Source of the DNA: an uncultured Lachnospiraceae bacterium
Lineage (GTDB): Bacteria; Bacillota; Clostridia; Lachnospirales; Lachnospiraceae
Assembly: GCA_947245585.1 (NCBI GenBank)
Contig: CAMXPV010000013.1
Coordinates: 1-64,000, forward strand
DNA length: 64,000 bases
Reading direction: 5' to 3'
Shown here: positions 1-64,000 of the stretch, one piece after another
Layout: each line of letters starts with the position of its first letter
Position numbering within the stretch: the stretch's first letter is position 1
Notes under the pieces: model-generated
The model's input: the letters and a program-made list of their open reading frames with translations, nothing else
Told to the model about the DNA's origin: nothing
The model's database searches: none
Translations under genes and position numbers: made by a program

Positions 1-74
1 ACAACAGAGCACGTCAGGGATCTATTACGCAGGAATTAACAGAAATTATCGCAGGCGCAAATGCGATCAGCTAA
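1..74 (+). CDS. atpG: ATP synthase F1 gamma subunit, C-terminal end (partial)
   Basis: The third reading frame from base 3 encodes NRARQGSITQELTEIIAGA and ends at TAA 72-74. This is the hallmark C-terminal helix of the gamma subunit, the rotating shaft inside the alpha3beta3 head. Everything upstream is outside the window. It lies 28 bases before atpD, the normal order in atp operons, which supports the call despite only 23 visible residues. Confidence 0.9.
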   Translation, partial: NRARQGSITQELTEIIAGANAIS

Positions 75-90
75 AATTAAATACGAGTGA

Positions 91-1509
<1,419 letters not shown>

Positions 1510-1538
1510 GCGTACTGAATAGCCGCAGGAGGTAATTT

Positions 1539-1949
1539 ATGGCTGAGGATAGCAGAAACTTTACATTAAAGATCATCACACCGGACAGGGTCTTTTATGA
1601 GGATCAGGTGTCCATGGTGGAGTTCAATACGGTCGAGGGTGAGGTCGGAATCTATAAGGAGCACATTCCTATGACGATGATCATTGCACCCGGAATCCTT
1701 ACGATCACCAAAGATCAGGAGATATCGGAGGCGGCGCTCCATGCGGGCTTTGCCGAGGTGCTCCCGGATCAGGTCACGGTGCTTGCCGAGATTATTGAGT
1801 GGCCGGAGGAGATTGATCTAAATCGTGCGGAAGAGGCAAAGTCCAGAGCAGAGGAGCGTATCAGGGAGCATGCGCCTGGAACGGACATGCGCAGAGCTGA
1901 GATGTCCTTAAGAAGGGCCGTAGCCAGAATAGAGACCGTACAGAAATGA
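1539..1949 (+). CDS. atpC: ATP synthase F1 epsilon subunit
   Basis: The 136-residue protein has the expected two parts: an N-terminal beta sandwich ([17 protein letters not shown], then [13 protein letters not shown]) and a C-terminal alpha hairpin rich in Glu and Arg (about residues 90-133). The subunit couples the rotor to the c-ring and regulates ATP hydrolysis. It starts 29 bases after atpD, preceded by GCAGGAGG. As the last gene of the operon it is followed by a GC-rich hairpin. Confidence 0.98.
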
Positions 1950-1962
1950 TAACAGTTTACAC

Positions 1963-1996
1963 ACAGGGGGGCGGGATACACCGTTCCCCTGTTTAA
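1963..1996 (+). terminator. Hairpin after atpC, probable terminator
   Basis: ACAGGGG pairs with CCCCTGT, and inner GCGG can pair with CCGT. The following TTTAAA is a poor U-tract, so termination may be inefficient or factor-assisted. Confidence 0.5.
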
Positions 1997-2019
1997 ACGG
2001 ATGGAAAAGGAGAAGGGGC

Positions 2020-4020
2020 TTGGTATTGGAAGCTCCCGGCATGGAACAGATGCGGAAAATTCAAACAAAAATTATTGCGATTGTGGTATTGGCGACAGTA
2101 TGTGTTTCGGTGGTTGCAGGGATTGTGAGTACGGCAGTGACCCGATATTCTACTACTGCGGCGCTTGAAAAGAATGCTTTGGAAACGGCGGAGCTTGCTG
2201 CTTTGGCGGCGAAAAATATGATTTCTACCTATACATTGACAATAACGGAAATGGCATCGAACGCGACCCTTTTGGATGACAATATTTCACTGGATGAAAA
2301 ACAGGAGTTCATTCAGGAACGGGCGGATATTTATTATATGCGGTTTGGAGGTATGGCCGATATAGAAGGTTACGATGCTGTTCACGATGTGGATATTTCA
2401 GGAGAACCCTTTTTTCAGGCGGCTGTACAGGGGAACAGTTATATGTCTACCCCCTATATAGATGGCCAGGATACATATATTATGGTTGCTGCTCCGATCA
2501 GGGAAGGCGACGTGGTGAAAGGCGTGCTTTATTTTCAGTGCGACAGCAGTATTTTACAGTCTATCATTGAAGGGCTGCAGATCGGAGAGGAAGGCGAGGC
2601 CTATATTCTGGATAAAGAGGGCACCACAATTGCTTATGGGAATCAGGAGTCGGTGCTGAACCAGGAAAATGTTATGCGGGAAGCGGCGGAGAATCCCGAT
2701 GATGAGGGGCTTCAGACAGTAGCGGCGATCGAAAAGAAAATGACGCTCGGTGAAGTCGGTGTAGAACGATTCTATTACGCGGAGGACCAGTCAAACAATA
2801 TTCAGAGTTATGCGCCCATTGCGGGGACGGATGGATGGTCGATTGCGGTGACGATAGATGAGGATGAATTTATGCGTCCGGCAGAGTATGGAAATATTTT
2901 ACAAATCGCGGTCTGTGCCGCGTCATGTATCGTGATTATTATTATTTCCATGAGAGTCAGCCATTCTATCGTTTTGCCCATGGTAAAGTGCGCGAAGCGA
3001 ATCCAGGCGCTTTCGCAGGGTGATTTGGGAAGCCCGGTTCCACAGGTGAAAAGTAAGGATGAGACGCGGATACTGGCGGATTCCACTATGCAGCTTGTCA
3101 AAGATTTTGGCGCGATTGTGCATGAAATGCAGGACATTCTCGGCGCGATAGCGGACGGGAATCTGACCCGGCAAGTTTCAGGGCAGTCCTATCCCGGTGA
3201 TTTTGCAGTTTTGTGGGAATCTTTGCGGATTATTGGTGAAAAATTGAATGCCACCATGACAGGCATTGTCTCTGCGTCCGGTCAGGTTTCAACAGGATCA
3301 GAGCAGGTGGCCGTCACTGCTGCGACTTTGTCCCAGAGCGCGATGGAGCAGACAAGTGCAGTAGGAGAACTTTCCGGGACCATTTCCAATATGAGCACGG
3401 AGGCAAAGGGAATTGCGCAAATGACGGAACAGGCAAAAGATGTCGTGGGTGAGGCGGGGAAAAAGCTTCAAGAGAGTGATGAGTATATTGACAGCCTGAA
3501 TGAGGCGATGAGCCAGATTACACAGTCGTCCGGTGAAATCAGCCGTATTATAGATACCATTGAAAACATTGCTTTCCAGACAAATATCCTGGCGCTTAAC
3601 GCGGCGGTGGAGGCGGCGCGCGCCGGGGAGAGTGGAAAAGGCTTCGCCGTGGTGGCGGAAGAAGTGAGAAGTCTGGCGACCAAGTCGGATCAGGCGGCGA
3701 AAGCGACCAAGGAGCTGATTGAACGTTCCGTCAGCGCGGTCGAAAGTGGAAGTCTTGTTGTGGGAAAGGTGACTGACTCGGTGACTGTTGCGGCGAAGAT
3801 GGCGGAAGAGGCAGTGGAGCAGATGGAGCAGGTGGCAAAATCCGTGGAGGAACAGACGGATGCAATCGGGCAGGTTGCCGAGGGCATTGAACAGATATCC
3901 GGCGTGGTACAGAATAATTCTGCCACCGCAGAGGAAAGCGCGGCTACCAGTCAGGAGTTATCCGGTCAGGCAGCGATGCTCCAACAGTTGGTAGGTAATT
4001 TCAGACTTTTGAAAAAATAG
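2020..4020 (+). CDS. Methyl-accepting chemotaxis protein with Cache-type sensor
   Basis: This is a 666-aa transmembrane chemoreceptor. TM1 lies near residues 15-38, followed by an extracytoplasmic Cache-like domain (about 40-285; [15 protein letters not shown] is typical), TM2 near 290-312, a HAMP region, and a long coiled-coil signalling domain. The conserved hairpin tip [20 protein letters not shown] is near residue 510 and should contact CheA/CheW. The start is the TTG at 2020, because AAGGAG lies 7 bases upstream; ATG 2041 is an alternative without a comparable site. No che or flagellar genes are nearby, so the ligand and output are unknown. Confidence 0.93.
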
Positions 4021-4057
4021 GGATTTTGCGCCAGTGTCATGCGGTGGTCACAAAATT

Positions 4058-4086
4058 TTCACGTTCCGGCGGCCTTGCCATATGAT
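4058..4086 (+). promoter_or_regulatory. Putative sigma-A promoter for the 4119 gene
   Basis: TTCACG, a 17-base spacer and TATGAT, 33 bases before the next start codon. It would begin a transcript covering the small protein, the 846-aa protein and the HAD phosphatase. Confidence 0.5.
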
Positions 4087-4118
4087 AAAACAAAGGGACT
4101 GATTATTATGGTGAGTGT

Positions 4119-4484
4119 ATGAGACAATCAAGAATTTTACCGTTTTATATGGCTTATCCGATGCCGCTTTTTTATCAGGAGCAGGATACGGTGACGCGAG
4201 ATCTGGAATATTTGCAGGAGATGTATCCTGTGGAGGCGAAGAAATACCAAAAGGTGATTGCAGGGGTTCTGGATCGGTTAGACTATGAAGGCAGTATGAT
4301 TTATGACGAATATCCCGACAAGTGGCAGATTTACCGTCTGACACAGATTGTCGTGAATGAATTAAAACAGACTGAGGATGAAAAACAGGATTGGGACCGG
4401 ATTACAGAGTTTGTTCAGGTGCTTTTGTGCTGTGAGATTTATAAAAGGCGCCATATCAATCAGAACGGTGTTTTGATGTTTTGA
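4119..4484 (+). CDS. Small conserved protein of unknown function (YPMPLFYQ motif)
   Basis: The 121-aa soluble protein has an N-terminal aromatic/proline stretch (YMAYPMPLFYQEQ), then DLEYLQEMYP, and a central DYEGSMIYDEYPDKW block. I associate this pattern with a family of unnamed proteins in Lachnospiraceae, but I know of no assigned function. No signal peptide or membrane segment is visible. The ATG at 4119 has only a weak GGTGAG 3 bases upstream; ATG 4149 is possible. The next gene begins 18 bases downstream, so the two are probably co-transcribed. Confidence 0.7.
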   Translation: MRQSRILPFYMAYPMPLFYQEQDTVTRDLEYLQEMYPVEAKKYQKVIAGVLDRLDYEGSMIYDEYPDKWQIYRLTQIVVNELKQTEDEKQDWDRITEFVQVLLCCEIYKRRHINQNGVLMF

Positions 4485-4502
4485 CAGAGGAACTGGCAGT
4501 AC

Positions 4503-7043
4503 ATGAAGAGAGCAATTATAAAAGGCCTTTGTCTGGGATGTATTTTCGCGCTTGCGTTGATGATTCTCAGCATGGTGATGAATCAGGGAAACACGGATAT
4601 GACAACTGAGATGGGAGAGGCGACCTACCCTGTGCTGTCCATGTATGTGGGCACATACAGGGTGGGGAGTCTGCATGGGTATGCCCAAAATATGGAATCG
4701 GCCTATTTAAGGGACAACCTTCAGCCTGTCGGCGCTGATCGAAAAATAGATGTAAGGATAGACACTTATGGACGTGAAATTGACGAAATTGGCTTTGAAG
4801 TGCGAAGCTTGGACGGAGAACGTCTGGTGGAGAGCACGTCGGTGGAGAAATACGAGGAAAAGGATGGGGAGATCTCTTTTTCAATTACCCTGAAAGATTT
4901 GATAGAAAGCAATACGGAATACATGTTGGTTTTTCTTGTCACACCGAAGGAGAATACGCCCATTCGGTATTATTCCAGAATTGTGTTAAGCGACTCCCTT
5001 TTTATTCAGGAAAAACTGGATTATATCATGGACTTTCATGAGCGGACCTTTGACAAGGAAGCGGCGGTGGAATTGACAAAGTATTTGGAATCCAATGCGG
5101 AGGGAGACAATACCACTTTTAGCAAGGTGACGATACACTCCAATTTTAATCAGGTGACATGGGGAGATATGGCGGTAGAGAGGACAACGCAGCCGCGCAT
5201 TATCATTAAGGAACTTGCGGAGCATACGGGCGCTTTTAACATAGAATATCTGGTAAATGTAAAAAAAGGAAAACAGACGGATTATTATCGTGTGAAAGAG
5301 TATTACAGAGTCCGTTACACACCGGAACGGATGTATCTGTTGGACTTTGAGAGAGATATGGAGCAGGTCTTTGACGAGGACGCTTCGGTTTATGTCAATG
5401 ACAAGATTGTGTTGGGGATAACTGGAGACAAAGTGACGCTGCAGGAAAGCGATGGCGGAAATGTGTTTGCTTTTACGGTGGCAGACAAGCTTTACAGTTA
5501 TAATGTGACGGATAACAAGTTAGCCAGACTTTTCAGCTTTTACGGAAATACGGAGGAGCTTCTGGATGAGAGAAGCGCATATAACCGCCATGACATACGA
5601 GTGCTGACGGTGGATGAGACGGGAAATATACTTTTTTTAGTCTATGGATATATGAACAGGGGACGGCATGAAGGGTGCGTGGGCGTAGCGCTCTACGGAT
5701 ATAACAGTGTGGCGAACACCGTGGAGGAGATGGTGTTTATTCCCTATGATAAGTCCTATGAGCTTTTAAAGAAGGATATCGAGGAACTCTCTTATCTGAG
5801 CAGGACAGGCAGCTACTATTTCATGATGAGCGGCAGTGTGTACGCGGTGGATCTGCAGTCTCTGGAAGTGCGGTCTGTGGTGACAGGATTAAGAGAGGGG
5901 GGCTATCATGTTTCAGAGTCCAATAAAATGCTAGTTTGGCAGAATGGGGATGATCTTTATGCGGCAAAGGAACTTATTCTGATGAACCTGAACACACAGA
6001 AGCAGACAAAAATCCAGGCGGGCGCAGGCGAGTATATTTCCGTAGAGGGATTCATGGAGGAAGACTTGGTCTATGGATTGGCGAAGAAGCGGGATGTCAG
6101 GGAAAACAGCACGGGAATCACGACGTTTCCCATGTATTGTCTGAAAATTCAGAGTGACAGCGGCGATATACTCAAAACGTATCAGAAGGATAATGTCTAT
6201 GTCGTGGGCAGTGAGATTGAGGAAAATCAGCTTACCTTGTTTAGGGTGACATATGATGAGGAAAGTGAAAGCTATGTGTCAACAGCCAACGACCAGATTA
6301 TGAACACGGAGGAGGTTAAGAGCGGACTCAACCAACTCAGTTATGTGGTTACGGAAACTTACGAGACAATCTGCCAGATCGCAGTGAAGGATGAGATAGA
6401 CGGCCGTGCAATGAAGCATTTGACACCCAAAGAGATTTTGTTTGAAGGCAGTCGTTCGGTTGGGGAACTGGCAGGCGAAGCAACGGAAAAATATTTTTAT
6501 GTATATGGGAAAAACGGCATAGAAGATATTCATGTCAATCCTGGAAAAGCGGTGGATTTGGCATACCGTACAGCTGGGGTGGTGGTGGATGACGACGGAG
6601 ACTATGTCTGGAAGAGAGAAACCAGAAGCACGCGCAATCAGATTATGGCAATCACAGAAAACGAGGTCACGGAGACGAAGGGTTCGCTTGCAGTCTGTCT
6701 TGATACCATTTTAAAATACGAGGGCATTTCAAGAAATACGCAGAACCGTTTGAATCAGGGGGATACTGTCTTCGACATCTTAGAGGGTGATCTGCAAAAC
6801 TGTACCATTCTGGATTTGTCCGGATGTACTCTGGATGCGGTATTGTACTATGTCAATCAGGATATTCCGGTATTGACCACATTGGAGGATGGCAATGCGG
6901 TGTTGATTGTGGGATTTAATGAACTCAACATTGTGGTGATGGACCCTGGCGACGGGACGTTGGAAAAGAGAGGGATGAACGATTCTACGCAGTGGCTTGA
7001 GGAAAACGGCAACCAGTTTATCTCCTATATCAGAAAGGATTAA
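4503..7043 (+). CDS. Membrane-anchored protein with propeller-like middle and degenerate C39-like tail
   Basis: The 846-aa protein has one N-terminal transmembrane helix (about residues 8-27) with Lys/Arg before it, so the bulk should be outside the cell. About residues 50-280 look all-beta. About 280-640 contain repeated segments of the type DKLYSYNV, TGNILFLVYGY and GSVYAVDLQSLEV, suggesting a beta-propeller. The last ~100 residues (from RLNQGDTVFDILEGD) resemble a papain-like C39 fold: GCTLDAVLYYVNQDIPVL, then NAVLIVGFNELNIVVMDP. In active members a His precedes VVIVG and a Cys begins the domain; here the His position is Asn and no such Cys is evident. I infer a non-catalytic binding domain. 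Function is unknown. Confidence 0.72.
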   Translation: MKRAIIKGLCLGCIFALALMILSMVMNQGNTDMTTEMGEATYPVLSMYVGTYRVGSLHGYAQNMESAYLRDNLQPVGADRKIDVRIDTYGREIDEIGFEVRSLDGERLVESTSVEKYEEKDGEISFSITLKDLIESNTEYMLVFLVTPKENTPIRYYSRIVLSDSLFIQEKLDYIMDFHERTFDKEAAVELTKYLESNAEGDNTTFSKVTIHSNFNQVTWGDMAVERTTQPRIIIKELAEHTGAFNIEYLVNVKKGKQTDYYRVKEYYRVRYTPERMYLLDFERDMEQVFDEDASVYVNDKIVLGITGDKVTLQESDGGNVFAFTVADKLYSYNVTDNKLARLFSFYGNTEELLDERSAYNRHDIRVLTVDETGNILFLVYGYMNRGRHEGCVGVALYGYNSVANTVEEMVFIPYDKSYELLKKDIEELSYLSRTGSYYFMMSGSVYAVDLQSLEVRSVVTGLREGGYHVSESNKMLVWQNGDDLYAAKELILMNLNTQKQTKIQAGAGEYISVEGFMEEDLVYGLAKKRDVRENSTGITTFPMYCLKIQSDSGDILKTYQKDNVYVVGSEIEENQLTLFRVTYDEESESYVSTANDQIMNTEEVKSGLNQLSYVVTETYETICQIAVKDEIDGRAMKHLTPKEILFEGSRSVGELAGEATEKYFYVYGKNGIEDIHVNPGKAVDLAYRTAGVVVDDDGDYVWKRETRSTRNQIMAITENEVTETKGSLAVCLDTILKYEGISRNTQNRLNQGDTVFDILEGDLQNCTILDLSGCTLDAVLYYVNQDIPVLTTLEDGNAVLIVGFNELNIVVMDPGDGTLEKRGMNDSTQWLEENGNQFISYIRKD

Positions 7044-7057
7044 GGCGGAAACAGCGG

Positions 7058-7732
7058 ATGAGAAAGTCAGACATTGCGGTGATTTTTGATATGGACGGCA
7101 CCATTTTTGACAGCGAAAGGCTGGTTCTGGATTGTTGGATGAGGATTGGTGAAAAATACGGGATTCCCGATATTGGCGAAGTGTTTGTGCAGTGCATCGG
7201 GACAAACAAAGTACGCACGCAGGAGATCGTTTTTGGACATTACGGGAGGAACTTTCCCTATGAAAAATTCAGTGAGGAAAGTTCTGTATTGTTTCATGAG
7301 ATTACAGACAAGGAGGGACTTCCGGTAAAAGCGGGAGCGCGGGAAATTTTGGCGTACCTGCGGGAACAGAAAATCCCTCTTGGGCTGGCCTCCTCCACGC
7401 GGCTTGCGGTTGTCACGCAGGAGCTGAAGGATGCCGGTCTCTATGAATATTTTCAGACGGTGGTGGGCGGCGATCTGTTAAAAAACAGCAAGCCGGCACC
7501 GGATATTTACCTGATGACCTGCGAGCGCATGGGTGTTCTGCCTCAGAATACGTATGCCATAGAGGACTCTTACAACGGTATTCGGTCGGCTCATGCTGCC
7601 GGAATGCGTCCCATTATGGTGCCGGATATGATGGCGGCAACGGAGGAAATGGAGAGGCTGAGCGAGAGGGTGTTTGCGGATTTGGTGCAGGTGAGGGGAT
7701 ATTTGGAAGAGAAAATAAAGGGCGCAGTCTAA
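7058..7732 (+). CDS. HAD-superfamily phosphatase (beta-phosphoglucomutase-like)
   Basis: The 224-aa protein carries all HAD motifs: DMDGTIFDSE (residues 11-20, nucleophile and acid/base Asp), the GLASST motif II near 112-117, the motif III Lys in KNSKPAPDIY near 145, and EDSYNGIRSA near 168. The helical cap between motifs I and II marks subfamily IA, which includes beta-phosphoglucomutase and small sugar-phosphate phosphatases. The substrate cannot be read from sequence. It starts 14 bases after the 846-aa gene. Its stop codon lies inside the loop of a terminator shared with queT. Confidence 0.9.
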   Translation: MRKSDIAVIFDMDGTIFDSERLVLDCWMRIGEKYGIPDIGEVFVQCIGTNKVRTQEIVFGHYGRNFPYEKFSEESSVLFHEITDKEGLPVKAGAREILAYLREQKIPLGLASSTRLAVVTQELKDAGLYEYFQTVVGGDLLKNSKPAPDIYLMTCERMGVLPQNTYAIEDSYNGIRSAHAAGMRPIMVPDMMAATEEMERLSERVFADLVQVRGYLEEKIKGAV

Positions 7733-7746
7733 AAGATGCGCCCTTT
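7717..7746. terminator. Bidirectional terminator holding both stop codons
   Basis: AAAGGGCGCA (7717-7726) pairs perfectly with TGCGCCCTTT (7737-7746) around a 10-base loop. The plus strand continues GTATTTTT and the minus strand ATTTTC, so it can end both transcripts. The TAA of the HAD gene (7730-7732) and the TAG of queT (7729-7731 on the minus strand) both lie in the loop. Confidence 0.88.
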
Positions 7747-8268
7747 GTATTTTTCCAGAATCGTCAGTAAAATCATCCCCAAAATGCCGCAGGATATGAT
7801 TTCCCCGGCGCCCACGGTCAGGCAGTAGAAGCCGAGGCACTGTATCAGGGACATACCCTCGATCATCAGGCCGTAACCGTAAACTAAAATAAGAGGAACG
7901 ATAATGGTGTTGGCAATAATCGGACAGACCGGTGCGCACCATTTCCATCTGCGGAGTGCATAAGTGCCAAGTGCACCTAACAGCGTGGCAAGAGAGCCGA
8001 AAATAATGTCGGGCATGGCGCAGCCTGTCAGAATATTACTTAGCAGACATCCGATCATAAGTCCCGGTATGGCAGCTGGGGTGAAAAAGGGAAGAATGGT
8101 CAGCGCTTCTGAGAAGCGAACCTGAATCGCATAATTGGCTAACCCGAATGCATTTGCGATAAAGGTTAAAACGATGTAGAGTGCGGCGATCATGGCCGCC
8201 TGCGCCAGAAAAAGCGCATGAGAGTGTGCGGTTTTGTAGGAAACCGCCTGAGTGCTTTGTGTCTTCAT
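7729..8268 (-). CDS. queT: QueT-family ECF transporter substrate-binding (S) component
   Basis: The 179-aa protein is very hydrophobic, with about five or six membrane helices. Features of the QueT family are an N-terminal AALYIVLTFIANAFGLANYA helix, IQVRFSEALTILPFF, and PGLMIGCLLSNIL. In the family it is the specificity subunit of an energy-coupling-factor importer for queuosine precursors; the shared EcfA/A'/T module is not in the window. AAAGGAG lies 9 bases before the ATG. It has its own promoter and a structured leader of about 95 nt, as expected for a riboswitch-controlled queuosine gene. Confidence 0.88.
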   Translation of the reverse strand: MKTQSTQAVSYKTAHSHALFLAQAAMIAALYIVLTFIANAFGLANYAIQVRFSEALTILPFFTPAAIPGLMIGCLLSNILTGCAMPDIIFGSLATLLGALGTYALRRWKWCAPVCPIIANTIIVPLILVYGYGLMIEGMSLIQCLGFYCLTVGAGEIISCGILGMILLTILEKYKGRIF

Positions 8269-8363
8269 GTGTAGTTGTCTCCTTTAGTTTTGTTTTTCGT
8301 CAGGAAGGTCTCGAACTGACGTATATATTTTCTGAAACTCTTGCACTTATGAGAGTTCCAACG
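8269..8363 (-). ncRNA. Structured 5' leader of queT, candidate preQ1-type riboswitch
   Basis: Read on the minus strand, GGAACTCT/AGAGTTTC (8352-8359 with 8334-8341) forms an 8-bp stem with one G-T pair and a 10-base loop. CGTCAG/CTGACG (8316-8321 with 8298-8303) forms a second stem with a 12-base loop. An A-rich tail then runs into the AAAGGAG ribosome site. queT genes are often preQ1-controlled, but I do not see the class I consensus, so the class is open. Confidence 0.5.
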
Positions 8364-8369
8364 TTTCAC

Positions 8370-8398
8370 AGTATAGCATGATATTGAATAAAATGCAA
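8370..8398 (-). promoter_or_regulatory. Sigma-A promoter of queT
   Basis: On the minus strand: TTGCAT (8393-8398), a 17-base spacer and TATACT (8370-8375). It places the start of transcription near 8363, immediately before the first stem of the leader. Confidence 0.75.
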
Positions 8399-8425
8399 GC
8401 TGTGCTTCATTTGGTTTATATACAG

Positions 8426-8788
8426 TTAGGTTCCCGGTTTACAGTTTTTTGAGAGATCAATGATTTTCTGTATTATTTCATATACTTGTCCTTGTTTGTT
8501 GGGCGGAACGGCTAGCAGTTGATGATAGATGTGCAGCGGTATGTTATGCTCTTCTTGATAATCAAGTGAAGACTCGGTCTTTTCTAACAAGCTGCACATA
8601 GAAATATTGAGTCCCTGGGAGACGCGATAAAGCGTTTCCACACTCGCATTTTTTTCGCCGCGCTCCAGTTGTCCGATATAAGTCGGGTGGAAACCGCAGA
8701 TTTCAGCAAGCCTCTCCTGTGTCATCTTTTTTTCCTTTCTATAAAAACGGATTTTCAATCCTAATTCTTTTGAGATATTCATATTCAA
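8426..8788 (-). CDS. XRE-family helix-turn-helix transcriptional regulator
   Basis: The 120-aa protein has a Cro/CI-type HTH at about residues 8-63 (RFYRKEKKMTQERLAEICG, then PTYIGQLERGEKNASVETL). A short C-terminal segment of about 50 residues has no recognisable domain and may mediate dimerisation. GGAAGG precedes the ATG; a second ATG lies two codons in. It is divergent from the SGNH/MBOAT pair across about 105 bases that contain three phased repeats, so it probably controls that pair and itself. Regulation is inferred from arrangement. Confidence 0.87.
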   Translation of the reverse strand: MNMNISKELGLKIRFYRKEKKMTQERLAEICGFHPTYIGQLERGEKNASVETLYRVSQGLNISMCSLLEKTESSLDYQEEHNIPLHIYHQLLAVPPNKQGQVYEIIQKIIDLSKNCKPGT

Positions 8789-8822
8789 TTAATTCCTTCC
8801 CAAGTAAAATATGTTATAAAAC

Positions 8823-8902
8823 AGACTATAGATATTAAAGAATTCGTTCAATAGACTATTGACGTTAAAAGAATACAAATATATACTATAAATATGAAAA
8901 TG
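8823..8902. repeat. Three direct repeats at exact 30-bp spacing, candidate operator
   Basis: Copies start at 8823, 8853 and 8883 and share a core of (G/T)ACTAT followed by an A/T-rich (G/A)A..T.AAA segment. The first two copies also share the end GAAT. A 30-bp period is close to three helical turns, putting all copies on one DNA face. They overlap the rightward promoter and reach into the annotated start codon at 8894. Confidence 0.7.
8859..8887 (+). promoter_or_regulatory. Sigma-A promoter of the SGNH/MBOAT operon
   Basis: TTGACG (8859-8864), a 17-base spacer and TATACT (8882-8887). It lies inside repeats 2 and 3. The predicted first transcribed base is about 8893-8895, which coincides with the ATG at 8894. 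Confidence 0.75.
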
Positions 8903-10267
8903 AAAGAAAAAATATTACAGAGTATGATTTTAGAGTTACAAAAAAAGAAACGGTTATTTTCCGCAATAACGAGTATATTGGCGGGAATTTTGATTTTTGA
9001 AGGAATTGTGCATCTATTAAACCAGATGTATGCAGAGGAAGATGAATGGTATCGGATTCTCTGGCATTATTTTTATGAGGACGCGGGAAAAATTGATAAT
9101 GTCTATCTGGGCTCTTCCCACGTGTATTGCGATCTTGATCCAACGATATTAGATCGCTTAAACGGTCAGTATAATTTTAATCTCTCTTCGCCGGGTCAAC
9201 TTTTAAACGGCTCCTATTACTTGCTGAGAGAGGCTGATCGTACAAACGAACTGTCTCATGTATATCTGGAATTATATTATGTGTGTAATTATGATGACAC
9301 AGTGCTTTTAGAATATTACCGAAACTGGATGAATACGGATTATATGAAACCGTCTGTAAACAGGGCTGCATATATGTTGGCAATCGGAGGGCAGGAACAA
9401 TATCTCAATATTATATATCCATTTAGCAGATATCGTATTAATCTGGGAGATTGGAGTAAAATAAAGGGTCTTATAGAGCGTAAAGAAAGCAAAATGTATG
9501 CAGATTATGAGAATGAATGGGAGTATTGGGATGGAAACGGAAAATGTACTTATGAGAGACAGGGGTTTCAGAGATGCACAAGAATATATAAGGACAGTCA
9601 GAAGTTTTACCCGCAAATGGAGAGATTGACGGATTATTCTATTGGGGAAAGGAATGAGAAATATTGCCGTGATATGATTGAGTACTGTAAGAAAGAGGAA
9701 ATTCCTATCACTTTATTCGTCTCGCCGATCTTCGATTTACAGTTGATCAGCACGGAGGGCTATGATGATTATAATATGGCAATTAAGGAGCTTGCAGCAG
9801 AATATGATGTGCCCTTTTATGATTTTAATCTGGCCAGGGATGCGTATCTGCCGATTCAGGACGGGAAGTATTTTAGGGATGTCGGACACTTAAACCAGTA
9901 TGGAGCACAATTGTTTACGCCATTCTTTTATGAGGTGGTAAGCAGAGAAGAAGAGGATAATAAAGAATATTTTTATAATACCTATAAGGAGAGGCTTGGA
10001 GAAAGTAAACCGTCCATTTATGGGCTTTATGCTAAGACGCTAAATGAGAGAAAAAGCAGTCAAGTTTTGCAAATCGCTGCCAATCGCGAATTTGGTATAG
10101 AATATCGAATCACATTGATTCCGGATGGGGAAAAGAGAAAAATGATACAGGATTTTAAAGAAAAAAGGGAATTTCGGACTCCGCTGGAAGAACACGGGGT
10201 TTGCATCATTGTGGCCAGATTAAAAGATAATCCGGTAGAGATGCAGACTATGGCAATTCGCTATTAA
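8894..10267 (+). CDS. SGNH/AlgJ-DltD-like membrane-anchored acyl-handling protein
   Basis: The 457-aa protein has an N-terminal transmembrane helix (about residues 21-43), so the main domain should be extracytoplasmic. NVYLGSSHVYCDLDP (near 69-83) matches the SGNH block I Ser region and DVGHLNQYGA (near 328) matches the Asp-x-x-His block V. Such proteins partner MBOAT acyltransferases in alginate or teichoic acid O-acylation, and the next gene is an MBOAT. The acceptor is unknown. No Shine-Dalgarno site precedes ATG 8894 and the promoter would start the mRNA there, so the transcript is leaderless or the true start is 8900 or 8921. Confidence 0.8.
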   Translation: MKMKEKILQSMILELQKKKRLFSAITSILAGILIFEGIVHLLNQMYAEEDEWYRILWHYFYEDAGKIDNVYLGSSHVYCDLDPTILDRLNGQYNFNLSSPGQLLNGSYYLLREADRTNELSHVYLELYYVCNYDDTVLLEYYRNWMNTDYMKPSVNRAAYMLAIGGQEQYLNIIYPFSRYRINLGDWSKIKGLIERKESKMYADYENEWEYWDGNGKCTYERQGFQRCTRIYKDSQKFYPQMERLTDYSIGERNEKYCRDMIEYCKKEEIPITLFVSPIFDLQLISTEGYDDYNMAIKELAAEYDVPFYDFNLARDAYLPIQDGKYFRDVGHLNQYGAQLFTPFFYEVVSREEEDNKEYFYNTYKERLGESKPSIYGLYAKTLNERKSSQVLQIAANREFGIEYRITLIPDGEKRKMIQDFKEKREFRTPLEEHGVCIIVARLKDNPVEMQTMAIRY

Positions 10268-10301
10268 GAGTGAAGAGCAAGATATGAAGGATGGATGAAG
10301 G

Positions 10302-11807
10302 ATGCTGTTTAATACACCGCAATACATATTATTTTTACCCTTTGTGGTTTTGATCTATTATTGCCTGCCTAAAAAAGTGCGTTATATCTGGCTGCTTGTT
10401 ACGAGTTATTATTTCTACATGCAGTGGAATCCATTGTATATTGTACTGCTGTTTTCCTGTACTTTATTGACCTATCTGTGCGGAAGAATGATGGAAACGT
10501 GTGAAGTACAGCGGAAGAAGACGGGCTGTTTTGTGGTCTGTCTTTTGCTGAATTTGGGCATTTTAGGGTTTTTTAAATATTGTTCGTTTGCTATTGCAAT
10601 CTTAAACCGTCTGCTGCTTCTGGTTCATTTCCATGAAATCCGTTGGGAGCCGGACATTTTGCTGCCGGTCGGAATCTCCTTTTATACATTACAGGCATTG
10701 GGCTATCTCATTGATGTCTATCGGGGAGATATCTATGCAGAGAAAAATTTTTTGAGATATGCGCTGTTTGTTTCTTTTTTTCCGCAGTTGGTGGCCGGAC
10801 CGATAGAGCGGTCTAAAAATTTGCTTGTCCAGTTATCCAGACCGCAGTCTTTTTCTTACGAGAATTTGCGAAAGGGCGCGCTGCTTGTATTGTACGGGTT
10901 ATTTTTAAAAATGGTGATTGCGGACCGGGTGGCCATTCTTGTCAACACTGTTTATCAGGACAGTGAGACCTATTCGGGGTTTTATATTGTAGTGGCCACG
11001 ATTTTTTTCTCCATACAGATTTATTGTGACTTTTATGGGTATTCCACCATTGCCAGAGGCTCGGCGCTGATCATGGGTATTCATTTGATGGAAAATTTTG
11101 ACGCGCCATACTTTTCGAGAAGCGTGAAAGAGTTTTGGCGCAGATGGCATATCTCTCTTTCCGGTTGGTTTCGGGATTATTTATATATTCCTCTTGGCGG
11201 AAACCGAAAGGGAAAACTGCGCAAAGAAGGAAATTTGCTGACGGTATTTGTGATCAGCGGTTTATGGCATGGCGCTTCATTTGCATTTATTTTATGGGGA
11301 ATTTTAAATGGGTTATATCAAGTAGTAGAAGACATATTGGAAGAAATTAAAATACGGATAAAAAAACATTTGAAAGGTGGGTTAAACGTTGTCGAATCAG
11401 ATGAAGCAAGGCCGGAAAAGCGATTCAGCAAAACGCTTTTTCACACAGCATTGACTTTTCTTTTGGTGTCCTTCGCATGGTTGTTTTTTCGGGCGGGGAG
11501 CATACATGAGGCACATGAAATATTACAGAATATGTTTGCTGAAAATAATTGGACTATTTTGTTTGACGGCTCTCTATATGAACTTGGTGTAGCGAGAAAT
11601 TATATGAATGTTCTGTCAGCATCCATTTTGCTTTTATTTGTGGTGGATTATTACAAATATAAGGAAAAGGATGCTGCAGATTTATTTTTGCGTCAAGGTT
11701 GGTGGTTCAGGATAAGCGGCATTATGTTACTGCTCTTTAGCATCTTGTTATATGGGTGCTATGGCGAATTATATGATGTACAGGAATTTATTTATTTTCA
11801 GTTTTAG
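10302..11807 (+). CDS. MBOAT-family O-acyltransferase
   Basis: The 501-aa polytopic membrane protein has the MBOAT signature: FWRRWHISLSGWFRDYLYI near residues 278-296, followed by IPLGGNRKGK, and the catalytic-His segment GLWHGASFAFILWG near 321. About ten hydrophobic helices are visible. In AlgI/DltB/PatA-type members it moves an acyl group across the membrane for transfer to a surface polymer, working with an SGNH partner, here the preceding gene 34 bases upstream. AAGGATG precedes the start. The substrate cannot be named. It ends only 6 bases from the convergent Prs-like gene. Confidence 0.93.
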   Translation: MLFNTPQYILFLPFVVLIYYCLPKKVRYIWLLVTSYYFYMQWNPLYIVLLFSCTLLTYLCGRMMETCEVQRKKTGCFVVCLLLNLGILGFFKYCSFAIAILNRLLLLVHFHEIRWEPDILLPVGISFYTLQALGYLIDVYRGDIYAEKNFLRYALFVSFFPQLVAGPIERSKNLLVQLSRPQSFSYENLRKGALLVLYGLFLKMVIADRVAILVNTVYQDSETYSGFYIVVATIFFSIQIYCDFYGYSTIARGSALIMGIHLMENFDAPYFSRSVKEFWRRWHISLSGWFRDYLYIPLGGNRKGKLRKEGNLLTVFVISGLWHGASFAFILWGILNGLYQVVEDILEEIKIRIKKHLKGGLNVVESDEARPEKRFSKTLFHTALTFLLVSFAWLFFRAGSIHEAHEILQNMFAENNWTILFDGSLYELGVARNYMNVLSASILLLFVVDYYKYKEKDAADLFLRQGWWFRISGIMLLLFSILLYGCYGELYDVQEFIYFQF

Positions 11808-11813
11808 TTGATA

Positions 11814-13001
11814 TCAGTCCAATTCCCCGGCCTGATACCTTGCAACGATCGACTGAATACGCTCCACAGGGTTAAGGAGATCGCTGATGGAAGCGTCGTG
11901 GTTCAGTGTGTCAATGATATAAGCGATGTATTTGCTCATGTCACAGTCGATATACCATTCGCGCTCCAACAGGGCAGGAGTCTGGTAAATCAGATTGGTG
12001 GTCAGCACCCGGTTGATCGTACCATCCTTATAAGCCTTGTCAAAACGATCCAGTCCGGCCGTAAAAAGACCGAAAGTGGAGAAGACAAAAATATTATGCG
12101 CCTTGCGTTCTTTTAAGGCAGAAGCAACTTCCAAAACGCTTTCGCCGGAGGAAATCATATCGTCAATGATGATCATGTCTTTCCCCTCCACATTGCTGCC
12201 CAGGAACTCGTGGGCAATAATGGGATTTCTGCCGTTTACGATCTGCGTGTAGTCCCGCCTTTTATAGAACATACCCATGTCGAGTCCGAGCACATTGGCG
12301 ATGTAGATCGCCCTGCTCATGCCGCCCTCGTCCGGGCTGATCACCATCATGTGATCGTTGTCTACCTGCAATCCCTTTACATGAGACAATAAACCTTTGA
12401 TAAACTGATAAGCGGGCTGTACCGTCTCAAAGCCGTGCAGTGGAATGGCGTTTTGCACGCGGGGATCATGGGCATCGAAGGTGATGATATTATCAACGCC
12501 CATATTTACCATCTCCTGAAGAGCCAGGGCACAATCTAAAGATTCCCTGGAGGAACGCTTATGCTGCCTGCTTTCGTAGAGGAAGGGCATAATCACAGTG
12601 ATCCGTCTCGCCTTACCGCCGACAGCCGCAATGATACGTTTTAAATCCTGATAGTGATCGTCGGGCGACATATGGTTCTCGCGGCCGCAGAGTGAGTAAG
12701 TAAGGCTGTAATTAGCCACATCGACCAGAATATAGAGATCGGTGCCGCGGACAGACTCTTTGATCACACCTTTGGCTTCGCCGGAACCGAAGCGGGGGAC
12801 AACGGCATCCAAAATATAAGAATCGCGCTGATACCCTGAAAAGGCAAGCGAGTCCTTGTGTTCGCTCTCCCTTTCCGTCCGCCATTTTACCAGATAATAG
12901 TCAACCTTTTCTCCCAGTTTCGTACAGCCCTTTAAAGGGATCATCCCCAGAGAGCCAACAGGTATGGTTTCCAGATTTCGTTTCTCTTCTCGTCTGTTCA
13001 T
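11814..13001 (-). CDS. Ribose-phosphate pyrophosphokinase-like enzyme (long form)
   Basis: Two phosphoribosyltransferase-type domains are visible. The C-terminal half has the PRPP loop DMIIIDDMISSGESVL near residues 275-290, and PDEGGMSRAIYIAN matches the ribose-phosphate binding region. An N-terminal PLYESRQHKR-like ATP segment (MPFLYESRQHKRSSRES) is present. Family members make PRPP from ribose 5-phosphate and ATP. At 395 aa it is about 80 residues longer than the usual ~315, with an extra N-terminus and tail. It overlaps the DnaI-like gene by ATGA, suggesting nucleotide supply and replication initiation share a transcript. It could be a second, divergent Prs. Confidence 0.83.
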   Translation of the reverse strand: MNRREEKRNLETIPVGSLGMIPLKGCTKLGEKVDYYLVKWRTERESEHKDSLAFSGYQRDSYILDAVVPRFGSGEAKGVIKESVRGTDLYILVDVANYSLTYSLCGRENHMSPDDHYQDLKRIIAAVGGKARRITVIMPFLYESRQHKRSSRESLDCALALQEMVNMGVDNIITFDAHDPRVQNAIPLHGFETVQPAYQFIKGLLSHVKGLQVDNDHMMVISPDEGGMSRAIYIANVLGLDMGMFYKRRDYTQIVNGRNPIIAHEFLGSNVEGKDMIIIDDMISSGESVLEVASALKERKAHNIFVFSTFGLFTAGLDRFDKAYKDGTINRVLTTNLIYQTPALLEREWYIDCDMSKYIAYIIDTLNHDASISDLLNPVERIQSIVARYQAGELD

Positions 13002-13975
13002 GAATTCTCTCTTTCTGCTCCTTGCAATTTGTACATGCGGATATCTTCACCGGCTAGTCTGCAAACATCAAAATTGCTTGTAATGCGGGAGAAGATGCGG
13101 TCAGAGTATCTGTCCCGTAACTGCGCCAACGTAAAATTTGTAGAAATGAGGGTGGATTTTTTCCCAAGGTGTCTTTCGTTTAAAAGGGAGAAGAGCTGTG
13201 AGGAAGTAAACTGGTTTGTCAGTTCCGTGCCCAGATCGTCTATGATCAGAAGATCACACCGATAGAGATCGGCATAGGCATTCTGCCGCTCGTCTCTGTT
13301 TTTGGTATAGAAGGCGGCATCAGAAAGCAGATCAAACAGACCCGTCGCCCCAAAATAAATTACGGAATAGCCTTGATCCATCAATTCTTTCGCTACACAG
13401 CAGGAAAGAAAAGATTTTCCCGTACCCACTGTACCATAAAAAAACAGATTATGGTAGTCTGAATTAAAATTTTTGATAAAATTCCGGGATGTTTTAACGG
13501 CGTTTTGAAAAAGGGCCAACGCCTCTCCGGTATAATATTCATAGGAGAGCAGACTGAAATTGTTTTGTTTCAGCAGGTCTTGAATACCTGACTGCTCATA
13601 GAGGAGAGAAATTTCCGCCTGCCTGAAACAGTGGCATTTCTCGCGATTACGATAACCGGTGTCCTGACAGTCGGGACAGGAGTAGACTGGGTCCAGATAG
13701 TCGGCGGGAAATCCTGCGCTAAGAAGAAGCTGTTTTTTCTGTTCCTTCAGACCGGCAAGGTCTTTCCGGAGCGTTTCAAGCGCATCGGTATCCCCGGATA
13801 AGAGCTTTTTCCCCTGCGCGACAGACAGTGAAGCGGTGGTATTCTCAAGCTCACGATAGTCCGGAATACGTTCATATACATCGGCGCGTCTTCGCTCTGC
13901 TTCCAGGCGGCTGATTCTTTGTTTTTCTTCATATTGCCGGAAAATCCGGTCGTATTGGATATTTGTCAGTGGCAC
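12998..13975 (-). CDS. DnaI/DnaC-type helicase loader ATPase
   Basis: This 325-aa AAA+ protein has Walker A GTVGTGKSF near residues 181-189, Walker B LLIIDDLGTE near 242-251 and a sensor-1 STNF. Ahead of the ATPase, CPDCQDTGYRNREKCHC (near 99-115) is a Cys cluster resembling the DnaI zinc-binding region. The N-terminal ~90 residues are charged and helical and would contact the replicative helicase. It lies 14 bases after the DnaD-like gene and overlaps the Prs-like gene, matching a DnaD-DnaI primosome pair. It probably loads DnaB/DnaC helicase in the cytoplasm. Confidence 0.9.
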   Translation of the reverse strand: MPLTNIQYDRIFRQYEEKQRISRLEAERRRADVYERIPDYRELENTTASLSVAQGKKLLSGDTDALETLRKDLAGLKEQKKQLLLSAGFPADYLDPVYSCPDCQDTGYRNREKCHCFRQAEISLLYEQSGIQDLLKQNNFSLLSYEYYTGEALALFQNAVKTSRNFIKNFNSDYHNLFFYGTVGTGKSFLSCCVAKELMDQGYSVIYFGATGLFDLLSDAAFYTKNRDERQNAYADLYRCDLLIIDDLGTELTNQFTSSQLFSLLNERHLGKKSTLISTNFTLAQLRDRYSDRIFSRITSNFDVCRLAGEDIRMYKLQGAERENS

Positions 13976-13989
13976 GGGTATCTCCTAAT

Positions 13990-15090
13990 TTAGTTGCTCA
14001 ACATTTTCTTTTCCAAGGATCTTTGAATCGCGTCAAAATCGTAATCATGCTGTGTAAATTGGTTAAATTTGTTGGTGGATGCCATCGTGCGGTTTGTCTT
14101 TGTGCGCTGATGGTTCTCGTCCAAAGATTTGATATCGCTTTTATGATGCACACCGGCTTTATGCCAATTTGTCAAAATGCTGTCCGCATATTCAAAACGG
14201 TGGCTGTCCGTGGCCAACACTGTGCGCTCACAGGCAGCGAGAATCACATCGCTCTCAAAGCCATAAAGCTTGCGCCAACGGTCAATATAAGCAACTTCCG
14301 TTTCGGTGGGCATGTTGGTTTTGCCAAGGGCGCGCATGATGGCATAGACGGTTTTGTCGTATTTACCGGAAAGGGCAGCTGCCTGTTTTGGCGTGGTGAT
14401 GCCCTGCTCGGCCCAACTGATGGCTACTTTTTCTATGTAGCGAAGGTCCCTTTTGCCGCGGTCAACGCAGTACTGAATCAAGTAGTCTGTCAGATCCTCA
14501 GAAAAACCGAGCTTGTCCATAATAAAAAGGATGGTCCGCATATCGCCTGTACTCAAAGGCTTTTTGAGATATTGCTCCGCCACGAAGAGAAGCCTTGCTG
14601 TGGACTCATCTGATTTGAATGCCTGCAGCTGCTGTGCGGTATAATTTGGCTTTTCCGGTACGGACGGGGCGACGGTTTCCGTCAAAATGGAAGATGGAGC
14701 TGCGGCCGGCCCATCAGGATAGACAGCCGGTACAAAAGATGGATAGGTGGTCATTCCGACGGAAGGCGCTCCCATAGTCATGTTGACAGAGGGCGTCGCA
14801 GAATCCATCAAATGAATGCCGGCAATATTTTTACGCTCGTCATAATCCAGAAGGAGAAGTCCGTTTTTTTCCCAGTATTTCAGGGCGCGTATCACATCTT
14901 TCTCCGTGTAATTAAATTTATCGGCGATTGCCCCGATACTGGTATCAAGTCTGGCGCTCATCATGCGGATCAGGTAAAGATAGATTTTTAACTGCGCATC
15001 ATTGGCCATCTGCATGTATTCGTCAATAAAACGATTGGAAATTACTGTTGAATCAGTATAGTTGTCCTGATAAATTGTCAAAACCCCCAT
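13990..15090 (-). CDS. DnaD-like primosome protein
   Basis: The N-terminal winged-helix region (YTEKDVIRALKYWEKNGLL, about residues 65-83) is of DnaD type. After a Pro/Ala/Ser-rich linker (about 110-155), two DnaB_2/DnaD C-terminal helical domains follow, with KPLSTGDMRTILFIMDKLGF and YKTVYAIMRALGK-like segments. Such proteins bridge DnaA-opened DNA and the helicase loader. I chose the ATG at 15090 because AGGGG lies 7 bases before it; the frame is open further upstream to 15156 but those starts lack a ribosome site. DnaA-box-like sites lie 140-256 bases upstream. Confidence 0.87.
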   Translation of the reverse strand: MGVLTIYQDNYTDSTVISNRFIDEYMQMANDAQLKIYLYLIRMMSARLDTSIGAIADKFNYTEKDVIRALKYWEKNGLLLLDYDERKNIAGIHLMDSATPSVNMTMGAPSVGMTTYPSFVPAVYPDGPAAAPSSILTETVAPSVPEKPNYTAQQLQAFKSDESTARLLFVAEQYLKKPLSTGDMRTILFIMDKLGFSEDLTDYLIQYCVDRGKRDLRYIEKVAISWAEQGITTPKQAAALSGKYDKTVYAIMRALGKTNMPTETEVAYIDRWRKLYGFESDVILAACERTVLATDSHRFEYADSILTNWHKAGVHHKSDIKSLDENHQRTKTNRTMASTNKFNQFTQHDYDFDAIQRSLEKKMLSN

Positions 15091-15146
15091 CATAACACCC
15101 CTGAAAGAAATAATCATAAAAAGCGAATCCGTTCGCCTGTTTTCTG

Positions 15147-15152
15147 AGTATA
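15147..15152 (-). promoter_or_regulatory. Extended -10 promoter of the DnaD/DnaI/Prs operon
   Basis: On the minus strand TGC directly precedes TATACT, an extended -10 element; the -35 region (TTTCTT) is poor. Transcription would start near 15140, giving a leader of about 50 nt. A small hairpin (GCGAA/TTCGC, 15123-15136) followed by TTTTT lies in that leader. Confidence 0.55.
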
Positions 15153-15230
15153 GCATTTGTCTCGGGGAAAAGAAATGGGCAAACTGTCAGAAACGAATAA
15201 GCGTATACAAATGTTGACGGGTTCTTTTCT

Positions 15231-15346
15231 TGTGGATATTGTGGACAGGATGAAAAGAGGCCGAAAAAGTGAATCAGGTATTCCACAAAATATCCACAGA
15301 AAATAATTCACAGCAGGGGGTTCTTTTCTGTGGATATTGTGAATAA
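15231..15346. promoter_or_regulatory. Cluster of DnaA-box-like sites between murC and the DnaD operon
   Basis: Compared with TTATCCACA (either strand), 8-of-9 matches lie at 15231-15239, 15290-15298, 15329-15337 and 15338-15346. Weaker 7-of-9 matches lie at 15240-15248, 15279-15287 and 15304-15312. The 15290 and 15329 copies sit in a perfect 14-bp inverted repeat (15290-15303 with 15324-15337). The 15219 and 15318 copies share a longer direct repeat starting GGGTTCTTTTCT. Confidence 0.6.
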
Positions 15347-16726
15347 TTATTTTTGTAACAGGTTTTCTCCGATTTTTACGACGTCACCTGCGCCCATAGT
15401 TATCAACAGATCATCCTTTGTGCAATTTTTTAAAAGAAAATTTTCGATTGCGTCAAAGGAGGGAAAGTAGTGACAGGAGTGTCCGAGGGAACGGATTTTT
15501 TCCTGTAGGGTTTGGGAACTGATCCCCAGCGTATCCTTCTCTCTGGCGGCATAGATATCTGCCAGGACAATCTCGTCCGCGAGGGAGAGGGCTTTCGCAA
15601 AATCTTCCAAAAAGGCTTTGGTTCTTGAATATGTGTGGGGTTGGAAGACACACCAGAGCCGTCTATGAGGGTACTGTGTCGCGGCGTTTAATGTGGCGCG
15701 GATCTCCGTCGGATGGTGAGCGTAGTCGTCGATGATGTTGACACCGTTTATCTGTCCTTTATACTCGAAACGTCTGTCGGTGCCGCCGAAAGCCAAGAGG
15801 CCTGCGGCTATGGTTTCGTCAGGTATGCCCAGAAGATCGGCGAGGGCAATGGCAGCAAGGGCATTCTGAATATTATGGTCTCCGTGCACATGAAGAGAAA
15901 AACTTCGGCTTTGGCCATCTTTCCGGGTTAAAAGGAAGGAAGGGAAGCCGGATTCGTCGTAAGTAATCTGCGAAGCGCCGTAATCGCAGTGGTCGGAAAA
16001 CCCATAGGTGATGACAGAGCAGGGAAGACCGTCTGTGATTTCTTCCGGACGGCTGATGTCCCCGTTTATGATCAGAGTGCCGTCGGCCGGTAAAAGTTCG
16101 GCAAAACGACGGAAGGAGTGCCGAATATCCGAAAGATCCTTAAAGAAATCGAGATGATCTTCTTCTATATTAAGAATAACGCCGATTTTCGGAAAAAAGT
16201 TTAAAAAGCTGTTGGTGTATTCGCAGGCCTCCGTGACAAAAATATCGGATGCCCCTACTCGGATGTTGCCGCCAATGGGCTTGTAGATACCGCCGATTGA
16301 CAGAGTGGGATCAGCGTCTGCGTTCAGAAGAATCTGGGAAATCATGGAGGTGGTTGTCGTTTTACCGTGAGTGCCGCTTATGGCGATGGGTGTTTTATAA
16401 TTTTTCATCATCTGGCCTAAAAGCTCAGCCCTCGTCAGGGTGGGAATGCCTAGCTTATTCGCGGCAAGAAGTTCCGGATTGTCGTTTTTAATGGCCGCGG
16501 TGTAAACCGCAAGGTCGATGTCGGCGGTGAGATTTTCTTCGCGTTGGCCATAGAAGACTGTGATACCCCTCTCTTCCAACATGCGGGTCAGATCGGAGGG
16601 GGCGCGGTCAGAGCCGGATATCCGGAATCCTTCCGTCAGAAGAATCTCAGCGAGACCGCTCATACTGATGCCGCCGATTCCGATGAAGTATATTTTGATT
16701 GGATTGTGAAAATCAATCTGGTACAT
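15347..16726 (-). CDS. murC: UDP-N-acetylmuramate--L-alanine ligase
   Basis: The 459-aa cytoplasmic Mur ligase adds L-Ala to UDP-MurNAc, the first step of the peptidoglycan stem peptide. Visible features are the N-terminal Rossmann loop GIGGISMSGLAE (about 13-24), the ATP loop ISGTHGKTTTTSMI near 113-126, the EACEYTNSFL Mur-ligase Glu segment near 172, and DDYAHHPTEI near 335, which is specific to MurC. I chose ATG 16726 because GGGAG lies 6 bases upstream; the open frame extends to 16786 without a ribosome site and across the promoter. It is monocistronic or leads into the DnaD region. Confidence 0.95.
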   Translation of the reverse strand: MYQIDFHNPIKIYFIGIGGISMSGLAEILLTEGFRISGSDRAPSDLTRMLEERGITVFYGQREENLTADIDLAVYTAAIKNDNPELLAANKLGIPTLTRAELLGQMMKNYKTPIAISGTHGKTTTTSMISQILLNADADPTLSIGGIYKPIGGNIRVGASDIFVTEACEYTNSFLNFFPKIGVILNIEEDHLDFFKDLSDIRHSFRRFAELLPADGTLIINGDISRPEEITDGLPCSVITYGFSDHCDYGASQITYDESGFPSFLLTRKDGQSRSFSLHVHGDHNIQNALAAIALADLLGIPDETIAAGLLAFGGTDRRFEYKGQINGVNIIDDYAHHPTEIRATLNAATQYPHRRLWCVFQPHTYSRTKAFLEDFAKALSLADEIVLADIYAAREKDTLGISSQTLQEKIRSLGHSCHYFPSFDAIENFLLKNCTKDDLLITMGAGDVVKIGENLLQK

Positions 16727-16757
16727 GGGTGTCTCCCTTATTACAGTTTTTACTAGT

Positions 16758-16786
16758 ATTATACTCATTTCCCGAAAAAAAACCAA
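16758..16786 (-). promoter_or_regulatory. Sigma-A promoter of murC
   Basis: On the minus strand: TTGGTT (16781-16786), a 17-base spacer and a perfect TATAAT (16758-16763). It predicts a leader of about 25 nt and supports the shorter murC start. Confidence 0.68.
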
Positions 16787-16917
16787 TATAAAGTTGCGAA
16801 TTGCAGAAAATCAGATTGGTATGTAAAAATTAACAAAGAGATTGAAAAAAAAATAAAAATATTGTATATTATTAATATATCGAAAGGACTAAAAGCTGAA
16901 AAATCCTGTAAAAAATA

Positions 16918-16946
16918 TTCAGTTTTTACACAACTTGTGGTATACT
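16918..16946 (+). promoter_or_regulatory. Promoter of glgC-glgD (extended -10)
   Basis: TTCAGT, a 17-base spacer and TATACT at 16941-16946, with TGG immediately before the -10 forming the extended element. The remaining 16787-16917 is AT-rich and shows no gene. Confidence 0.6.
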
Positions 16947-17009
16947 TTAATTACAGATATGTTTTGATGAATGAGGAAATAAATATATAAGAAAATAAGA
17001 GGTGATAAA

Positions 17010-18284
17010 ATGGTAAAGAAAGAGATGATTGCCATGCTTTTGGCAGGCGGTCAGGGAAGTCGGTTGGGTGTGCTTACATCAAAGGTGGCCAAGCCTGCGG
17101 TATCCTTTGGAAGTAAGTACAGGATCATAGACTTTCCGCTGAGTAATTGTATCAATTCCGGCGTCGATACGGTGGGTGTGCTGACACAGTACCAACCGCT
17201 TCGGCTAAATACACATATTGGCATCGGTATTCCATGGGATCTTGACAGGAATATTGGCGGCGTTACGGTTCTGCCTCCTTATGAAAAGAGTACGAACAGC
17301 GAATGGTATACCGGTACAGCGAATGCGATCTATCAGAATATCGCCTACATGGAGACCTATGACCCTGAATATGTGCTGATTCTTTCCGGGGATCACATCT
17401 ATAAGATGGATTATGAGGTGATGCTTGATTTCCATAAGCAGAACGGAGCTGAGGTGACCATCGCGGTTATGCCTGTACCCATGGAAGAGGCGAAGCGCTT
17501 TGGCATCATGATTACCGATGAGAACCGCAGGATCACGGATTTTGAGGAAAAACCGGCGAATCCCCGCAGCAATTTGGCATCTATGGGGATTTATATTTTC
17601 AACTGGAAGACGCTTAAGGAAGCGCTTTTGGCCAACTCAGAGCAGCCGGGATTGGATTTTGGCAAGCATTTGATTCCGTATTGTCATAAGAAGGGTGCAC
17701 CCCTCTATGCGTATGAGTTTAACGGGTACTGGAAGGATGTGGGAACGCTGCATTCTTTCTGGGAGGCAAATATGGAGCTGATCGATATTGTGCCCGAATT
17801 TAACCTCTATGAAGAATACTGGAAGATCTATACGAAAAGCGAGATTCTTCCGCCGCAGTATTTGTCTCCTGACAGCGTGGTAGAGAAGAGTATCATCGGA
17901 GAGGGCTGTGAAATCAGCGGACAGGTTTATAATTCTGTGATCGGCTGTGGCGTTACCATTGGGGCCGGTACGGTGGTACGGGATTCTATCATTATGAACC
18001 AGACGCAGATCGGAGAGAACTGCGAGCTCTATAAAGCGGTTGTCGCAGAAAACGTGGAGATTGAGGATAATGTCAAACTGGGTGTCGGTGAGGCCGTTCC
18101 CAACGAGACAGATCCCGGTATCTACGATCATGATCTCGTGACGGTAGGCGAGAGAAGCGTGATCCCCAAGGGAATTACGGTAGGGAAGAATTCTGTGGTC
18201 TTCGGTGTGACCACACCGGATGATTACACAGACGGAAGCCTTCCTAGCGGCAAAACTTTAATTAAGGCAGGTGATAAATTGTGA
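17010..18284 (+). CDS. glgC: Glucose-1-phosphate adenylyltransferase (ADP-glucose pyrophosphorylase)
   Basis: This enzyme makes ADP-glucose from glucose 1-phosphate and ATP, the committed step of glycogen synthesis. The 424-aa protein has the intact nucleotide loop [12 protein letters not shown] with the following KPAV (residues 12-30), the [12 protein letters not shown] segment near 101-112, [10 protein letters not shown] with the catalytic Asp near 128-137, and [16 protein letters not shown] near 182. A C-terminal left-handed beta-helix of hexapeptide repeats (about 290-400) is the oligomerisation and regulatory domain. It overlaps glgD by 4 bases (GTGA). Confidence 0.97.
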
Positions 18285-19399
18285 GAGCGATCGGAATTAT
18301 CTTAGCAGGTGGTAATAATCACAGGATTAAGCAGTTGACGCAGAAGCGGGCAGTCTGCGCGATGCCTATTGCGGGAAGTTACAGGGGTATTGATTTTGCG
18401 CTTAGCAATATGTCCAATTCCCACATTAATAAAGTGGCTGTACTGACCCAGTACAATGCGGGCAGTTTGAACGAACATTTGAGTTCCTCAAAGTGGTGGG
18501 ATTTTGGACGTAAGCAGGGGGGCCTGTTTGTACAGACGCCTGCGGTGACGGCGGAGAGCAATGCCTGGTATCGCGGCACGGCGGATGCGATTGCACAGAA
18601 TCTGTCTTTCTTAAAGAACAGCCATGAACCCTATGTGGTGATTGTGTCCGGCGACTGTGTCTATAAAATGGATTACAATAAAGTGTTGGAATACCATATA
18701 GAAAAGAAGGCCGATATTACAATTGTATGTAAGGATATGGAGCCTAATGTCAATGTGGAGCGTTTTGGTATTCTTAAGATGAACGAGGACAGCCGCATTG
18801 AAGAGTTTGAAGAGAAGCCGGTAGTTGCCAAATCCAACACGATATCCTGTGGTATTTATGTGGTTAGAAGGCGCCTGCTGATTGAGATGATCGAGAAGTG
18901 CAGCGAGGAGGACCGGTATGATTTTGTGAAAGATATCCTGATCCGCTATAAGAACCAGAAGAGGATTTATGGCTATAAGCTCAAGGAGTATTGGAGCAAC
19001 ATCGCTACGGTAGAAGACTATTTCAGGACAAACATGGATTTCCTGAAACCGGAAATCAGAAATTATTTCTTCAAACAGTATCCCGATGTCTATTCCAAAG
19101 TGGGTGATCTGCCCCCGGCAAAATATAATGTGGGCGCAAAGATCAAAAACAGCCTGATATCAAGCGGCTGTATTGTCAACGGTACGGTGGAAGATTCCGT
19201 GATCTTTAAAGAGACATACATCGGAAGCAACTGCTACATTAAAAATTCTATCATTCTGAATGATGTGTATATAGGAGATAATACGCACATAGAAAACTGT
19301 ATTGTGGAGAGCCGGGGCACGATTCGCGCCAACTCTTATCACAAGGGTGAAGATGGAATAGAGATTGTGGTAGAACATAACGACAGATATTCCCTTTGA
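18281..19399 (+). CDS. glgD: GlgD, companion subunit of ADP-glucose pyrophosphorylase
   Basis: The 372-aa paralogue of GlgC has the same layout: nucleotidyltransferase domain, then beta-helix from about residue 270. Its glycine loop is altered to [20 protein letters not shown], losing the GQGSRL pattern, while [10 protein letters not shown] keeps the Asp. In Firmicutes GlgD is described as a poorly active or regulatory partner that raises GlgC activity in a heterotetramer; the altered loop agrees. It starts at GTG 18281, translationally coupled to glgC. Its stop codon overlaps the -35 box of the spoVG promoter. Confidence 0.93.
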
Positions 19400-19424
19400 C
19401 CAAATGGTAAGTTTGTGTTATGAT
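19396..19424 (+). promoter_or_regulatory. Sigma-A promoter of spoVG
   Basis: TTGACC (19396-19401, overlapping the glgD stop), a 17-base spacer and TATGAT (19419-19424). Transcription from about 19431 would give a leader of about 180 nt. Confidence 0.68.
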
Positions 19425-19430
19425 ATGCGA

Positions 19431-19612
19431 GATATGTATTAGGGGGAGACGAGGGGTGATTGCCAAGAAGATTTAAGTTGTCTGTATTAGGGGGCATAAT
19501 TAACTAAATGTTTATTACAAGCTACGTGGCTTGATGGGTATGACTTGTGTAGAAAGCTTGTGAAACCCGGTAGAATCCATACCGGTATCATATGATAAGG
19601 AGGCTGAGCTTC
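19431..19612 (+). promoter_or_regulatory. Long spoVG leader with repeats and a hairpin
   Basis: No gene is seen. GTATTAGGGGG occurs twice (19436-19446 and 19484-19494), 48 bases apart. CAAGC/GCTTG forms a small stem near 19518-19533. CCGGTA/TACCGG (19567-19585) forms a 6-bp stem with a 7-base loop about 10 bases before the AAGGAGG site, where it could influence translation. Confidence 0.4.
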
Positions 19613-19885
19613 ATGAGAATTACTGATGTCCGCGTGCGCAAAATGACTCAAGACAGCAAGATGAAGGCAATCGTCTCGATTACGATTGACGATGAATTCG
19701 TAGTTCATGACATTAAAGTAATTGAAGGCGAAAAGGGTCTGTTCATAGCTATGCCGAGCAAGAAGGCATCGGACGGCGAGTATCGCGATATTGCGCATCC
19801 GATTAATTCGGAAACTCGGGATAGGATTCAGAGGATAATCCTGGAAAACTATGAGAAGGCGCTTATGGAACCGAATACTGAGTAG
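19613..19885 (+). CDS. spoVG: Septation/sporulation regulator SpoVG
   Basis: The 90-aa protein begins [19 protein letters not shown] and contains [14 protein letters not shown] and [10 protein letters not shown], the signature of SpoVG, a small site-specific nucleic-acid-binding regulator. The ATG at 19613 follows AAGGAGG at 9 bases; the frame is open to an ATG at 19592 that lies before this ribosome site and is unlikely. It has its own promoter and terminator, so it is probably monocistronic. Its presence supports an endospore-forming lineage but does not prove sporulation. Confidence 0.96.
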
Positions 19886-19901
19886 CATAGGATGAAAATG
19901 A

Positions 19902-19930
19902 GAAAAGGACGCGAAGGTGTCCTTTTCTTT
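19902..19930 (+). terminator. Intrinsic terminator of spoVG
   Basis: GAAAAGGAC (19902-19910) pairs with GTCCTTTTC (19919-19927) around an 8-base loop and is followed by TTT. Confidence 0.85.
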
Positions 19931-19982
19931 ATGTCGTATGTTAGGAAAGAAAGATATTATTTATTTTTACTAAATTTAGGTC

Positions 19983-20011
19983 TTGACTTTTGATCATTAT
20001 GACAGTATACT
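19983..20011 (+). promoter_or_regulatory. Sigma-A promoter of the amino-acid ABC / ATP-grasp operon
   Basis: TTGACT, a 17-base spacer and TATACT. A 12-bp perfect palindrome TATACATGTATA (20030-20041) lies about 12 bases after the predicted start and could be an operator. Confidence 0.75.
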
Positions 20012-20054
20012 GAGTTACAGACAAGAAATTATACATGTATACAATAATACAGAA

Positions 20055-20104
20055 ACAAAGGCGTTTCTTTCGGAGCAGTCCGATGGAAGCGCCCTTGTTT
20101 TGTA
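20055..20104 (+). terminator. Terminator-like hairpin in the leader of the ABC operon
   Basis: ACAAAGGCG pairs with CGCCCTTGT (8 of 9) and encloses a further TTC/GAA and CGG/CCG stem, followed by TTTTG. Because it lies between the promoter and the first gene, it could act as an attenuator. No antiterminator partner was identified. Confidence 0.5.
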
Positions 20105-20130
20105 TAAGCAGAGAAAAAGAGGGAACGGCC

Positions 20131-20856
20131 ATGATCAAATTGGAGAACGTCAACAAATATTTCGGGGATCTGCATGTGCTGAGAGATGTGAATTTGGAGG
20201 TGAAGGAGGGCGAGAAACTGGTGATTATCGGGCCCTCCGGTTCTGGAAAATCTACAACGGTTCGTTGTATGAATTTTTTGGAAGAACCAAACAGCGGACA
20301 TGTGTACATAGACGGAGAAGAATTGACCCACAGAAATAAAACGCAGCTTGTCCGCAGGACAACGTCCATGGTGTTTCAGCAGTTTAATCTGTATCCGCAT
20401 ATGACAGTGCTGAAAAATCTGGTATTGGCGCCGATGAAGCTCCACCATAAGAGCAGGGAGGAGGCGGAGGAGCTGGCGTACCATTATTTGGATGTGGTGG
20501 GACTGAGAGAGAAGGCGCATGTTTATCCGACCACGCTTTCCGGCGGGCAGCAGCAACGGATCGCGATTGCAAGGGCGTTGTGTATGCAGTCTAAGATCAT
20601 TTTATTTGACGAGCCGACATCGGCTCTTGACCCGGAGACGATTCAGGAGGTATTGGATGTGATGATCAAGCTCGCGAAGGAGAATATCACTATGGTAGTG
20701 GTAACCCATGAGATGGGATTTGCCAGACAGGTAGCCGACCGGGTGATTTTTATGGCGGACGGGCAGATTCTGGAGGAGGGAACGCCGGATCAGTTCTTTG
20801 AGAATCCGCAGAATGAGAGATTAAAGACTTTCCTAGGGAAAATCATTCGCAAGTAA
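20131..20856 (+). CDS. Polar amino-acid ABC transporter, ATP-binding subunit
   Basis: This 241-aa ATPase energises amino-acid import. It has Walker A GPSGSGKST near residues 34-42, the Q-loop VFQQFNLYPHMTVL near 84-97, signature LSGGQQQRIAIARAL near 137-151, Walker B ILFDEPTSALDP near 159, and switch His VVTHEM near 193. The pattern is that of the GlnQ/GltL group of polar amino-acid importers. The ATG at 20131 follows AGAGGGAA; an in-frame upstream ATG at 20035 lies inside the leader hairpin region and is unlikely. It is the first gene of a likely nine- or ten-gene operon. Confidence 0.95.
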   Translation: MIKLENVNKYFGDLHVLRDVNLEVKEGEKLVIIGPSGSGKSTTVRCMNFLEEPNSGHVYIDGEELTHRNKTQLVRRTTSMVFQQFNLYPHMTVLKNLVLAPMKLHHKSREEAEELAYHYLDVVGLREKAHVYPTTLSGGQQQRIAIARALCMQSKIILFDEPTSALDPETIQEVLDVMIKLAKENITMVVVTHEMGFARQVADRVIFMADGQILEEGTPDQFFENPQNERLKTFLGKIIRK

Positions 20857-20917
20857 AGGGCGGGTGTTTTCATAAATAAAAGGGAGCAAAAGATGCTTCA
20901 GAAAAGAGGAGAAAATT

Positions 20918-21871
20918 ATGAAAAAGAAAGTATTGGCGCTTGTATTGGGCGCGGCAATGGTAATGACAACGCTTACGGGCTGTGGGTCCGGGGAGAAGCC
21001 AGCGACGGCACAGGCTGCAGAAACGGCACAGGTGGCGGAGGAAGCGGCAGGGGAAGCGGGATCAAATTCCGAAGAGGCTGGCGCGAAGGAAACGGATGCA
21101 GAGGCGGCGAAGGATATTGCTTCTGCGGATGTGCAGGCGATTGTGGACAGAGGCGTGCTTCGGGTAGGCGTGAAAAATGCGGTGATCGGTTTTGGATTTC
21201 AGGATGAGCTGACAGGCGAGTATTCCGGCATGGAGATTTCTCTCGCAGAGAAAATTGCGGAATCCTTGGGCGTGGATGTGGAGTTTACCACAGTGACAGC
21301 AGCAACAAGAACGGAGCTGCTGGATTCGGGCGACATCGACTGTGTGCTGGCAACTTTTACGATCACCGATGAGCGTAAAGAAAGCTGGGATTTCTCCACG
21401 CCGTACTACACGGATTATGTGACGGTTCTGGTGCAGAAGGATTCAGGTATTGCAGGACTGGCGGATCTGAAAGACAAGAAAGTGGGCGTATCCTCCGGTT
21501 CTACTTCGGCGAGAAGCCTTGTGGCGGCCATGATTGAGAACGGTATCGTAAGCGGCGACGGTTTTGATACGGAGACTTTTGATCCGAGCACATGGACGGA
21601 CGGGATCAGCTTTGCACAGTATGACGATTATCCCACAATTTCTACAGCATTGAGCGCGGGCGAGGTAGACGCTTTCTGCGTGGATAAGTCCATTCTGGCA
21701 GTTTATCACACGGACGACCGCACTTATATTGAAGAAAAATTTGCGCCGCAGGAGTACGGCGTGGCTACGAAAAAAGGATCGGGCTTCAGCGCTTATGTGG
21801 ACGAATTGGTGACGGGCTGGTTGGCTGACGGCACGATCGACGGACTGATTGCGGAGAACGGGATCGAATAA
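20918..21871 (+). CDS. Polar amino-acid ABC transporter, substrate-binding lipoprotein
   Basis: The 317-aa protein has a lipobox (LTGCGSG) that puts the lipidated Cys at residue 22, then an Ala/Glu-rich linker to about residue 60. The periplasmic-binding-protein type 2 domain begins VQAIVDRGVLRVGVK and includes the typical ATFTITDERKESWDFSTPYY. This matches the family of Glu/Asp/Gln/Cys binding proteins; the ligand is not readable. It is 61 bases after the ATPase with GAGGAG before the ATG. It is anchored to the outer face of the membrane and delivers ligand to the two permeases that follow. Confidence 0.94.
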   Translation: MKKKVLALVLGAAMVMTTLTGCGSGEKPATAQAAETAQVAEEAAGEAGSNSEEAGAKETDAEAAKDIASADVQAIVDRGVLRVGVKNAVIGFGFQDELTGEYSGMEISLAEKIAESLGVDVEFTTVTAATRTELLDSGDIDCVLATFTITDERKESWDFSTPYYTDYVTVLVQKDSGIAGLADLKDKKVGVSSGSTSARSLVAAMIENGIVSGDGFDTETFDPSTWTDGISFAQYDDYPTISTALSAGEVDAFCVDKSILAVYHTDDRTYIEEKFAPQEYGVATKKGSGFSAYVDELVTGWLADGTIDGLIAENGIE

Positions 21872-21907
21872 CTGCGTGAGAAGAAATAAAGAGAGAAGGA
21901 GTTTAGT

Positions 21908-22633
21908 ATGGCCGGATTATTTTCAGCGAACGCATGGAATAAAGTATGGATTTACAGGGGCACCTTTTTGATGGGGCTTAAGAACACCGTGATTTCAGCG
22001 GGATTCGGCCTGCTTCTCTCCCTGTGTATCGGAATGATCTTGGGATTGTTTGCCACCAGCGGGAAAAAACCTCTGGCGGCAATCGCCAGAGCTTATGTGG
22101 AATTGATACAAAATACGCCGCTGCTTTTGCAGATGTGTTTTCTCTATTACGCATTGGCATTTTCGGGACACAGCTTAGGGATTTTAGTAACGGGCGTGTT
22201 GTCGCTCGGCATTTACCACGGCGCGTATGTGGCGGAGGTAGTGCGCGCGGGCATTGAGGCAGTTCCGAAAGGACAGTTTGAGGCGGCTTTCTCGCAGGGC
22301 TTCGGTTATCTTGGAAGAATGACTTATATTATCCTGCCCCAGAGCATCAAGGTAATTCTTCCGCCCATGGTAAATCAGGTGGTGAATATTTTCAAAAATA
22401 CCTCCTGCCTCTACATCGTGGGCGGCGCAGACCTGATTTCCATTACCTACAGTTTTGTGACGGGGGAGAACACGGGCGGCGCTTACGCGCCAGCGTATCT
22501 TGTGAGTGGTCTGCTGTTCTTCATAGTCTGCTGCCCGTTGTCTTCACTGGCGAGCATGTGGGAGATTTCTTTGAAGAAGCGGGAGGATCGGAGCGGCAGG
22601 ATGGATCGGAAGAGATCGGAAAGGGTGGCATAA
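21908..22633 (+). CDS. Amino-acid ABC transporter permease 1
   Basis: The 241-aa membrane protein has about five helices and the HisM/GlnP-type loop AEVVRAGIEAVPKGQFEAAFSQG split around residues 111-133, which contacts the ATPase. IYRGTFLMGLKNTVISAGFG is the usual N-terminal segment. GGAG precedes its ATG. It is 3 bases from the second permease, so the two likely form a heterodimer. The C-terminus carries a charged tail (KKREDRSGRMDRKRSER). Confidence 0.93.
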   Translation: MAGLFSANAWNKVWIYRGTFLMGLKNTVISAGFGLLLSLCIGMILGLFATSGKKPLAAIARAYVELIQNTPLLLQMCFLYYALAFSGHSLGILVTGVLSLGIYHGAYVAEVVRAGIEAVPKGQFEAAFSQGFGYLGRMTYIILPQSIKVILPPMVNQVVNIFKNTSCLYIVGGADLISITYSFVTGENTGGAYAPAYLVSGLLFFIVCCPLSSLASMWEISLKKREDRSGRMDRKRSERVA

Positions 22634-22636
22634 TTT

Positions 22637-23398
22637 ATGGAGACGATCAGAGGAAGCTTGTCTATCCTAACAAACGGCGCAGTTTTGCTCTATCTTTTGA
22701 AGGGCGTGGCCTTTACAGTTATCATTTCCCTGACGGCCGTGGTCATTGGCCTGTTGTTCGGATCAGTGTTAGCGCTCCTTCGGAATTATTGTAACAGCAG
22801 GAAAACGGCGATATTTAAGTGGCTGGCGGTAGCATACATAGAGATTTTCCGAAATACGCCGTTGCTTTTATGGATCTTTATTTGTTTGGTGTTCTGCCCC
22901 TGCCCGGAATTCTTAGGGCGGAAGATGTGGGGGCTTTCCTCCGCAGAAGTGAAGCTTTTATTTAAAACGGCGGTGGCGTTGATTTTATTTACGTCCTCTG
23001 TTATTGCAGAGATTGTCAGGGGCGGGCTGAATTCAGTGGCGGAAGGACAATTTGAGGCGGGACATTCGCAGGGGTTTAGCACGGTACAGATTATGCTTTA
23101 TATTGTGCTTCCGCAAGCCTATAGAAATATTGTGCCCACCCTGCTCAGCCAGATCATTACCACGATCAAGGACTCGTCCTATTTGGCGAATGTGGCGACG
23201 ATTGAATTGATGGCGAGGGTGAAAAAGATTTTGAGCTCGGCACAGAAATATAACGGTATGGGGACAGTCAACGTGTCGGATGTATTTGTGCTCTTCGGTT
23301 TTGCCTGCCTGATTTATTTTGCCATTAACTTTACCATTTCCTTTCTTGTTAGGAATATGCAGAAGAAGCGGAAGCGGGCGGTGCCAGTGAGAGCTTAA
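22637..23398 (+). CDS. Amino-acid ABC transporter permease 2
   Basis: The 253-aa second permease has the coupling loop IVRGGLNSVAEGQFEAGHSQ near residues 127-146 and about five or six membrane helices. IEIFRNTPLLLWIF is a conserved element of the family. It ends in a basic tail (MQKKRKRAVPVRA). No terminator separates it from the next gene 54 bases downstream, so the transporter is probably co-expressed with the peptide-bond enzymes that follow. Confidence 0.93.
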   Translation: METIRGSLSILTNGAVLLYLLKGVAFTVIISLTAVVIGLLFGSVLALLRNYCNSRKTAIFKWLAVAYIEIFRNTPLLLWIFICLVFCPCPEFLGRKMWGLSSAEVKLLFKTAVALILFTSSVIAEIVRGGLNSVAEGQFEAGHSQGFSTVQIMLYIVLPQAYRNIVPTLLSQIITTIKDSSYLANVATIELMARVKKILSSAQKYNGMGTVNVSDVFVLFGFACLIYFAINFTISFLVRNMQKKRKRAVPVRA

Positions 23399-23452
23399 AG
23401 ATCGTCAGAAAAAGGGAATATGACGAAAAGAAAAGCGGTAGGGAGAGACGGG

Positions 23453-24067
23453 ATGGAACAATATGTAATTACGATTTCAAGACAATTTGGGAGTATGGGA
23501 AGAACCATTGCCAAACAGATGGCTAGGGAACTTGGCATTGAATTTTACGACAGGGATATCGTGGAGGAGACTGCGAAGCGGATGGGGCTGCCGGTATCTG
23601 TGATCAGCGCCAAGGAGGAAAACGCCAATTCTATTTATTTTAGGAGGCAGTACCCTTTGGGGATGGGCGTTTCCAATATGCAGGACGAGATATTCAACAT
23701 TCAAAAAAATATCATAGAAGATCTGGCGAAGAAGGAGTCCTGCATTATTGTGGGCAGATGTGCGGATTCCATTTTAGCAGACAGCAAAAACCGGCTCAGT
23801 ATATATATCTATGCGCCTTATGAGAAGCGGCTGCAAAACTGTACGGAAATTTTAAAGATGGAAGAGAAGACGGCGAGAAAAATGATCCGGGAGGTGGATC
23901 GTTCCCGAGAACTGTACCACAGAAGATACTGTCCGGAATATACGGACGCTTTTTCCAACCGGGACGTCCTGATCGATTCAAGCCGTTTTGGAATAGAAAA
24001 AACAGCGGAGATTTTGGTGAAGCTGGTGTTGGATTTATATGGGGGCGTACTATGGACGAACGGATGA
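23453..24067 (+). CDS. Cytidylate-kinase-like protein
   Basis: The 204-aa protein has the P-loop-like ISRQFGSMGRTIAKQMA (near residues 6-22) and FYDRDIVEETAKRMG, features of the cytidylate kinase-like family (Cytidylate_kin2). The lid-like segment YEKRLQNCTEILKMEEKTA and the C-terminal ID.SRFG pattern also agree. Its true substrate is not established and it differs from housekeeping Cmk. ATG 23453 follows AGGGAGA at about 6 bases; upstream ATG 23420 has its site too close. It overlaps the ATP-grasp gene by 16 bases. Confidence 0.85.
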   Translation: MEQYVITISRQFGSMGRTIAKQMARELGIEFYDRDIVEETAKRMGLPVSVISAKEENANSIYFRRQYPLGMGVSNMQDEIFNIQKNIIEDLAKKESCIIVGRCADSILADSKNRLSIYIYAPYEKRLQNCTEILKMEEKTARKMIREVDRSRELYHRRYCPEYTDAFSNRDVLIDSSRFGIEKTAEILVKLVLDLYGGVLWTNG

Positions 24068-25383
24068 GCAGATTAGAACTGTTACAGCACACGGATGCGG
24101 TCAACGAGCTTCTGGCGCGTTACGGCGTGAAATTTGGTATCTATAAAAATAATGAATTTAGGGAGCAGCTTTTTCCATTTGACGCAATTCCAAGGGTGAT
24201 CGAGTGCGAGGAGTTCGCTTTTTTGGAGCGCGGCCTGAAACAGCGGGTTATAGCCTTGAATCTTTTCCTGAAAGATATTTACAGCAAAAAACAGATTGTA
24301 ATGGACAAGGTTGTGCCGGAGGATTTTATTTTTGCTTCCAGCGGTTATATGGCGGAGTGCGAGGGCGCCATGCCTCCCAAGGGGATTTACTCCCATATTT
24401 CGGGAATTGATTTGGTGAAGGGAAAGGACGGGGAGTGGTATATTTTGGAGGATAATCTGCGGGTGCCCTCCGGCGCTTCTTATCCCATGATTGCCAGAGA
24501 GTTCTGCAGAAGAAGTTCGCCCAATACCTTTCATGACAATCATCTGGAGGATAACAGAAATTATGCGGCGCTTTTGCGGCGGACGATGGACTATGTGAAT
24601 ACCGGCGGGCATACGGTGATCCTCACGCCGGGGAGATATAATGCGGCTTATTTTGAACATTCCTATCTAGCGGAAAAGACGGGAGCGCATCTGGTAAACG
24701 GTTCGGAGCTAATGGTAGAGGACGATAAACTCTATTACGTGGCGGTGGACGGACGAAGAGAGCGCGTAGGGGCGGTATACAGACGGATCTCAGACGAATA
24801 TCTGGACCCTATGAACTTTAAGCCGGAGTCGTTAATCGGCATTCCTCATATTTATGATGTGTTCCGCAAGGGCAATGTGGCGCTTATTAATGCGCCGGGC
24901 AACGGCGTGGCGGATGACAAGGGAATCTATTATTTTGTACCGAAGATGATTCAATATTACTTGAATGAGGAACCGATTTTGTCCAATGCACCCACTTACC
25001 TTCCTTTTTATGAGGAGGACATGCAGTATGTGCTCGCCCATTTTGACGAGCTGGTATTGAAGGACGTGGCGGAGGCCGGCGGCTACGGCGTGGTTTTCGG
25101 CAGAAGCATGTCGAAAGCGCAGAAGGAAGAATTTATCGCGTTGCTGAAAAAAGAGCCGAGAAGGTTTATCGCGCAGGAGATTATTGATTTTCAGGATCTG
25201 GATATCTTAGAAGAGGGAAGCGTGATTCCGCGGAAGGCGGATTTGAGGGCTTTTGTGCTGATGGCGGAAGAGCCCGTCGTTTGGAAAAGCGGTCTGACGC
25301 GGTTTTCCAGAAATCCCGATTCGTTCATTGTCAATTCATCGCAGGGAGGAGGATTTAAAGATACATGGGTATTATCTCAGTAG
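24052..25383 (+). CDS. Circularly permuted ATP-grasp protein
   Basis: The 443-aa enzyme is of the circularly permuted ATP-grasp type 2 group (DUF404/407 lineage). Visible blocks are GIDLVKGKDGEWYILEDNLR near residues 121-140, then VPSGASYPM, DDKGIYYFVPKMIQYYLNEE near 287, and VLKDVAEAGGYGVVFG near 337. The group is predicted to form amide or peptide bonds with ATP. It is regularly linked to Alpha-E and transglutaminase-like genes, exactly as here. The start at 24052 overlaps the previous gene and has no strong ribosome site, implying translational coupling. The substrate is unknown. Confidence 0.92.
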   Translation: MDERMSRLELLQHTDAVNELLARYGVKFGIYKNNEFREQLFPFDAIPRVIECEEFAFLERGLKQRVIALNLFLKDIYSKKQIVMDKVVPEDFIFASSGYMAECEGAMPPKGIYSHISGIDLVKGKDGEWYILEDNLRVPSGASYPMIAREFCRRSSPNTFHDNHLEDNRNYAALLRRTMDYVNTGGHTVILTPGRYNAAYFEHSYLAEKTGAHLVNGSELMVEDDKLYYVAVDGRRERVGAVYRRISDEYLDPMNFKPESLIGIPHIYDVFRKGNVALINAPGNGVADDKGIYYFVPKMIQYYLNEEPILSNAPTYLPFYEEDMQYVLAHFDELVLKDVAEAGGYGVVFGRSMSKAQKEEFIALLKKEPRRFIAQEIIDFQDLDILEEGSVIPRKADLRAFVLMAEEPVVWKSGLTRFSRNPDSFIVNSSQGGGFKDTWVLSQ

Positions 25384-26027
25384 AACAGGCGGACCGATTA
25401 TATTGGCTGGGAAGATATACGGAGCGGGTCTACACGACGCTTCGTATGTTTTGCCAAAGCTTTGACGTTATGATCGACGAGCTCAGGGACAGTTACAGTG
25501 AGTTTTGTAAAAAGATAGATATTCCCGATATTTATGAGGATAAAGATACTTTTTTGAAGATGTATCCCTTTGATCTGGAAAATTCCGATTCCATTATCAG
25601 TAATCTTGACAGGGCTTATGATAATGCGGTGGTGCTCAGGGAGAGCATCGGTTCCGAGGCGCTGTCCTACATACAGTTGGCGGTCTATGAAATGAATAAG
25701 GCCAGCGTCAGCAAAGCGCCGTTAATCGAGCTGCAGCATGTGATCGATGATCTGCTGGCTTTCTGGGGCATTGCGGACGATCAGATTGACTCGGAACAGA
25801 TTCGCAACATTATCAAAGCGGGCAAACGCATCGAGCGGATCGATCTCTATGCCAGATTAGGCGTGGCGGGACAGGAGCTGGCTCGGGAAGTGCATCGCAT
25901 GATTCCGCGGGTTGAGAGATGCGGTCTGGAATATGAGGCGGATCAATTGAAGCTGCTCAAAGAGTTGGCGGAAGACTCGGAACCGGACTATTACAGGATT
26001 GTGCGGGAAGTGGAGACGGTTTTATAA
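25365..26027 (+). CDS. Alpha-E domain protein
   Basis: The 220-aa all-alpha protein begins MGIISVEQADRLYWLGRYTE, the conserved start of the Alpha-E family (DUF403), with ERVYTTLRMF and the internal DNAVVLRESIGSEALSYIQ near residues 85-103. No catalytic motif is seen; the domain is thought to help the permuted ATP-grasp enzyme in peptide synthesis. It overlaps the ATP-grasp gene by 19 bases, a strong sign that the two products form a complex. Confidence 0.9.
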   Translation: MGIISVEQADRLYWLGRYTERVYTTLRMFCQSFDVMIDELRDSYSEFCKKIDIPDIYEDKDTFLKMYPFDLENSDSIISNLDRAYDNAVVLRESIGSEALSYIQLAVYEMNKASVSKAPLIELQHVIDDLLAFWGIADDQIDSEQIRNIIKAGKRIERIDLYARLGVAGQELAREVHRMIPRVERCGLEYEADQLKLLKELAEDSEPDYYRIVREVETVL

Positions 26028-26098
26028 GCGGATTCAGGCGATGATGCGCAATTTTGAGAGGAAGAGAAGACGAAAGAATTTATTTGATGGAGAACGCC

Positions 26099-26887
26099 AT
26101 GAAACGATTGAAGTTTGATTATTTTATGAAAATTGATTATTCGGAAGCGGTGTCTCTTTGCCATTTTACGATAAAGTGTTTTCCTCAAAACACAAAACGG
26201 CAGAGAGTGGAGGGCGTGTCCATTGCACTGTCGCCTGCCGTGCCTTACAGCATAGGAGCCGATTCCTTTGGAAACCGGCAGATATACGGGAGGGACGATA
26301 TTGCGCACCATAGCTTTTCTTTTCGGATCACGGGGAAAGCCCGCACGGGTCTTTCGGCATGGGAGGAGGACGCTGATGTCGATCAGACGGCAGTTTTTAG
26401 ATATCCCCACGGTTTGAATCAGGCGGGAGAAAGTCTGCGGGCTTACCATGATAAGATCGGGAAAGAACTGCCGGAAGACGTATACGGAAAAAGCTTGTGT
26501 ATCATGCACAGATTGTATCAGGACTTTACTTATGAGAAAGGCATCACCGATATGAATACGACAGCGGAGGAGGCTTTTTGTCTGGGAAAGGGCGTGTGTC
26601 AGGATTACGCGCATATCTTGATTGCCTTGCTCCAAATGGAGAGGATTCCCGCCAGGTATGTGACGGGTATGTTGATAGGCGAGGGAGCCAGTCATGCATG
26701 GGTGGAGGTTCTGCATGAGGGAAGATGGTATGGTCTTGATCCGACGAACGACAGTCCGGTGACGGACGCTCACATTAGAATCGGCGCAGGCAGGGAGGCT
26801 TCGGATTGCCTGATCAACCGGGGTATTATGCACGGCGGCGGTACGCAGGTACAGACCATAGAGGTGATTGTAAGCGAAGAGGATTGA
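26099..26887 (+). CDS. Transglutaminase-like cysteine protease/amidase
   Basis: The 262-aa protein shows a transglutaminase-core triad: Cys in LGKGVCQDYAHIL (near residue 168), His in ASHAWVEVLHEGRW (near 206) and Asp in YGLDPTNDSP (near 220). The N-terminal half is a beta-rich domain typical of the group found with Alpha-E and ATP-grasp genes. Members are expected to cleave or transfer amide bonds. No signal peptide is visible, so it should act in the cytoplasm. I chose ATG 26099 with GGAG 6 bases upstream; TTG 26054 and ATG 26087 are alternatives. Confidence 0.88.
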   Translation: MKRLKFDYFMKIDYSEAVSLCHFTIKCFPQNTKRQRVEGVSIALSPAVPYSIGADSFGNRQIYGRDDIAHHSFSFRITGKARTGLSAWEEDADVDQTAVFRYPHGLNQAGESLRAYHDKIGKELPEDVYGKSLCIMHRLYQDFTYEKGITDMNTTAEEAFCLGKGVCQDYAHILIALLQMERIPARYVTGMLIGEGASHAWVEVLHEGRWYGLDPTNDSPVTDAHIRIGAGREASDCLINRGIMHGGGTQVQTIEVIVSEED

Positions 26888-26907
26888 CGCTTCGGAACGG
26901 AGGAAAC

Positions 26908-27870
26908 ATGATTGAGACGGTAACGTCCATTACGCTGCCGGCGGATGAGACGCTTTTCATCAGGAAACAGCGGATCGAACCGAAAGAAAAGAGCGGCGTT
27001 GCAAAAAGAATCAGTATTGTGACAGGCATACATGGAGATGAGTTGGAGGGACAGTATGTCTGTTTTGAATTGTCCAGACGTATCAAGCGGCGGATGGATT
27101 GTTTGAAGGGGATAGTAGATATTTATCCGGCATTAAATCCATTGGGCATTGATTCCGTGACAAGGGGCATTCCGGCTTTTGACCTGGATATGAACCGGCT
27201 GTTTCCGGGGTGTCAGGACGGCAATATGACGGAATACTTGGCATCCAGGATTGTGCAGGATTTGTCTGGTTCTATGGTGGTACTGGATATTCACGCCAGT
27301 AATATTTATCTCACGGAGATTCCCCAGATCCGCGTCAACGAGCTGCATGAGAGGGAATTGGTCCCACTGGCGGCGGAGACGGGCGTGGATTTTATCTGGG
27401 TGCACGGCGCGAGCACAGTGTTGGAATCGACACTGGCCTACAGTTTAAACAGTACAGGCACGCCGACGCTTGTGGTGGAGATGGGTGTGGGAATGCGCAT
27501 TACAAAGTCTTATGGAGATCAGTTGGTGGATGGTATTTTACATTTGATGAAAAAGCTTGGTCTGTGGACAGGGGAGACGGCGGCTGTCAGAAAGCCTGTA
27601 ATCTCCAAAGATCCCGATGATGTGGCCTATCTCAATGCACCTGCCGGGGGCATTTTTGTGCCGGTTGTGAAGCACTGGGAATGTCTGCATAAGGGGCAGC
27701 TGATCGGCCAGATTATCGATCCGCTGGCAGGAATGGTGGTGGCTGAGGTGGCGGCGCCGATGGATGGGATTCTGTTTACGATCAGGGAATATCCGGTGGT
27801 GGACGAGGGATCCCTGATTGGAAGATTGCTTTGCAAAAAAGCCTGCGGACACCGTTGGGAGGAGAGATGA
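26908..27870 (+). CDS. M14-type succinylglutamate desuccinylase/aspartoacylase family protein (metal site intact)
   Basis: The 320-aa protein has the AstE/AspA zinc site: GIHGDELEG (near residues 35-43, His and Glu) and VVLDIHAS (near 124-131, second His). The substrate Arg lies in DLDMNRLFPG near 94 and the probable catalytic Glu in VVEMGVGM near 191. The final ~70 residues form a hammerhead/biotinyl-like barrel. Family members hydrolyse N-acyl amino acids or similar amides. It begins at ATG 26908 after GGAGG and ends in an ATGA overlap with its paralogue. It probably trims a product of the ATP-grasp/transglutaminase genes. Confidence 0.88.
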   Translation: MIETVTSITLPADETLFIRKQRIEPKEKSGVAKRISIVTGIHGDELEGQYVCFELSRRIKRRMDCLKGIVDIYPALNPLGIDSVTRGIPAFDLDMNRLFPGCQDGNMTEYLASRIVQDLSGSMVVLDIHASNIYLTEIPQIRVNELHERELVPLAAETGVDFIWVHGASTVLESTLAYSLNSTGTPTLVVEMGVGMRITKSYGDQLVDGILHLMKKLGLWTGETAAVRKPVISKDPDDVAYLNAPAGGIFVPVVKHWECLHKGQLIGQIIDPLAGMVVAEVAAPMDGILFTIREYPVVDEGSLIGRLLCKKACGHRWEER

Positions 27871-28799
27871 AAAAAGTTATCGTTTACGAGATAAAAGGAC
27901 TGTACCGGGACAACTTCCGGGTGACGGGCTATGAGTTTGGAGAAGGAGAAAAGGCTGTCTGTATTGTGGGGAGTATGCGGGGCAATGAGGTGCAGCAGAT
28001 GTATTGCTGCTCCCAACTGGTCAGGAAATTAAAGCAGATGGAGGCGGAAAGGAAGCTGACAGAGGGCCAAAAGATTTTGGTGATTCCCTGTGCGAATCCT
28101 TATTCGGTGAACACGCAGAAACGGTTTTGGCCGGTGGATAACACGGATATTAACAGAATGTTTCCCGGTTATCATCTGGGAGAAACGACACAGCGCATTG
28201 CGGACGGGGTATTTCAGGTGATTTCGGAATACCGGTTTGGCATTCAGTTCACTTCCTTCTATATGCCGGGAGAATTTATGCCCCATGTGCGGATGATGTC
28301 CACGGGTTTTGAAGATGCGCAGATTGCAAAGCAGTTTGGGATGCCCTATGTGGTGCTGCGGCAGGTGCGTCCTTATGATACGACCACTTTAAATTATAAC
28401 TGGCAGATTTGGGAGACGCAGGCTTTCAGCATGTATACCACAACAACCACCAGAGTGGATAAAAGGAGTGCGAAAGAAGCGATGCGCGGCATTCTCACTT
28501 TTATGAATAAGCAGGGAATTTTACAATACCATGGCCATGACGGGTACGTGTCCCTGGTGGTAAAGGACGGGGATATGGTTCCTGTCAGGACTGGCAGGGC
28601 GGGACTGTTTGATCCGCTCGTCACGGTGGGTACGGAGGTCGAGCGGGGACAGATTCTGGCGCGTATCATCGATGCCTATGAGGGGGAGGTGATTGAGGAA
28701 TTGCTCGCGCCGGTGGACGGGATTGTTTTTTTTATGCACGGGGAGCCGCTTACTTACTCAAACACGGCGGTGTTTAAACTGGTGGTGCGGGAGGAATAA
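27867..28799 (+). CDS. M14-type paralogue lacking metal ligands (predicted pseudoenzyme)
   Basis: This 310-aa paralogue of the preceding gene keeps the fold markers TDINRMFPG (near residue 97) and the C-terminal barrel (IIDAYEGEVIEELLAPVDGI). However, the zinc motif reads GSMRGNEVQQ instead of G-x-H-G-x-E, and the second His region reads GIQFTSFYMPG instead of LDIHAS. The Glu near the end is replaced by a Thr run (YTTTTTRV). Catalysis by the usual mechanism is therefore unlikely; a regulatory or scaffolding role with the active paralogue is inferred. The ATG at 27867 has GGGAGGAG upstream and overlaps the previous stop. Confidence 0.85.
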   Translation: MKKVIVYEIKGLYRDNFRVTGYEFGEGEKAVCIVGSMRGNEVQQMYCCSQLVRKLKQMEAERKLTEGQKILVIPCANPYSVNTQKRFWPVDNTDINRMFPGYHLGETTQRIADGVFQVISEYRFGIQFTSFYMPGEFMPHVRMMSTGFEDAQIAKQFGMPYVVLRQVRPYDTTTLNYNWQIWETQAFSMYTTTTTRVDKRSAKEAMRGILTFMNKQGILQYHGHDGYVSLVVKDGDMVPVRTGRAGLFDPLVTVGTEVERGQILARIIDAYEGEVIEELLAPVDGIVFFMHGEPLTYSNTAVFKLVVREE

Positions 28800-28833
28800 T
28801 TTTGGCCTGAAAAATTTTTTCACATAAAGCAAG

Positions 28834-28866
28834 TGCAGCTTTTCAGAAAAAAGGCTGCATTTTTTT
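28834..28866 (+). terminator. Intrinsic terminator of the ABC / ATP-grasp / M14 operon
   Basis: TGCAGC (28834-28839) pairs with GCTGCA (28854-28859), with further U-A pairs inside, followed by seven T residues. Confidence 0.85.
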
Positions 28867-28880
28867 ACTGCATGGGATTC

Positions 28881-28909
28881 TTGCAAGAGCGGGAAAATAC
28901 TGTTAGAAT
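28881..28909 (+). promoter_or_regulatory. Sigma-A promoter of pth-mfd
   Basis: TTGCAA, a 17-base spacer and TAGAAT (28904-28909), with TGT directly before the -10 as an extended element. Confidence 0.7.
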
Positions 28910-28952
28910 AGAAAAACGGGAAAAATTGGCGGCATATGGAATTGAGGCGGAC

Positions 28953-29555
28953 ATGTATATCATTGTAGGATTGGGAAACCCCGAAAAAAAATATGTAAAT
29001 ACCAGACACAATATCGGCTTTGAAGTGATCGACGCGATTGCGGAGAAGAATGACATTGTGTTGGGTGAAAAAAAGCATAAGGCTGTGATCGGAAAGGGCA
29101 TGGTGGCAGGGCAGAAAGTAGTTCTGGTAAAACCGGTTACCTATATGAATTTGAGTGGTGAGAGCGTGCGCAGCGTCATAGACTTTTATAAAGTGGACGA
29201 AAAGAGCGAACTGATTGTGATTTCCGACGATATCAGTCTGGATGTGGGACAGATCCGGATTCGCAAACGGGGAAGCGCGGGCGGGCATAATGGTCTGAAA
29301 AACATTATACTAAATTTGGGACATGATTCTTTTATACGGGTGCGTATGGGTGTGGGAGACAAGCCGCCGAAGCTGGATTTGGTAGATTATGTGCTCGGCC
29401 ATTTTCTGCCGGAAGAGCGGGAAGCGGTGACGGAGAGTGTCAGAAATGCGGCCCTTGCCATTGAGACGGTGATTGCCAATGGGCCGGACGCCGCCATGAA
29501 CCAGTATAATGTCCGCAAACGGCCGGCACAGGAAAAAGAAGAGGGCGGCGTGTGA
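28953..29555 (+). CDS. pth: Peptidyl-tRNA hydrolase
   Basis: The 200-aa enzyme releases tRNA from peptidyl-tRNA that has dropped off ribosomes. It starts MYIIVGLGNPEKKYVNTRHN, which includes the catalytic His, and contains KPVTYMNLSGESV near residues 63-75, SDDISLDVGQIRIRKRGSAG near 91, and GGHNGLKNI. It has the normal length. ATG 28953 follows GAGGCGG; the frame is open back to 28833 but that covers the promoter and terminator. It is 34 bases before mfd, a common pairing in Firmicutes. Confidence 0.96.
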   Translation: MYIIVGLGNPEKKYVNTRHNIGFEVIDAIAEKNDIVLGEKKHKAVIGKGMVAGQKVVLVKPVTYMNLSGESVRSVIDFYKVDEKSELIVISDDISLDVGQIRIRKRGSAGGHNGLKNIILNLGHDSFIRVRMGVGDKPPKLDLVDYVLGHFLPEEREAVTESVRNAALAIETVIANGPDAAMNQYNVRKRPAQEKEEGGV

Positions 29556-29589
29556 GAAGCGGACGGGATAGTGATAGAAAGAGGTTTGC

Positions 29590-32500
29590 ATGAGAGCATT
29601 GTTGGCTCCGCTTGCGGAGTTGGGAGAATATGGAGCAATCCGGGAACGCCTTAGGAGAGGAAAGGCATCGGTGGCATTGAGTGGCTGCGCGGATTCTCAA
29701 AAACTGCATATGATCTATGGCCTGGGCGAAGGATTTCGGCGTAAACTGATCGTTGCATACAACGATCTGCGGGCGAAAGAAATGTATGAGGATTATCAGT
29801 TCTATGATAGAAATGTCATGTTGTATCCGGCGAAGGATTTGATTTTTTTTCAGGCGGACATTCATGGCAATCAGCTGACCAAAGAGCGGATCAAGGTCTT
29901 TCGCAGGCTGACGGAGGAAACGCCCCTGACAGTGATCACCACCTATGACGCGCTGATGGCGCCGCAGGCATCCATGAGAGGATGGCAGGAACATGTGATT
30001 TCCATTAACAGGGAATCCGTCCTGTCGGAGAGCGGTCTGGCATCTGCGCTCTCCGGGCTTGGCTATGAGAGATGTGACCAGGTGGAAGCGCCGGGACAGT
30101 TCAGCATCCGGGGTGGCATTATAGACATTTATGATTTGACAGAAGAAAACCCTTACAGGATTGAGTTGTGGGGGGATGAGGTAGAGTCCATCCGCAGTTT
30201 TGACGTTTTAAGCCAACGCTCCATTGAGAAGTTGGAGGCGGTGCGCATTTATCCGGCCACGGAGCTTATTTTGTCGGAGGATGAACTTGCGGTGGGCCTG
30301 AAAAAGATTCAGAAGGAGGGTAAAAAGCAGTCAGAGACCCTCAGAAAACAGATGAGAACCGAGGAGGCGCACCGGATTGAGACGCAGGTGAAGGAGCTCA
30401 CAGAGGCCCTTGTGGAGTTGGGCGTTTCTTATAATGCGGTAAACCTGGAAAGTTATGTGCGCTATTTTTATCCGGAGCTTTCGTCTTTTGTCGAATGTTT
30501 TGGCGGGGAGGAAGCAATTGTTTTTCTGGATGAGCCGCTTCGGATCAAAGAACATGTGGACGCGGTTGAGCTAGAATTTCGGGAGAGCATGATGCACCGG
30601 GCCGAGAAGGGCTATATTCTGCCAGGGCAGATGGACGTTTTGTTTTCGGCGGCATCGGTGGCGGCTGGACTGGAAAAGATGAGGGTGGTAAATCTCTCCG
30701 CCATGGAGGGAAAAAATCCGATTTTGAAGGTGGATTGGAAGTTTGCCGTGCAGGCCAGAAGCCTTCCCTCCTATAATAACAGCTTTGACGCGTTGGTGAA
30801 GGATCTGAAAGCCTATAAGAAAAAGGGTTACCGGATTCTGCTGCTTTCCGGTTCCCGAACCCGTGCAAAGCGGTTGGCCGAAGACTTGCGGGAACAGGAG
30901 ATCAGTGCCTTTTATACGGAGGACCCTATGCGGGAAGTACAGTCCGGTGAGGTGATGTGCGCCTATGGCAGGGTTCGTAAAGGGTTTGAATATCCTCTGC
31001 TGCAGTTTATGGTGATTGCGGAGAGCGATATCTTTGGTGCGGAAAAAAAGAAAAAAAGGAAGAAAAAGCATTATGAAGGCCAGAAGATCAATGATTTTAA
31101 CGATCTGAAGGTGGGCGATTATGTGGTTCATGAGAGCCACGGTCTCGGTGTTTATCAGGGGATCGAGAAGGTGGAAGTGGAGCACGTGGTAAAGGACTAT
31201 ATGAAGATTTCCTACCGGGACGGCGGGATTCTCTATGTGCTTGCCACAGGACTTGACGTGATACAAAAGTACGCTTCGGCGGACGGCGGCACCAAACCCA
31301 AACTCAACAAGCTAGGCACGCAGGAGTGGAGCAAAACCAAGTCTAAGGTGCGCACGGCGGTGGAAGAGATTGCCGGGGATCTGGTGGAGCTCTACGCGGC
31401 CCGACAGGAAGGGAAGGGCTATTGCTATGCGCCAGATAGCATTTGGCAGAGAGAGTTTGAAGAGATGTTTCCCTTTGAGGAGACGGAGGATCAGACGGCG
31501 GCCATTATTGCCACAAAACAGGACATGGAGAGCGATAAGATCATGGACCGCCTGATCTGCGGCGATGTGGGCTACGGAAAGACGGAAATCGCAATTCGCG
31601 CTGCGTTTAAGGCGGTGCAGGAGAACAAACAGGTGGTCTACCTGGTACCCACCACCATTCTGGCCCAACAGCACTATCATACCTTTGTACAGAGAATGAA
31701 GGACTTCCCCGTGCGGATCGACCTGCTTTCCCGTTTTCGCACTGCGGCGGAGCAGAAGAGGACCATCACGGACTTGAAAAAAGGTATGGTGGATATCGTG
31801 ATCGGTACCCACCGGGTGCTTTCGGCGGATGTGGAATACAAAGATTTGGGACTTTTGATTATCGACGAAGAACAGCGTTTCGGCGTAACTCATAAGGAGA
31901 AAATAAAGAAGCTGAAAGAAAACGTGGATGTGCTCACGCTGACAGCGACACCCATTCCAAGAACCCTGCACATGAGTCTGGTGGGGATCCGGGACATGAG
32001 TGTGTTGGAGGAGGCGCCGGAAGACCGGCTTCCGATTCAGACCTTTGTCTGTGAGTACAATGAAGAGATGGTCAGGGAGGCTATCGTCAGAGAACTTGCC
32101 AGAAACGGACAGGTATACTATGTCTATAACCGGGTCAACAACATAGCCGATGTTGCGGCGGCTATCAGCCAATTGGTGCCCGAGGCTGACGTGGCTTTTG
32201 CCCATGGGCAGATGAAAGAGGCGGAACTGGAACGGATTATGTATGACTTTGTCAATGGGGAGATTGACGTGCTAGTGTCCACCACTATCATAGAGACCGG
32301 ATTGGACATCTCCAATGTCAATACTATGATTATCCACGACTCCGATCAGATGGGATTGTCCCAACTCTATCAGCTTCGTGGCCGGGTGGGGCGTTCCAAC
32401 CGGACGGCTTACGCTTTTCTTATGTACAAGCGGGATAAGGTGTTAAAAGAGGTGGCGGAGAAGCGCCTTGCGGCGATTCGGGAATTTACGGAGTTGGGAA

Positions 32501-33132
32501 GCGGTTTTAAGATTGCCATGCGGGATCTGGAAATCCGCGGTGCAGGTAATCTTCTCGGAAAAAGCCAACATGGACATATGCAGGCGGTGGGTTATGATCT
32601 TTACTGCAAGATGTTAAATGAGGCGGTCAAGACGAAGAAGGGAATTTCCGTAATCGAAGATTTCAATACCCTTGTCGATTTGGATGTGGATGCCTATATT
32701 CCGCCGGAATACATTGTAAATGAGGTGCAGAAACTGGACATCTACAAGCGGATTGCGGGTATTGAGAGTGAGCGTGAGTGCGACGATATGCGGGAGGAAT
32801 TAATTGACCGATTTGGTCAAGTTCCGAAATCGGTGGAAAATCTGCTGCGGATTGCGTTGATTCGTTCCCATGCCCACAGGCTCTACATGCCGGAGGTGAA
32901 GGGAAAAAATGAGAAAATCACCTTTACCCTGCGGCCCGACGCGCCGATCCGGGTGGAAAATATTCCGCTTCTGATTAGCGATTATAATGGGAAACTGAAG
33001 TTTGATCCGAAAGGCGGCCCGGCTTTCTATCTCCAGTACCGAAAATGCGGGGTGATTGAGAAGGATGAGGAGACGTTGATTGCACTGACGCAGGAGGCGC
33101 TTTCGAGGATGGAGGAGTTGTTGGTGGAATAG
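29590..33132 (+). CDS. mfd: Transcription-repair coupling factor
   Basis: The 1180-aa DNA translocase displaces stalled RNA polymerase and recruits UvrA. In order: UvrB-like N-terminal domains (about 1-350), a Lys-rich linker (KKKKRKKKH near 485), the RNA-polymerase-interacting CarD-like domain (LKVGDYVVHESHGLGVYQGI near 505), then the superfamily 2 helicase core with Walker A CGDVGYGKTEIAIRA near 657 and the DEEQ box IIDEEQRFGV near 756. After the TRG region (QLYQLRGRVGRSNRTAYAF), a C-terminal TRCF domain ends at 1180. Length and domains are normal. Confidence 0.98.
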   Translation: MRALLAPLAELGEYGAIRERLRRGKASVALSGCADSQKLHMIYGLGEGFRRKLIVAYNDLRAKEMYEDYQFYDRNVMLYPAKDLIFFQADIHGNQLTKERIKVFRRLTEETPLTVITTYDALMAPQASMRGWQEHVISINRESVLSESGLASALSGLGYERCDQVEAPGQFSIRGGIIDIYDLTEENPYRIELWGDEVESIRSFDVLSQRSIEKLEAVRIYPATELILSEDELAVGLKKIQKEGKKQSETLRKQMRTEEAHRIETQVKELTEALVELGVSYNAVNLESYVRYFYPELSSFVECFGGEEAIVFLDEPLRIKEHVDAVELEFRESMMHRAEKGYILPGQMDVLFSAASVAAGLEKMRVVNLSAMEGKNPILKVDWKFAVQARSLPSYNNSFDALVKDLKAYKKKGYRILLLSGSRTRAKRLAEDLREQEISAFYTEDPMREVQSGEVMCAYGRVRKGFEYPLLQFMVIAESDIFGAEKKKKRKKKHYEGQKINDFNDLKVGDYVVHESHGLGVYQGIEKVEVEHVVKDYMKISYRDGGILYVLATGLDVIQKYASADGGTKPKLNKLGTQEWSKTKSKVRTAVEEIAGDLVELYAARQEGKGYCYAPDSIWQREFEEMFPFEETEDQTAAIIATKQDMESDKIMDRLICGDVGYGKTEIAIRAAFKAVQENKQVVYLVPTTILAQQHYHTFVQRMKDFPVRIDLLSRFRTAAEQKRTITDLKKGMVDIVIGTHRVLSADVEYKDLGLLIIDEEQRFGVTHKEKIKKLKENVDVLTLTATPIPRTLHMSLVGIRDMSVLEEAPEDRLPIQTFVCEYNEEMVREAIVRELARNGQVYYVYNRVNNIADVAAAISQLVPEADVAFAHGQMKEAELERIMYDFVNGEIDVLVSTTIIETGLDISNVNTMIIHDSDQMGLSQLYQLRGRVGRSNRTAYAFLMYKRDKVLKEVAEKRLAAIREFTELGSGFKIAMRDLEIRGAGNLLGKSQHGHMQAVGYDLYCKMLNEAVKTKKGISVIEDFNTLVDLDVDAYIPPEYIVNEVQKLDIYKRIAGIESERECDDMREELIDRFGQVPKSVENLLRIALIRSHAHRLYMPEVKGKNEKITFTLRPDAPIRVENIPLLISDYNGKLKFDPKGGPAFYLQYRKCGVIEKDEETLIALTQEALSRMEELLVE

Positions 33133-33135
33133 ACT

Positions 33136-33167
33136 ATACTTGACGGCTATTTACTGCCGTCAAGTAT
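33136..33167. repeat. 12-bp inverted repeat after mfd
   Basis: ATACTTGACGGC (33136-33147) pairs with GCCGTCAAGTAT (33156-33167) around an 8-base loop. Neither side has a clear T-run, so it may be a factor-dependent terminator. It also overlaps the end of the toxin remnant. Confidence 0.55.
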
Positions 33168-33250
33168 GGTGAGAAGTTCTCGGGGAGTTACTTACTCGAA
33201 AGCAGCGCTGATACGAATACATTTGTATCAATAACGGCATAGCAGATCAT
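33147..33250 (-). pseudogene. Remnant of a PIN-domain toxin gene
   Basis: ATG at 33250 opens MICYAVIDTNVFVSALLSSK, the N-terminus of PIN-domain toxins including the first catalytic Asp (VIDTN). The frame stops at TAA 33188-33190. Shifting frame at that point continues VTPRELLTILDGSK to a TAG at 33147-33149, which still resembles the family. The gene is thus frameshifted and lacks the remaining ~100 residues. Its ATG overlaps the stop of the antitoxin remnant, the usual toxin-antitoxin arrangement. It cannot make an active nuclease. Confidence 0.7.
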
Positions 33251-33342
33251 AAGTCAGCCTCCATGCCAAATTCCTGACATAATCCATCAAATTGCTTTTT
33301 TAATGTCTCGTCCATTCGGACGCTGAAAGTTGCCTGCGCCAT
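33247..33342 (-). pseudogene. Truncated RelB/DinJ-type antitoxin remnant
   Basis: A good ribosome site (GGGAGG, 7 bases) precedes an ATG at 33342. The 31-codon frame reads MAQATFSVRMDETLKKQFDG, then LCQEFGMEADL, closely resembling the ribbon-helix-helix N-terminus of DinJ/RelB antitoxins, which are normally ~85-90 aa. The C-terminal toxin-binding part is gone. An internal deletion joining antitoxin N-terminus to toxin start would explain the arrangement. Confidence 0.68.
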
Positions 33343-33453
33343 AATTTTGCCTCCCTTATGTCTTTTCTATAAGTATATGCGAAATGGTGCAAAAAACCAA
33401 TAATATGAACCTAATATGTGCAAAATGGCTATTGAATTCCTGGGAACAGGTCA

Positions 33454-33482
33454 ATGACAATTTGCATTTTTTGTAGTAAAAT
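33454..33482 (+). promoter_or_regulatory. Promoter of the fruK-like gene
   Basis: ATGACA, a 17-base spacer and TAAAAT (33477-33482). The leader would be about 130 nt. Confidence 0.55.
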
Positions 33483-33507
33483 TAATTTATTAAATTGCGC
33501 ATGAAGT

Positions 33508-33525
33508 TTGTCTAATGATAGACAA
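33508..33525. promoter_or_regulatory. Palindrome downstream of the fruK promoter, candidate operator
   Basis: TTGTCTA and TAGACAA flank a 4-base ATGA spacer about 20 bases after the predicted transcription start. The position suits a repressor site; the regulator is unknown. Confidence 0.4.
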
Positions 33526-33617
33526 CAAAAAAGTTATGATGTGGAGGACTAACTAACCGTTGTGCCGCGCTACGGCACCAACGAGGATCTGGTACAGGTA
33601 TGTAAGGAGACGCACAA

Positions 33618-34535
33618 ATGGGACATGTCTATACGGTGACCTTAAATCCATCACTGGATTATACGGTGTCGGTGGAGAATTTCCGGCTAGGGTATACCAA
33701 CCGCACCGTGTCGGAGTTTTTGACTGTGGGCGGCAAGGGAATTAATGTATCCACAGTCCTGAAAAATCTGGGAATAGAGAGCACAGCTTTGGGGTTTGTA
33801 GCGGGATTTACCGGGCAGGAAGCAAAACGGCAGCTTGCCATGCGGGGAATTGAGAGCGGCCTGATTACGGTGGAGGAGGGCCAGACCAGAATCAATGTCA
33901 AACTCCAATCTGTAGAGGGTACGGAGATTAATGGGCAGGGGCCGGACATTCCCGAAAAGAAATTTTTAGAATTGATGGAGAGACTTTCCGAGCTTGCGGC
34001 GGGCGACATGTTGTTTTTGTCCGGCAGCATTCCACCCTCCCTGCCGGAAGACACCTATCTGCGCATGATGGAGCGGCTTGCTGCAGATGTTTTGACGGTG
34101 GTGGATGTTTCGGGGGAAGGACTTGTAAAGTCGCTGTCCCTGCGGCCCTTTTTGATCAAGCCGAATCAACACGAGTTGGGTGAAATTTTTGGTGTGACAC
34201 TCACTGACAGATTGTCTGTCTTTCCCTATGCAAGGAAATTGCAGGAGATGGGGGCGAGAAACGTATTGGTTTCCCTGGCGGGAGAGGGCGCGGCGTTCCT
34301 TGCGGAGGACGGCAGCGTATTTGAGGCGCCTGCACCGGAAGGGGAGTTGGTAAATGGTGTCGGAGCAGGCGATTCCATGGCGGCAGGCTTTATGGCCGGA
34401 TGGTTGGAAAAGCGGGATTACAGACATGCTTTTTATATGGGATTGGCGGCCGGAAGTGCGACCGCTTTTTCGGAAGGGTTGGCATCGGAGGAAAAAATTC
34501 ATACCCTTTATGAAAAAATCGTGCGGCGGTCGTAA
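33618..34535 (+). CDS. fruK: PfkB-family sugar-phosphate kinase (1-phosphofructokinase/LacC type)
   Basis: The 305-aa ribokinase-like enzyme begins VYTVTLNPSLDYTV and has GGKGINVSTVLKNLG (residues 39-53), the FLSGSIPPSLPEDTY segment near 135-149, KPNQHELGEIFG near 187, and the ATP/catalytic motif VNGVGAGDSMAAGFMAGW near 244-261. These mark the 1-phosphofructokinase/tagatose-6-phosphate kinase branch; fructose 1-phosphate is the likeliest substrate because a sucrose/fructoside locus follows, but no fructose PTS is in the window. AAGGAG precedes ATG 33618. It is convergent with the LacI gene. Confidence 0.88.
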   Translation: MGHVYTVTLNPSLDYTVSVENFRLGYTNRTVSEFLTVGGKGINVSTVLKNLGIESTALGFVAGFTGQEAKRQLAMRGIESGLITVEEGQTRINVKLQSVEGTEINGQGPDIPEKKFLELMERLSELAAGDMLFLSGSIPPSLPEDTYLRMMERLAADVLTVVDVSGEGLVKSLSLRPFLIKPNQHELGEIFGVTLTDRLSVFPYARKLQEMGARNVLVSLAGEGAAFLAEDGSVFEAPAPEGELVNGVGAGDSMAAGFMAGWLEKRDYRHAFYMGLAAGSATAFSEGLASEEKIHTLYEKIVRRS

Positions 34536-34554
34536 GCCGGAGCGGGCCGCTTGA

Positions 34555-35616
34555 TCACAGAACGGACGGTGAAGTTTTTTCAGTCGTTTCCCTTCTGATT
34601 AATATTGGCGTTATGACTTTGTGGATCGGTTCTGTCAGCGGAACCGGTCTTCTTTTTTTGCGCTCTTCCATCTGATCCACGAGAAGGCTGACAGCTTCAT
34701 AAGCCATTTTTTCAATCTGCTGTCCCACGGTAGTGATGGGGATGACGGCCTCTTTGGAAATGGGGGAATCGTCAAAGCCGACAATCAGGTAATCGTCGGG
34801 CAGGGAGCCGTATTTTCGGATCAAAAGATTCAAAAAAATATTGGCATGTGTATCTCCGGATATAAAAATTCCCTTTTTTAAGCCGGCGTAGGATTCATCC
34901 AACTCTTTGAGGATGCTGGAAAGATTTTCCTGTGTTTCTTCAAAGGGACCGCCCAGAGCAGCATAAATCAGACGATGGGCCAACTTTTTTTCCTCACAAA
35001 GATCCAGAAAACCGCGGATACGTCCGTAGGCGGGACGTTCCGATGTGGTGGTTGTGGAGTTAATGTGGATAAGGATATCACAGTCATGTTTGGCAAGCAG
35101 GCTGGCGGCCTGTACGCCGCCCATATAGTTGTCTGTGTTGACGCTGCAGACATAGCGGTCTTCCCGCTCGATGGTTACGACCGGAATTTGCAGATCGGCC
35201 AGTTCGCGGGAGGAAAGCGTAAAACTCAGCACGATGAGTCCTTCAATATTGTAGGCGAGCAGTTCACGGATATACTGTCTTTCGGTTTCTTCCTGCTCAT
35301 TTCCCACAAAGACGAGAAACTTATAGCCGAAATGTTCATAAGTCAAAAGAATCCGGTTCAGCATTTCAGAGTAATAGTGATTCAGCAGATTGGGGATGAT
35401 AATGCCGATAAATTCGGTATTGCCGTTGGCAAGGATTCGCGCTACTTTGTTTTCCTTATAATCCAGACTGACTAATGCGTTGGCTATAATATCCTGATTC
35501 TCCAGAGTGAGGGAATCAGGAGCGTTAAAATAGCGGGAAATCGTAGTTTTGGAAAAGCCGGTGTATTTTGCAATGTCATCAAAAGTGACTTTTTTCTTTT
35601 TGCCGGAATGATTCAT
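34555..35616 (-). CDS. LacI-family transcriptional repressor of the sucrose locus
   Basis: The 353-aa regulator has an N-terminal LacI HTH (VTFDDIAKYTGFSKTTISRY, residues 10-29, with the hinge following) and a sugar-binding periplasmic-protein-like domain from about residue 65 (FIGIIIPNLLNHYYSEMLN). IVGFDDSPISKEAVIPITTV near 290 is typical of the family. ATG 35616 follows AAGGA; the longer open frame from 35673 lacks a site. It faces away from the sugar transporter genes. CCGG-centred palindromes in between are its probable operators, with sucrose or fructose as inferred inducer. Confidence 0.93.
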   Translation of the reverse strand: MNHSGKKKKVTFDDIAKYTGFSKTTISRYFNAPDSLTLENQDIIANALVSLDYKENKVARILANGNTEFIGIIIPNLLNHYYSEMLNRILLTYEHFGYKFLVFVGNEQEETERQYIRELLAYNIEGLIVLSFTLSSRELADLQIPVVTIEREDRYVCSVNTDNYMGGVQAASLLAKHDCDILIHINSTTTTSERPAYGRIRGFLDLCEEKKLAHRLIYAALGGPFEETQENLSSILKELDESYAGLKKGIFISGDTHANIFLNLLIRKYGSLPDDYLIVGFDDSPISKEAVIPITTVGQQIEKMAYEAVSLLVDQMEERKKRRPVPLTEPIHKVITPILIRRETTEKTSPSVL

Positions 35617-35716
35617 AGGGGTTCCTTTCTGAAAACAGCGGCAGGAATGTATAGTGTCCGCCTGCTCCGTCATAAATTATAACAAAACAGGGGAGGAAAA
35701 ACAATGCGTAATCGGT

Positions 35717-35732
35717 TAAGTAACCGGTTTTG
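35717..35732. promoter_or_regulatory. Imperfect LacI-type operator O2
   Basis: AAGTAACCGGTTTTG shares its left half and AACCGGTT centre with the perfect site about 126 bases away. The spacing of about 12 helical turns could allow a repression loop. Confidence 0.55.
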
Positions 35733-35804
35733 TAATATGTGCATAAAAAGGAGAAAATGAATTTGTGTAAATCCAATAGAAATAGGAAAAGTACAGATTT
35801 TTCG

Positions 35805-35834
35805 TTGACAGTACATTGGGGAAAATGATAGAAT
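35805..35834 (+). promoter_or_regulatory. Sigma-A promoter of the sucrose ABC/GH operon
   Basis: A consensus TTGACA (35805-35810), an 18-base spacer and TAGAAT (35829-35834). The predicted start is about 35841. Confidence 0.78.
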
Positions 35835-35842
35835 AAGAGCAC

Positions 35843-35860
35843 AAAGTAACCGGTTACTTT
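35843..35860. promoter_or_regulatory. Perfect 18-bp LacI operator at the transcription start
   Basis: AAAGTAACCGGTTACTTT is perfectly palindromic and covers about +2 to +19 of the operon. A further half-site pair, ACCGGTTACTG, follows immediately (35861-35871). The central CCGG with flanking GTAA/TTAC is typical of LacI-family sites. Confidence 0.8.
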
Positions 35861-35910
35861 ACCGGTTACTGTAGAGGGCGAAAAAGAAGGAAATGAAGGA
35901 GGATGACTTC

Positions 35911-37284
35911 ATGAAAAGAAAAGTGAAGAGAAAGGCTGTGGCGGCAGCGCTTATATTGGCGTTGACAGCCACGGGGCTTACCGGTTGCCGGTTTGGATTT
36001 GCCAGTGATCCGGATGACCCCAATCAGGTGGAGGAAAAGGTAGAGATTGATACTTCGATCGACACGTTTGCGTATGATTCCGCTTTGAAGGGAACAAGCA
36101 TTACATTGATGAACAGTAAGGCAGAGATACAGGTTGCCCTGGAGGAAATGGCCGTTATGTTCGAGGAAAAGTCCGGCGTTCATGTAGAGGTGATGCCGGT
36201 CACGGACGGGGATTCTCCTTATACGAAGGTAGTAAGCCTGTATAATTCGGGAAATCCGCCGACCTTGTCCATTCTGGATACGACGGATGTGATTGCTCTG
36301 GCGCAGGAGAAGGCGGAGGATTTGTCTGCGGAGGAATGGACGAAGGAAGCGGAAGGCTATCTGACTGAGGTAAACGGTAAGGTGTATGGGTTCCCGCTCT
36401 GTATTGAGGGACGCGGACTGATTTATAACAAAGCCGTGATTGAGCAGACATTGGGAGAAACCTTTGATCCTGCATCGATCAAAACACAGGAACAGTTTAC
36501 GGCCCTGCTTGACAGATTGGTGGAAGCGGGCATGGAGAGACCGATTTCCATGGCGAAGGAAGACTGGTCTTTGGGCGCGCATCAGCTTCAGTACATCTAT
36601 GAGACTTATGATGGCACATCCGATGGCGCGCAGCAGGTGATCGAACAGATCAAGAGCGGAGAACTGCAGGTGGCGGATCATCAGCGCACGACAGAATTTT
36701 TGAATACTTTTGACATCTTAAAGAAATACAATGTGGCTAAGGGAGATCCGTTGGGCGCGGATTATGACGAGATGGCCATTGATCTGGCGGATGGCAAGAC
36801 GGCCTTTTGGTTTAACGGCAACTGGGCATGGCCGAACCTGAAGGAAGCGGGAGCGAAGAACGAAGATGCCTATGGATTTCTGCCGTATTTTCTGAATAAT
36901 GATGAGAACGATTTTGCAAATCAGATGATTCAGGGTTCTCCCTCCAAACAGGTTATGTTGGACGGCCAGGTGGCGGATGAGAAGCAGAAGGCGGCAGCAA
37001 AGGAGTTTCTCAACTGGATTGTGTACAGCGAGATCGGTCAGCAGATGCTAGTAAAGACCTGCAATGTGATCCCGCCGTTTAAGAACAATCCTTACCAACC
37101 GGAGGATCCGTTGAGCCGGGATATTTACGAACATGTACAAAACGGTACGGCGTTTAACGCATCTGCGATCGTGCCAAACGATCACTGGGCGGTACTGGGA
37201 GCAGCCATGCAGAAGTATTTGGCTGACAGATGCGACAGAGCGGAACTGATGGCGGCGATTGAGGAGTATTGGTCGCAGCAGTGA
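35911..37284 (+). CDS. Sugar ABC transporter substrate-binding lipoprotein (sucrose locus)
   Basis: The 457-aa protein has a basic N-terminus, hydrophobic helix and lipobox LTGCRFG (Cys near residue 23). The mature domain matches extracellular solute-binding protein family 1: ITLMNSKAEIQVALEEMA, VKVVSLYNSGNPPTLSILDT-like segment near 105, and GKTAFWFNGNWAWPNL near 290. It should bind sucrose or short fructosides at the outer face of the membrane. ATG 35911 follows AAGGAGG; an ATG at 35893 is in frame. It is the first gene of the LacI-controlled operon. Confidence 0.92.
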   Translation: MKRKVKRKAVAAALILALTATGLTGCRFGFASDPDDPNQVEEKVEIDTSIDTFAYDSALKGTSITLMNSKAEIQVALEEMAVMFEEKSGVHVEVMPVTDGDSPYTKVVSLYNSGNPPTLSILDTTDVIALAQEKAEDLSAEEWTKEAEGYLTEVNGKVYGFPLCIEGRGLIYNKAVIEQTLGETFDPASIKTQEQFTALLDRLVEAGMERPISMAKEDWSLGAHQLQYIYETYDGTSDGAQQVIEQIKSGELQVADHQRTTEFLNTFDILKKYNVAKGDPLGADYDEMAIDLADGKTAFWFNGNWAWPNLKEAGAKNEDAYGFLPYFLNNDENDFANQMIQGSPSKQVMLDGQVADEKQKAAAKEFLNWIVYSEIGQQMLVKTCNVIPPFKNNPYQPEDPLSRDIYEHVQNGTAFNASAIVPNDHWAVLGAAMQKYLADRCDRAELMAAIEEYWSQQ

Positions 37285-37342
37285 CGGCTAATGGAAGGAA
37301 TAGCAACCAACGGATAGAAGAATGAGGAAAGAGGGTAAGAGG

Positions 37343-38215
37343 ATGGAGTCAAAAAAGAAAGGAAAAGATTTCTGTATCTTTGCGCTGCCGGGCATGTTTT
37401 GTTTCTTTGCGGTGGTAATCATACCGTTTCTTTACGGTGTGTATCTGACCTTTACAGATTGGGACGGCGTAGCGCAGACGAAGAATTTTATCGGGTTTAG
37501 CAACTTTATGGGTGTCGTGCGGGACGGACAGTTTTGGTTATCTTTGCTTTTGACGTTCCGATATGTAATCGTAGTGGTTGTTCTCGTCAATGTTTTGGCC
37601 TTTGCGATCGCATGGCTGCTGACGAGGGGGATTAAAGGACAGAACTTTTTCAGGGCAGGATTTTTTACGCCAAACCTGATTGGCGGTATTGTGTTGGGAT
37701 ATATTTGGCAGTTTGTTTTCTCCCGTGTGTTTGTAAATATCGGAGAGAGCACCGGATGGAACCTGTTTGAAATATCATGGCTGTCGGAGCCGAATAAGGC
37801 GTTTGCGGCGTTGGTGTTGGTGTCCGTATGGCAGCTTTCAGGTTATATGATTTTGATTTATGTGGCCGGTTTTATGGGGTTGAGCGAGGACGTATTGGAG
37901 GCTGCGAGCATAGACGGCGCTGCCGGATGGGCAAAGCTGAAAAATATCATTATGCCGTTAATGATGTCCTCCATTACGATCTGCCTTTTCCTGACGCTTT
38001 CCCGTGCGTTTATGGTGTATGATGTGAACTTGTCTCTGACAGCCGGAGGACCTTACGGCACAACGGAAATGGCAGCCATGCACGTCTATGAAAAAGCTTT
38101 TACATCCAGACAATTCGGTGTAGGGCAGGCGGAAGCGTTGATCTTGTTTATTGTGGTGGCATGTATCAGTGGATTGCAGGTATACCTGACGAAGAAGCAG
38201 GAGGTGGAAGCATGA
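37343..38215 (+). CDS. Sugar ABC transporter permease (MalF/UgpA type)
   Basis: The 290-aa protein has six membrane helices and the coupling loop DVLEAASIDGAAGWAKLKNI near residues 183-202, which docks to a shared MsmK/UgpC-type ATPase. FCIFALPGMFCFFAVVIIPF is the standard first helix. No ATPase gene is in the operon, which is usual for this transporter class. I chose ATG 37343 with GAGGG 7 bases upstream; ATG 37322 is in frame with a weak site. It overlaps the next gene by ATGA. Confidence 0.92.
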   Translation: MESKKKGKDFCIFALPGMFCFFAVVIIPFLYGVYLTFTDWDGVAQTKNFIGFSNFMGVVRDGQFWLSLLLTFRYVIVVVVLVNVLAFAIAWLLTRGIKGQNFFRAGFFTPNLIGGIVLGYIWQFVFSRVFVNIGESTGWNLFEISWLSEPNKAFAALVLVSVWQLSGYMILIYVAGFMGLSEDVLEAASIDGAAGWAKLKNIIMPLMMSSITICLFLTLSRAFMVYDVNLSLTAGGPYGTTEMAAMHVYEKAFTSRQFGVGQAEALILFIVVACISGLQVYLTKKQEVEA

Positions 38216-39075
38216 TGAAGCAGACGGAAGTTGGCGGAACCAGAAAAAAAGTGACAAATGGTTTGGCGATAGCCGCATTGGTTGTTCTGTTTATCGCCTA
38301 TATGTTTCCCTTTATAATGGTGGTGATTAATTCACTCAAGCAGAAGCGGGATATTATCAAAAGCCCGTTCTCATGGCTGTATACCATCAAAGGTCTTTCT
38401 TTTGACAACTTTGTAAAAGCGTTTACGCAGATGGATTTTTTGAACGCCTTCAAGAATTCCCTGTTCGTTACGGTTTCAGCGACATTACTGGTAACGCTGT
38501 TGGCGGCGATGCTTGCGTACTATATTGTCCGCAATAAAAATGTGATTTCGAATGCAACCTTTGCGCTGATGGTGGCATCCATGATCATTCCGTTTCAGGC
38601 GATCATGATTCCGCTGGTGAGTATTTACGGCGGCACATTAAACGTCCTGAATCACAGAATTACCCTGATCTTTATGCACACTGGTTTTTCCATGGCGATG
38701 TCGGTCTTCATGTTCCACGGTTTTGTGCGCGGAAATGTGCCGATTGCTTTGGAGGAGGCGGCCTATCTGGAAGGCTGCACCCATACGCAGACGTTTTTTA
38801 AGATCGTACTGCCGTTACTCAAACCCATTATTTCCACGATGGTAATCCTGAATTCGCTTGCTTTTTGGAACGATTTCCTTTTGCCGTCACTTGTGCTTAC
38901 GGATAAAAAACTGTTGACGCTGCCGCTTTCCACATACAGCTTTTATGGTACCTACTCTGCGGATTATGGTACAATTATGGCGGGACTTTTACTGTGCGTA
39001 CTGCCGATTCTCGTTCTCTATGTGGTATTGCAGAAACAGATTATCGGCGGTGTTGTGGCAGGCGCTGTGAAATAG
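38212..39075 (+). CDS. Sugar ABC transporter permease (MalG/UgpE type)
   Basis: The 287-aa second permease has six helices and the coupling loop ALEEAAYLEGCTHTQTFFKI near residues 180-199. It ends VLQKQIIGGVVAGAVK, the typical C-terminus of MalG-like subunits. It starts in the ATGA overlap with GGAGG upstream. It pairs with the preceding permease to import the sugar captured by the lipoprotein. Confidence 0.93.
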   Translation: MMKQTEVGGTRKKVTNGLAIAALVVLFIAYMFPFIMVVINSLKQKRDIIKSPFSWLYTIKGLSFDNFVKAFTQMDFLNAFKNSLFVTVSATLLVTLLAAMLAYYIVRNKNVISNATFALMVASMIIPFQAIMIPLVSIYGGTLNVLNHRITLIFMHTGFSMAMSVFMFHGFVRGNVPIALEEAAYLEGCTHTQTFFKIVLPLLKPIISTMVILNSLAFWNDFLLPSLVLTDKKLLTLPLSTYSFYGTYSADYGTIMAGLLLCVLPILVLYVVLQKQIIGGVVAGAVK

Positions 39076-39091
39076 GAGAAGGATTGTCAAA

Positions 39092-40411
39092 ATGAGAAGA
39101 GATACGCTGCATTTGAAGGCGCCGGGAAATTGGATAAACGACCCCAACGGATTTATTTACTATAAAGGGAAATATCATTTGTTTTACCAACATTTTCCCT
39201 ATGCGCCGGTCTGGGGAACCATGCACTGGGGGCATGCCGTAAGTGAAGATCTGGTAAACTGGGAACATCTGGGCATTGCCCTGTTCCCTACCAGATATGA
39301 AGATCAAAACGGCTGTTTTTCCGGCAGTGCCATAGAACACGAGGGACGGATGTATTTGTACTATACAGGCGTTCACTATATGCAGGCAGACCCCAACAAT
39401 ATTCATCTTAGCCCGGGCGATGCGTATGAGTCGGCGCAGCTTATGATGACTTCCGAAGACGGGATGCACTTTGACAATTTTCATAAAAAGACGGTAATCG
39501 TGCCGCCTATGGATGACAGCCGGATCGGGGACAGAACACATACAAGAGACCCGAAGGTGTGGCGCGGCAGGGACGCGTGGTATATGGTGCTTGGCACCAT
39601 GACGGCCAAACGAAAGGGTGCGCTGCTTTTCTACCGAAGCGAAAATCTGAATGACTGGAGCTATGTGAATACCGTATCTGCAAACGAAGAGCTCGGTTGG
39701 ATGTGGGAGTGTCCGGATTGTTTTGAGGTAGCGGGAAAAACGGTGTTGATTGTCTCACCGATGGGGCTGCAAAAGCAGGCGCCTCTGGAGGAGAATCATA
39801 CGGTCTGTATGCAGGTGACGTTTGAAGAAGAGACATGTGTAATGCAGCTTCCGGATCACTATCAGTATTTGGATTACGGTTTGGACCTCTATGCGCCACA
39901 GTCAACTTTGGATGAGGAGGGGCGCAGAGTCCTTGTGGCGTGGCTGCGTATGCCGGAGCCGGTAGAAGGGGAATGGATCGGGATGTACTGTATGCCAAGA
40001 GTGGTGGAAATGGAAGGCGGGCATATTTGTTTTCGGGTGCATCCCTATGCAGAGAGCATGTTTACGAGAAAAATTACCCATCCGAAGCAGGCGGACGGCG
40101 CGGCGTACAGAGTTCGTTTTGTCTTGCGGGAAGGTGAGGGGATTTCGATTGGCGGATACCGCATTTGGCGGGAAGAGAATCGAATCTGCACGGACAGAAG
40201 CGCCGTTTTTCCACGGAATGAAAAATTCAGCCTGCGGGCATCCACGCCCGAAGTGGAGGGGAAATGTGAACTGGATGTTTATGTGGATGCGCATATGATT
40301 GAGATATTTGTCAATCGCGGAAGGTATGTACTCAGTCATGCGGTTTACGGGCTGACAGACGAGATTCAAAGCGATTCGGTGGAACAATGGGAAATTGCTG
40401 CGTTAAAATAA
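39092..40411 (+). CDS. GH32 sucrose hydrolase / beta-fructofuranosidase
   Basis: The 439-aa glycoside hydrolase family 32 enzyme has the nucleophile block WINDPNGFIYYKGKYHLFYQ (Asp17), the transition-state Asp in TRDPKVW near residue 153, and the acid/base Glu in MWECPDCFEV near 208. A C-terminal beta sandwich (about 300-439) completes the family layout. No signal peptide is visible, so it acts in the cytoplasm on imported sucrose or short fructo-oligosaccharides. Whether it prefers phosphorylated sucrose is not clear, but the ABC importer delivers unphosphorylated sugar. GGAGAAGG precedes the start. Confidence 0.94.
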   Translation: MRRDTLHLKAPGNWINDPNGFIYYKGKYHLFYQHFPYAPVWGTMHWGHAVSEDLVNWEHLGIALFPTRYEDQNGCFSGSAIEHEGRMYLYYTGVHYMQADPNNIHLSPGDAYESAQLMMTSEDGMHFDNFHKKTVIVPPMDDSRIGDRTHTRDPKVWRGRDAWYMVLGTMTAKRKGALLFYRSENLNDWSYVNTVSANEELGWMWECPDCFEVAGKTVLIVSPMGLQKQAPLEENHTVCMQVTFEEETCVMQLPDHYQYLDYGLDLYAPQSTLDEEGRRVLVAWLRMPEPVEGEWIGMYCMPRVVEMEGGHICFRVHPYAESMFTRKITHPKQADGAAYRVRFVLREGEGISIGGYRIWREENRICTDRSAVFPRNEKFSLRASTPEVEGKCELDVYVDAHMIEIFVNRGRYVLSHAVYGLTDEIQSDSVEQWEIAALK

Positions 40412-40454
40412 CGGACAGGAGCGGGTAACGTGCGGCAAGAAGGAGGACTGCCAT

Positions 40455-42296
40455 ATGATGTCAAAGACGGACGAGGTGTTCCGGAGAAGACTGGAAAGAC
40501 ACCATGACGAATTAAAATGGCTTTATATGGAATTATATGACAATGATTCCATGTTTGCGGAACTGTGCACGAATCTGTATCGTTTCCATAAGGAGCGGAG
40601 AAGACAGCTAAAGACGCGGGATAAGGAGCGGGAAAAGAATCCGCAGTGGTTTCGCAAAAATGATATGTTGGGAATGATGTTGTACATTGATCAGTTTGCA
40701 GGCAATCTCAAAGGGGTAAAAGAAAAGCTCGCTTATCTGGAGGCGTGTCAGGTAAACTGCATTCATTTGATGCCTTTTTTGGATTCTCCAAAAGAGCATT
40801 CCGACGGTGGTTACGCGGTGGCAGATTTCAGAAAAGTCAGGGCGGATCTGGGCACCATGGAGGATTTGTCTGAACTTGCGGATGTGTGTCATCAAAAGGG
40901 AATGAACCTCTGCATGGATTTTGTCATGAATCATACTTCGGAGGAGCACGAATGGGCGGTTCGTGCAAGGAAGGGTGAAGGCGAGTACATGAGCCGTTAC
41001 TTTTTCTATGACAATCAGGACATTCCCAATCGGTACGAGCAAACCGTGCCGCAGGTATTTCCGACTACAGCGCCGGGGAATTTCACCTATCTGCCTGAGA
41101 TCGGGCATTATGTGATGACTACTTTTTATCCCTATCAGTGGGATTTAAATTATGGAAATCCGCGCGTATTTAACGAGATGATGTACCACTTTTTGTTCTT
41201 TGCCAATCAGGGTATGGACATCATCCGGATAGATGCAGTGCCATACATTTGGAAAGAGCTTGGCACGAGCTGCCGCAATCTGCCCCAGGTGCATTCGATT
41301 GTGCGCATGATGCGCATGATCGGGGAGATTGTCTGCCCGAGCGTACTTTTGTTGGGCGAGGTGGTGATGGAACCGGAAAAGGTTGTTCCCTATTTTGGCA
41401 CGGTGGAGAAGCCGGAATGTCATATGCTCTATAATGTGACCACGATGGCGAGTACATGGAACTGCGTGGCCACAAAAGATATCCGTCTGCTAAAGCGGCA
41501 GATGGATGCGGTTAATCAACTTCCGTCAACGTATACCTTTTTAAATTATTTACGCTGTCATGATGATATCGGTTGGGGGTTGGACTATAGATTCCTGGCA
41601 CAGTGGGAAATGTGGGAAGCGCCGCATAAGCGGTTTTTGAATGATTACTTCACCGGCAGGATACAGGGGAGCGCAAGCCGGGGCGAGCTGTACAATGATG
41701 ATCCGGTTACGCAGGATGCAAGATTCTGTGCGACGACGGCTTCCATGTGCGGGATTGAGAGTGCCCAGGAAGCGGATGATCCGAATGCGCTGCAGACGGC
41801 CATCAATCTGGATATCATGCTCCACGCATACATGTTGACCCAGTCCGGAATCCCAATGCTTTACAGTGGGGATGAAATCGGGCAGATCAACGATTACTCC
41901 TATAAGAATGATCCGGATAAGGCATCGGATTCCCGGTATCTTCACCGGGGGAGATTTCGTTGGGATCTGGCGGAGAAAAGGAAAGCACAAGACAGTGTCC
42001 AGGGCAGGATATTCGGCGCACTGAATGAACTGGAACGGATTCGCAGGCAGGAGAGGGTTTTTGAGGCATCTGCAGACGTTTGGACCTATGATGTGCACAA
42101 CAATGCAATTCTCTGCATTGTGCGACAGCAGGCGGGAGAACGGTTTTTTGGGATCTTTAATTTCGCGGGCTGTCCGGAGACCGCGTGGATGAAAGAGGAG
42201 GGCAGTTACACGGAACTGCTGACCGGAAAGAAGATGGAATTGGTGGATATTGTGATACCCCCGTATGGGTTTTACTGGCTGAAAAAAGAGAGCTGA
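40455..42296 (+). CDS. GH13 amylosucrase-like sucrose-active enzyme
   Basis: The 613-aa alpha-amylase-family protein matches amylosucrase in length and order: N-terminal helical domain (about 1-85), the barrel start MLYIDQFAGNLKGVKEKL, the DFVMNHTSEEHEWAV block near 155, catalytic Asp in IIRIDAVPYIW near 260, Glu in LLLGEVVMEP near 300, and CHDDIGWG near 369. Such enzymes split sucrose and either grow an alpha-1,4-glucan or hydrolyse it, releasing fructose. There is no signal peptide, so the glucan would form inside the cell. AGGAGG lies 8 bases before ATG 40455. It follows GH32 in the same operon, giving two alternative sucrose fates. Confidence 0.9.
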   Translation: MMSKTDEVFRRRLERHHDELKWLYMELYDNDSMFAELCTNLYRFHKERRRQLKTRDKEREKNPQWFRKNDMLGMMLYIDQFAGNLKGVKEKLAYLEACQVNCIHLMPFLDSPKEHSDGGYAVADFRKVRADLGTMEDLSELADVCHQKGMNLCMDFVMNHTSEEHEWAVRARKGEGEYMSRYFFYDNQDIPNRYEQTVPQVFPTTAPGNFTYLPEIGHYVMTTFYPYQWDLNYGNPRVFNEMMYHFLFFANQGMDIIRIDAVPYIWKELGTSCRNLPQVHSIVRMMRMIGEIVCPSVLLLGEVVMEPEKVVPYFGTVEKPECHMLYNVTTMASTWNCVATKDIRLLKRQMDAVNQLPSTYTFLNYLRCHDDIGWGLDYRFLAQWEMWEAPHKRFLNDYFTGRIQGSASRGELYNDDPVTQDARFCATTASMCGIESAQEADDPNALQTAINLDIMLHAYMLTQSGIPMLYSGDEIGQINDYSYKNDPDKASDSRYLHRGRFRWDLAEKRKAQDSVQGRIFGALNELERIRRQERVFEASADVWTYDVHNNAILCIVRQQAGERFFGIFNFAGCPETAWMKEEGSYTELLTGKKMELVDIVIPPYGFYWLKKES

Positions 42297-42325
42297 AAAA
42301 TCATGGGAAGCCGATTATGACAAAA

Positions 42326-42369
42326 AGAGGGACGGTTGTGACATCAGAGAGATGCGGCCGTCCTTTTTT
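42326..42369 (+). terminator. Terminator of the sucrose operon
   Basis: GGACGG (42330-42335) pairs with CCGTCC (42358-42363), extended by A-U and G-U pairs, followed by six T residues. The loop is long (22 bases). Confidence 0.72.
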
Positions 42370-42382
42370 GACGATATATATT

Positions 42383-42493
42383 CTATCAGTAGCAAATCAA
42401 GCGCGAGCAGAGCGAGCATTTGATTTCACCTGATAGGATAACGAAAAAATCGGGAAGCGCGGAGCGCGGCAGACGCGAAGCGGATGGATTTTT
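42383..42493. repeat. Two adjacent inverted-repeat units with GCGC-rich loops
   Basis: Unit 1 (42383-42436): CTATCAG/CTGATAG and AAATCAA/TTGATTT flank GCGCGAGCAGAGCGAGCA. Unit 2 (42445-42493): AAAAATC/GATTTTT flank a loop rich in GCGCGGAGCGCGG-like sequence. AATCAAGCGC from unit 1 recurs near 42511. The region lies in the leader of the LytTR gene; no gene is seen. Confidence 0.55.
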
Positions 42494-42537
42494 GAGTGAT
42501 GAAGCAGGAAATCAAGCGCAAATGAGAGGGCATAAAT

Positions 42538-43245
42538 ATGTTGTGGATCGCGGTATGCGATGACGAGATTGTAGAGTGTGACAAAATAGCGAAAAAAATC
42601 AGGGAAATTTTAACAGAGATAAAAGTTCCCTGTACCATAAAGCAGTTTTACAGCGGGCGGGATTTATTGCAGTCGCCGGAGTCTTTTGACGTGATTTTTC
42701 TGGATATTATCATGAGCGGTCTGGACGGTATGAGGACGGCGCAGATTGTCAGGAAAAAGGCATATGACAAGATTCTTGTTTTTATGTCCGCCAGTCGGGA
42801 TTATGTGTTTGACGCCTATGATGTGGAGGCTTTTCAGTATCTGCTAAAACCGGTCGATGAGAAAAAACTGAGAAGCGTATTACAGAGAATTGTCCTTAAA
42901 ACGCAGGAACGGTCCCAGGCATTCATCATAATAAGCAGGGAAAGACAGAATAAAAAATTGTTATTGGATGAGATTTTTTATTTTGAAATTCGGGGACGTA
43001 TGATTGACGTTCACGGAACAGACGGTGTTTTCAGCTATTACGGGCAAATTGGCGCTCTGGAAAAGGAGCTAAAGGAAAAAGGATTTTGCCGCTGCCACAA
43101 AAGTTATCTTGTCAATTTAAAACATGTGGATGTGTACAACAGACAGGAAATGGTTCTGGATAACGGGGAGCGGATTGTCATTGCCAAGAGAAGATACGAA
43201 GCATTTTGTGGGGAGATTCTTAAGTACATGCGAGGGACAGTGTGA
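42538..43245 (+). CDS. LytTR-type response regulator
   Basis: The 235-aa protein has an N-terminal receiver domain (acidic AVCDDEI at residues 4-10, phospho-acceptor in VIFLDIIMSG near 55, Lys in LLKPVDEKKL near 103) and a C-terminal LytTR DNA-binding domain (about 128-232; FCRCHKSYLVNLKHVDVY is its hallmark). This is the AgrA/VirR arrangement. GAGAGGG precedes ATG 42538. The gene is followed 33 bases later by a GHKL kinase. No AgrB or AgrD is visible. Confidence 0.93.
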   Translation: MLWIAVCDDEIVECDKIAKKIREILTEIKVPCTIKQFYSGRDLLQSPESFDVIFLDIIMSGLDGMRTAQIVRKKAYDKILVFMSASRDYVFDAYDVEAFQYLLKPVDEKKLRSVLQRIVLKTQERSQAFIIISRERQNKKLLLDEIFYFEIRGRMIDVHGTDGVFSYYGQIGALEKELKEKGFCRCHKSYLVNLKHVDVYNRQEMVLDNGERIVIAKRRYEAFCGEILKYMRGTV

Positions 43246-43278
43246 GAAGAAAGGATTGCGGGTCTGCAGGGCGGCTCA

Positions 43279-44466
43279 ATGGAGGGTGTGGAGAAGATGG
43301 CACGATATGAAGAAAAGGCAAAAAAAGGAATAAGAGCGGTATCTATACTGATCACAGTGTCCACGCTGATCTCGCTGGCGGAAAATTTTTTCGTTTCCCT
43401 TATTTTTTGCCTGCTGTTAATTTGGAAACATACGGCATGGCGTATCGCGGTTCCCCTGGTGGAGGACAGGGAGTCTGCAGTGATTGCATGGTGCTGCTTT
43501 GGCATAGTGATCATGGCGGTATACGGGATGAGAAAGCGGCTTCAGGCTGTATTTAGGGGAAAGACGTGGAAATGGTATGCGGTACTGACGCTTCCGCTGT
43601 TTGTGGTGGAGGTGGTGATCTATGTCGCGAACTGGGGCGCAGGCTACGGCATTCTCTATAGAAGCGGCGGAAATATGGGGCTGTATTACGATCAGATTTT
43701 CAGCTATGCGGGGTGGGTTGTTCTATCAGGCCTGTCCCTGTTTGCGGTGGGGGTATATGTGCTTAGCATGGACCGGATTTATATGGAACAAAAAAAGAAC
43801 AGTCAGTACCATGAACAGGTTGCGGTTTATCAAATGTTGGAGGAACAGTACAGGCAGTCGGAGCGGCTCAGGCACGATTTGAAAAACCATGTGCTTGCGC
43901 TCCGCAGCTTGTGGGAAGAGCAGGATTGGGAAAAGCTTGGGGATTACCTGAAAAGGATGGAGGGCAGCGCGCAGCTTGGAATGAATGAGGAGGCCACGGG
44001 AAGCCGGCCGGTGGATGCGCTTTTATGCCAGAAGCGGAAAATGGCGGAGGAAAAAGGGATTTTGTGGGAGTGCAGTGTGCAGATGCCGAAATCCTGTAAG
44101 ATTGATGATTTTGATTGGTGCGTCCTGTTTGGGAATATCCTGGACAATGCTGTGGAGGCGTGTGATCAGTTGCGCAGCAAAAAACTGCGGCAGGAGTTGC
44201 AGCCTTTTATCCGCATACATGCAGGAACCGTTAAGAAATGTTTTCTTTTGGAAGTGTCAAACAGTACGGAAGCCTCGGCCCGGCCTGAGATTGGGTATAC
44301 GGAAAAGGAAAATTCACAGGGACATGGGATTGGGCTGCTAAATGTGGAAGATATGGTGAACAGATATAGCGGAGCCATGAACGTGGAAATAGAAAACAGC
44401 GTTTTTGTCATCTCGGTACTGCTTCCAATGGGAGATGCCGTACATGACATCGAAAGAGCTGTTTGA
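43279..44466 (+). CDS. GHKL-domain (AgrC-like) sensor histidine kinase
   Basis: The 395-aa membrane kinase has about five N-terminal helices (to about residue 165), then a helical region with the H-box RLRHDLKNHVLALRSLWEEQ near 196. The GHKL ATPase follows: N-box FGNILDNAVEACDQL near 284 and G-box GHGIGLLNVEDMVNRYSG near 352. It should phosphorylate the preceding LytTR regulator. The signal is unknown. ATG 43279 has AGGGCGG upstream; ATG 43297, preceded by GGAG, is an equally good start. Confidence 0.9.
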   Translation: MEGVEKMARYEEKAKKGIRAVSILITVSTLISLAENFFVSLIFCLLLIWKHTAWRIAVPLVEDRESAVIAWCCFGIVIMAVYGMRKRLQAVFRGKTWKWYAVLTLPLFVVEVVIYVANWGAGYGILYRSGGNMGLYYDQIFSYAGWVVLSGLSLFAVGVYVLSMDRIYMEQKKNSQYHEQVAVYQMLEEQYRQSERLRHDLKNHVLALRSLWEEQDWEKLGDYLKRMEGSAQLGMNEEATGSRPVDALLCQKRKMAEEKGILWECSVQMPKSCKIDDFDWCVLFGNILDNAVEACDQLRSKKLRQELQPFIRIHAGTVKKCFLLEVSNSTEASARPEIGYTEKENSQGHGIGLLNVEDMVNRYSGAMNVEIENSVFVISVLLPMGDAVHDIERAV

Positions 44467-44539
44467 AGCAAAAAGCTAAGAGTTGGAAATTTCTTTGACG
44501 AAACAAGAAACAGATATATCAGAAAAGGAGGAAAAGCTT

Positions 44540-45070
44540 ATGCACACGAAGACGATGGAGGGACTGATCGGCGCGAGAACCAATATGGAAATGCTCAACA
44601 CCCCTTTCCGGGTTTTTAAGGAAGCGAGACTCAAGGGAGATACTGCGATGATGGAGCGGGCGATGGGCTATATGGGTGACTTCCACGAAGACGCTTACGA
44701 GTACAAGGAGGAAGCGGACGAGGGCATGAAGAAGGATGTGGAGGAGACCCGCGAGATTGCCAAAGAGCAGCGTGAGGAGATGATCAAAAACCGCAGGGAG
44801 GAGCGGGAAGAGCAGCAGAAGAAACTGGAGGAAGAGCGGGAAGAAAAGAAGGACGATAAAAAAACCGCAGATACCGTCGAAATCAGCGAGGAGGGCAAGG
44901 TGCTCTTAAAGGAGAGCGTGCCGGAGACCGGAACAGCCATAGAAGGGGCGGATTTGGATACGGAGTCAATCCCGAAACCGAAGGCGGATTTGGAGCCTGT
45001 GTTTTATTCAAGCGCCGGGGAGGTAAAGCAGACGGAAGATATGGGGACGAAGGTGTCGGCGTCGGTGTAG
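44540..45070 (+). CDS. Highly charged coiled-coil protein of unknown function
   Basis: The 176-aa soluble protein has a conserved-looking head (MEGLIGARTNMEMLNTPFRV, then EARLKGDTAMMERAMGYMGD). Residues about 55-110 form an uninterrupted Glu/Lys/Arg helix (EEREEQQKKLEEEREEKKDD), predicted coiled coil. The tail is disordered and acidic. I recognise no domain. The ATG at 44540 follows AAGGAGG at 8 bases; a TTG at 44483 is in frame but has no site. It follows the kinase by 73 bases and ends at a strong terminator, so it may be part of the same transcript. Confidence 0.72.
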   Translation: MHTKTMEGLIGARTNMEMLNTPFRVFKEARLKGDTAMMERAMGYMGDFHEDAYEYKEEADEGMKKDVEETREIAKEQREEMIKNRREEREEQQKKLEEEREEKKDDKKTADTVEISEEGKVLLKESVPETGTAIEGADLDTESIPKPKADLEPVFYSSAGEVKQTEDMGTKVSASV

Positions 45071-45086
45071 GAAAATGACTGGCAGG

Positions 45087-45120
45087 AAAGCAGAGATTCA
45101 AGGGAGTCTCTGCTTTTTTT
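45087..45120 (+). terminator. Intrinsic terminator after the coiled-coil gene
   Basis: AAAGCAGAGA (45087-45096) pairs with TCTCTGCTTT (45107-45116) around a 10-base loop and leads into a T-run. Confidence 0.88.
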
Positions 45121-45137
45121 ATTTCAGTTTTTTAGTA

Positions 45138-45159
45138 AAAGTCCAAAATAATGGACTTT
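45138..45159. repeat. Perfect 8-bp palindrome upstream of the 34-aa gene
   Basis: AAAGTCCA and TGGACTTT flank AAATAA. No T-run follows, so an operator or a leader stem is more likely than a terminator. Confidence 0.45.
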
Positions 45160-45230
45160 ATAAATGGTATCTTCTTTTCAGAACATAGGTTCGCCGATTT
45201 AATCAGAGAGCGGAAATGGAAGGAGGAGTT

Positions 45231-45335
45231 ATGATGAAGGGATATGCGGTAGAGAGCGGCTATATGGGATATGTAAACGGCGTGTACATGCTATTTGCCA
45301 GTGAAACGGATTACAGGGATTATATGGCCGCGTAG
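45231..45335 (+). CDS. Small 34-aa protein of unknown function
   Basis: A strong AAGGAGGAG site precedes ATG ATG (45231 and 45234; the second has better spacing). The product reads MMKGYAVESGYMGYVNGVYM, then LFASETDYRDYMAA. It is rich in Tyr and acidic, without a membrane helix or signal peptide. The pattern, with repeated Gly-Tyr and a D-Y-x-x-Y-M end, reminds me of small unnamed Lachnospiraceae proteins. It is not AgrD-like although an AgrA/AgrC-type pair lies upstream. Confidence 0.7.
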   Translation: MMKGYAVESGYMGYVNGVYMLFASETDYRDYMAA

Positions 45336-45514
45336 TGCAGGCGAAGTGCAGGATCAAGGGCTTTACAGAAAAAGGAAAATTGTTGGTTCCCTTTACCGGA
45401 TATTTGATGTAAAATAAAACATAGTGATTTTTTGACATCGGATGTGATGGGAAATGGAAATTCCTTTCTTCTACCAGGCCTGGAATAAGAAATCATGGAT
45501 GGGGAATTTGTAAA
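45336..45514. other. Intergenic region before the restriction-modification genes
   Basis: No gene is seen. It contains a 10-bp perfect palindrome CCAGGCCTGG (45475-45484) and a TTGACA at about 45434-45439 without a convincing -10. The sequence becomes AT-richer here, marking the edge of the R-M block. Confidence 0.35.
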
Positions 45515-46504
45515 ATGAAATATTATTTAAAAAGATGCACGCATCAGGAATTGGGAAGCGTTGTTGCGGGTGGAAAGCCACAAAGAGGAAGATATTTATT
45601 GACATCAATGAACGAAAATGTGCTGAGCATGTTTCCTCCATTGTCGAAAACGCAATTAAATGATTCAACTCTGCTGCCAATGATTCCATTATATTCAGGG
45701 AAAAAGATATATTGTAATTATGTGTATCATAATGATAAGTTTCACGGTTCGACAGCAAAACATCCGAGAAATGAATACAGAATATATCTGAATAAAGCAT
45801 TGGAAAATCACACCTGTTTATTTGAGACAAATGATATTATTATGATGCGTATGTCTTCTGTGATGGATGAAGAAAGCGGAGACATACAAAATATATATTA
45901 TTTGGATTATATCAGGAATCAAGAATCCAAATTATATAAAGAACTGAATTCAGTTATCGAGAACTCCCCGATATCAGGCGGGTATGGTATTTTTGAGGGT
46001 ACGATTGCAGAATTTGAAGAAAAAGTATCTCAAATGGGCATACCGGATGAATGCGAAGTTGAGATTGATGAGAGCGTTACAAACAGAATATCGTCTGCAG
46101 CAGATGCGGTGGCGGCATTATTTAATGCGACATCTTTCCGGGATTTTGTCATGGTAGGTTATAACCATCTATGCGCTATTACAGGCACGGTTATTCGGCA
46201 TGAATCCTATACGAATTTGGAAGCGGCGCATATTCGGCCAAAGAGTCATGGGGGATTATATCTTCCCAATAATGGAATAGCATTATGCCGGGATTTGCAT
46301 TGGGCTTTTGATAAAGGCTTTTTTACCTTGAATGATGAATTGGAAGTGGTTGTACATAAACAAGTGACAAGCGATTATCTGCAATCATTTAACGGTAAAA
46401 AAATAAGAGTGCCTCAAGATCCCTTTTTTGCGCCTGATTTGGAAAATGTGAAATATCACAGGGAAAATATTTTTGGATTGTTTCTTACAACAGGGAGACT
46501 ATAA
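45515..46504 (+). CDS. HNH-family type II restriction endonuclease
   Basis: The 329-aa protein ends in an HNH nuclease domain: CAITGTVIRH, EAAHIRPKSHGGLYLPNNGI and LCRDLHWAFDKGFFTL (about residues 220-290) supply the His-Asn-His metal site. The N-terminal ~170 residues (RCTHQELGSVVAGGKPQRGR, then PRNEYRIYLN and ETNDIIMMRM) resemble the B3-like DNA-recognition domains of EcoRII-N and relatives; that is an inference. It lies 13 bases before two cytosine methyltransferases, which strongly supports a restriction role. Base composition is AT-richer than the neighbours, suggesting transfer. Confidence 0.87.
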   Translation: MKYYLKRCTHQELGSVVAGGKPQRGRYLLTSMNENVLSMFPPLSKTQLNDSTLLPMIPLYSGKKIYCNYVYHNDKFHGSTAKHPRNEYRIYLNKALENHTCLFETNDIIMMRMSSVMDEESGDIQNIYYLDYIRNQESKLYKELNSVIENSPISGGYGIFEGTIAEFEEKVSQMGIPDECEVEIDESVTNRISSAADAVAALFNATSFRDFVMVGYNHLCAITGTVIRHESYTNLEAAHIRPKSHGGLYLPNNGIALCRDLHWAFDKGFFTLNDELEVVVHKQVTSDYLQSFNGKKIRVPQDPFFAPDLENVKYHRENIFGLFLTTGRL

Positions 46505-46517
46505 GGGGCGTATATTT

Positions 46518-47591
46518 ATGTATTATGCAATCGACTTATTTGCAGGATGCGGCGGTTTATCAAAAGGTTTTATGGATGCCGGATTTGAAGTGATCGTGGG
46601 GGTAGATAACGATCAGGCGGCGCTCAATACCTTTAAGCGAAATCATAACGGCGCGGAGGCATTGAACGCGGATCTTTCCAGGCAGGAAACATTTGATGAA
46701 ATAAAAAGAATTGCCGGTAATCGTAAAATTGATGTTATTATTGCAGGGCCGCCCTGTCAGGGCTTTTCTCTGACAGGCCCCAGAAATTTTGATGATAAAA
46801 GAAATAAGCTGTATTTAGCGGTATTTGAGATGGTAAAGCAGTATGCGCCGAAAGCGTTTGTCATAGAAAACGTACCGGGCATGGCAACCTTATACCAGGG
46901 GGAAATAAAAAAGGAAATTTTAAAAAGATTTGAAAAGCTGGGGTATAACGTGGAGGCAAAGATACTTTGTGCGGCCGATTATGGGATACCTCAAATGAGA
47001 AAAAGGCTTATTTTTATGGGAGTAAGAAAAGATATAGGAAAACCGGATTTCCCGCAGGCGACATTTGAGCCGGGACAGTATCGGTCATGCCGTGATGCGA
47101 TTAGTGATTTGCCGGCATTGATTGATACGTTAGGGGAGGAAGAGTGTCAATACACTTCTGAACCAATGTCAGAATATCAGAAAATGATGAGAAAGAATTG
47201 TACCGTATTGTACAATCATACGGCAACGAACCACACGCAAATGGTCAAAGAAACCATTGCATTGGTTCCGGAAGGCGGAAATTATAAGGATTTGCCAAAA
47301 GGAGTGGGGGAAAGCAGAAAGTTTAATGAAGCATGGACGAGGTACCATGGAGATAGGCCGTCGAGAACCATAGACACAGGTCATCGAAATCATTTTCATT
47401 ATGAATATAATAGAGTCCCGACAGTACGGGAAAATGCAAGATTACAGTCGTTCCCGGACAATTTTGTTTTTACCGGCACAAGAACACAACAATATCGCCA
47501 GGTTGGTAATGCGGTGCCGCCATTGTTGGGATATTGTTTGGGGAAAAAGGTGTTGGAAATTATAGCAAAAGAGGACGCTGCCAATGGTTAA
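46518..47591 (+). CDS. DNA (cytosine-5) methyltransferase 1
   Basis: The 357-aa enzyme has the m5C motifs in order: I DLFAGCGGLSKGF (residues 5-17), IV GPPCQGFSLTG with the catalytic Cys near 79, VI FVIENVPGM near 116, VIII QMRKRLIFMG near 160, and IX/X ARLQSFPDNF and GNAVPPLLGY near 312-340. The stretch between VIII and IX (about 165-300) is the target-recognition region. ATG 46518 follows AAGGGG. It should protect the host from the adjacent nuclease. It overlaps the second methyltransferase by 8 bases. Confidence 0.95.
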   Translation: MYYAIDLFAGCGGLSKGFMDAGFEVIVGVDNDQAALNTFKRNHNGAEALNADLSRQETFDEIKRIAGNRKIDVIIAGPPCQGFSLTGPRNFDDKRNKLYLAVFEMVKQYAPKAFVIENVPGMATLYQGEIKKEILKRFEKLGYNVEAKILCAADYGIPQMRKRLIFMGVRKDIGKPDFPQATFEPGQYRSCRDAISDLPALIDTLGEEECQYTSEPMSEYQKMMRKNCTVLYNHTATNHTQMVKETIALVPEGGNYKDLPKGVGESRKFNEAWTRYHGDRPSRTIDTGHRNHFHYEYNRVPTVRENARLQSFPDNFVFTGTRTQQYRQVGNAVPPLLGYCLGKKVLEIIAKEDAANG

Positions 47592-48813
47592 TACAATAGA
47601 TCTGTTTGCCGGCTGCGGAGGATTAACAGAGGGATTTAAGCAGTCAGGACGATATAATACGATATCGTGTGTGGAGTGGGATAAAGCTGCATGTGATACG
47701 CTCAGATACAATTTAAAAAAGAAATGGAACTATAACGATGCAGATAAAAGGGTAGTCAGGTTTGATATTCAGAGAACAGAGGAACTGCTCAGTGGTTGGT
47801 GTGACGATGAATATGGGGAATCGGAGGGATTGGATTCTTTGACAAGAAGTTATGGCGGCAATGTGGATCTCATTATTGGCGGTCCGCCTTGTCAGGCATA
47901 CTCCGTTGCCGGCCGTATTCGTGACAAAGATGGAATGAAAAACGACTATAGGAATTATCTGTTTGAAAAGTATTTAAACATTGTGCAGCACTATCAGCCA
48001 AAGGCTTTTGTTTTTGAAAATGTTCCGGGGATTCTCAGCGCGCGTCCTGGCGGAGGCGACGAGCTGATCATCAATATTATCAGGGAAAAATTTGAAAATG
48101 CAGGGTACATGATACTTGATGATCTTAACAAAGCGGTTATAGATTTCACAGAGTATGGCGTTCCCCAGAAAAGAAGCAGGGTCATCATTTTGGCGCTTCG
48201 CAGGGATTACTATAGCAATCCGAAATCATTACTTGAAAAATTTTATCATGAAATTTTGCCATCCAAGAAGTGCGGGCGGGTGACTACGGTGCGTGAAGCT
48301 ATTGGTGATTTACCGGCGCTTAAACCTCTTGAAAAGCCTGTAAAAATGGATGGCAAGACATATTCGCATTCATTTTTACCTGAGGACTTTCGCATAAAAA
48401 ATCATATACCAAGGTTTAGCAACTTAAGAGACATTGAAATTTTTAAGCTGTTGACAAAGGACATTGAGCAGGGGAATAATCAATATGTATCTGCTGAAGC
48501 TCTGAAAAATCTGTATACTAAAATTACGGGTAAAGAATCCAATGTGCATAAGTACCATGTGATCCGGTGGGATGAGCCCAGTAACACGATTCCGGCACAT
48601 TTGTATAAGGATGGATTGAGGCATATTCATCCGGATTCGGAGCAGGCACGGACAATAACGGTGAGAGAAGCAGCGAGACTTCAGACATTTCCTGACGATT
48701 ATGAATTTATAACCGGTACGGCTGCGGATTATAAAATGATTGGAAATGCGGTTCCGCCGTTATTTGCCAAATTATTGGCGGATAGTATATATGAGCTTTT
48801 ATTTCATGAATAG
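47584..48813 (+). CDS. DNA (cytosine-5) methyltransferase 2
   Basis: The 409-aa enzyme has motif I DLFAGCGGLTEGF (residues 5-17), IV GPPCQAYSVAG near 101, VI FVFENVPGI near 142, VIII QKRSRVIILALR near 194 and IX/X ARLQTFPDDYEF and GNAVPPLFAK near 362-395. It is clearly different from the first methyltransferase, with a longer insert between motifs I and IV and a distinct recognition region. Two cytosine methyltransferases with one nuclease usually means an asymmetric site, each enzyme modifying one strand. It overlaps the first gene, so expression is coupled. Confidence 0.95.
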   Translation: MVNTIDLFAGCGGLTEGFKQSGRYNTISCVEWDKAACDTLRYNLKKKWNYNDADKRVVRFDIQRTEELLSGWCDDEYGESEGLDSLTRSYGGNVDLIIGGPPCQAYSVAGRIRDKDGMKNDYRNYLFEKYLNIVQHYQPKAFVFENVPGILSARPGGGDELIINIIREKFENAGYMILDDLNKAVIDFTEYGVPQKRSRVIILALRRDYYSNPKSLLEKFYHEILPSKKCGRVTTVREAIGDLPALKPLEKPVKMDGKTYSHSFLPEDFRIKNHIPRFSNLRDIEIFKLLTKDIEQGNNQYVSAEALKNLYTKITGKESNVHKYHVIRWDEPSNTIPAHLYKDGLRHIHPDSEQARTITVREAARLQTFPDDYEFITGTAADYKMIGNAVPPLFAKLLADSIYELLFHE

Positions 48814-48827
48814 GTTGTGCCAGTATG

Positions 48828-48847
48828 AGAAATAATATTATATTTCT
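48828..48847 (+). terminator. AT-rich hairpin after the R-M operon
   Basis: AGAAATA and TATTTCT flank a 6-base loop, followed by TTA. It is weak but correctly placed after the second methyltransferase. A TATAAT at 48865-48870 without a good -35 may start the next operon. Confidence 0.4.
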
Positions 48848-48913
48848 TTATGACTGAACATAGATATAATATAGCGCATAAATTGAAATGGATATAGGTG
48901 CGTGGGAGATTGT

Positions 48914-49678
48914 ATGATCAAAAAGATAGACGATATTCCTGTGAATTATATAGACGAGGGTGAGGGAGAAATTGTTCTTCTTTTACACGGTTGGGGCGCT
49001 AATATTACGCTGTATCAGGGAATCATTGATACATTAAAGCAAGGGCAGCGTGTGATTGCCCTTGATATGCCGGGCTTTGGGAAAACACCTGAACCGCCTG
49101 ACCCATGGCGTGTGGATGACTATGTGGATTTTGTTCTGAAGTTTATAGCGTCCTTCTCGATAAAAAGGCTGAGTGTGGTGGTGCATTCTTTTGGCGGAAG
49201 GGTCTTTTTTAAAATGAATGCAAGAGAAAATCTGCCATTTACAGTAGAACGGGTTGTACTGATTGACAGCGCAGGGATTCTGCCGAAGAAAACCTTTCGA
49301 CAGAAGATGAGCCTCAGACTCTATAAGTTTGGGCGGGCGTTTATGAGTACGAAGCCGATGCATTTTCTATATCCCGATGCGGTGGAGAATATGCGGCGTA
49401 AAAGAGGTTCCTCTGATTATAATAACGCCACACCGTTGATGCGTGCCACGCTTGTGAAAGTGGTCAATGAGGATCTGGAACCGCTGATTCATTTGGTAAA
49501 GTGTCCCACTCTCTTGATCTGGGGAGATTTGGATACGGCTACGCCGATAGAGGATGCGAGACGGATGGAAGAACTGATTGCGGATGCAGGCCTTGTGGTT
49601 TGCGAAGGTGCCGGACATTTCTCCTATGCGGAACAGCCTGCGAAAGTGAACGGCGCATTGCAGGCATTTTTCGGTTGA
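48914..49678 (+). CDS. Alpha/beta hydrolase
   Basis: The 254-aa protein has the alpha/beta hydrolase layout: oxyanion loop LLHGWGAN near residues 25-32, nucleophile Ser in VVHSFGGRV near 93 (the first Gly of the usual GxSxG is His), acid Asp in WGDLDTATP near 203, and His in GAGHFSYAEQP near 232. It is probably a cytoplasmic serine hydrolase; the substrate is unknown. ATG 48914 follows GGGAG. It lies 12 bases before a MurF-like gene and 5' of a Ddl gene, suggesting a cell-wall-linked role. Confidence 0.88.
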   Translation: MIKKIDDIPVNYIDEGEGEIVLLLHGWGANITLYQGIIDTLKQGQRVIALDMPGFGKTPEPPDPWRVDDYVDFVLKFIASFSIKRLSVVVHSFGGRVFFKMNARENLPFTVERVVLIDSAGILPKKTFRQKMSLRLYKFGRAFMSTKPMHFLYPDAVENMRRKRGSSDYNNATPLMRATLVKVVNEDLEPLIHLVKCPTLLIWGDLDTATPIEDARRMEELIADAGLVVCEGAGHFSYAEQPAKVNGALQAFFG

Positions 49679-49690
49679 GAGGGTTTTAGA

Positions 49691-51322
49691 ATGGATATTG
49701 TAATCTTTGGCATATGGCTTGTCAGCTATTTGGTGGGTGCGGTATGGTATATTTTATATCTGATGCATATGTTTCAGCAGAATTCCTATAAGCCGCGGGA
49801 ATACGGGGAGTGGATGAGGACACATGCCAATGTGGGAAGGCTGCTTGGCAAATGCCTGTATGCGTTGGTTTCCCTTCCGCTAGTGTTGATCGGTAACAGG
49901 GGCTGTCTGATAGCAGCCTGCTTTATGAATGGAATGACTATATTAGTCAATAAGCCTCATAAGGCGAAAAAACCTTTGGTATATACGCAGCGTGTAAAAA
50001 GAATGCTAGTTACTACCGGCATTTTATATCTCCTTGTTATGGCGGTGGTTTTACCGCCGTGGATATGGATGCGGTTGGCCGGCGGAATCCTTTTGACATT
50101 GCAGGGAGTGATGCCGCAGCCGGTAAACCTTATGTTTCGGAATGTGGAGTTTGCCTTACTGCTTTTGTTTGTTTTACAACCGTTCCTGGTGCTGTTGGTG
50201 AACGGTCTCAATCATCCGATTGAGAAGGCAATTGATCGGCATTATATTAACGATGCTGCCCGGATTTTGCGGGGGATGCCGGATTTAAGAATTATCGGTG
50301 TGACGGGAAGCTACGGCAAGACCAGTGTCAAATACTATCTGAGCACGCTGTTATCAACGCAGTATAATGTACTGCATACGCCGGGCAACTATAATACAAC
50401 GCTAGGAGTGGTGAGGACGATCCGGGAGAGGATGAAACCTTTCCATGAAATATTTATCTGCGAGATGGGCGCAAGAGAAGTGGGAGATATCAAGGAGATT
50501 TGCGATCTGGTGCATCCCGGTTACGGCATTATTACTTCTATTGGCCCACAGCATTTACAAAGCTTTCATACCATAGAAAACATCGTTGCAACCAAGTTTG
50601 AGTTGGCGGATGCGGTGCCCGAATCCGGAAAAGTTTTTTTAAACTATGACAATGATTACATTCGGGGGAAAAAGATAAATAAGAAGATTGTCAGCTATGG
50701 CATTGCGGAGGAAGGGGTGGATTTTCGCGCTTATGATATTGCGGTTTCTCCGAGAGGGTCTTCTTTTAAAATGAAGGATGAAACGGGGAAAGAGTATGAG
50801 TTTCACACGAAATTGGTGGGCAGCCATAATGTGCAGAATATTGCAGGCGCTATTGCGGTGGCTCACACGCTTGGGATTCCCATGGAGAAACTGCTTCATC
50901 CTGTGAAACAGTTAGAAAGTGTCCCCCATAGGCTGCAGCTTGTCAGACAGGGTGACAGAATTCTGATAGACGATGCCTACAATTCCAACAGAAATGGTTT
51001 TGAAGCGGCCCTTGATACACTTTCCATGTTTAAGGAGCTCCGCATTCTTTTGACGCCAGGTATGGTGGAACTAGGTGAAAAGCAGTATGATGAGAATAAG
51101 GCGGTGGGAGTCTATGCCGCTGATAAGTGTGATTATGCCGTGCTTGTGGGAGCAGAACAGACCAAGCCGATTCAGGACGGTCTTTTGGAAGCCGAATTTC
51201 CGGAAAATAGAATGATCGTGGTGGATACCTTACAGGAGGCTTTTCGGATGGTGAATGCGATTCCGAATGAAAAGCAGAAAGTGATTTTAATCGAAAATGA
51301 TTTACCGGATAATTATGCGTAA
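49691..51322 (+). CDS. Membrane-embedded MurF-like Mur ligase
   Basis: The 543-aa protein has about four or five membrane helices in residues 1-180 (for example VIFGIWLVSYLVGAVWYILY), which ordinary MurF lacks. A Mur ligase core follows: P-loop GVTGSYGKTSVKYYL near 202-216, HTPGNYNTTLGV near 233 (the MurF-type N-x-N-x-x-G region), FICEMGAREVGDI near 256, and DDAYNSNRNGFEAAL near 425, characteristic of MurF. MurF joins a D-amino-acid dipeptide to the UDP-MurNAc-tripeptide; the next gene is a dipeptide ligase. Membrane location suggests it acts on a lipid-linked substrate. Confidence 0.88.
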   Translation: MDIVIFGIWLVSYLVGAVWYILYLMHMFQQNSYKPREYGEWMRTHANVGRLLGKCLYALVSLPLVLIGNRGCLIAACFMNGMTILVNKPHKAKKPLVYTQRVKRMLVTTGILYLLVMAVVLPPWIWMRLAGGILLTLQGVMPQPVNLMFRNVEFALLLLFVLQPFLVLLVNGLNHPIEKAIDRHYINDAARILRGMPDLRIIGVTGSYGKTSVKYYLSTLLSTQYNVLHTPGNYNTTLGVVRTIRERMKPFHEIFICEMGAREVGDIKEICDLVHPGYGIITSIGPQHLQSFHTIENIVATKFELADAVPESGKVFLNYDNDYIRGKKINKKIVSYGIAEEGVDFRAYDIAVSPRGSSFKMKDETGKEYEFHTKLVGSHNVQNIAGAIAVAHTLGIPMEKLLHPVKQLESVPHRLQLVRQGDRILIDDAYNSNRNGFEAALDTLSMFKELRILLTPGMVELGEKQYDENKAVGVYAADKCDYAVLVGAEQTKPIQDGLLEAEFPENRMIVVDTLQEAFRMVNAIPNEKQKVILIENDLPDNYA

Positions 51323-51334
51323 AAGGAGGATGTT

Positions 51335-52516
51335 ATGAAAATTCGCGTGGGAGTTTTTTTTGGCGGAAAGAGTGTGGAGCATGAGGTCTCTGTGATCTCT
51401 GGTTTGCAGGCATATAATGCCTTTGATAAGGAAAAGTATGAGCCGATTCCGATTTATATCACAAAGGAAAATGAACTTTATACAGGTGAACAGATTGCTG
51501 ATATCGCCAACTATAGAAATATTCCTGAGCTTTTAAAAAAGAGCACGCGTATTTTCCTGATGAGTGAACAAAACGGTGTGAAACTGATTCAATATCCAGA
51601 AAAAAAATTTGGCAGTTCTGAGGCAGCGCAAATTGACGTGGCCTTTCCTGTGGTACACGGTGCTAACGTGGAGGACGGTTCTTTACAGGGCTTTCTGCGG
51701 CACTACAATATCCCTTTTGCAGGCTGTGATGTGATGGCATCGGCTGTGACCATGGATAAGTATGTGATGAAGACGGTGTTAAAAGATAATGGGATTCCGG
51801 TTCTTGACTGTGTGACTCTGCACGCCAAAGAGTATGAGAGCGGTGAGGAGGCAGCATACAAAAAGGTGGAGGAGAAAATTCCTTATCCGGTTATTGTGAA
51901 GCCGGTTAATCTGGGTTCCAGTGTAGGCATTAAGGTGGCGAAAGACCGGGAGGAGCTGCGGGAGGCATTAGAGTACGCTTTCACGTTTGGTCCGAAGGTG
52001 TTGATAGAACGGGCGATTATGAATCTGCGGGAGATTAACTGCGCAGTTCTGGGCGATTATGAGGAGGCACAGGCCTCAGAGTGCGAGGAGCCGATTTCCA
52101 GTGATGAAATTTTGAGTTATGAAGATAAATATGTGGCAGGCGGCAAGGGCGGTTCCGAGGGGATGAGAACTGCAAGGAGAGAATTGCCGGCGAATCTGAG
52201 TGCCCAAAAGCGGGAGGAGATTCGCCAGATGGCGGTTAAGACTTTTCAAACGCTTGGCTGTAACGGCGTATCGCGGATTGACTTTATGATTGACAAAGAC
52301 ACGGATCAGGTGTATGTCAATGAGATTAATCCGATTCCCGGATCGTTGGCTTTTTACCTCTGGGAAGCGTTGGGGAAACCTTATGCGGAGCTTTTGGATG
52401 ACATGGTAAAGTTGGCGCTGAAACGGGAGCGGGAGGAGAAGAGTATGCTTACCTCCTTCGACAGTAATATTTTACAGAATGCAAATTTGTCCGGGGTGAA
52501 GGGTGTGAAAAAATAA
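51335..52516 (+). CDS. ddl: D-alanine--D-alanine ligase family protein, divergent
   Basis: The 393-aa ATP-grasp ligase has GGKSVEHEVSVISGLQ (residues 10-25), FPVVHGANVEDGSLQGF near 108 (Ddl family HG..GEDG region), KPVNLGSSVGI near 188, and the metal site VNEINPIPGSLAFYLW near 328-343. In ordinary Ddl the last block reads N-T-x-P-G-x-T/F-x-x-S; here it is N-P-I-P-G-S-L-A-F. The omega-loop region is also unusual (EDKYVAGGKGGSEG). The second D-residue specificity may therefore differ from D-Ala. AAAGGAGG precedes the ATG. It follows the MurF-like gene by 12 bases. Confidence 0.88.
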   Translation: MKIRVGVFFGGKSVEHEVSVISGLQAYNAFDKEKYEPIPIYITKENELYTGEQIADIANYRNIPELLKKSTRIFLMSEQNGVKLIQYPEKKFGSSEAAQIDVAFPVVHGANVEDGSLQGFLRHYNIPFAGCDVMASAVTMDKYVMKTVLKDNGIPVLDCVTLHAKEYESGEEAAYKKVEEKIPYPVIVKPVNLGSSVGIKVAKDREELREALEYAFTFGPKVLIERAIMNLREINCAVLGDYEEAQASECEEPISSDEILSYEDKYVAGGKGGSEGMRTARRELPANLSAQKREEIRQMAVKTFQTLGCNGVSRIDFMIDKDTDQVYVNEINPIPGSLAFYLWEALGKPYAELLDDMVKLALKREREEKSMLTSFDSNILQNANLSGVKGVKK

Positions 52517-52540
52517 GGATTGATCAATCCTGTGAAAAAA

Positions 52541-52562
52541 GGAGCCGAAAAGGAGCCGAAAA
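52541..52562 (+). repeat. Two tandem 11-bp repeats
   Basis: GGAGCCGAAAA occurs twice in direct succession after the ddl stop. Only two copies are present; no function is apparent. Confidence 0.5.
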
Positions 52563-52573
52563 AAGGTATTATT

Positions 52574-52613
52574 AAGGCGATATTGTTCTGGTAACAGGGC
52601 TATATCGTCTTTT
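52574..52613 (+). terminator. Terminator of the hydrolase-murF-ddl operon
   Basis: AAGGCGATAT (52574-52583) pairs with ATATCGTCTT (52602-52611), one G-U pair, followed by TT. Confidence 0.68.
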
Positions 52614-52648
52614 GCTATGTATAGTGAGAAGCAAATCTGAAAATTAAG

Positions 52649-52677
52649 TTGACAAAGCGACAATCAACAAATATAAT
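52649..52677 (+). promoter_or_regulatory. Full-consensus sigma-A promoter of the EFR1 gene
   Basis: Perfect TTGACA, a 17-base spacer and perfect TATAAT (52672-52677). Such a strong promoter is usually kept under repressor control. Confidence 0.85.
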
Positions 52678-52696
52678 TAAACTGCAAGTTTAATTA
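52674..52696. promoter_or_regulatory. Palindromic operator over the -10 and start site
   Basis: Perfect 9-bp arms TAATTAAAC and GTTTAATTA flank a 5-base TGCAA centre. It overlaps the -10 box and the predicted start, a standard TetR-type repression position. A TetR gene lies 1.1 kb downstream. Confidence 0.7.
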
Positions 52697-52765
52697 ATGA
52701 GCCACGGGTTAAAGTTGGAAAATTTTTATACTTTATCTGCAAATCGGGAGAGAATGGAGAAAGCT

Positions 52766-53530
52766 ATGACGGGCATTTATTTCAGTGGTACAGGAAACAC
52801 AAAGCATTGCACAGAAAAACTGCTGCATCTGTTGGATGAAACGGCACAGGCGTTTCCGATGGAGACGACAGAAGCTGTGAAGGCCTTGTCACAGCATGAT
52901 TTTGTTGTTTTGGCATATCCGGTGCAATATTCAAATGCACCTGTTTTTGTGAGAGAGTTTATTAATAGCCATGCCGCCCTTTGGAGAAATAAGAAGGTGT
53001 TTTGCGTTGCAACTATGGGACTGTTCAGCGGGGATGGAGCGGGCTGTTCGGCGCGTCTGTTAAAAAAATACGGCGCGGAAGTGGTCGGAGGCTTGCATAT
53101 CGTTATGCCGGATTCCATCTGCGACGTAAAGCTGCTGAAAAGATCCGTAGAAAAGAACAGGAAGATTATCAAAGCGGCGGATAAAAAAATTGAAAAATGT
53201 ACGGAAAAAATCAGACTCGGGAAATATCCGAAGAACGGTCTGCATTTCTATGACAGGATGGCGGGTTTGTTCTGTCAGCGGCTTTGGTTTGGGGGAAAGA
53301 CAAAGGACTATACGGATCAGATAAAGATCAGCGATGCCTGTACAGGATGCGGGAAATGTATCCGTCTATGTCCCATGGGGAACCTGGCCCTTAAAGATGG
53401 CAGGGCGGTGGTGGGAAACCGCTGTACCATGTGCTACCGCTGTATCAGCACATGTCCGGCACAGGCCATCACGCTGTTGGGAGACCGGGTTGTGGAACAG
53501 TGCCGATATGACAGGTATTTGAACAAATAG
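52766..53530 (+). CDS. EFR1-type flavodoxin-ferredoxin fusion protein
   Basis: The 254-aa protein combines an N-terminal flavodoxin-like domain (MTGIYFSGTGNTKHC, with the FMN phosphate loop SGTGNT) and a C-terminal dicluster ferredoxin: CTGCGKCIRLCP near residue 191 and CTMCYRCISTCP near 218, two [4Fe-4S] sites. This is the EFR1 architecture, predicted to carry electrons between flavin and ferredoxin pools in anaerobes. ATG 52766 follows GGAG at 6 bases; the frame is open from 52697, inside the operator, and is unlikely. Its stop codon lies within the long hairpin that follows. Confidence 0.9.
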   Translation: MTGIYFSGTGNTKHCTEKLLHLLDETAQAFPMETTEAVKALSQHDFVVLAYPVQYSNAPVFVREFINSHAALWRNKKVFCVATMGLFSGDGAGCSARLLKKYGAEVVGGLHIVMPDSICDVKLLKRSVEKNRKIIKAADKKIEKCTEKIRLGKYPKNGLHFYDRMAGLFCQRLWFGGKTKDYTDQIKISDACTGCGKCIRLCPMGNLALKDGRAVVGNRCTMCYRCISTCPAQAITLLGDRVVEQCRYDRYLNK

Positions 53531-53753
53531 GCAATTGCGAAGCTCTTCCACGCGTATTGAAATTGTACAAACAGCATAATCAACGCAGACGCGCTTTCGC
53601 TCCGCTCCAAACGTAATGGTACTAAACTCGTGGAGTTGCTTTGCAACTCCGAACCTCGTTAAGTACCAACGTTTTACAAGGGTCTGCTTATGTTTATGCT
53701 ATTTGCACAATTATTAAGATGAGTATTATGAGCTTCGCAAACGCCTATTTGAA
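53516..53753. repeat. About 240-bp near-perfect long hairpin (MITE-like or structured RNA)
   Basis: The two halves are reverse complements with few mismatches. Matching blocks are CAAATAGGC plus TTGCGAAGCTC (53524-53544 with 53730-53750), AATTGTACAAACAGCATAA (53561-53579, partner near 53694-53712), GCAGAC (53585-53590 with 53682-53687) and ACGTAATGGTACT (53611-53623, partner 53663-53672). GGAGTTGC/GCAACTCC (53632-53639 with 53643-53650) closes a 3-base apex. The 8-mer TATTTGAA stands at both ends (53516 and 53746). It includes the EFR1 stop codon and no other gene. Confidence 0.75.
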
Positions 53754-53775
53754 TCAATAGAGAGGAAGGATTCGT

Positions 53776-54417
53776 ATGGGGAGAAGAAAAAAAGAACCCA
53801 GGAGCGTACATAGAGAAAATATTGCTTCCGCCGCGTCAGTCCTGTTTATGGAAAAAGGAATTGCGTCAACCTCCATGGACGAGATCGCGAAGGCGGCCAG
53901 GTACAGCAAGGCGACCCTGTATGTGTATTTTGAGAACAAAGAGGAGATTGTCGGGCTTTTAACGTTGGAAAGCATGAAAAAATTATACGGCTACATCGAC
54001 GCAGCGCTGGCACAGCGGGAATCTACATGGGAAAGGTACGACGGTATCTGTCAGGGATTGGTACGGTATCAGGAGGAGTTTCCGTTATATTTCAAAATAG
54101 TGTTGGATCACATCAATATTGATTTTGAAAAGCAGGATTGTTTGGAGGAGGAAAAGGAGACCTACCGGGTTGGGGAAGAAATCAATGAGAAGATGAAAGA
54201 ATTTTTGGCGGAGGGAATGAGAAAAGGCGATCTTCGGAACGATTTGGAAGTTATGCCAACGATATTCAACTTTTGGGGGATGCTTTCAGGAATCATTCGG
54301 CTTGCCGCAAACAAGGAAGAATACATTGAAAAATCAATGGGATTATCCAAAGTGCAGTTTTTGGAGTATGGGTTCCATATGCTGTACCGTTCGATCGCAA
54401 AGGAGAAGAGGGAATGA
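53776..54417 (+). CDS. TetR-family transcriptional regulator
   Basis: The 213-aa regulator has the TetR HTH at about residues 13-60 (ASVLFMEKGIASTSMDEIAK, then SKATLYVYFENKEEIVGLL). The C-terminal ligand/dimer domain is helical and has no named family. It overlaps the FMN-binding gene by ATGA. The palindrome in the EFR1 promoter is a candidate binding site, which would make this a self-contained redox-responsive unit; that link is inferred. The ATG at 53776 follows GAGGAAGG. Confidence 0.91.
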   Translation: MGRRKKEPRSVHRENIASAASVLFMEKGIASTSMDEIAKAARYSKATLYVYFENKEEIVGLLTLESMKKLYGYIDAALAQRESTWERYDGICQGLVRYQEEFPLYFKIVLDHINIDFEKQDCLEEEKETYRVGEEINEKMKEFLAEGMRKGDLRNDLEVMPTIFNFWGMLSGIIRLAANKEEYIEKSMGLSKVQFLEYGFHMLYRSIAKEKRE

Positions 54418-54803
54418 AAAAAAGAATATTTTTGTGTGCGGTAATTTTTCTTTTTCTGATTGTTTTGATTGGTACGGCGGTCTATTTAAAGAGTGTGGCG
54501 GATTATAAGCAGGCGGTAAAGGAAACAGCTCTTGATGATATAGATATTTCTGAAATTCCTGACGGAATTTACATTGGGGAGTATGATGTGAATTTTATCT
54601 GTGCCAAAGTGGAAGTAACCGTTCAGGATGGGCGTATTACAGATGTAGTCCTTCTGGAGCATAAAAATGGAAGGGGAAAATCAGCGGAGATTATTACGGA
54701 TAGGATCATAGAGCAGCAAAAAACAGATGTTGACGCTGTGTCCGGCGCGACCAATTCAAGTATTGTCATAAAAAAGGCTGTTGAAAATGCGTTGCGTGAT
54801 TAG
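54414..54803 (+). CDS. Membrane-anchored FMN-binding domain protein (flavinylated)
   Basis: The 129-aa protein has one N-terminal helix (about residues 4-26) and an extracytoplasmic FMN-binding domain. DGIYIGEYD near 43-51 and the flavinylation motif DAVSGATNSS near 107-116 are visible; in this motif the Thr receives FMN covalently from ApbE. Such proteins pass electrons at the outer face of the membrane. Being co-translated with TetR and near EFR1 suggests an electron-transfer role. No ApbE gene is in the window. Confidence 0.87.
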   Translation: MKKRIFLCAVIFLFLIVLIGTAVYLKSVADYKQAVKETALDDIDISEIPDGIYIGEYDVNFICAKVEVTVQDGRITDVVLLEHKNGRGKSAEIITDRIIEQQKTDVDAVSGATNSSIVIKKAVENALRD

Positions 54804-54821
54804 TAAAACGAGCCATCTGTT

Positions 54822-56681
54822 TTAGCGGATGCGGATTTCCAACTCTGAATCATCCGCCTGTACCAGAATGCGATACAGGTCATGATCCCACGCAAGTTTC
54901 AGCCGGGGATCGGTGATCGGAAGGGTTTCCACGGCAAGAAGGGAAACGCCGGATAAAATCAGGGTTCCCAAATCTCCGAGGAGGAGAGAAAGACTGTCCG
55001 AATCGCCTTGTAAAATGGGCTTTTCATAACTTATCAAACTTAAGACAACCGTATTTTTCGACCCGTCAGCGGCGGGTATATCGGAAGCGGCCGTATCGAA
55101 AGCGAAGCAATCCCTTACCACAATTTCAGAACCCTTATACAGCGAAACGGTCCGTCTGTAAGAGCGCAGACCGGCCTCCTTTGGATAAGCCCCCGCAATA
55201 TCCATAGAAATTTCTGACAGATCTTCACCCATGTGATATGAAATGTCTGTGGCGCGGTAGTTTTCGCCGTCCATCTGCATGATGCCGTTTACGGTGGGCA
55301 GGTTATGGTAGGCGGACTGCATGGTCCAGATTTCGTATCTTTGCGGGGAGAAGGTCTTTTTTGTGTAACTTTCCACGCCCACGTCAATGAGCAGGGGAGC
55401 GCCGCCTTTGTAAACGGTAAAGCTGCCTGTGTCATTGTGGTTGTGGCTGTCCGCATTATCTCCGGCTTTGACGGCCAGACAAAAGGTGTCGTCTCTGGCG
55501 ATAAAAAGCCCCACGCTTTGGTAGAACAGATCGGGATGAGAAATCTTCCCTGTATGAGCGGCGGCGTACTCTTTGATGCGCCCGGCGATAAAGCCGTTTA
55601 ACAGCCGGTAGTATAAATTGTTTTCGGCAGGCATAAGAAGAGTGTCCCGACCACCCGCCATAAAATCTTTGGCGGCAAAGCGCATCATGTCCGTATTGTG
55701 TACGCACTCGGCAAACAGGAATTCCCGCGTGCCCGCCCTTCCCGCAACGGGAGAGCAGTCGGCAAAGTTGATGTAGTATTTTCCATCCACATGCACATTC
55801 AGGATATAGGCGGCTATATTTTGAATCTTCGGTTCTTCGTAGAGAGAGGCAGAGGCGTGATTTGTCACGGCGTTTAGGATTTGTGTCACATGGAAAAGGC
55901 ACAGCCCGGCATGGCGGTAATACTGCGCGCCTTCATCGCAGCAGCCGTCGTCCCCGTATTCGGCCAGGAAATAATCCACGCTTTTGCAAGCTTTCCACAG
56001 GACTTTTTTGCGAAGAGCCTGATCGGTATCTGTCAGAAAAACGGCCAGAAGGACATTCTGTGTGCACCAGATCGTCCAGTTGTTCATGGGCTGCCTGCCG
56101 TCTCCCATCCACCAGAATTGCTTTTCCAGATAGGGAAGAAAAATGCGCTCCCTTAATTCATGCTGAATCCGTTTGGAGACAGCCGGAGAAAATGCGTCTA
56201 ACCGGTCACGGAGCAGATAACAGGCGGTTGCGAGGATGGCGCCCGTCTCACAGGCAAAGAGATCCAGAACAGGCGCAGCTTTGTCCGGTAGGGGAAGCTG
56301 CGGTGTGTCGCGGATATAGGTGTTGTGGGCGGGGAGCTGCCAACCGCTCTCCTCACAGATGGCAAACACGCCGTTTACGATATCGTCGAGAAACCGCTGC
56401 CTGTCCTCTGTGCATTCGGCAAGAACAAGGGCAGACAGGGCCTGCCTTCTGGCAAAATATTTATCCTCGAAGCGGGTTCTGTTTCCGGTTCTTATAAAAT
56501 CCAGGTAGTCGGTGGCGGACAGCTGCGGGTAAGAGAAGTGCAGAAAGGTTTCCCCCAGACGAATGCTCTCCTGCCGCCATTGTTGCGAAAGGTTTTCCCA
56601 GGCCGTCCTGTCGGTGGCAGGTGCACAGGGTGCATAATCTTGTAAGCTGTCGGCATAATCTGCCGCGATTTCATCATACAT
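54822..56681 (-). CDS. Heparinase II/III-family polysaccharide lyase
   Basis: The 619-aa protein has an N-terminal alpha/alpha toroid (about residues 1-350) including WWMGDGRQPMNNWTIWCTQN near 190-209 and YGDDGCCDEGAQYYRHAG near 240, where Asn, Tyr and His are the expected catalytic groups. The C-terminal beta-sandwich (about 380-619) includes AGDNADSHNHNDTGSFTVYK near 405, the metal-binding His region of heparinase II/III-like lyases. There is no signal peptide, so it should cleave imported uronic-acid oligosaccharides in the cytoplasm. It lies 20 bases after the YesN-type gene. Confidence 0.9.
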   Translation of the reverse strand: MYDEIAADYADSLQDYAPCAPATDRTAWENLSQQWRQESIRLGETFLHFSYPQLSATDYLDFIRTGNRTRFEDKYFARRQALSALVLAECTEDRQRFLDDIVNGVFAICEESGWQLPAHNTYIRDTPQLPLPDKAAPVLDLFACETGAILATACYLLRDRLDAFSPAVSKRIQHELRERIFLPYLEKQFWWMGDGRQPMNNWTIWCTQNVLLAVFLTDTDQALRKKVLWKACKSVDYFLAEYGDDGCCDEGAQYYRHAGLCLFHVTQILNAVTNHASASLYEEPKIQNIAAYILNVHVDGKYYINFADCSPVAGRAGTREFLFAECVHNTDMMRFAAKDFMAGGRDTLLMPAENNLYYRLLNGFIAGRIKEYAAAHTGKISHPDLFYQSVGLFIARDDTFCLAVKAGDNADSHNHNDTGSFTVYKGGAPLLIDVGVESYTKKTFSPQRYEIWTMQSAYHNLPTVNGIMQMDGENYRATDISYHMGEDLSEISMDIAGAYPKEAGLRSYRRTVSLYKGSEIVVRDCFAFDTAASDIPAADGSKNTVVLSLISYEKPILQGDSDSLSLLLGDLGTLILSGVSLLAVETLPITDPRLKLAWDHDLYRILVQADDSELEIRIR

Positions 56682-56701
56682 GGCATATCCTCCTGAAATA
56701 G

Positions 56702-58303
56702 TCAGACATTCTTGTTCATATAATCTCTGGGTGAATACCCGGTCACTTTTTTAAAGACCCGGCTGAAATAGAAGGCGCTTTCAAAACCGAGCAGGTCTGA
56801 AATTTCGTAGACTTTGTGATTTCCCTCCTCCATCATCCGGATGGCGGCATTGACCTTGGTCTGGTTGATATAATCGGTAAATCCCATATCGTTATATTTG
56901 GAAAAGAGAACGCTCAGATAATTGGGGCTTATACTGAACACTTCGGCCACCTTATTCAGCATAAGTTTTTCCTCGATGTGTTCACCGATATATTTTTTCA
57001 CGTTTACAACGATGTGATGTTTGTAATCCTTGTTATGGGAGGCGAAACTTTCACACAGGCCGTCGCGGAATACGGTGAGCCATTCCAGAATCTGCTCCAC
57101 GTTGGTCAGTTCATACAGAGAGCGGTAGCCATTATTTCTGTCGCTGAAAATTTCGGACACAATCTGTTCTCCGCCGTTTAGCAGGGAGAGGGACAGATAG
57201 AGAATATTTCCGGCGGCATCCAGCGCCTGAACATAGTGCGTGCTCTGATTTTTGAACAGATCAATGATTGAGGTAAAGATGTCGTAGAGCGCTTTTTCAT
57301 CAAACTCCGCGTAAGCCTTGCGGATGTCCTCCTTAAAGAGAGACATGTTAAATACGTTCTTGAGCGGTGTGTCGCCGGAAAAATCTTCAAAGAACAGGAA
57401 AGGGGTATCTGCCTCCAACTGCGAGGTAATCTGCTTCGCATCCTGATAGGAGGCTGCGATCTGCATAGGAGTGGTGACAAGGGAACCTACCGTGGCAAAA
57501 AGGTTTATATTATAGTAATTAAACAGCATGGAGGAGGTCTGCTCCAACGCTTTTTGGATGACACTGCGGTAATCCGCCGCATGGGCATCATTCAGGAAGA
57601 ATAGAATGCAGAAATGTTTGGTGTCAAGAGACAGCACATGGCAGGTAATATATTTAGAGATGATCTCGCGGGTGACCTGCAGACTGTTTGTGTAGAGTGT
57701 GATTTGTTTGTCTGAGGTCATATTGGAAAGCCGGTGGTCGTCAATTGTGACATAACTGCAGGCGTAGGCAGCATAATCAAAGCTGATATTTAAGTTTTCA
57801 GCCTGAAAGAGAAACTGCTGTTCCGACTCAAAAAGATTCAATACGAGCCGTGTAAAAAAATGTTCTTTGATCAAAAAAATGCCGTGGTCGCGGGACTTGT
57901 CCGTGTGGGAGGCAGCCTTTAACTCGGAAACTTTGGCGATGGCGCGTTCCAATGTCGCAGTCAGGGTTTCCGGAGTCAGTTCCAGTTTCACCAGATAGGC
58001 GATCACCTGATAGTCGAGGGCTTCCTTGACGAATTGAAATTCTTCATAGCTTGTCAGTATGATGAACACGGGAAATGTCCGGTTTTCCTCATAACATTTC
58101 CGTGCCAGTTCCAGACCGGACATGACCGGCATTTTAATATCGGTGATCACGATTTCCGGCGCGTTTTCCTGAATCATTTCCCAGGCAAGCGCTCCGTTTG
58201 GGGCGGTGCCTATGATGTTGATGCCGTAGGCATCCCAGTTGATCATGGACTTGATGCCGGCCTGCACCAAAGGTTCATCGTCTGCAATGATAAGATTAAT
58301 CAT
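56702..58303 (-). CDS. AraC-type (YesN-like) response regulator
   Basis: The 533-aa regulator has a receiver domain (IADDEPLVQAGIKSMI at residues 5-20, phospho-acceptor in IVITDIKMPVMSG near 55), a long middle region of about 280 residues typical of YesN proteins, and two AraC HTH motifs at the C-terminus (MLNKVAEVFSISPNYLSVLF near 440, IRMMEEGNHKVYEISDLLGF near 484). It overlaps the kinase gene by ATGA-type coupling (58296-58303). It should activate the polysaccharide genes in both directions when its kinase senses substrate. Confidence 0.93.
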   Translation of the reverse strand: MINLIIADDEPLVQAGIKSMINWDAYGINIIGTAPNGALAWEMIQENAPEIVITDIKMPVMSGLELARKCYEENRTFPVFIILTSYEEFQFVKEALDYQVIAYLVKLELTPETLTATLERAIAKVSELKAASHTDKSRDHGIFLIKEHFFTRLVLNLFESEQQFLFQAENLNISFDYAAYACSYVTIDDHRLSNMTSDKQITLYTNSLQVTREIISKYITCHVLSLDTKHFCILFFLNDAHAADYRSVIQKALEQTSSMLFNYYNINLFATVGSLVTTPMQIAASYQDAKQITSQLEADTPFLFFEDFSGDTPLKNVFNMSLFKEDIRKAYAEFDEKALYDIFTSIIDLFKNQSTHYVQALDAAGNILYLSLSLLNGGEQIVSEIFSDRNNGYRSLYELTNVEQILEWLTVFRDGLCESFASHNKDYKHHIVVNVKKYIGEHIEEKLMLNKVAEVFSISPNYLSVLFSKYNDMGFTDYINQTKVNAAIRMMEEGNHKVYEISDLLGFESAFYFSRVFKKVTGYSPRDYMNKNV

Positions 58304-59192
58304 GGGTTATCTCCTCCTGGGTGAAAGGCAGCAGGATAGAAATTGTTGTGAAATTTCCCGGACTGCTCGCCACGCTAAGGCCATATGCATTACCGAATTC
58401 GTACTGTAATCTTTTATGTACATTGCTGATGCCGATTTCCCTGAAAAAGGAAGAACCGGCGGAGGAATCCTGCACCAGGATCCTGGCGGCTGTCTCTTCA
58501 TCCATACCAACGCCGTCGTCAGTAATGTCGATACAGACATCGGAATTGTCCTTTTGATAGATATGAATGGAGATGGTGCCCGCTGTCCCTTTCGGTTCTA
58601 TGCCGTGAAAAATGGCATTTTCTACAATGGGTTGGAGCGTAAACTTAATAATGCGGCATTCGGTGAGAACGGGGTCTGCGGTTTCTATATTCAGGGTAAT
58701 CGTTCCGCCGTAGCGATATTGCTGGATTGTAAAATAATCCTGCAGCAGGGATATTTCGTGGGACAGGGGAATCAAACTGGTGGTTCCCTTTGAAATATCC
58801 TTGAGCAGACGGGACAGGGAGGTGGTCATCTCGGCAATCCCCGGCGCATTCTGTACAGTTGCCATCCATTTAATGGAATTTAGTGTGTTGTAAAGAAAAT
58901 GCGGGTTGATTTGGCTTTGTAGCATGCGGTACTCGTAATCTTTCTTTTGCCGCTCATCGTCGATTCTCTGATTCATCAGGGACAGGACGTTCTCAGAAAG
59001 ATCGTTAATGGTTTTGCCGATATCGCCAAGCTCGTGTTCCCACTCCGTGGAAGAATCTCTGGAAAAATCTCCGGCTTCAATCCGTTTCATGCGTTCCTGA
59101 AGCTTTTGGATCGGCACGTTTACGGTTTTCGATAGAAAGCGGGAAAACAGGATGAAAATGGCTGTTGCAAAGCTCAGGATAACGACTACCAC
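58296..59192 (-). CDS. YesM-type sensor kinase, C-terminal (catalytic) part after an in-frame stop
   Basis: This 298-aa segment starts at a GTG within the second membrane helix (VVVILSFATAIFILFSRF), then HAMP (about 20-75), the H-box QSQINPHFLYNTLNSIKWM near 113, and the ATPase motifs PIVENAIFHGIEPKG near 203 and DDGVGMDEETAARIL near 237. It is in the same frame as the upstream segment; only TAA 59244-59246 separates them. No ribosome site precedes 59192, so on its own it may be poorly made. The pair should read as one ~604-aa kinase. Confidence 0.82.
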   Translation of the reverse strand: MVVVILSFATAIFILFSRFLSKTVNVPIQKLQERMKRIEAGDFSRDSSTEWEHELGDIGKTINDLSENVLSLMNQRIDDERQKKDYEYRMLQSQINPHFLYNTLNSIKWMATVQNAPGIAEMTTSLSRLLKDISKGTTSLIPLSHEISLLQDYFTIQQYRYGGTITLNIETADPVLTECRIIKFTLQPIVENAIFHGIEPKGTAGTISIHIYQKDNSDVCIDITDDGVGMDEETAARILVQDSSAGSSFFREIGISNVHKRLQYEFGNAYGLSVASSPGNFTTISILLPFTQEEITHD

Positions 59193-59243
59193 AAGAGAGA
59201 AAGTCTGGGAAACATTCTGGGAAAGAATATGCTCGTCCAGACA

Positions 59244-60107
59244 TTAGGTCACATACAACCCTTCGCTGTTCAAAGGCCGGGTAATCAGGATGCAGACGCG
59301 CCCTTCCTCGTTACGAACCTTTTCAATGACGGTGTCTTCACTGAGCGCCGTATTTGACAAATCCTGAAGCAGCTCGAAATTTCCGTCACAGACCACGAGA
59401 CTTTGCTCCGTATACTGATAGAGGGTGTCGCCGATGTGAAAATAAAGGCGGCTGTCTGCACTGGTCAGGTAATTGTGCAGTGGATCGGTGATCACCGAGG
59501 TGGAAATTTCCGTAAAAATATAACCCAATTCCTGGGACTGGTAAGGGTGTTCTATGGTAACCACAAAGGGCATAACGGACACATCTTTATAAGGAGAGAA
59601 AGGGTCCTTGATAATGCCTGCGGAAAGTTCGCCGGGATGCTGATAGAGGGTCTCAAAACAGGGCAGGGCCATTACGGATTTGGCGGAGACTGCAACGCTG
59701 GAGAATGGAGACTCCACAACCTGAATGATATCGTTTTTGGAGTTTCGGATAATGACCATGCGGACAAGCTGTGAGCGCAGCGCGGCGTTGGTGCTGTAAG
59801 TGTTCATAACAAAATCGTGCGCCTCCCTCTTCAAGCGTTTACTGGAATCGTCATCCTTTATCGTAAACTGGCGGACCTGACTGCTGGTCTGGCAGGAGTG
59901 AACAAAGCCTTTTACGCTTTCAATATTGGATTCAATGGAAGAAGCGAGAAGCGAGAGCTTGGTCTCCGTAGTCTGGATCAGGTTGTCCCGGAGGTTTGTG
60001 GAGGCAATGTAGTAGCTGATAAAAGCGATGATAATGCTGATCAGCAGGATCAGGGAGATTGTGTATAATAAGATCCGCGCGCGGATGGTATGTAAATACT
60101 TTTTCAA
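59244..60107 (-). CDS. YesM-type sensor kinase, N-terminal (sensor) part ending at an in-frame stop
   Basis: This 287-aa segment has a first membrane helix (ILLYTISLILLISIIIAF, about residues 12-29) and an extracytoplasmic Cache-like sensor (about 35-285). It ends GLYVT at TAA 59244-59246. Translation beyond the stop continues CLDEHILSQNVSQTFSLVVV without a frame change into the second helix and kinase domain. It starts at TTG 60107 with GGGGGAAA upstream. A single CAA to TAA change is the simplest explanation; a sequencing error or readthrough is possible. Confidence 0.82.
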   Translation of the reverse strand: MKKYLHTIRARILLYTISLILLISIIIAFISYYIASTNLRDNLIQTTETKLSLLASSIESNIESVKGFVHSCQTSSQVRQFTIKDDDSSKRLKREAHDFVMNTYSTNAALRSQLVRMVIIRNSKNDIIQVVESPFSSVAVSAKSVMALPCFETLYQHPGELSAGIIKDPFSPYKDVSVMPFVVTIEHPYQSQELGYIFTEISTSVITDPLHNYLTSADSRLYFHIGDTLYQYTEQSLVVCDGNFELLQDLSNTALSEDTVIEKVRNEEGRVCILITRPLNSEGLYVT

Positions 60108-60396
60108 AATAATTTCCCCCGTAAATTAACTGATTTCGCGGTACTGCTCTGATTGTACCACATTTAATTCCCGTGGGGAAAGGGATGGGGTGGAAAAGAG
60201 GAAACTGAGATAAAAAAGACAGATTAGTCAAAAATAGTGCATGAAAGCAGGGCAAGTCTCCAAAATGTTAAAAAATATATGAATAAAATCGAAAAATTTT
60301 CTATGTTAATCGCAAAATGAAAATACTATACTGAAAGAGCAGCAGGGGAAATGAAACCTGTTGGCAGTTTATCACAGAAAAGAGGGAGGAAAGAAA
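60108..60396. other. Divergent control region of the uronic-acid locus
   Basis: No gene is seen. Leftward it holds the kinase promoter at 60152-60180. Rightward, TATACT at 60327-60332 could be the -10 for the transporter, with a poor -35 (TGTTAA); weak intrinsic strength fits a promoter needing activation by the YesN-type regulator. Confidence 0.45.
60152..60180 (-). promoter_or_regulatory. Promoter of the kinase/regulator/lyase operon
   Basis: On the minus strand: TTCCCC (60175-60180), a 17-base spacer, and TACAAT (60152-60157) preceded by TGG as an extended -10. Confidence 0.5.
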
Positions 60397-61713
60397 ATGA
60401 AGAAGAAACTGATCAGCGTTATGCTTTCGACAGCTATGATTGCAACCGTTCTGGCGGGATGTGGCGGCAGCGATGCGGCGCAGGCTCCTGCAGCGGAGGA
60501 AGCGGCAGCAGGCGAGGAGATTACCTTAAAGTGGGCAATCTGGGATAAGGACATTACACCATACTGGCAGGCGATCAAAGATGGTTATGAGGCATCCCAT
60601 CCCGGCGTGACCGTTGAAATGACGGATCTGGGCGCTACCGATTATATGACGGTACTGGCGACGGAGCTTTCGGGGAGCGGATCTGATTTCGATGTAGTGA
60701 CGATCAAAGATGTGCCCGGTTATGCGACATTGGTATCCAAGAACACGTTGGAGCCCCTTGACAGCTATATTGCGGATGCAGGAATTGACCTTTCCGTTTA
60801 CGGCGGGGTAGATAAGCAGGTGACGGTGAACGGAAGCCTGTACGAACTGCCTTTCAGAAATGACTTCTGGGTAGTGTTCTACAATAAAGATATTTTTGAT
60901 GCGGCGGGTGTGGATTACCCCACCAATGACATGACCTTTGAACAGTACGACGAGTTGGCAAGAAAGGTGGCTGACACTACGTTCGGTTCCCAGATCTATG
61001 GAACACATTACCACACATGGAGAAGTGCGGTTCAGCTCTTTGGCGTGCTTGACGGCAAACATACGGTTATGGATGGCAACTATGATTTCTTCAAGCCCTA
61101 CTATGAGATGGTATTAAAGCAGGAAGACGATTCCATTTGCAGAAACTATGCAGATCTGAGTGCGGAAGGTTTACATTACTCCGCAGCGTTCTCCGGCGGC
61201 GATGTGGCGATGTTAAACATGGGTTCCTGGTACATCTCCACCCTGATTGCAAGTCTTGCAAGCGGCGAGTATGACTCCTCTTTGTGCGGCAACTGGGGCA
61301 TTGTGAAATATCCCCATGCACAGGGTGTAGAGCCCGGTTCTACACTGGGTACGATCACCGGTCTTTCCGTGACGAGCGTATCGGATCAAAAGGATGCGGC
61401 ATTTGACTTCGTAGAGTGGGTGTCCGGACCGGAAGGCGCGGCAGTTATGGCTTCCACGGGTAACTTCCCGGCTCTCATGAACGATGAGATTTCGGACATC
61501 ATTGCCGGACTGGAAGGCTTCCCGACAGATGATGCCAGCAAGGAGGCGCTGAGCGTTTCCAACCTGTATCTGGAAGTGCCTTATGCGGAGAAGGTTTCCG
61601 AGGTGAACGATATTCTTGATACGTATCATAAGTCTATTATGAACAGAGAAGTATCAATCGACGACGGTATCGCTTCCATGAATGCGGAAGTGGAGAAGGT
61701 ACTGGCACAGTAA
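60397..61713 (+). CDS. Sugar ABC transporter substrate-binding lipoprotein (uronic-acid locus)
   Basis: The 438-aa protein has a Lys-rich start, hydrophobic helix and lipobox VLAGCGG (Cys near residue 20), then an Ala/Glu linker. The family 1 solute-binding domain begins ITLKWAIWDKDITPYWQAI and has PFRNDFWVVFYNKDIFDAAG near 150 and GDVAMLNMGSWYIS near 267. It probably captures unsaturated or uronic-acid oligosaccharides at the cell surface. ATG 60397 follows GGGAGG at 7 bases. A hairpin after the gene probably raises its mRNA level relative to the permeases. Confidence 0.92.
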   Translation: MKKKLISVMLSTAMIATVLAGCGGSDAAQAPAAEEAAAGEEITLKWAIWDKDITPYWQAIKDGYEASHPGVTVEMTDLGATDYMTVLATELSGSGSDFDVVTIKDVPGYATLVSKNTLEPLDSYIADAGIDLSVYGGVDKQVTVNGSLYELPFRNDFWVVFYNKDIFDAAGVDYPTNDMTFEQYDELARKVADTTFGSQIYGTHYHTWRSAVQLFGVLDGKHTVMDGNYDFFKPYYEMVLKQEDDSICRNYADLSAEGLHYSAAFSGGDVAMLNMGSWYISTLIASLASGEYDSSLCGNWGIVKYPHAQGVEPGSTLGTITGLSVTSVSDQKDAAFDFVEWVSGPEGAAVMASTGNFPALMNDEISDIIAGLEGFPTDDASKEALSVSNLYLEVPYAEKVSEVNDILDTYHKSIMNREVSIDDGIASMNAEVEKVLAQ

Positions 61714-61753
61714 AAAAATAAAGAAATAAAATCCATAAAAGAAGTCTTAGATA

Positions 61754-61786
61754 GGGCTGGCTGCTGCGCAGCCGGCCCTTATTTTG
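61754..61786 (+). terminator. Partial terminator between binding protein and permeases
   Basis: GGGCTGGCTGC (61754-61764) pairs with GCAGCCGGCCC (61768-61778) around a TGC loop, followed by TTATTTTG. The downstream permeases have no obvious separate promoter, so leaky termination is expected. Confidence 0.75.
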
Positions 61787-61834
61787 CCGTGTGTCCGGCG
61801 GACATACGAAAACAGGGAAAGGAGTAGGAGGCGG

Positions 61835-62884
61835 ATGGATGAGAAAAAGGCTGCTCTGGTGCAGGAACTGGAGACGGAAGCCGCGGAGTTGATGCGGCAG
61901 ATTCGGGCGGAGACCGATATACAAAAAAAGAAAAAATTGATTGTAAAACGGGATTCCGTACAGAGAAAACTGACTGCGGTCAGGAACAACAGAAGGATTA
62001 GCAGGGAGACCAAAAGGGACCTTGTGGCATATTCCTTTATTGCTCCCAATTTTATTGGATTTGCCGTATTTACGCTTGTCCCGATTGTGTTTGCTTTCGT
62101 TTTGGCATTTATGAACTGGGATGGCAGCAACGCGATCAGCTTTGTGGGACTTGAAAATTTTAAGAGGATGCCGCAGGATACGTTCTTTTTGGCGGCCTTT
62201 AAAAATACGATTCTCTATGTGCTTGGCACGGTTCCGCTTACCATGATTGTCTCACTGGCATTGGCGATTGTGTTAAACCAGAAGATTCGGGCGAGGGGAT
62301 TTTTCCGGACGGTGGCCTTCTTCCCGTATGTGGCCTCACTGGCGGCAATCACGGCGGTGTGGAGCATGATTTTTCATCCCTCCAAAGGCCCGGTTAACTA
62401 TATTCTCTATTCACTGTTCAAAGTGCCGCAGGATCAACTGCCAAAATGGTTTAGCGGCGGTCTTGTTCTGTTTACGTTGGTTCTGTTCAGCGTATGGAAG
62501 TATATGGGGTATTACATGGTCATTTATCTGGCGGGACTGCAGGGGATCTCTGCGGAACTGTATGAGGCGGGAAGCCTGGACGGAGCCAACACATGGCAGA
62601 AGTTCCGGTATATCACATGGCCGCAGCTTCGTTCCACAACCTTTTTTGTGGTGGTCATGCTGACGATCAACTGCTTTAAGGTATATGATATCGCGGTTAT
62701 GTTGGCAGGCGGAGGAGACGGAAAGCTGAGTACGTCAGCGACGGTTCTTGTCTACTATATTTACCAGAATGCGTTTAACTATTGGGATCTGGGTTATTCC
62801 AGTGCAATCGCCATGGTACTGTTTATCTTGGTGCTGATCGTTACGTTGATTCAGTTCAGGTACGAGAAAAAGTTAGAGGCATAG
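61835..62884 (+). CDS. Sugar ABC transporter permease (UgpA type) with long N-terminal extension
   Basis: The 349-aa protein has about 60 charged, helical residues before the first membrane helix (ALVQELETEAAELMRQIRAE), then six helices and the coupling loop AELYEAGSLDGANTWQKFRY near residues 246-265. The extension is longer than in typical ~290-aa relatives and is predicted coiled coil. AGGAGG precedes ATG 61835 closely; another AAGGAG lies 10 bases upstream. It pairs with the next permease. Confidence 0.9.
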   Translation: MDEKKAALVQELETEAAELMRQIRAETDIQKKKKLIVKRDSVQRKLTAVRNNRRISRETKRDLVAYSFIAPNFIGFAVFTLVPIVFAFVLAFMNWDGSNAISFVGLENFKRMPQDTFFLAAFKNTILYVLGTVPLTMIVSLALAIVLNQKIRARGFFRTVAFFPYVASLAAITAVWSMIFHPSKGPVNYILYSLFKVPQDQLPKWFSGGLVLFTLVLFSVWKYMGYYMVIYLAGLQGISAELYEAGSLDGANTWQKFRYITWPQLRSTTFFVVVMLTINCFKVYDIAVMLAGGGDGKLSTSATVLVYYIYQNAFNYWDLGYSSAIAMVLFILVLIVTLIQFRYEKKLEA

Positions 62885-62905
62885 GAGAGGGAAGGAGGAA
62901 CCGAA

Positions 62906-63781
62906 ATGAGCAGTGCAAAAGCTGATACACCCAATCAGAAATTCAGATCGAAAAGAAGAAATCAGATCATTGGGAAAATTGTTATTTATGCAATTTTGCT
63001 GGTGATTACCATATGTATGATCCTTCCCTTTTTGTGGATGCTGTCCGCGTCCATCAAATCCAACCGGGAAGTCTTTGTGATGGATCCGTTTGTGTGGATT
63101 CCGAAGCAGCCGAAATGGGATAATTATATCAAAATCTGGACGAAGATTCCGCTGTTAAAATTTGTGCAGAATACGGTAATTCTCACCATTGTGGTGACGT
63201 TTTTACAGCTTCTCACATCGAGTTTTGCGGCCTATTCATTTGCGAAATTGGAGTTCAAACATAAAAATGCGCTGTTTCTCGCTTACATAGCGACCATTGC
63301 CATGCCCTGGCAGGTATACATGGTGCCCCAGTTTATCATGATGAGAAGCATGGGACTGAATGATAAACTTTTGGCAATGATCTGCCTGCAGGCGTTCTCG
63401 GCCTTTGGCGTATTTTTGATGAAACAGTTTTATGAGGGCATACCGAATGATCTGTGTGAGGCGGCCAGAATAGACGGCATGAGCGAATACCGGATCTATG
63501 CCAAAATTATGCTGCCGCTCTCGAAGCCGGCGCTCTCGACGCTTACGATTTTTACCTTTGTGAATACATGGAACGACTATCTCGGCCCGTTAATCTATTT
63601 GAGAACCGAGACGAAAAAGACCATTCAGCTCGGACTGAAAATGTTCATCGGTCAGTATTCCGCAGAGTATGGACTGATTATGGCGGGCTCCGTTGTCTCC
63701 CTGATACCGGTTATCATCGTGTTCTTATGCCTGCAGAAGTATTTTGTGGAAGGCGTGGCATCTACGGGTTTGAAGGGTTGA
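62906..63781 (+). CDS. Sugar ABC transporter permease (UgpE/AraQ type)
   Basis: The 291-aa protein has six membrane helices and the coupling loop DLCEAARIDGMSEYRIYAKI near residues 188-207. WNDYLGPLIYL and the C-terminal YFVEGVASTGLKG are typical of the family. GGAAGGAGG precedes the ATG. The ATPase of this importer is not in the window and is probably shared. Confidence 0.93.
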   Translation: MSSAKADTPNQKFRSKRRNQIIGKIVIYAILLVITICMILPFLWMLSASIKSNREVFVMDPFVWIPKQPKWDNYIKIWTKIPLLKFVQNTVILTIVVTFLQLLTSSFAAYSFAKLEFKHKNALFLAYIATIAMPWQVYMVPQFIMMRSMGLNDKLLAMICLQAFSAFGVFLMKQFYEGIPNDLCEAARIDGMSEYRIYAKIMLPLSKPALSTLTIFTFVNTWNDYLGPLIYLRTETKKTIQLGLKMFIGQYSAEYGLIMAGSVVSLIPVIIVFLCLQKYFVEGVASTGLKG

Positions 63782-63815
63782 CGGCGGACATATGGAACAG
63801 GACGGAGGAGAATAT

Positions 63816-64000
63816 ATGTTATTTGAAACGATGCCGGAGATTACCGGAGAGGAAGTGGAACGGGCATTAGCGTTCTGCGCCGGACAGGTGGTAAGGAACC
63901 TGAAAGAGTTTACACACAAATTTCAGAAGGCGTACAGCGAGAACGGCTTTTATCAGCCCATTGAAAACAATTACTGGACGACCGGATTCTGGACGGGAGA
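63816..64000 (+). CDS. GH88-family unsaturated uronyl hydrolase, N-terminal part
   Basis: Only the first ~61 codons are present; the gene runs off the window. The start MLFETMPEITGEEVERALAF follows GGAGGAG at 5 bases. The visible end, NNYWTTGFWTG, matches the conserved Trp-rich N-terminal block of GH88 enzymes, which hydrate and remove the unsaturated uronic acid left by polysaccharide lyases. No signal peptide is seen. It follows the permeases by 34 bases, and fits the heparinase-like lyase at the other end of the locus. Confidence 0.8.
   Translation, partial: MLFETMPEITGEEVERALAFCAGQVVRNLKEFTHKFQKAYSENGFYQPIENNYWTTGFWTG

Follow-up and report, generated by a model that had tools for sequence, protein, structure and literature searches.

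The ATP-grasp/Alpha-E/transglutaminase-like (Tgl-like) triad accompanies Anbu in the Anbu operon, and a role in protein tagging has been proposed for it (Iyer et al. 2009, via PMC6376114 and PMC5666114). This system is known, and its function is unsolved. Characterised members of the AstE/AspA/DoeB type act on small N-acyl amino acids, and TldD/TldE and the mitochondrial processing peptidase are active/inactive protease pairs, each made of a catalytic subunit and a zinc-less homolog. The CphZ family (PDB 8ein/8eip) is described in PMC10206079 as beta-Asp-Arg/Lys dipeptidases, and the fungal protein Ecm14 in PMC7706225 as an M14 pseudopeptidase, conserved but lacking peptidase activity.

Here we describe a locus in a stretch of 64,000 nucleotides (the window) from an uncultured Lachnospiraceae bacterium (contig CAMXPV010000013.1), in which the triad is followed by two AstE/AspA-type proteins, M14a and M14b. 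The M14a/M14b-paired version of the system appears to be new; our literature searches found neither a description of such a cassette, which Iyer et al. 2009 might mention, nor an AstE/AspA active/inactive pair. The locus consists of two modules, a five-gene amide cassette and an optional acidic-amino-acid importer, and, judging from the protein families involved, the cassette probably serves to build and cleave compounds in which an acidic amino acid is amide-linked.

Organization of the locus

Ten co-directional open reading frames (ORFs) occupy positions 20131-28799 of the forward strand, and the ORF list and Pfam place them in the families stated by an earlier reading of the DNA (the sequence-only reading). 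Module 2 (20131-24067) contains the ABC ATPase of a polar amino-acid importer (20131..20856; PF00005), a PEB1a-like solute-binding lipoprotein (SBP) of the Asp/Glu type (20918..21871; SBP_bac_3, PF00497), two permeases (21908..22633 and 22637..23398; BPD_transp_1, PF00528) and a cytidylate-kinase-like protein (23453..24067; Cytidylate_kin2, PF13189, E 2.3e-48). Module 1 (24052-28799) contains a circularly permuted ATP-grasp ligase (24052..25383; CP_ATPgrasp_2, PF14403, E 1.4e-134; PDB 3n6x, E 3.1e-109), a short Alpha-E protein of 220 aa (25365..26027; PF04168), a Tgl-like protein that keeps Cys171-His203-Asp218 (26087..26887; Transglut_core, PF01841, and Bact_transglu_N), M14a (26908..27870, with the ORF taken from 26899; AstE_AspA_cat, PF24827, E 8e-22) and M14b (27867..28799; AstE_AspA_cat, E 1.9e-14), whose gene overlaps that of M14a by 4 nt. 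The intergenic gaps, in gene order, are 61, 36, 3, 54, -16, -19, 59, 20 and -4 nt, in agreement with the overlaps or short gaps noted before. Between permease 2 and the kinase gene lies the gap at 23398-23453; the kinase gene goes with the importer in relatives, and the title of the sequence-only reading leaves it out.

A promoter had been placed at 19983, and a promoter-like site is indeed found there on the forward strand (19983..20011; TTGACT-17-TATACT, 10/12 matches, spacer 17); however, the promoter scan as a whole showed no excess (19 sites versus 15.6 +/- 3.2 in shuffled sequences), so that this call rests on position and consensus rather than on statistics. Terminator-like sites taken together exceeded the shuffles (21 versus 10.4 +/- 3.4). 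The first strong terminator had been put at 28834, where a hairpin of 13 pairs with a T-rich tail (28831..28862) is found. No other terminator-like hairpin of the forward strand exceeds 7 pairs in the region scanned; the intragenic ones at 20253, 22735, 22968, 23522, 23930, 24206 and 26377 are weaker, with 5-7 pairs. A hairpin of 10 pairs 3' of a spoVG-like gene (19901..19928), found on the reverse strand only, is a possible upstream boundary. The Rfam scan of the window returned no RNA element at the gathering threshold.

Conservation of the two modules

Two samples of relatives were used, namely 80 named loci, the 80 out of 357 whose ATP-grasp is most identical to that of the window and hence biased to close relatives, and a family sample of 397 genomes without this bias. 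Removal of ATP-grasp matches shorter than 300 aa (decayed or cut) and of 10 near-identical duplicates reduced 148 loci to 138.

The complete cassette is present in 121 of these 138 relatives, which share ancestry, so that neither this nor the other counts and p-values given here come from independent events. Among the 111 distinct ATP-grasp loci followed by 5 kb or more of sequence, 105 have all five genes, in a nearly fixed order. Lack of co-conservation with the ATP-grasp module, which the sequence-only reading had named as evidence against itself, is therefore not what is seen for the M14 genes. The window does carry ten co-directional genes, as the single operon that it had proposed would require, but a ten-gene unit is not general: the ten genes occur in the window order in only 8 of 138 relatives (L013, L014, L015, L017, L023, L049, L062 and L136), with a FUSC gene inserted in L049 and L062 and an apparent in-frame stop in the SBP gene of L014. 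The border between the modules is the junction of the kinase and ATP-grasp genes, which in the window have 16 nt in common.

Within the cassette the ATP-grasp protein is the best conserved, with 279 of its 443 columns conserved to at least 97% among 81 sequences and a median identity of 0.80, versus 0.36-0.63 for the other four; it shares only 40-44% identity with three distant loci that have no M14 genes. Its gene overlaps that of Alpha-E by 19 nt in 80/80 and 42/45 relatives. The window Alpha-E covers positions 6-165 of the 294 in PF04168, and that of a triad locus (L180) covers 1-294. In the Tgl-like protein, the columns of Cys171, His203 and Asp218, presumably the catalytic triad, are at least 97% conserved (75 sequences). 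Partial distance correlations over 104 cassettes were strongest for ATP-grasp with Alpha-E (0.49) and for M14a with M14b (0.42), which coincide with the two complexes proposed below.

An intact M14 protein and its zinc-less twin

Cassette rows of the M14 alignments were non-redundant and 0.85-1.3 times the query length; standalone rows, from loci without the cassette, had 270-420 aa. M14a has H42, E45, H129 and E191 in 112 of 112 cassette rows, that is, the HxxE...H motif and the glutamate, which we take from the AstE/AspA family to be the zinc ligands and the catalytic residue. M14b was found to differ at most of the corresponding sites: in 145 rows R38 always replaces the first zinc histidine, position 129 of the third ligand is T, A, S, P, G or R and never His, position 190 at the catalytic glutamate site is Tyr (144) or Phe (1), and only the Glu of the second ligand is retained throughout. 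The 'paired M14 amidohydrolases' of the sequence-only reading are accordingly one intact zinc amidohydrolase and a conserved, adjoining relative in which two of the three zinc ligands are missing, as is the catalytic Glu. M14b is nevertheless of the same fold, its AlphaFold model matching AstE/AspA structures (3cdx, E 1.2e-20) as well as DoeB, the beta-Asp dipeptide hydrolase CphZ and 4oko. Neither protein reaches the cut-off of the NCBIfam model TIGR02994 for DoeB, an N-acetyl-diaminobutyrate deacetylase (56 bits for M14a and 46.9 for M14b, versus 402.7).

As the metal-binding residues for catalysis are missing in the relatives examined, M14b is probably a partner subunit and not itself an enzyme. 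Its N96 (145/145), R86 (138/145, with 7 Lys) and R97 (142/145, with 3 Lys) are conserved, and it further has conserved W88, N92, Q127, Y132, H140, Y190 and H291, where M14a has other residues. The latter seven, and a median identity equal to that of Alpha-E (0.56 each), could speak for a re-purposed enzyme with metal-free or relocated-metal chemistry; but a binding interface would also conserve such residues and no metal site is evident in the sequence, and we consider this unlikely.

Many genomes have the pair but no ATP-grasp, and hence the pair cannot rely entirely on that protein for its function. The two genes are adjacent in 35 of the 37 loci fetched without the cassette, a subset of those existing; of the exceptions, L214 is truncated where its contig ends, and M14a is missing from L226. 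The M14b tree covered all 37 standalone rows and 61 of 108 cassette rows. Standalone M14a has lost the first zinc His in 5 of 35 loci and R97 in 12 of 35, which suggests that catalysis by M14a may be dispensable there.

The importer and the cytidylate-kinase-like gene

The nearest solved structure to the SBP is PEB1a (PDB 2v25; E 1.5e-42). For the ATPase the best NCBIfam model is GlnQ, at 310 bits, under its cut-off of 379. The SBP residues K86, R131, R153 and D256, which by PEB1a numbering presumably correspond to its aspartate contacts, are kept in 16, 15, 16 and 16 of 16 rows, of which L015 and L119 are near-duplicates. The earlier suggestion of an acidic amino acid is thereby supported; the SBP is predicted to be of the Asp/Glu type, in a family that PMC6069109 calls too diverse for safe ligand prediction.

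Importer and cassette are neighbours in 11 of 138 loci, which does not differ significantly from the 37 standalone control loci (0/37, p=0.12), and in three cassette genomes (L231-L233) the importer lies elsewhere, still together with the kinase gene. It may therefore be a chance neighbour of the cassette, a reading that we regard as doubtful. Against it, close SBP orthologs were found in 7 of 30 genomes with ATP-grasp versus 0 of 30 without (p=0.01, uncorrected for relatedness, the genomes being chosen rather than drawn at random), and the importer precedes the cassette in ten loci but follows it in one (L060), which points to the two having been joined more than once. The co-conservation of transporter and ATP-grasp module expected by the sequence-only reading is hence weak but real.

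Neighbouring genes

Outside the core genes and ABC transporter parts, the commonest neighbour encodes a FUSC protein, near 25 of 138 cassettes versus 0 of 37 control loci (p=0.0026). Cassettes with the importer beside them have this neighbour more often (8/11, in one case on the opposite strand) than those without it (17/127; p=5e-5). Across the chosen genomes with and without ATP-grasp, FUSC orthologs of at least 42% identity were not significantly enriched (8/30 versus 2/30, p=0.08), and the genome of the window has no close ortholog of the FUSC-HAD membrane protein found beside some relatives. Other genes, each absent from the 37 control loci, were likewise not significant: a C26 gamma-glutamyl-hydrolase-type gene (7/138), a RelA/SpoT-domain gene (9/138), a Cys/Met PLP enzyme (6/138) and an aminotransferase (5/138).

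Three candidate functions were dropped. A link to citrate and 2-oxoglutarate came from the initial 80 loci, where citrate synthase (7 loci) and isocitrate dehydrogenase (9 loci) looked enriched; after deduplication each was near 6 of 138 cassettes, more than the 0.78 expected from a simple length estimate (Poisson p 1.6e-4 for each), yet not above control loci (1/37, p=1, and 0/37, p=0.35, respectively), and 57 of 60 genomes have citrate synthase, cassette or not. Cyanophycin as the substrate found no support in 30 genomes, where TIGR02068 (CphA) was above cut-off in none, with weaker matches in all (best 168.8 versus 850 bits). PADLOC returned no defence system for the ATP-grasp, Tgl-like or kinase proteins.

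The neighbourhood also bears on protein or peptide tagging, in which ATP-grasp and Alpha-E would attach an acidic residue or a peptide to a protein, from which the Tgl-like protein and M14a, with or without M14b, would release it. No recurring candidate target protein was seen among the neighbourhood genes, the FUSC gene being the commonest there, and M14a is nearest to AstE/AspA/DoeB-type proteins, with their small N-acyl amino-acid substrates. The M14 fold does include peptide-trimming carboxypeptidases (structure match 4oko), and the triad is the one for which tagging was proposed in the Anbu setting (PMC6376114, PMC5666114). On balance we think tagging somewhat unlikely.

Proposed mechanism

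In the explanation that we prefer, the permuted ATP-grasp and short Alpha-E proteins would activate a carboxylate and form an amide on an Asp/Glu-type compound, either a small molecule or an isopeptide, and the Tgl-like cysteine hydrolase and an M14a.M14b heteromer would cleave it again. M14a would be catalytic, and M14b would hold the substrate or its carboxylate and control or shape the site, by analogy with other pairs of active and inactive proteases. The ABC importer would supply or recover the acidic amino acid, and the FUSC-HAD membrane protein of some relatives may move the product. We infer the substrate, the complexes and the direction of the reaction; that an amide-linked metabolite would be built and then hydrolysed, as the sequence-only reading held, is argued from family chemistry. 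The occurrence of the M14 pair outside the cassette and the absence of the importer beside 127 of 138 cassettes count against this explanation, to which as a whole we give a probability of about 0.5.

It was also considered that the operon only salvages, importing and degrading an Asp/Glu conjugate, with the ATP-grasp product unrelated or transient. Importer and hydrolases do stand together here and the M14 pair is often free-standing, but the same 127 loci have no adjacent importer, and the superior conservation of ATP-grasp argues that ligation is central; salvage alone thus seems quite improbable. Within the preferred explanation, a more specific version is rather unlikely, though it would be of interest: an obligate M14a.M14b heteromer would selectively open gamma-glutamyl or beta-aspartyl amides and, with the ligase, form a new reversible acidic-amino-acid store or signal in anaerobic gut Firmicutes, replacing Anbu.

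A concrete assay follows, in which M14a with and without M14b is offered candidate amides and release of Asp or Glu is followed; the attached importer is a hint to the substrate. A conserved zinc-less AstE/AspA subunit, if true, would add a new example to the pseudoenzymes among bacterial metallohydrolases.

Comparison with known systems

The active/inactive logic proposed for M14a and M14b is that of TldD/TldE and the mitochondrial processing peptidase, in other protein families. Ecm14 resembles M14b as a conserved M14 protein without activity; it is, however, eukaryotic and of the metallocarboxypeptidase branch, and the available part of its description does not mention an obligate active partner. 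The window SBP is like PEB1a/GlnH-type Asp/Glu binding proteins (2v25; PMC6069109) in sequence and presumed contact positions, and unlike them is linked to a cytidylate-kinase-like gene and the cassette. DoeB/EutE (PDB 6twm) and 3cdx/2qj8 are matched by M14a in sequence and in zinc and catalytic residues and by M14b in fold; unlike DoeB/EutE, the pair scores below the DoeB cut-off, M14b lacks two zinc ligands and both proteins are nearly always paired. CphZ shares the AstE/AspA-type fold (M14a, weak sequence match, E 3e-4; M14b, model match), and the isoaspartyl amide substrate is CphZ's; its setting differs, as 30 of 30 genomes have no cyanophycin synthetase above cut-off and M14a is paired with a pseudoenzyme. 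Proteasome-type rings (PF00227, E <= 0.001), sought as an Anbu-like fourth member, were found in 0 of 30 ATP-grasp genomes, one of which (G269) has no M14 genes beside ATP-grasp, and control rings matched in 10 of 14. Compared with the Anbu operon itself, the window has the same three genes in the same order, with an Alpha-E that is short relative to that of the L180 triad locus, and M14a and M14b occupy the position expected for the Anbu gene. Anbu is thus replaced by a hydrolase whose family has known amide chemistry, together with a conserved dead twin.

Results

The ten genes form two modules

Ten genes, all on the + strand, occupy positions 20131-28799 of the window. By Pfam family, the first half encodes an ABC ATPase, a solute-binding protein (SBP, SBP_bac_3), two permeases and a Cytidylate_kin2 protein (20131-24067), and the second half a CP_ATPgrasp_2 protein, an Alpha-E protein, a transglutaminase-like protein (Tgl, Transglut_core/Bact_transglu_N) and two AstE_AspA_cat proteins, M14a and M14b (24052-28799, hereafter the cassette). 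The spacings are, in order, 61, 36, 3, 54, -16, -19, 59, 20 and -4 nt, so that the sequence-only reading of ten co-directional, overlapping or closely spaced genes holds, with gaps from -19 to 61 nt. A terminator-like hairpin of 13 pairs follows the last gene at 28831, and a sequence scan places a promoter-like site before the first gene at 19983, such sites being no commoner than in shuffled sequences. The upstream neighbours are, as named by sight, presumably glgC, glgD and a spoVG-like gene, and the downstream ones pth and mfd. The three upstream genes are also next to the operon in L013, L014, L015 and L017, four of the named relatives, among which the pth and mfd flank is matched only in L013, an uncultured Lachnospiraceae MAG whose ATP-grasp is 98% identical to that of the window and whose ten genes and setting are alike. 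Elsewhere in the window (45515-48813), a pair of overlapping C5-cytosine methyltransferase genes, arranged in tandem, comes after an HNH-type endonuclease gene, an arrangement that resembles a type II restriction-modification system with two methylases.

We sampled the best 80 of 357 named loci, together with further loci from genome samples of the family (397), order (246), class (245) and phylum (249). The ATP-grasp query matched 60, 17, 6 and 6 of these genomes, respectively, counts that take in the window's own genome as well as some weak or incomplete hits. Once near-identical loci had been discarded, there remained 138 in which the ATP-grasp match spans 300 aa or more. The other four cassette genes are all present in 105 of the 111 loci with at least 5 kb downstream; the incomplete ones lack the M14 genes (L129), keep the ATP-grasp gene alone (L164) or with alphaE (L165), or, in three distant cases (L179-L181), have ATP-grasp and Tgl but show no M14 match, with a weak alphaE match in two of them. 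Among the remaining 27 loci, with no more than 5 kb downstream, the cassette is complete in 16 and incomplete in 11.

Several loci deserve separate mention. A citrate synthase gene is inserted between alphaE and tgl in L053, and one follows alphaE at a contig end in L061; citrate synthase and IDH as cassette-linked neighbours were dropped, as they were not upheld against 37 control loci (M14b loci without the cassette). Seven family loci (L167-L173) hold the cassette genes as partial matches only, with stops in the ATP-grasp match in three genomes; some lineages may be losing the cassette by decay in situ, unless the assemblies are at fault. L027 and L174 lie on contigs of equal length (84,235 bases) and are probably one record; their cassette, whose ATP-grasp is 85-86% identical to that of the window, belongs to a genome assigned to a different order, which would reflect either recent transfer or a chimaeric MAG.

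The ten genes are thus two modules rather than one general unit. Of the co-conservation with ATP-grasp that had been proposed, the part concerning the M14 genes stands (105/111 loci), and that concerning the importer is weaker: an ABC importer adjoins the cassette in 11 of 138 loci, ten times upstream and once downstream (L060). Among 30 chosen genomes with ATP-grasp, 7 have a close SBP ortholog (at least 65% identity), versus 0 of 30 chosen without (Fisher p 0.0105), where the best match is 44%; the 30 with ATP-grasp include one genome (G269, locus L129) in which M14 genes are missing next to it. The cytidylate-kinase-like gene travels with the importer: in three genomes that have the cassette (L231-L233), the two form one cluster at a separate site, where in L231 a FUSC gene comes after them.

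M14b is a predicted pseudoenzyme

M14a keeps H42, E45, H129 and E191 in all 112 cassette sequences. The second of what had been read as two M14 amidohydrolases does not fit that description. In 145 M14b sequences (108 cassette, 37 standalone, i.e. without ATP-grasp), the first zinc ligand is always Arg, the third is Thr, Ala, Ser, Pro, Gly or Arg and never His (three have a His two residues upstream), and the catalytic Glu is replaced by Tyr (144) or Phe (1); only the second-ligand Glu is kept throughout. N96 (145/145), R86 (138, with 7 Lys) and R97 (142, with 3 Lys) persist, which we take to be counterparts of AstE/AspA-family substrate-binding residues. M14b is therefore, as judged from these residues, a pseudoenzyme, and it is not decaying, since 72 sequences show at least 97% conservation at 102 of 310 columns, residues of its own included. 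Its AlphaFold model (pLDDT 83.6 from 17 sequences; under 50 at residues 86-100 and 170-176) matches 3cdx (E 1.2e-20), DoeB 6twm (E 2.3e-19) and CphZ 8eip (E 2.6e-18) in a structure search. Architecture, conservation and residue loss are direct observations.

The pair also exists outside the cassette: the M14b query matches 105 of 397 family genomes, some weakly, versus 60 for ATP-grasp, and M14a adjoins M14b in 35 of the 37 loci fetched without ATP-grasp. Of these 37 loci (L194-L230), 24 also contain purL (FGAM synthase; Pfam check in one locus), and in 19 of the 24 it is the gene immediately downstream of M14b, a neighbourhood that is possibly ancestral. When 98 M14b sequences, 61 from cassettes and 37 standalone, are placed on a tree, the label of cassette membership has to change five times, with well-supported branches forcing at least four of these changes; therefore, the pair and the ATP-grasp/Alpha-E/Tgl triad joined or parted more than once. 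Standalone M14a has lost the first zinc His in 5 of 35 sequences and R97 in 12 of 35, versus 0 of 112 in cassettes, from which we read catalysis as probably needed more strictly in the cassette; both members may be inactive in some standalone lineages.

Discussion

The grasp and alphaE genes overlap by exactly 19 nt in 80/80 and 42/45 loci of two sets, taking as start the ATG nearest the expected place. Across 104 complete cassettes, grasp-alphaE (0.49) and m14a-m14b (0.42) show the strongest partial rank correlations of pairwise distances (other gene pairs 0.04-0.34), which suggests two putative complexes. As to the substrate, the nearest solved relative of the SBP is PEB1a, and K86, R131, R153 and D256, presumably its ligand contacts, are kept in 16, 15, 16 and 16 of 16 sequences (L015 and L119 being near-duplicates). 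M14a groups with AstE/AspA/DoeB-type proteins and weakly matches CphZ, whose family is reported to consist of beta-Asp-Arg/Lys dipeptidases (PMC10206079).

In the most likely reading, with a probability of roughly 0.5, ATP-grasp with Alpha-E would make an amide on an acidic-amino-acid compound, the Tgl-like protein and an M14a.M14b complex would split it, and the importer would supply or recover the acidic amino acid; the direction, substrate and complexes are what we infer here. Modification of proteins by the system is a rather unlikely alternative, and pure salvage an improbable one. Two further rivals, that M14b was re-purposed and that the importer is a chance neighbour, concern single parts only and overlap with the amide-turnover, modification and salvage readings.

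A membrane protein with a FUSC_2/ArAE domain fused to a HAD-type hydrolase domain (e.g. L049:8725-10035) recurs beside cassette and importer. It lies near 25 of 138 cassettes and near none of the 37 control loci (p 0.0026). Among loci that have the importer, 8 of 11 carry it (L023 on the opposite strand), versus 17 of 127 importer-less loci (p 5e-5); genome-wide, orthologs in 8/30 genomes with ATP-grasp versus 2/30 without give no significant link (p 0.08), and the best match in the window's genome is partial and 25% identical.

The triad itself is already known. Two reports describe its genes as occurring with the proteasome-fold protein Anbu, with function unknown; peptidase activity of Anbu was looked for and none detected, and phosphate release from ATP was observed for the ATP-grasp (PMC6376114, PMC5666114). 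A PF00227 (Anbu) match at E 0.001 was found in 0 of 30 ATP-grasp genomes, versus 10 of 14 positive-control genomes. In the literature searched, whose coverage excludes the triad's 2009 source paper, we found no description of a catalytic/zinc-less M14 pair in Anbu's place with a shortened Alpha-E. Alpha-E of the window (220 aa) covers profile positions 6-165 of 294, whereas that of the triad locus L180 covers 1-294. Compared with the Anbu operon, the triad genes are common to both, and the M14a/M14b pair sits here in the place of Anbu.
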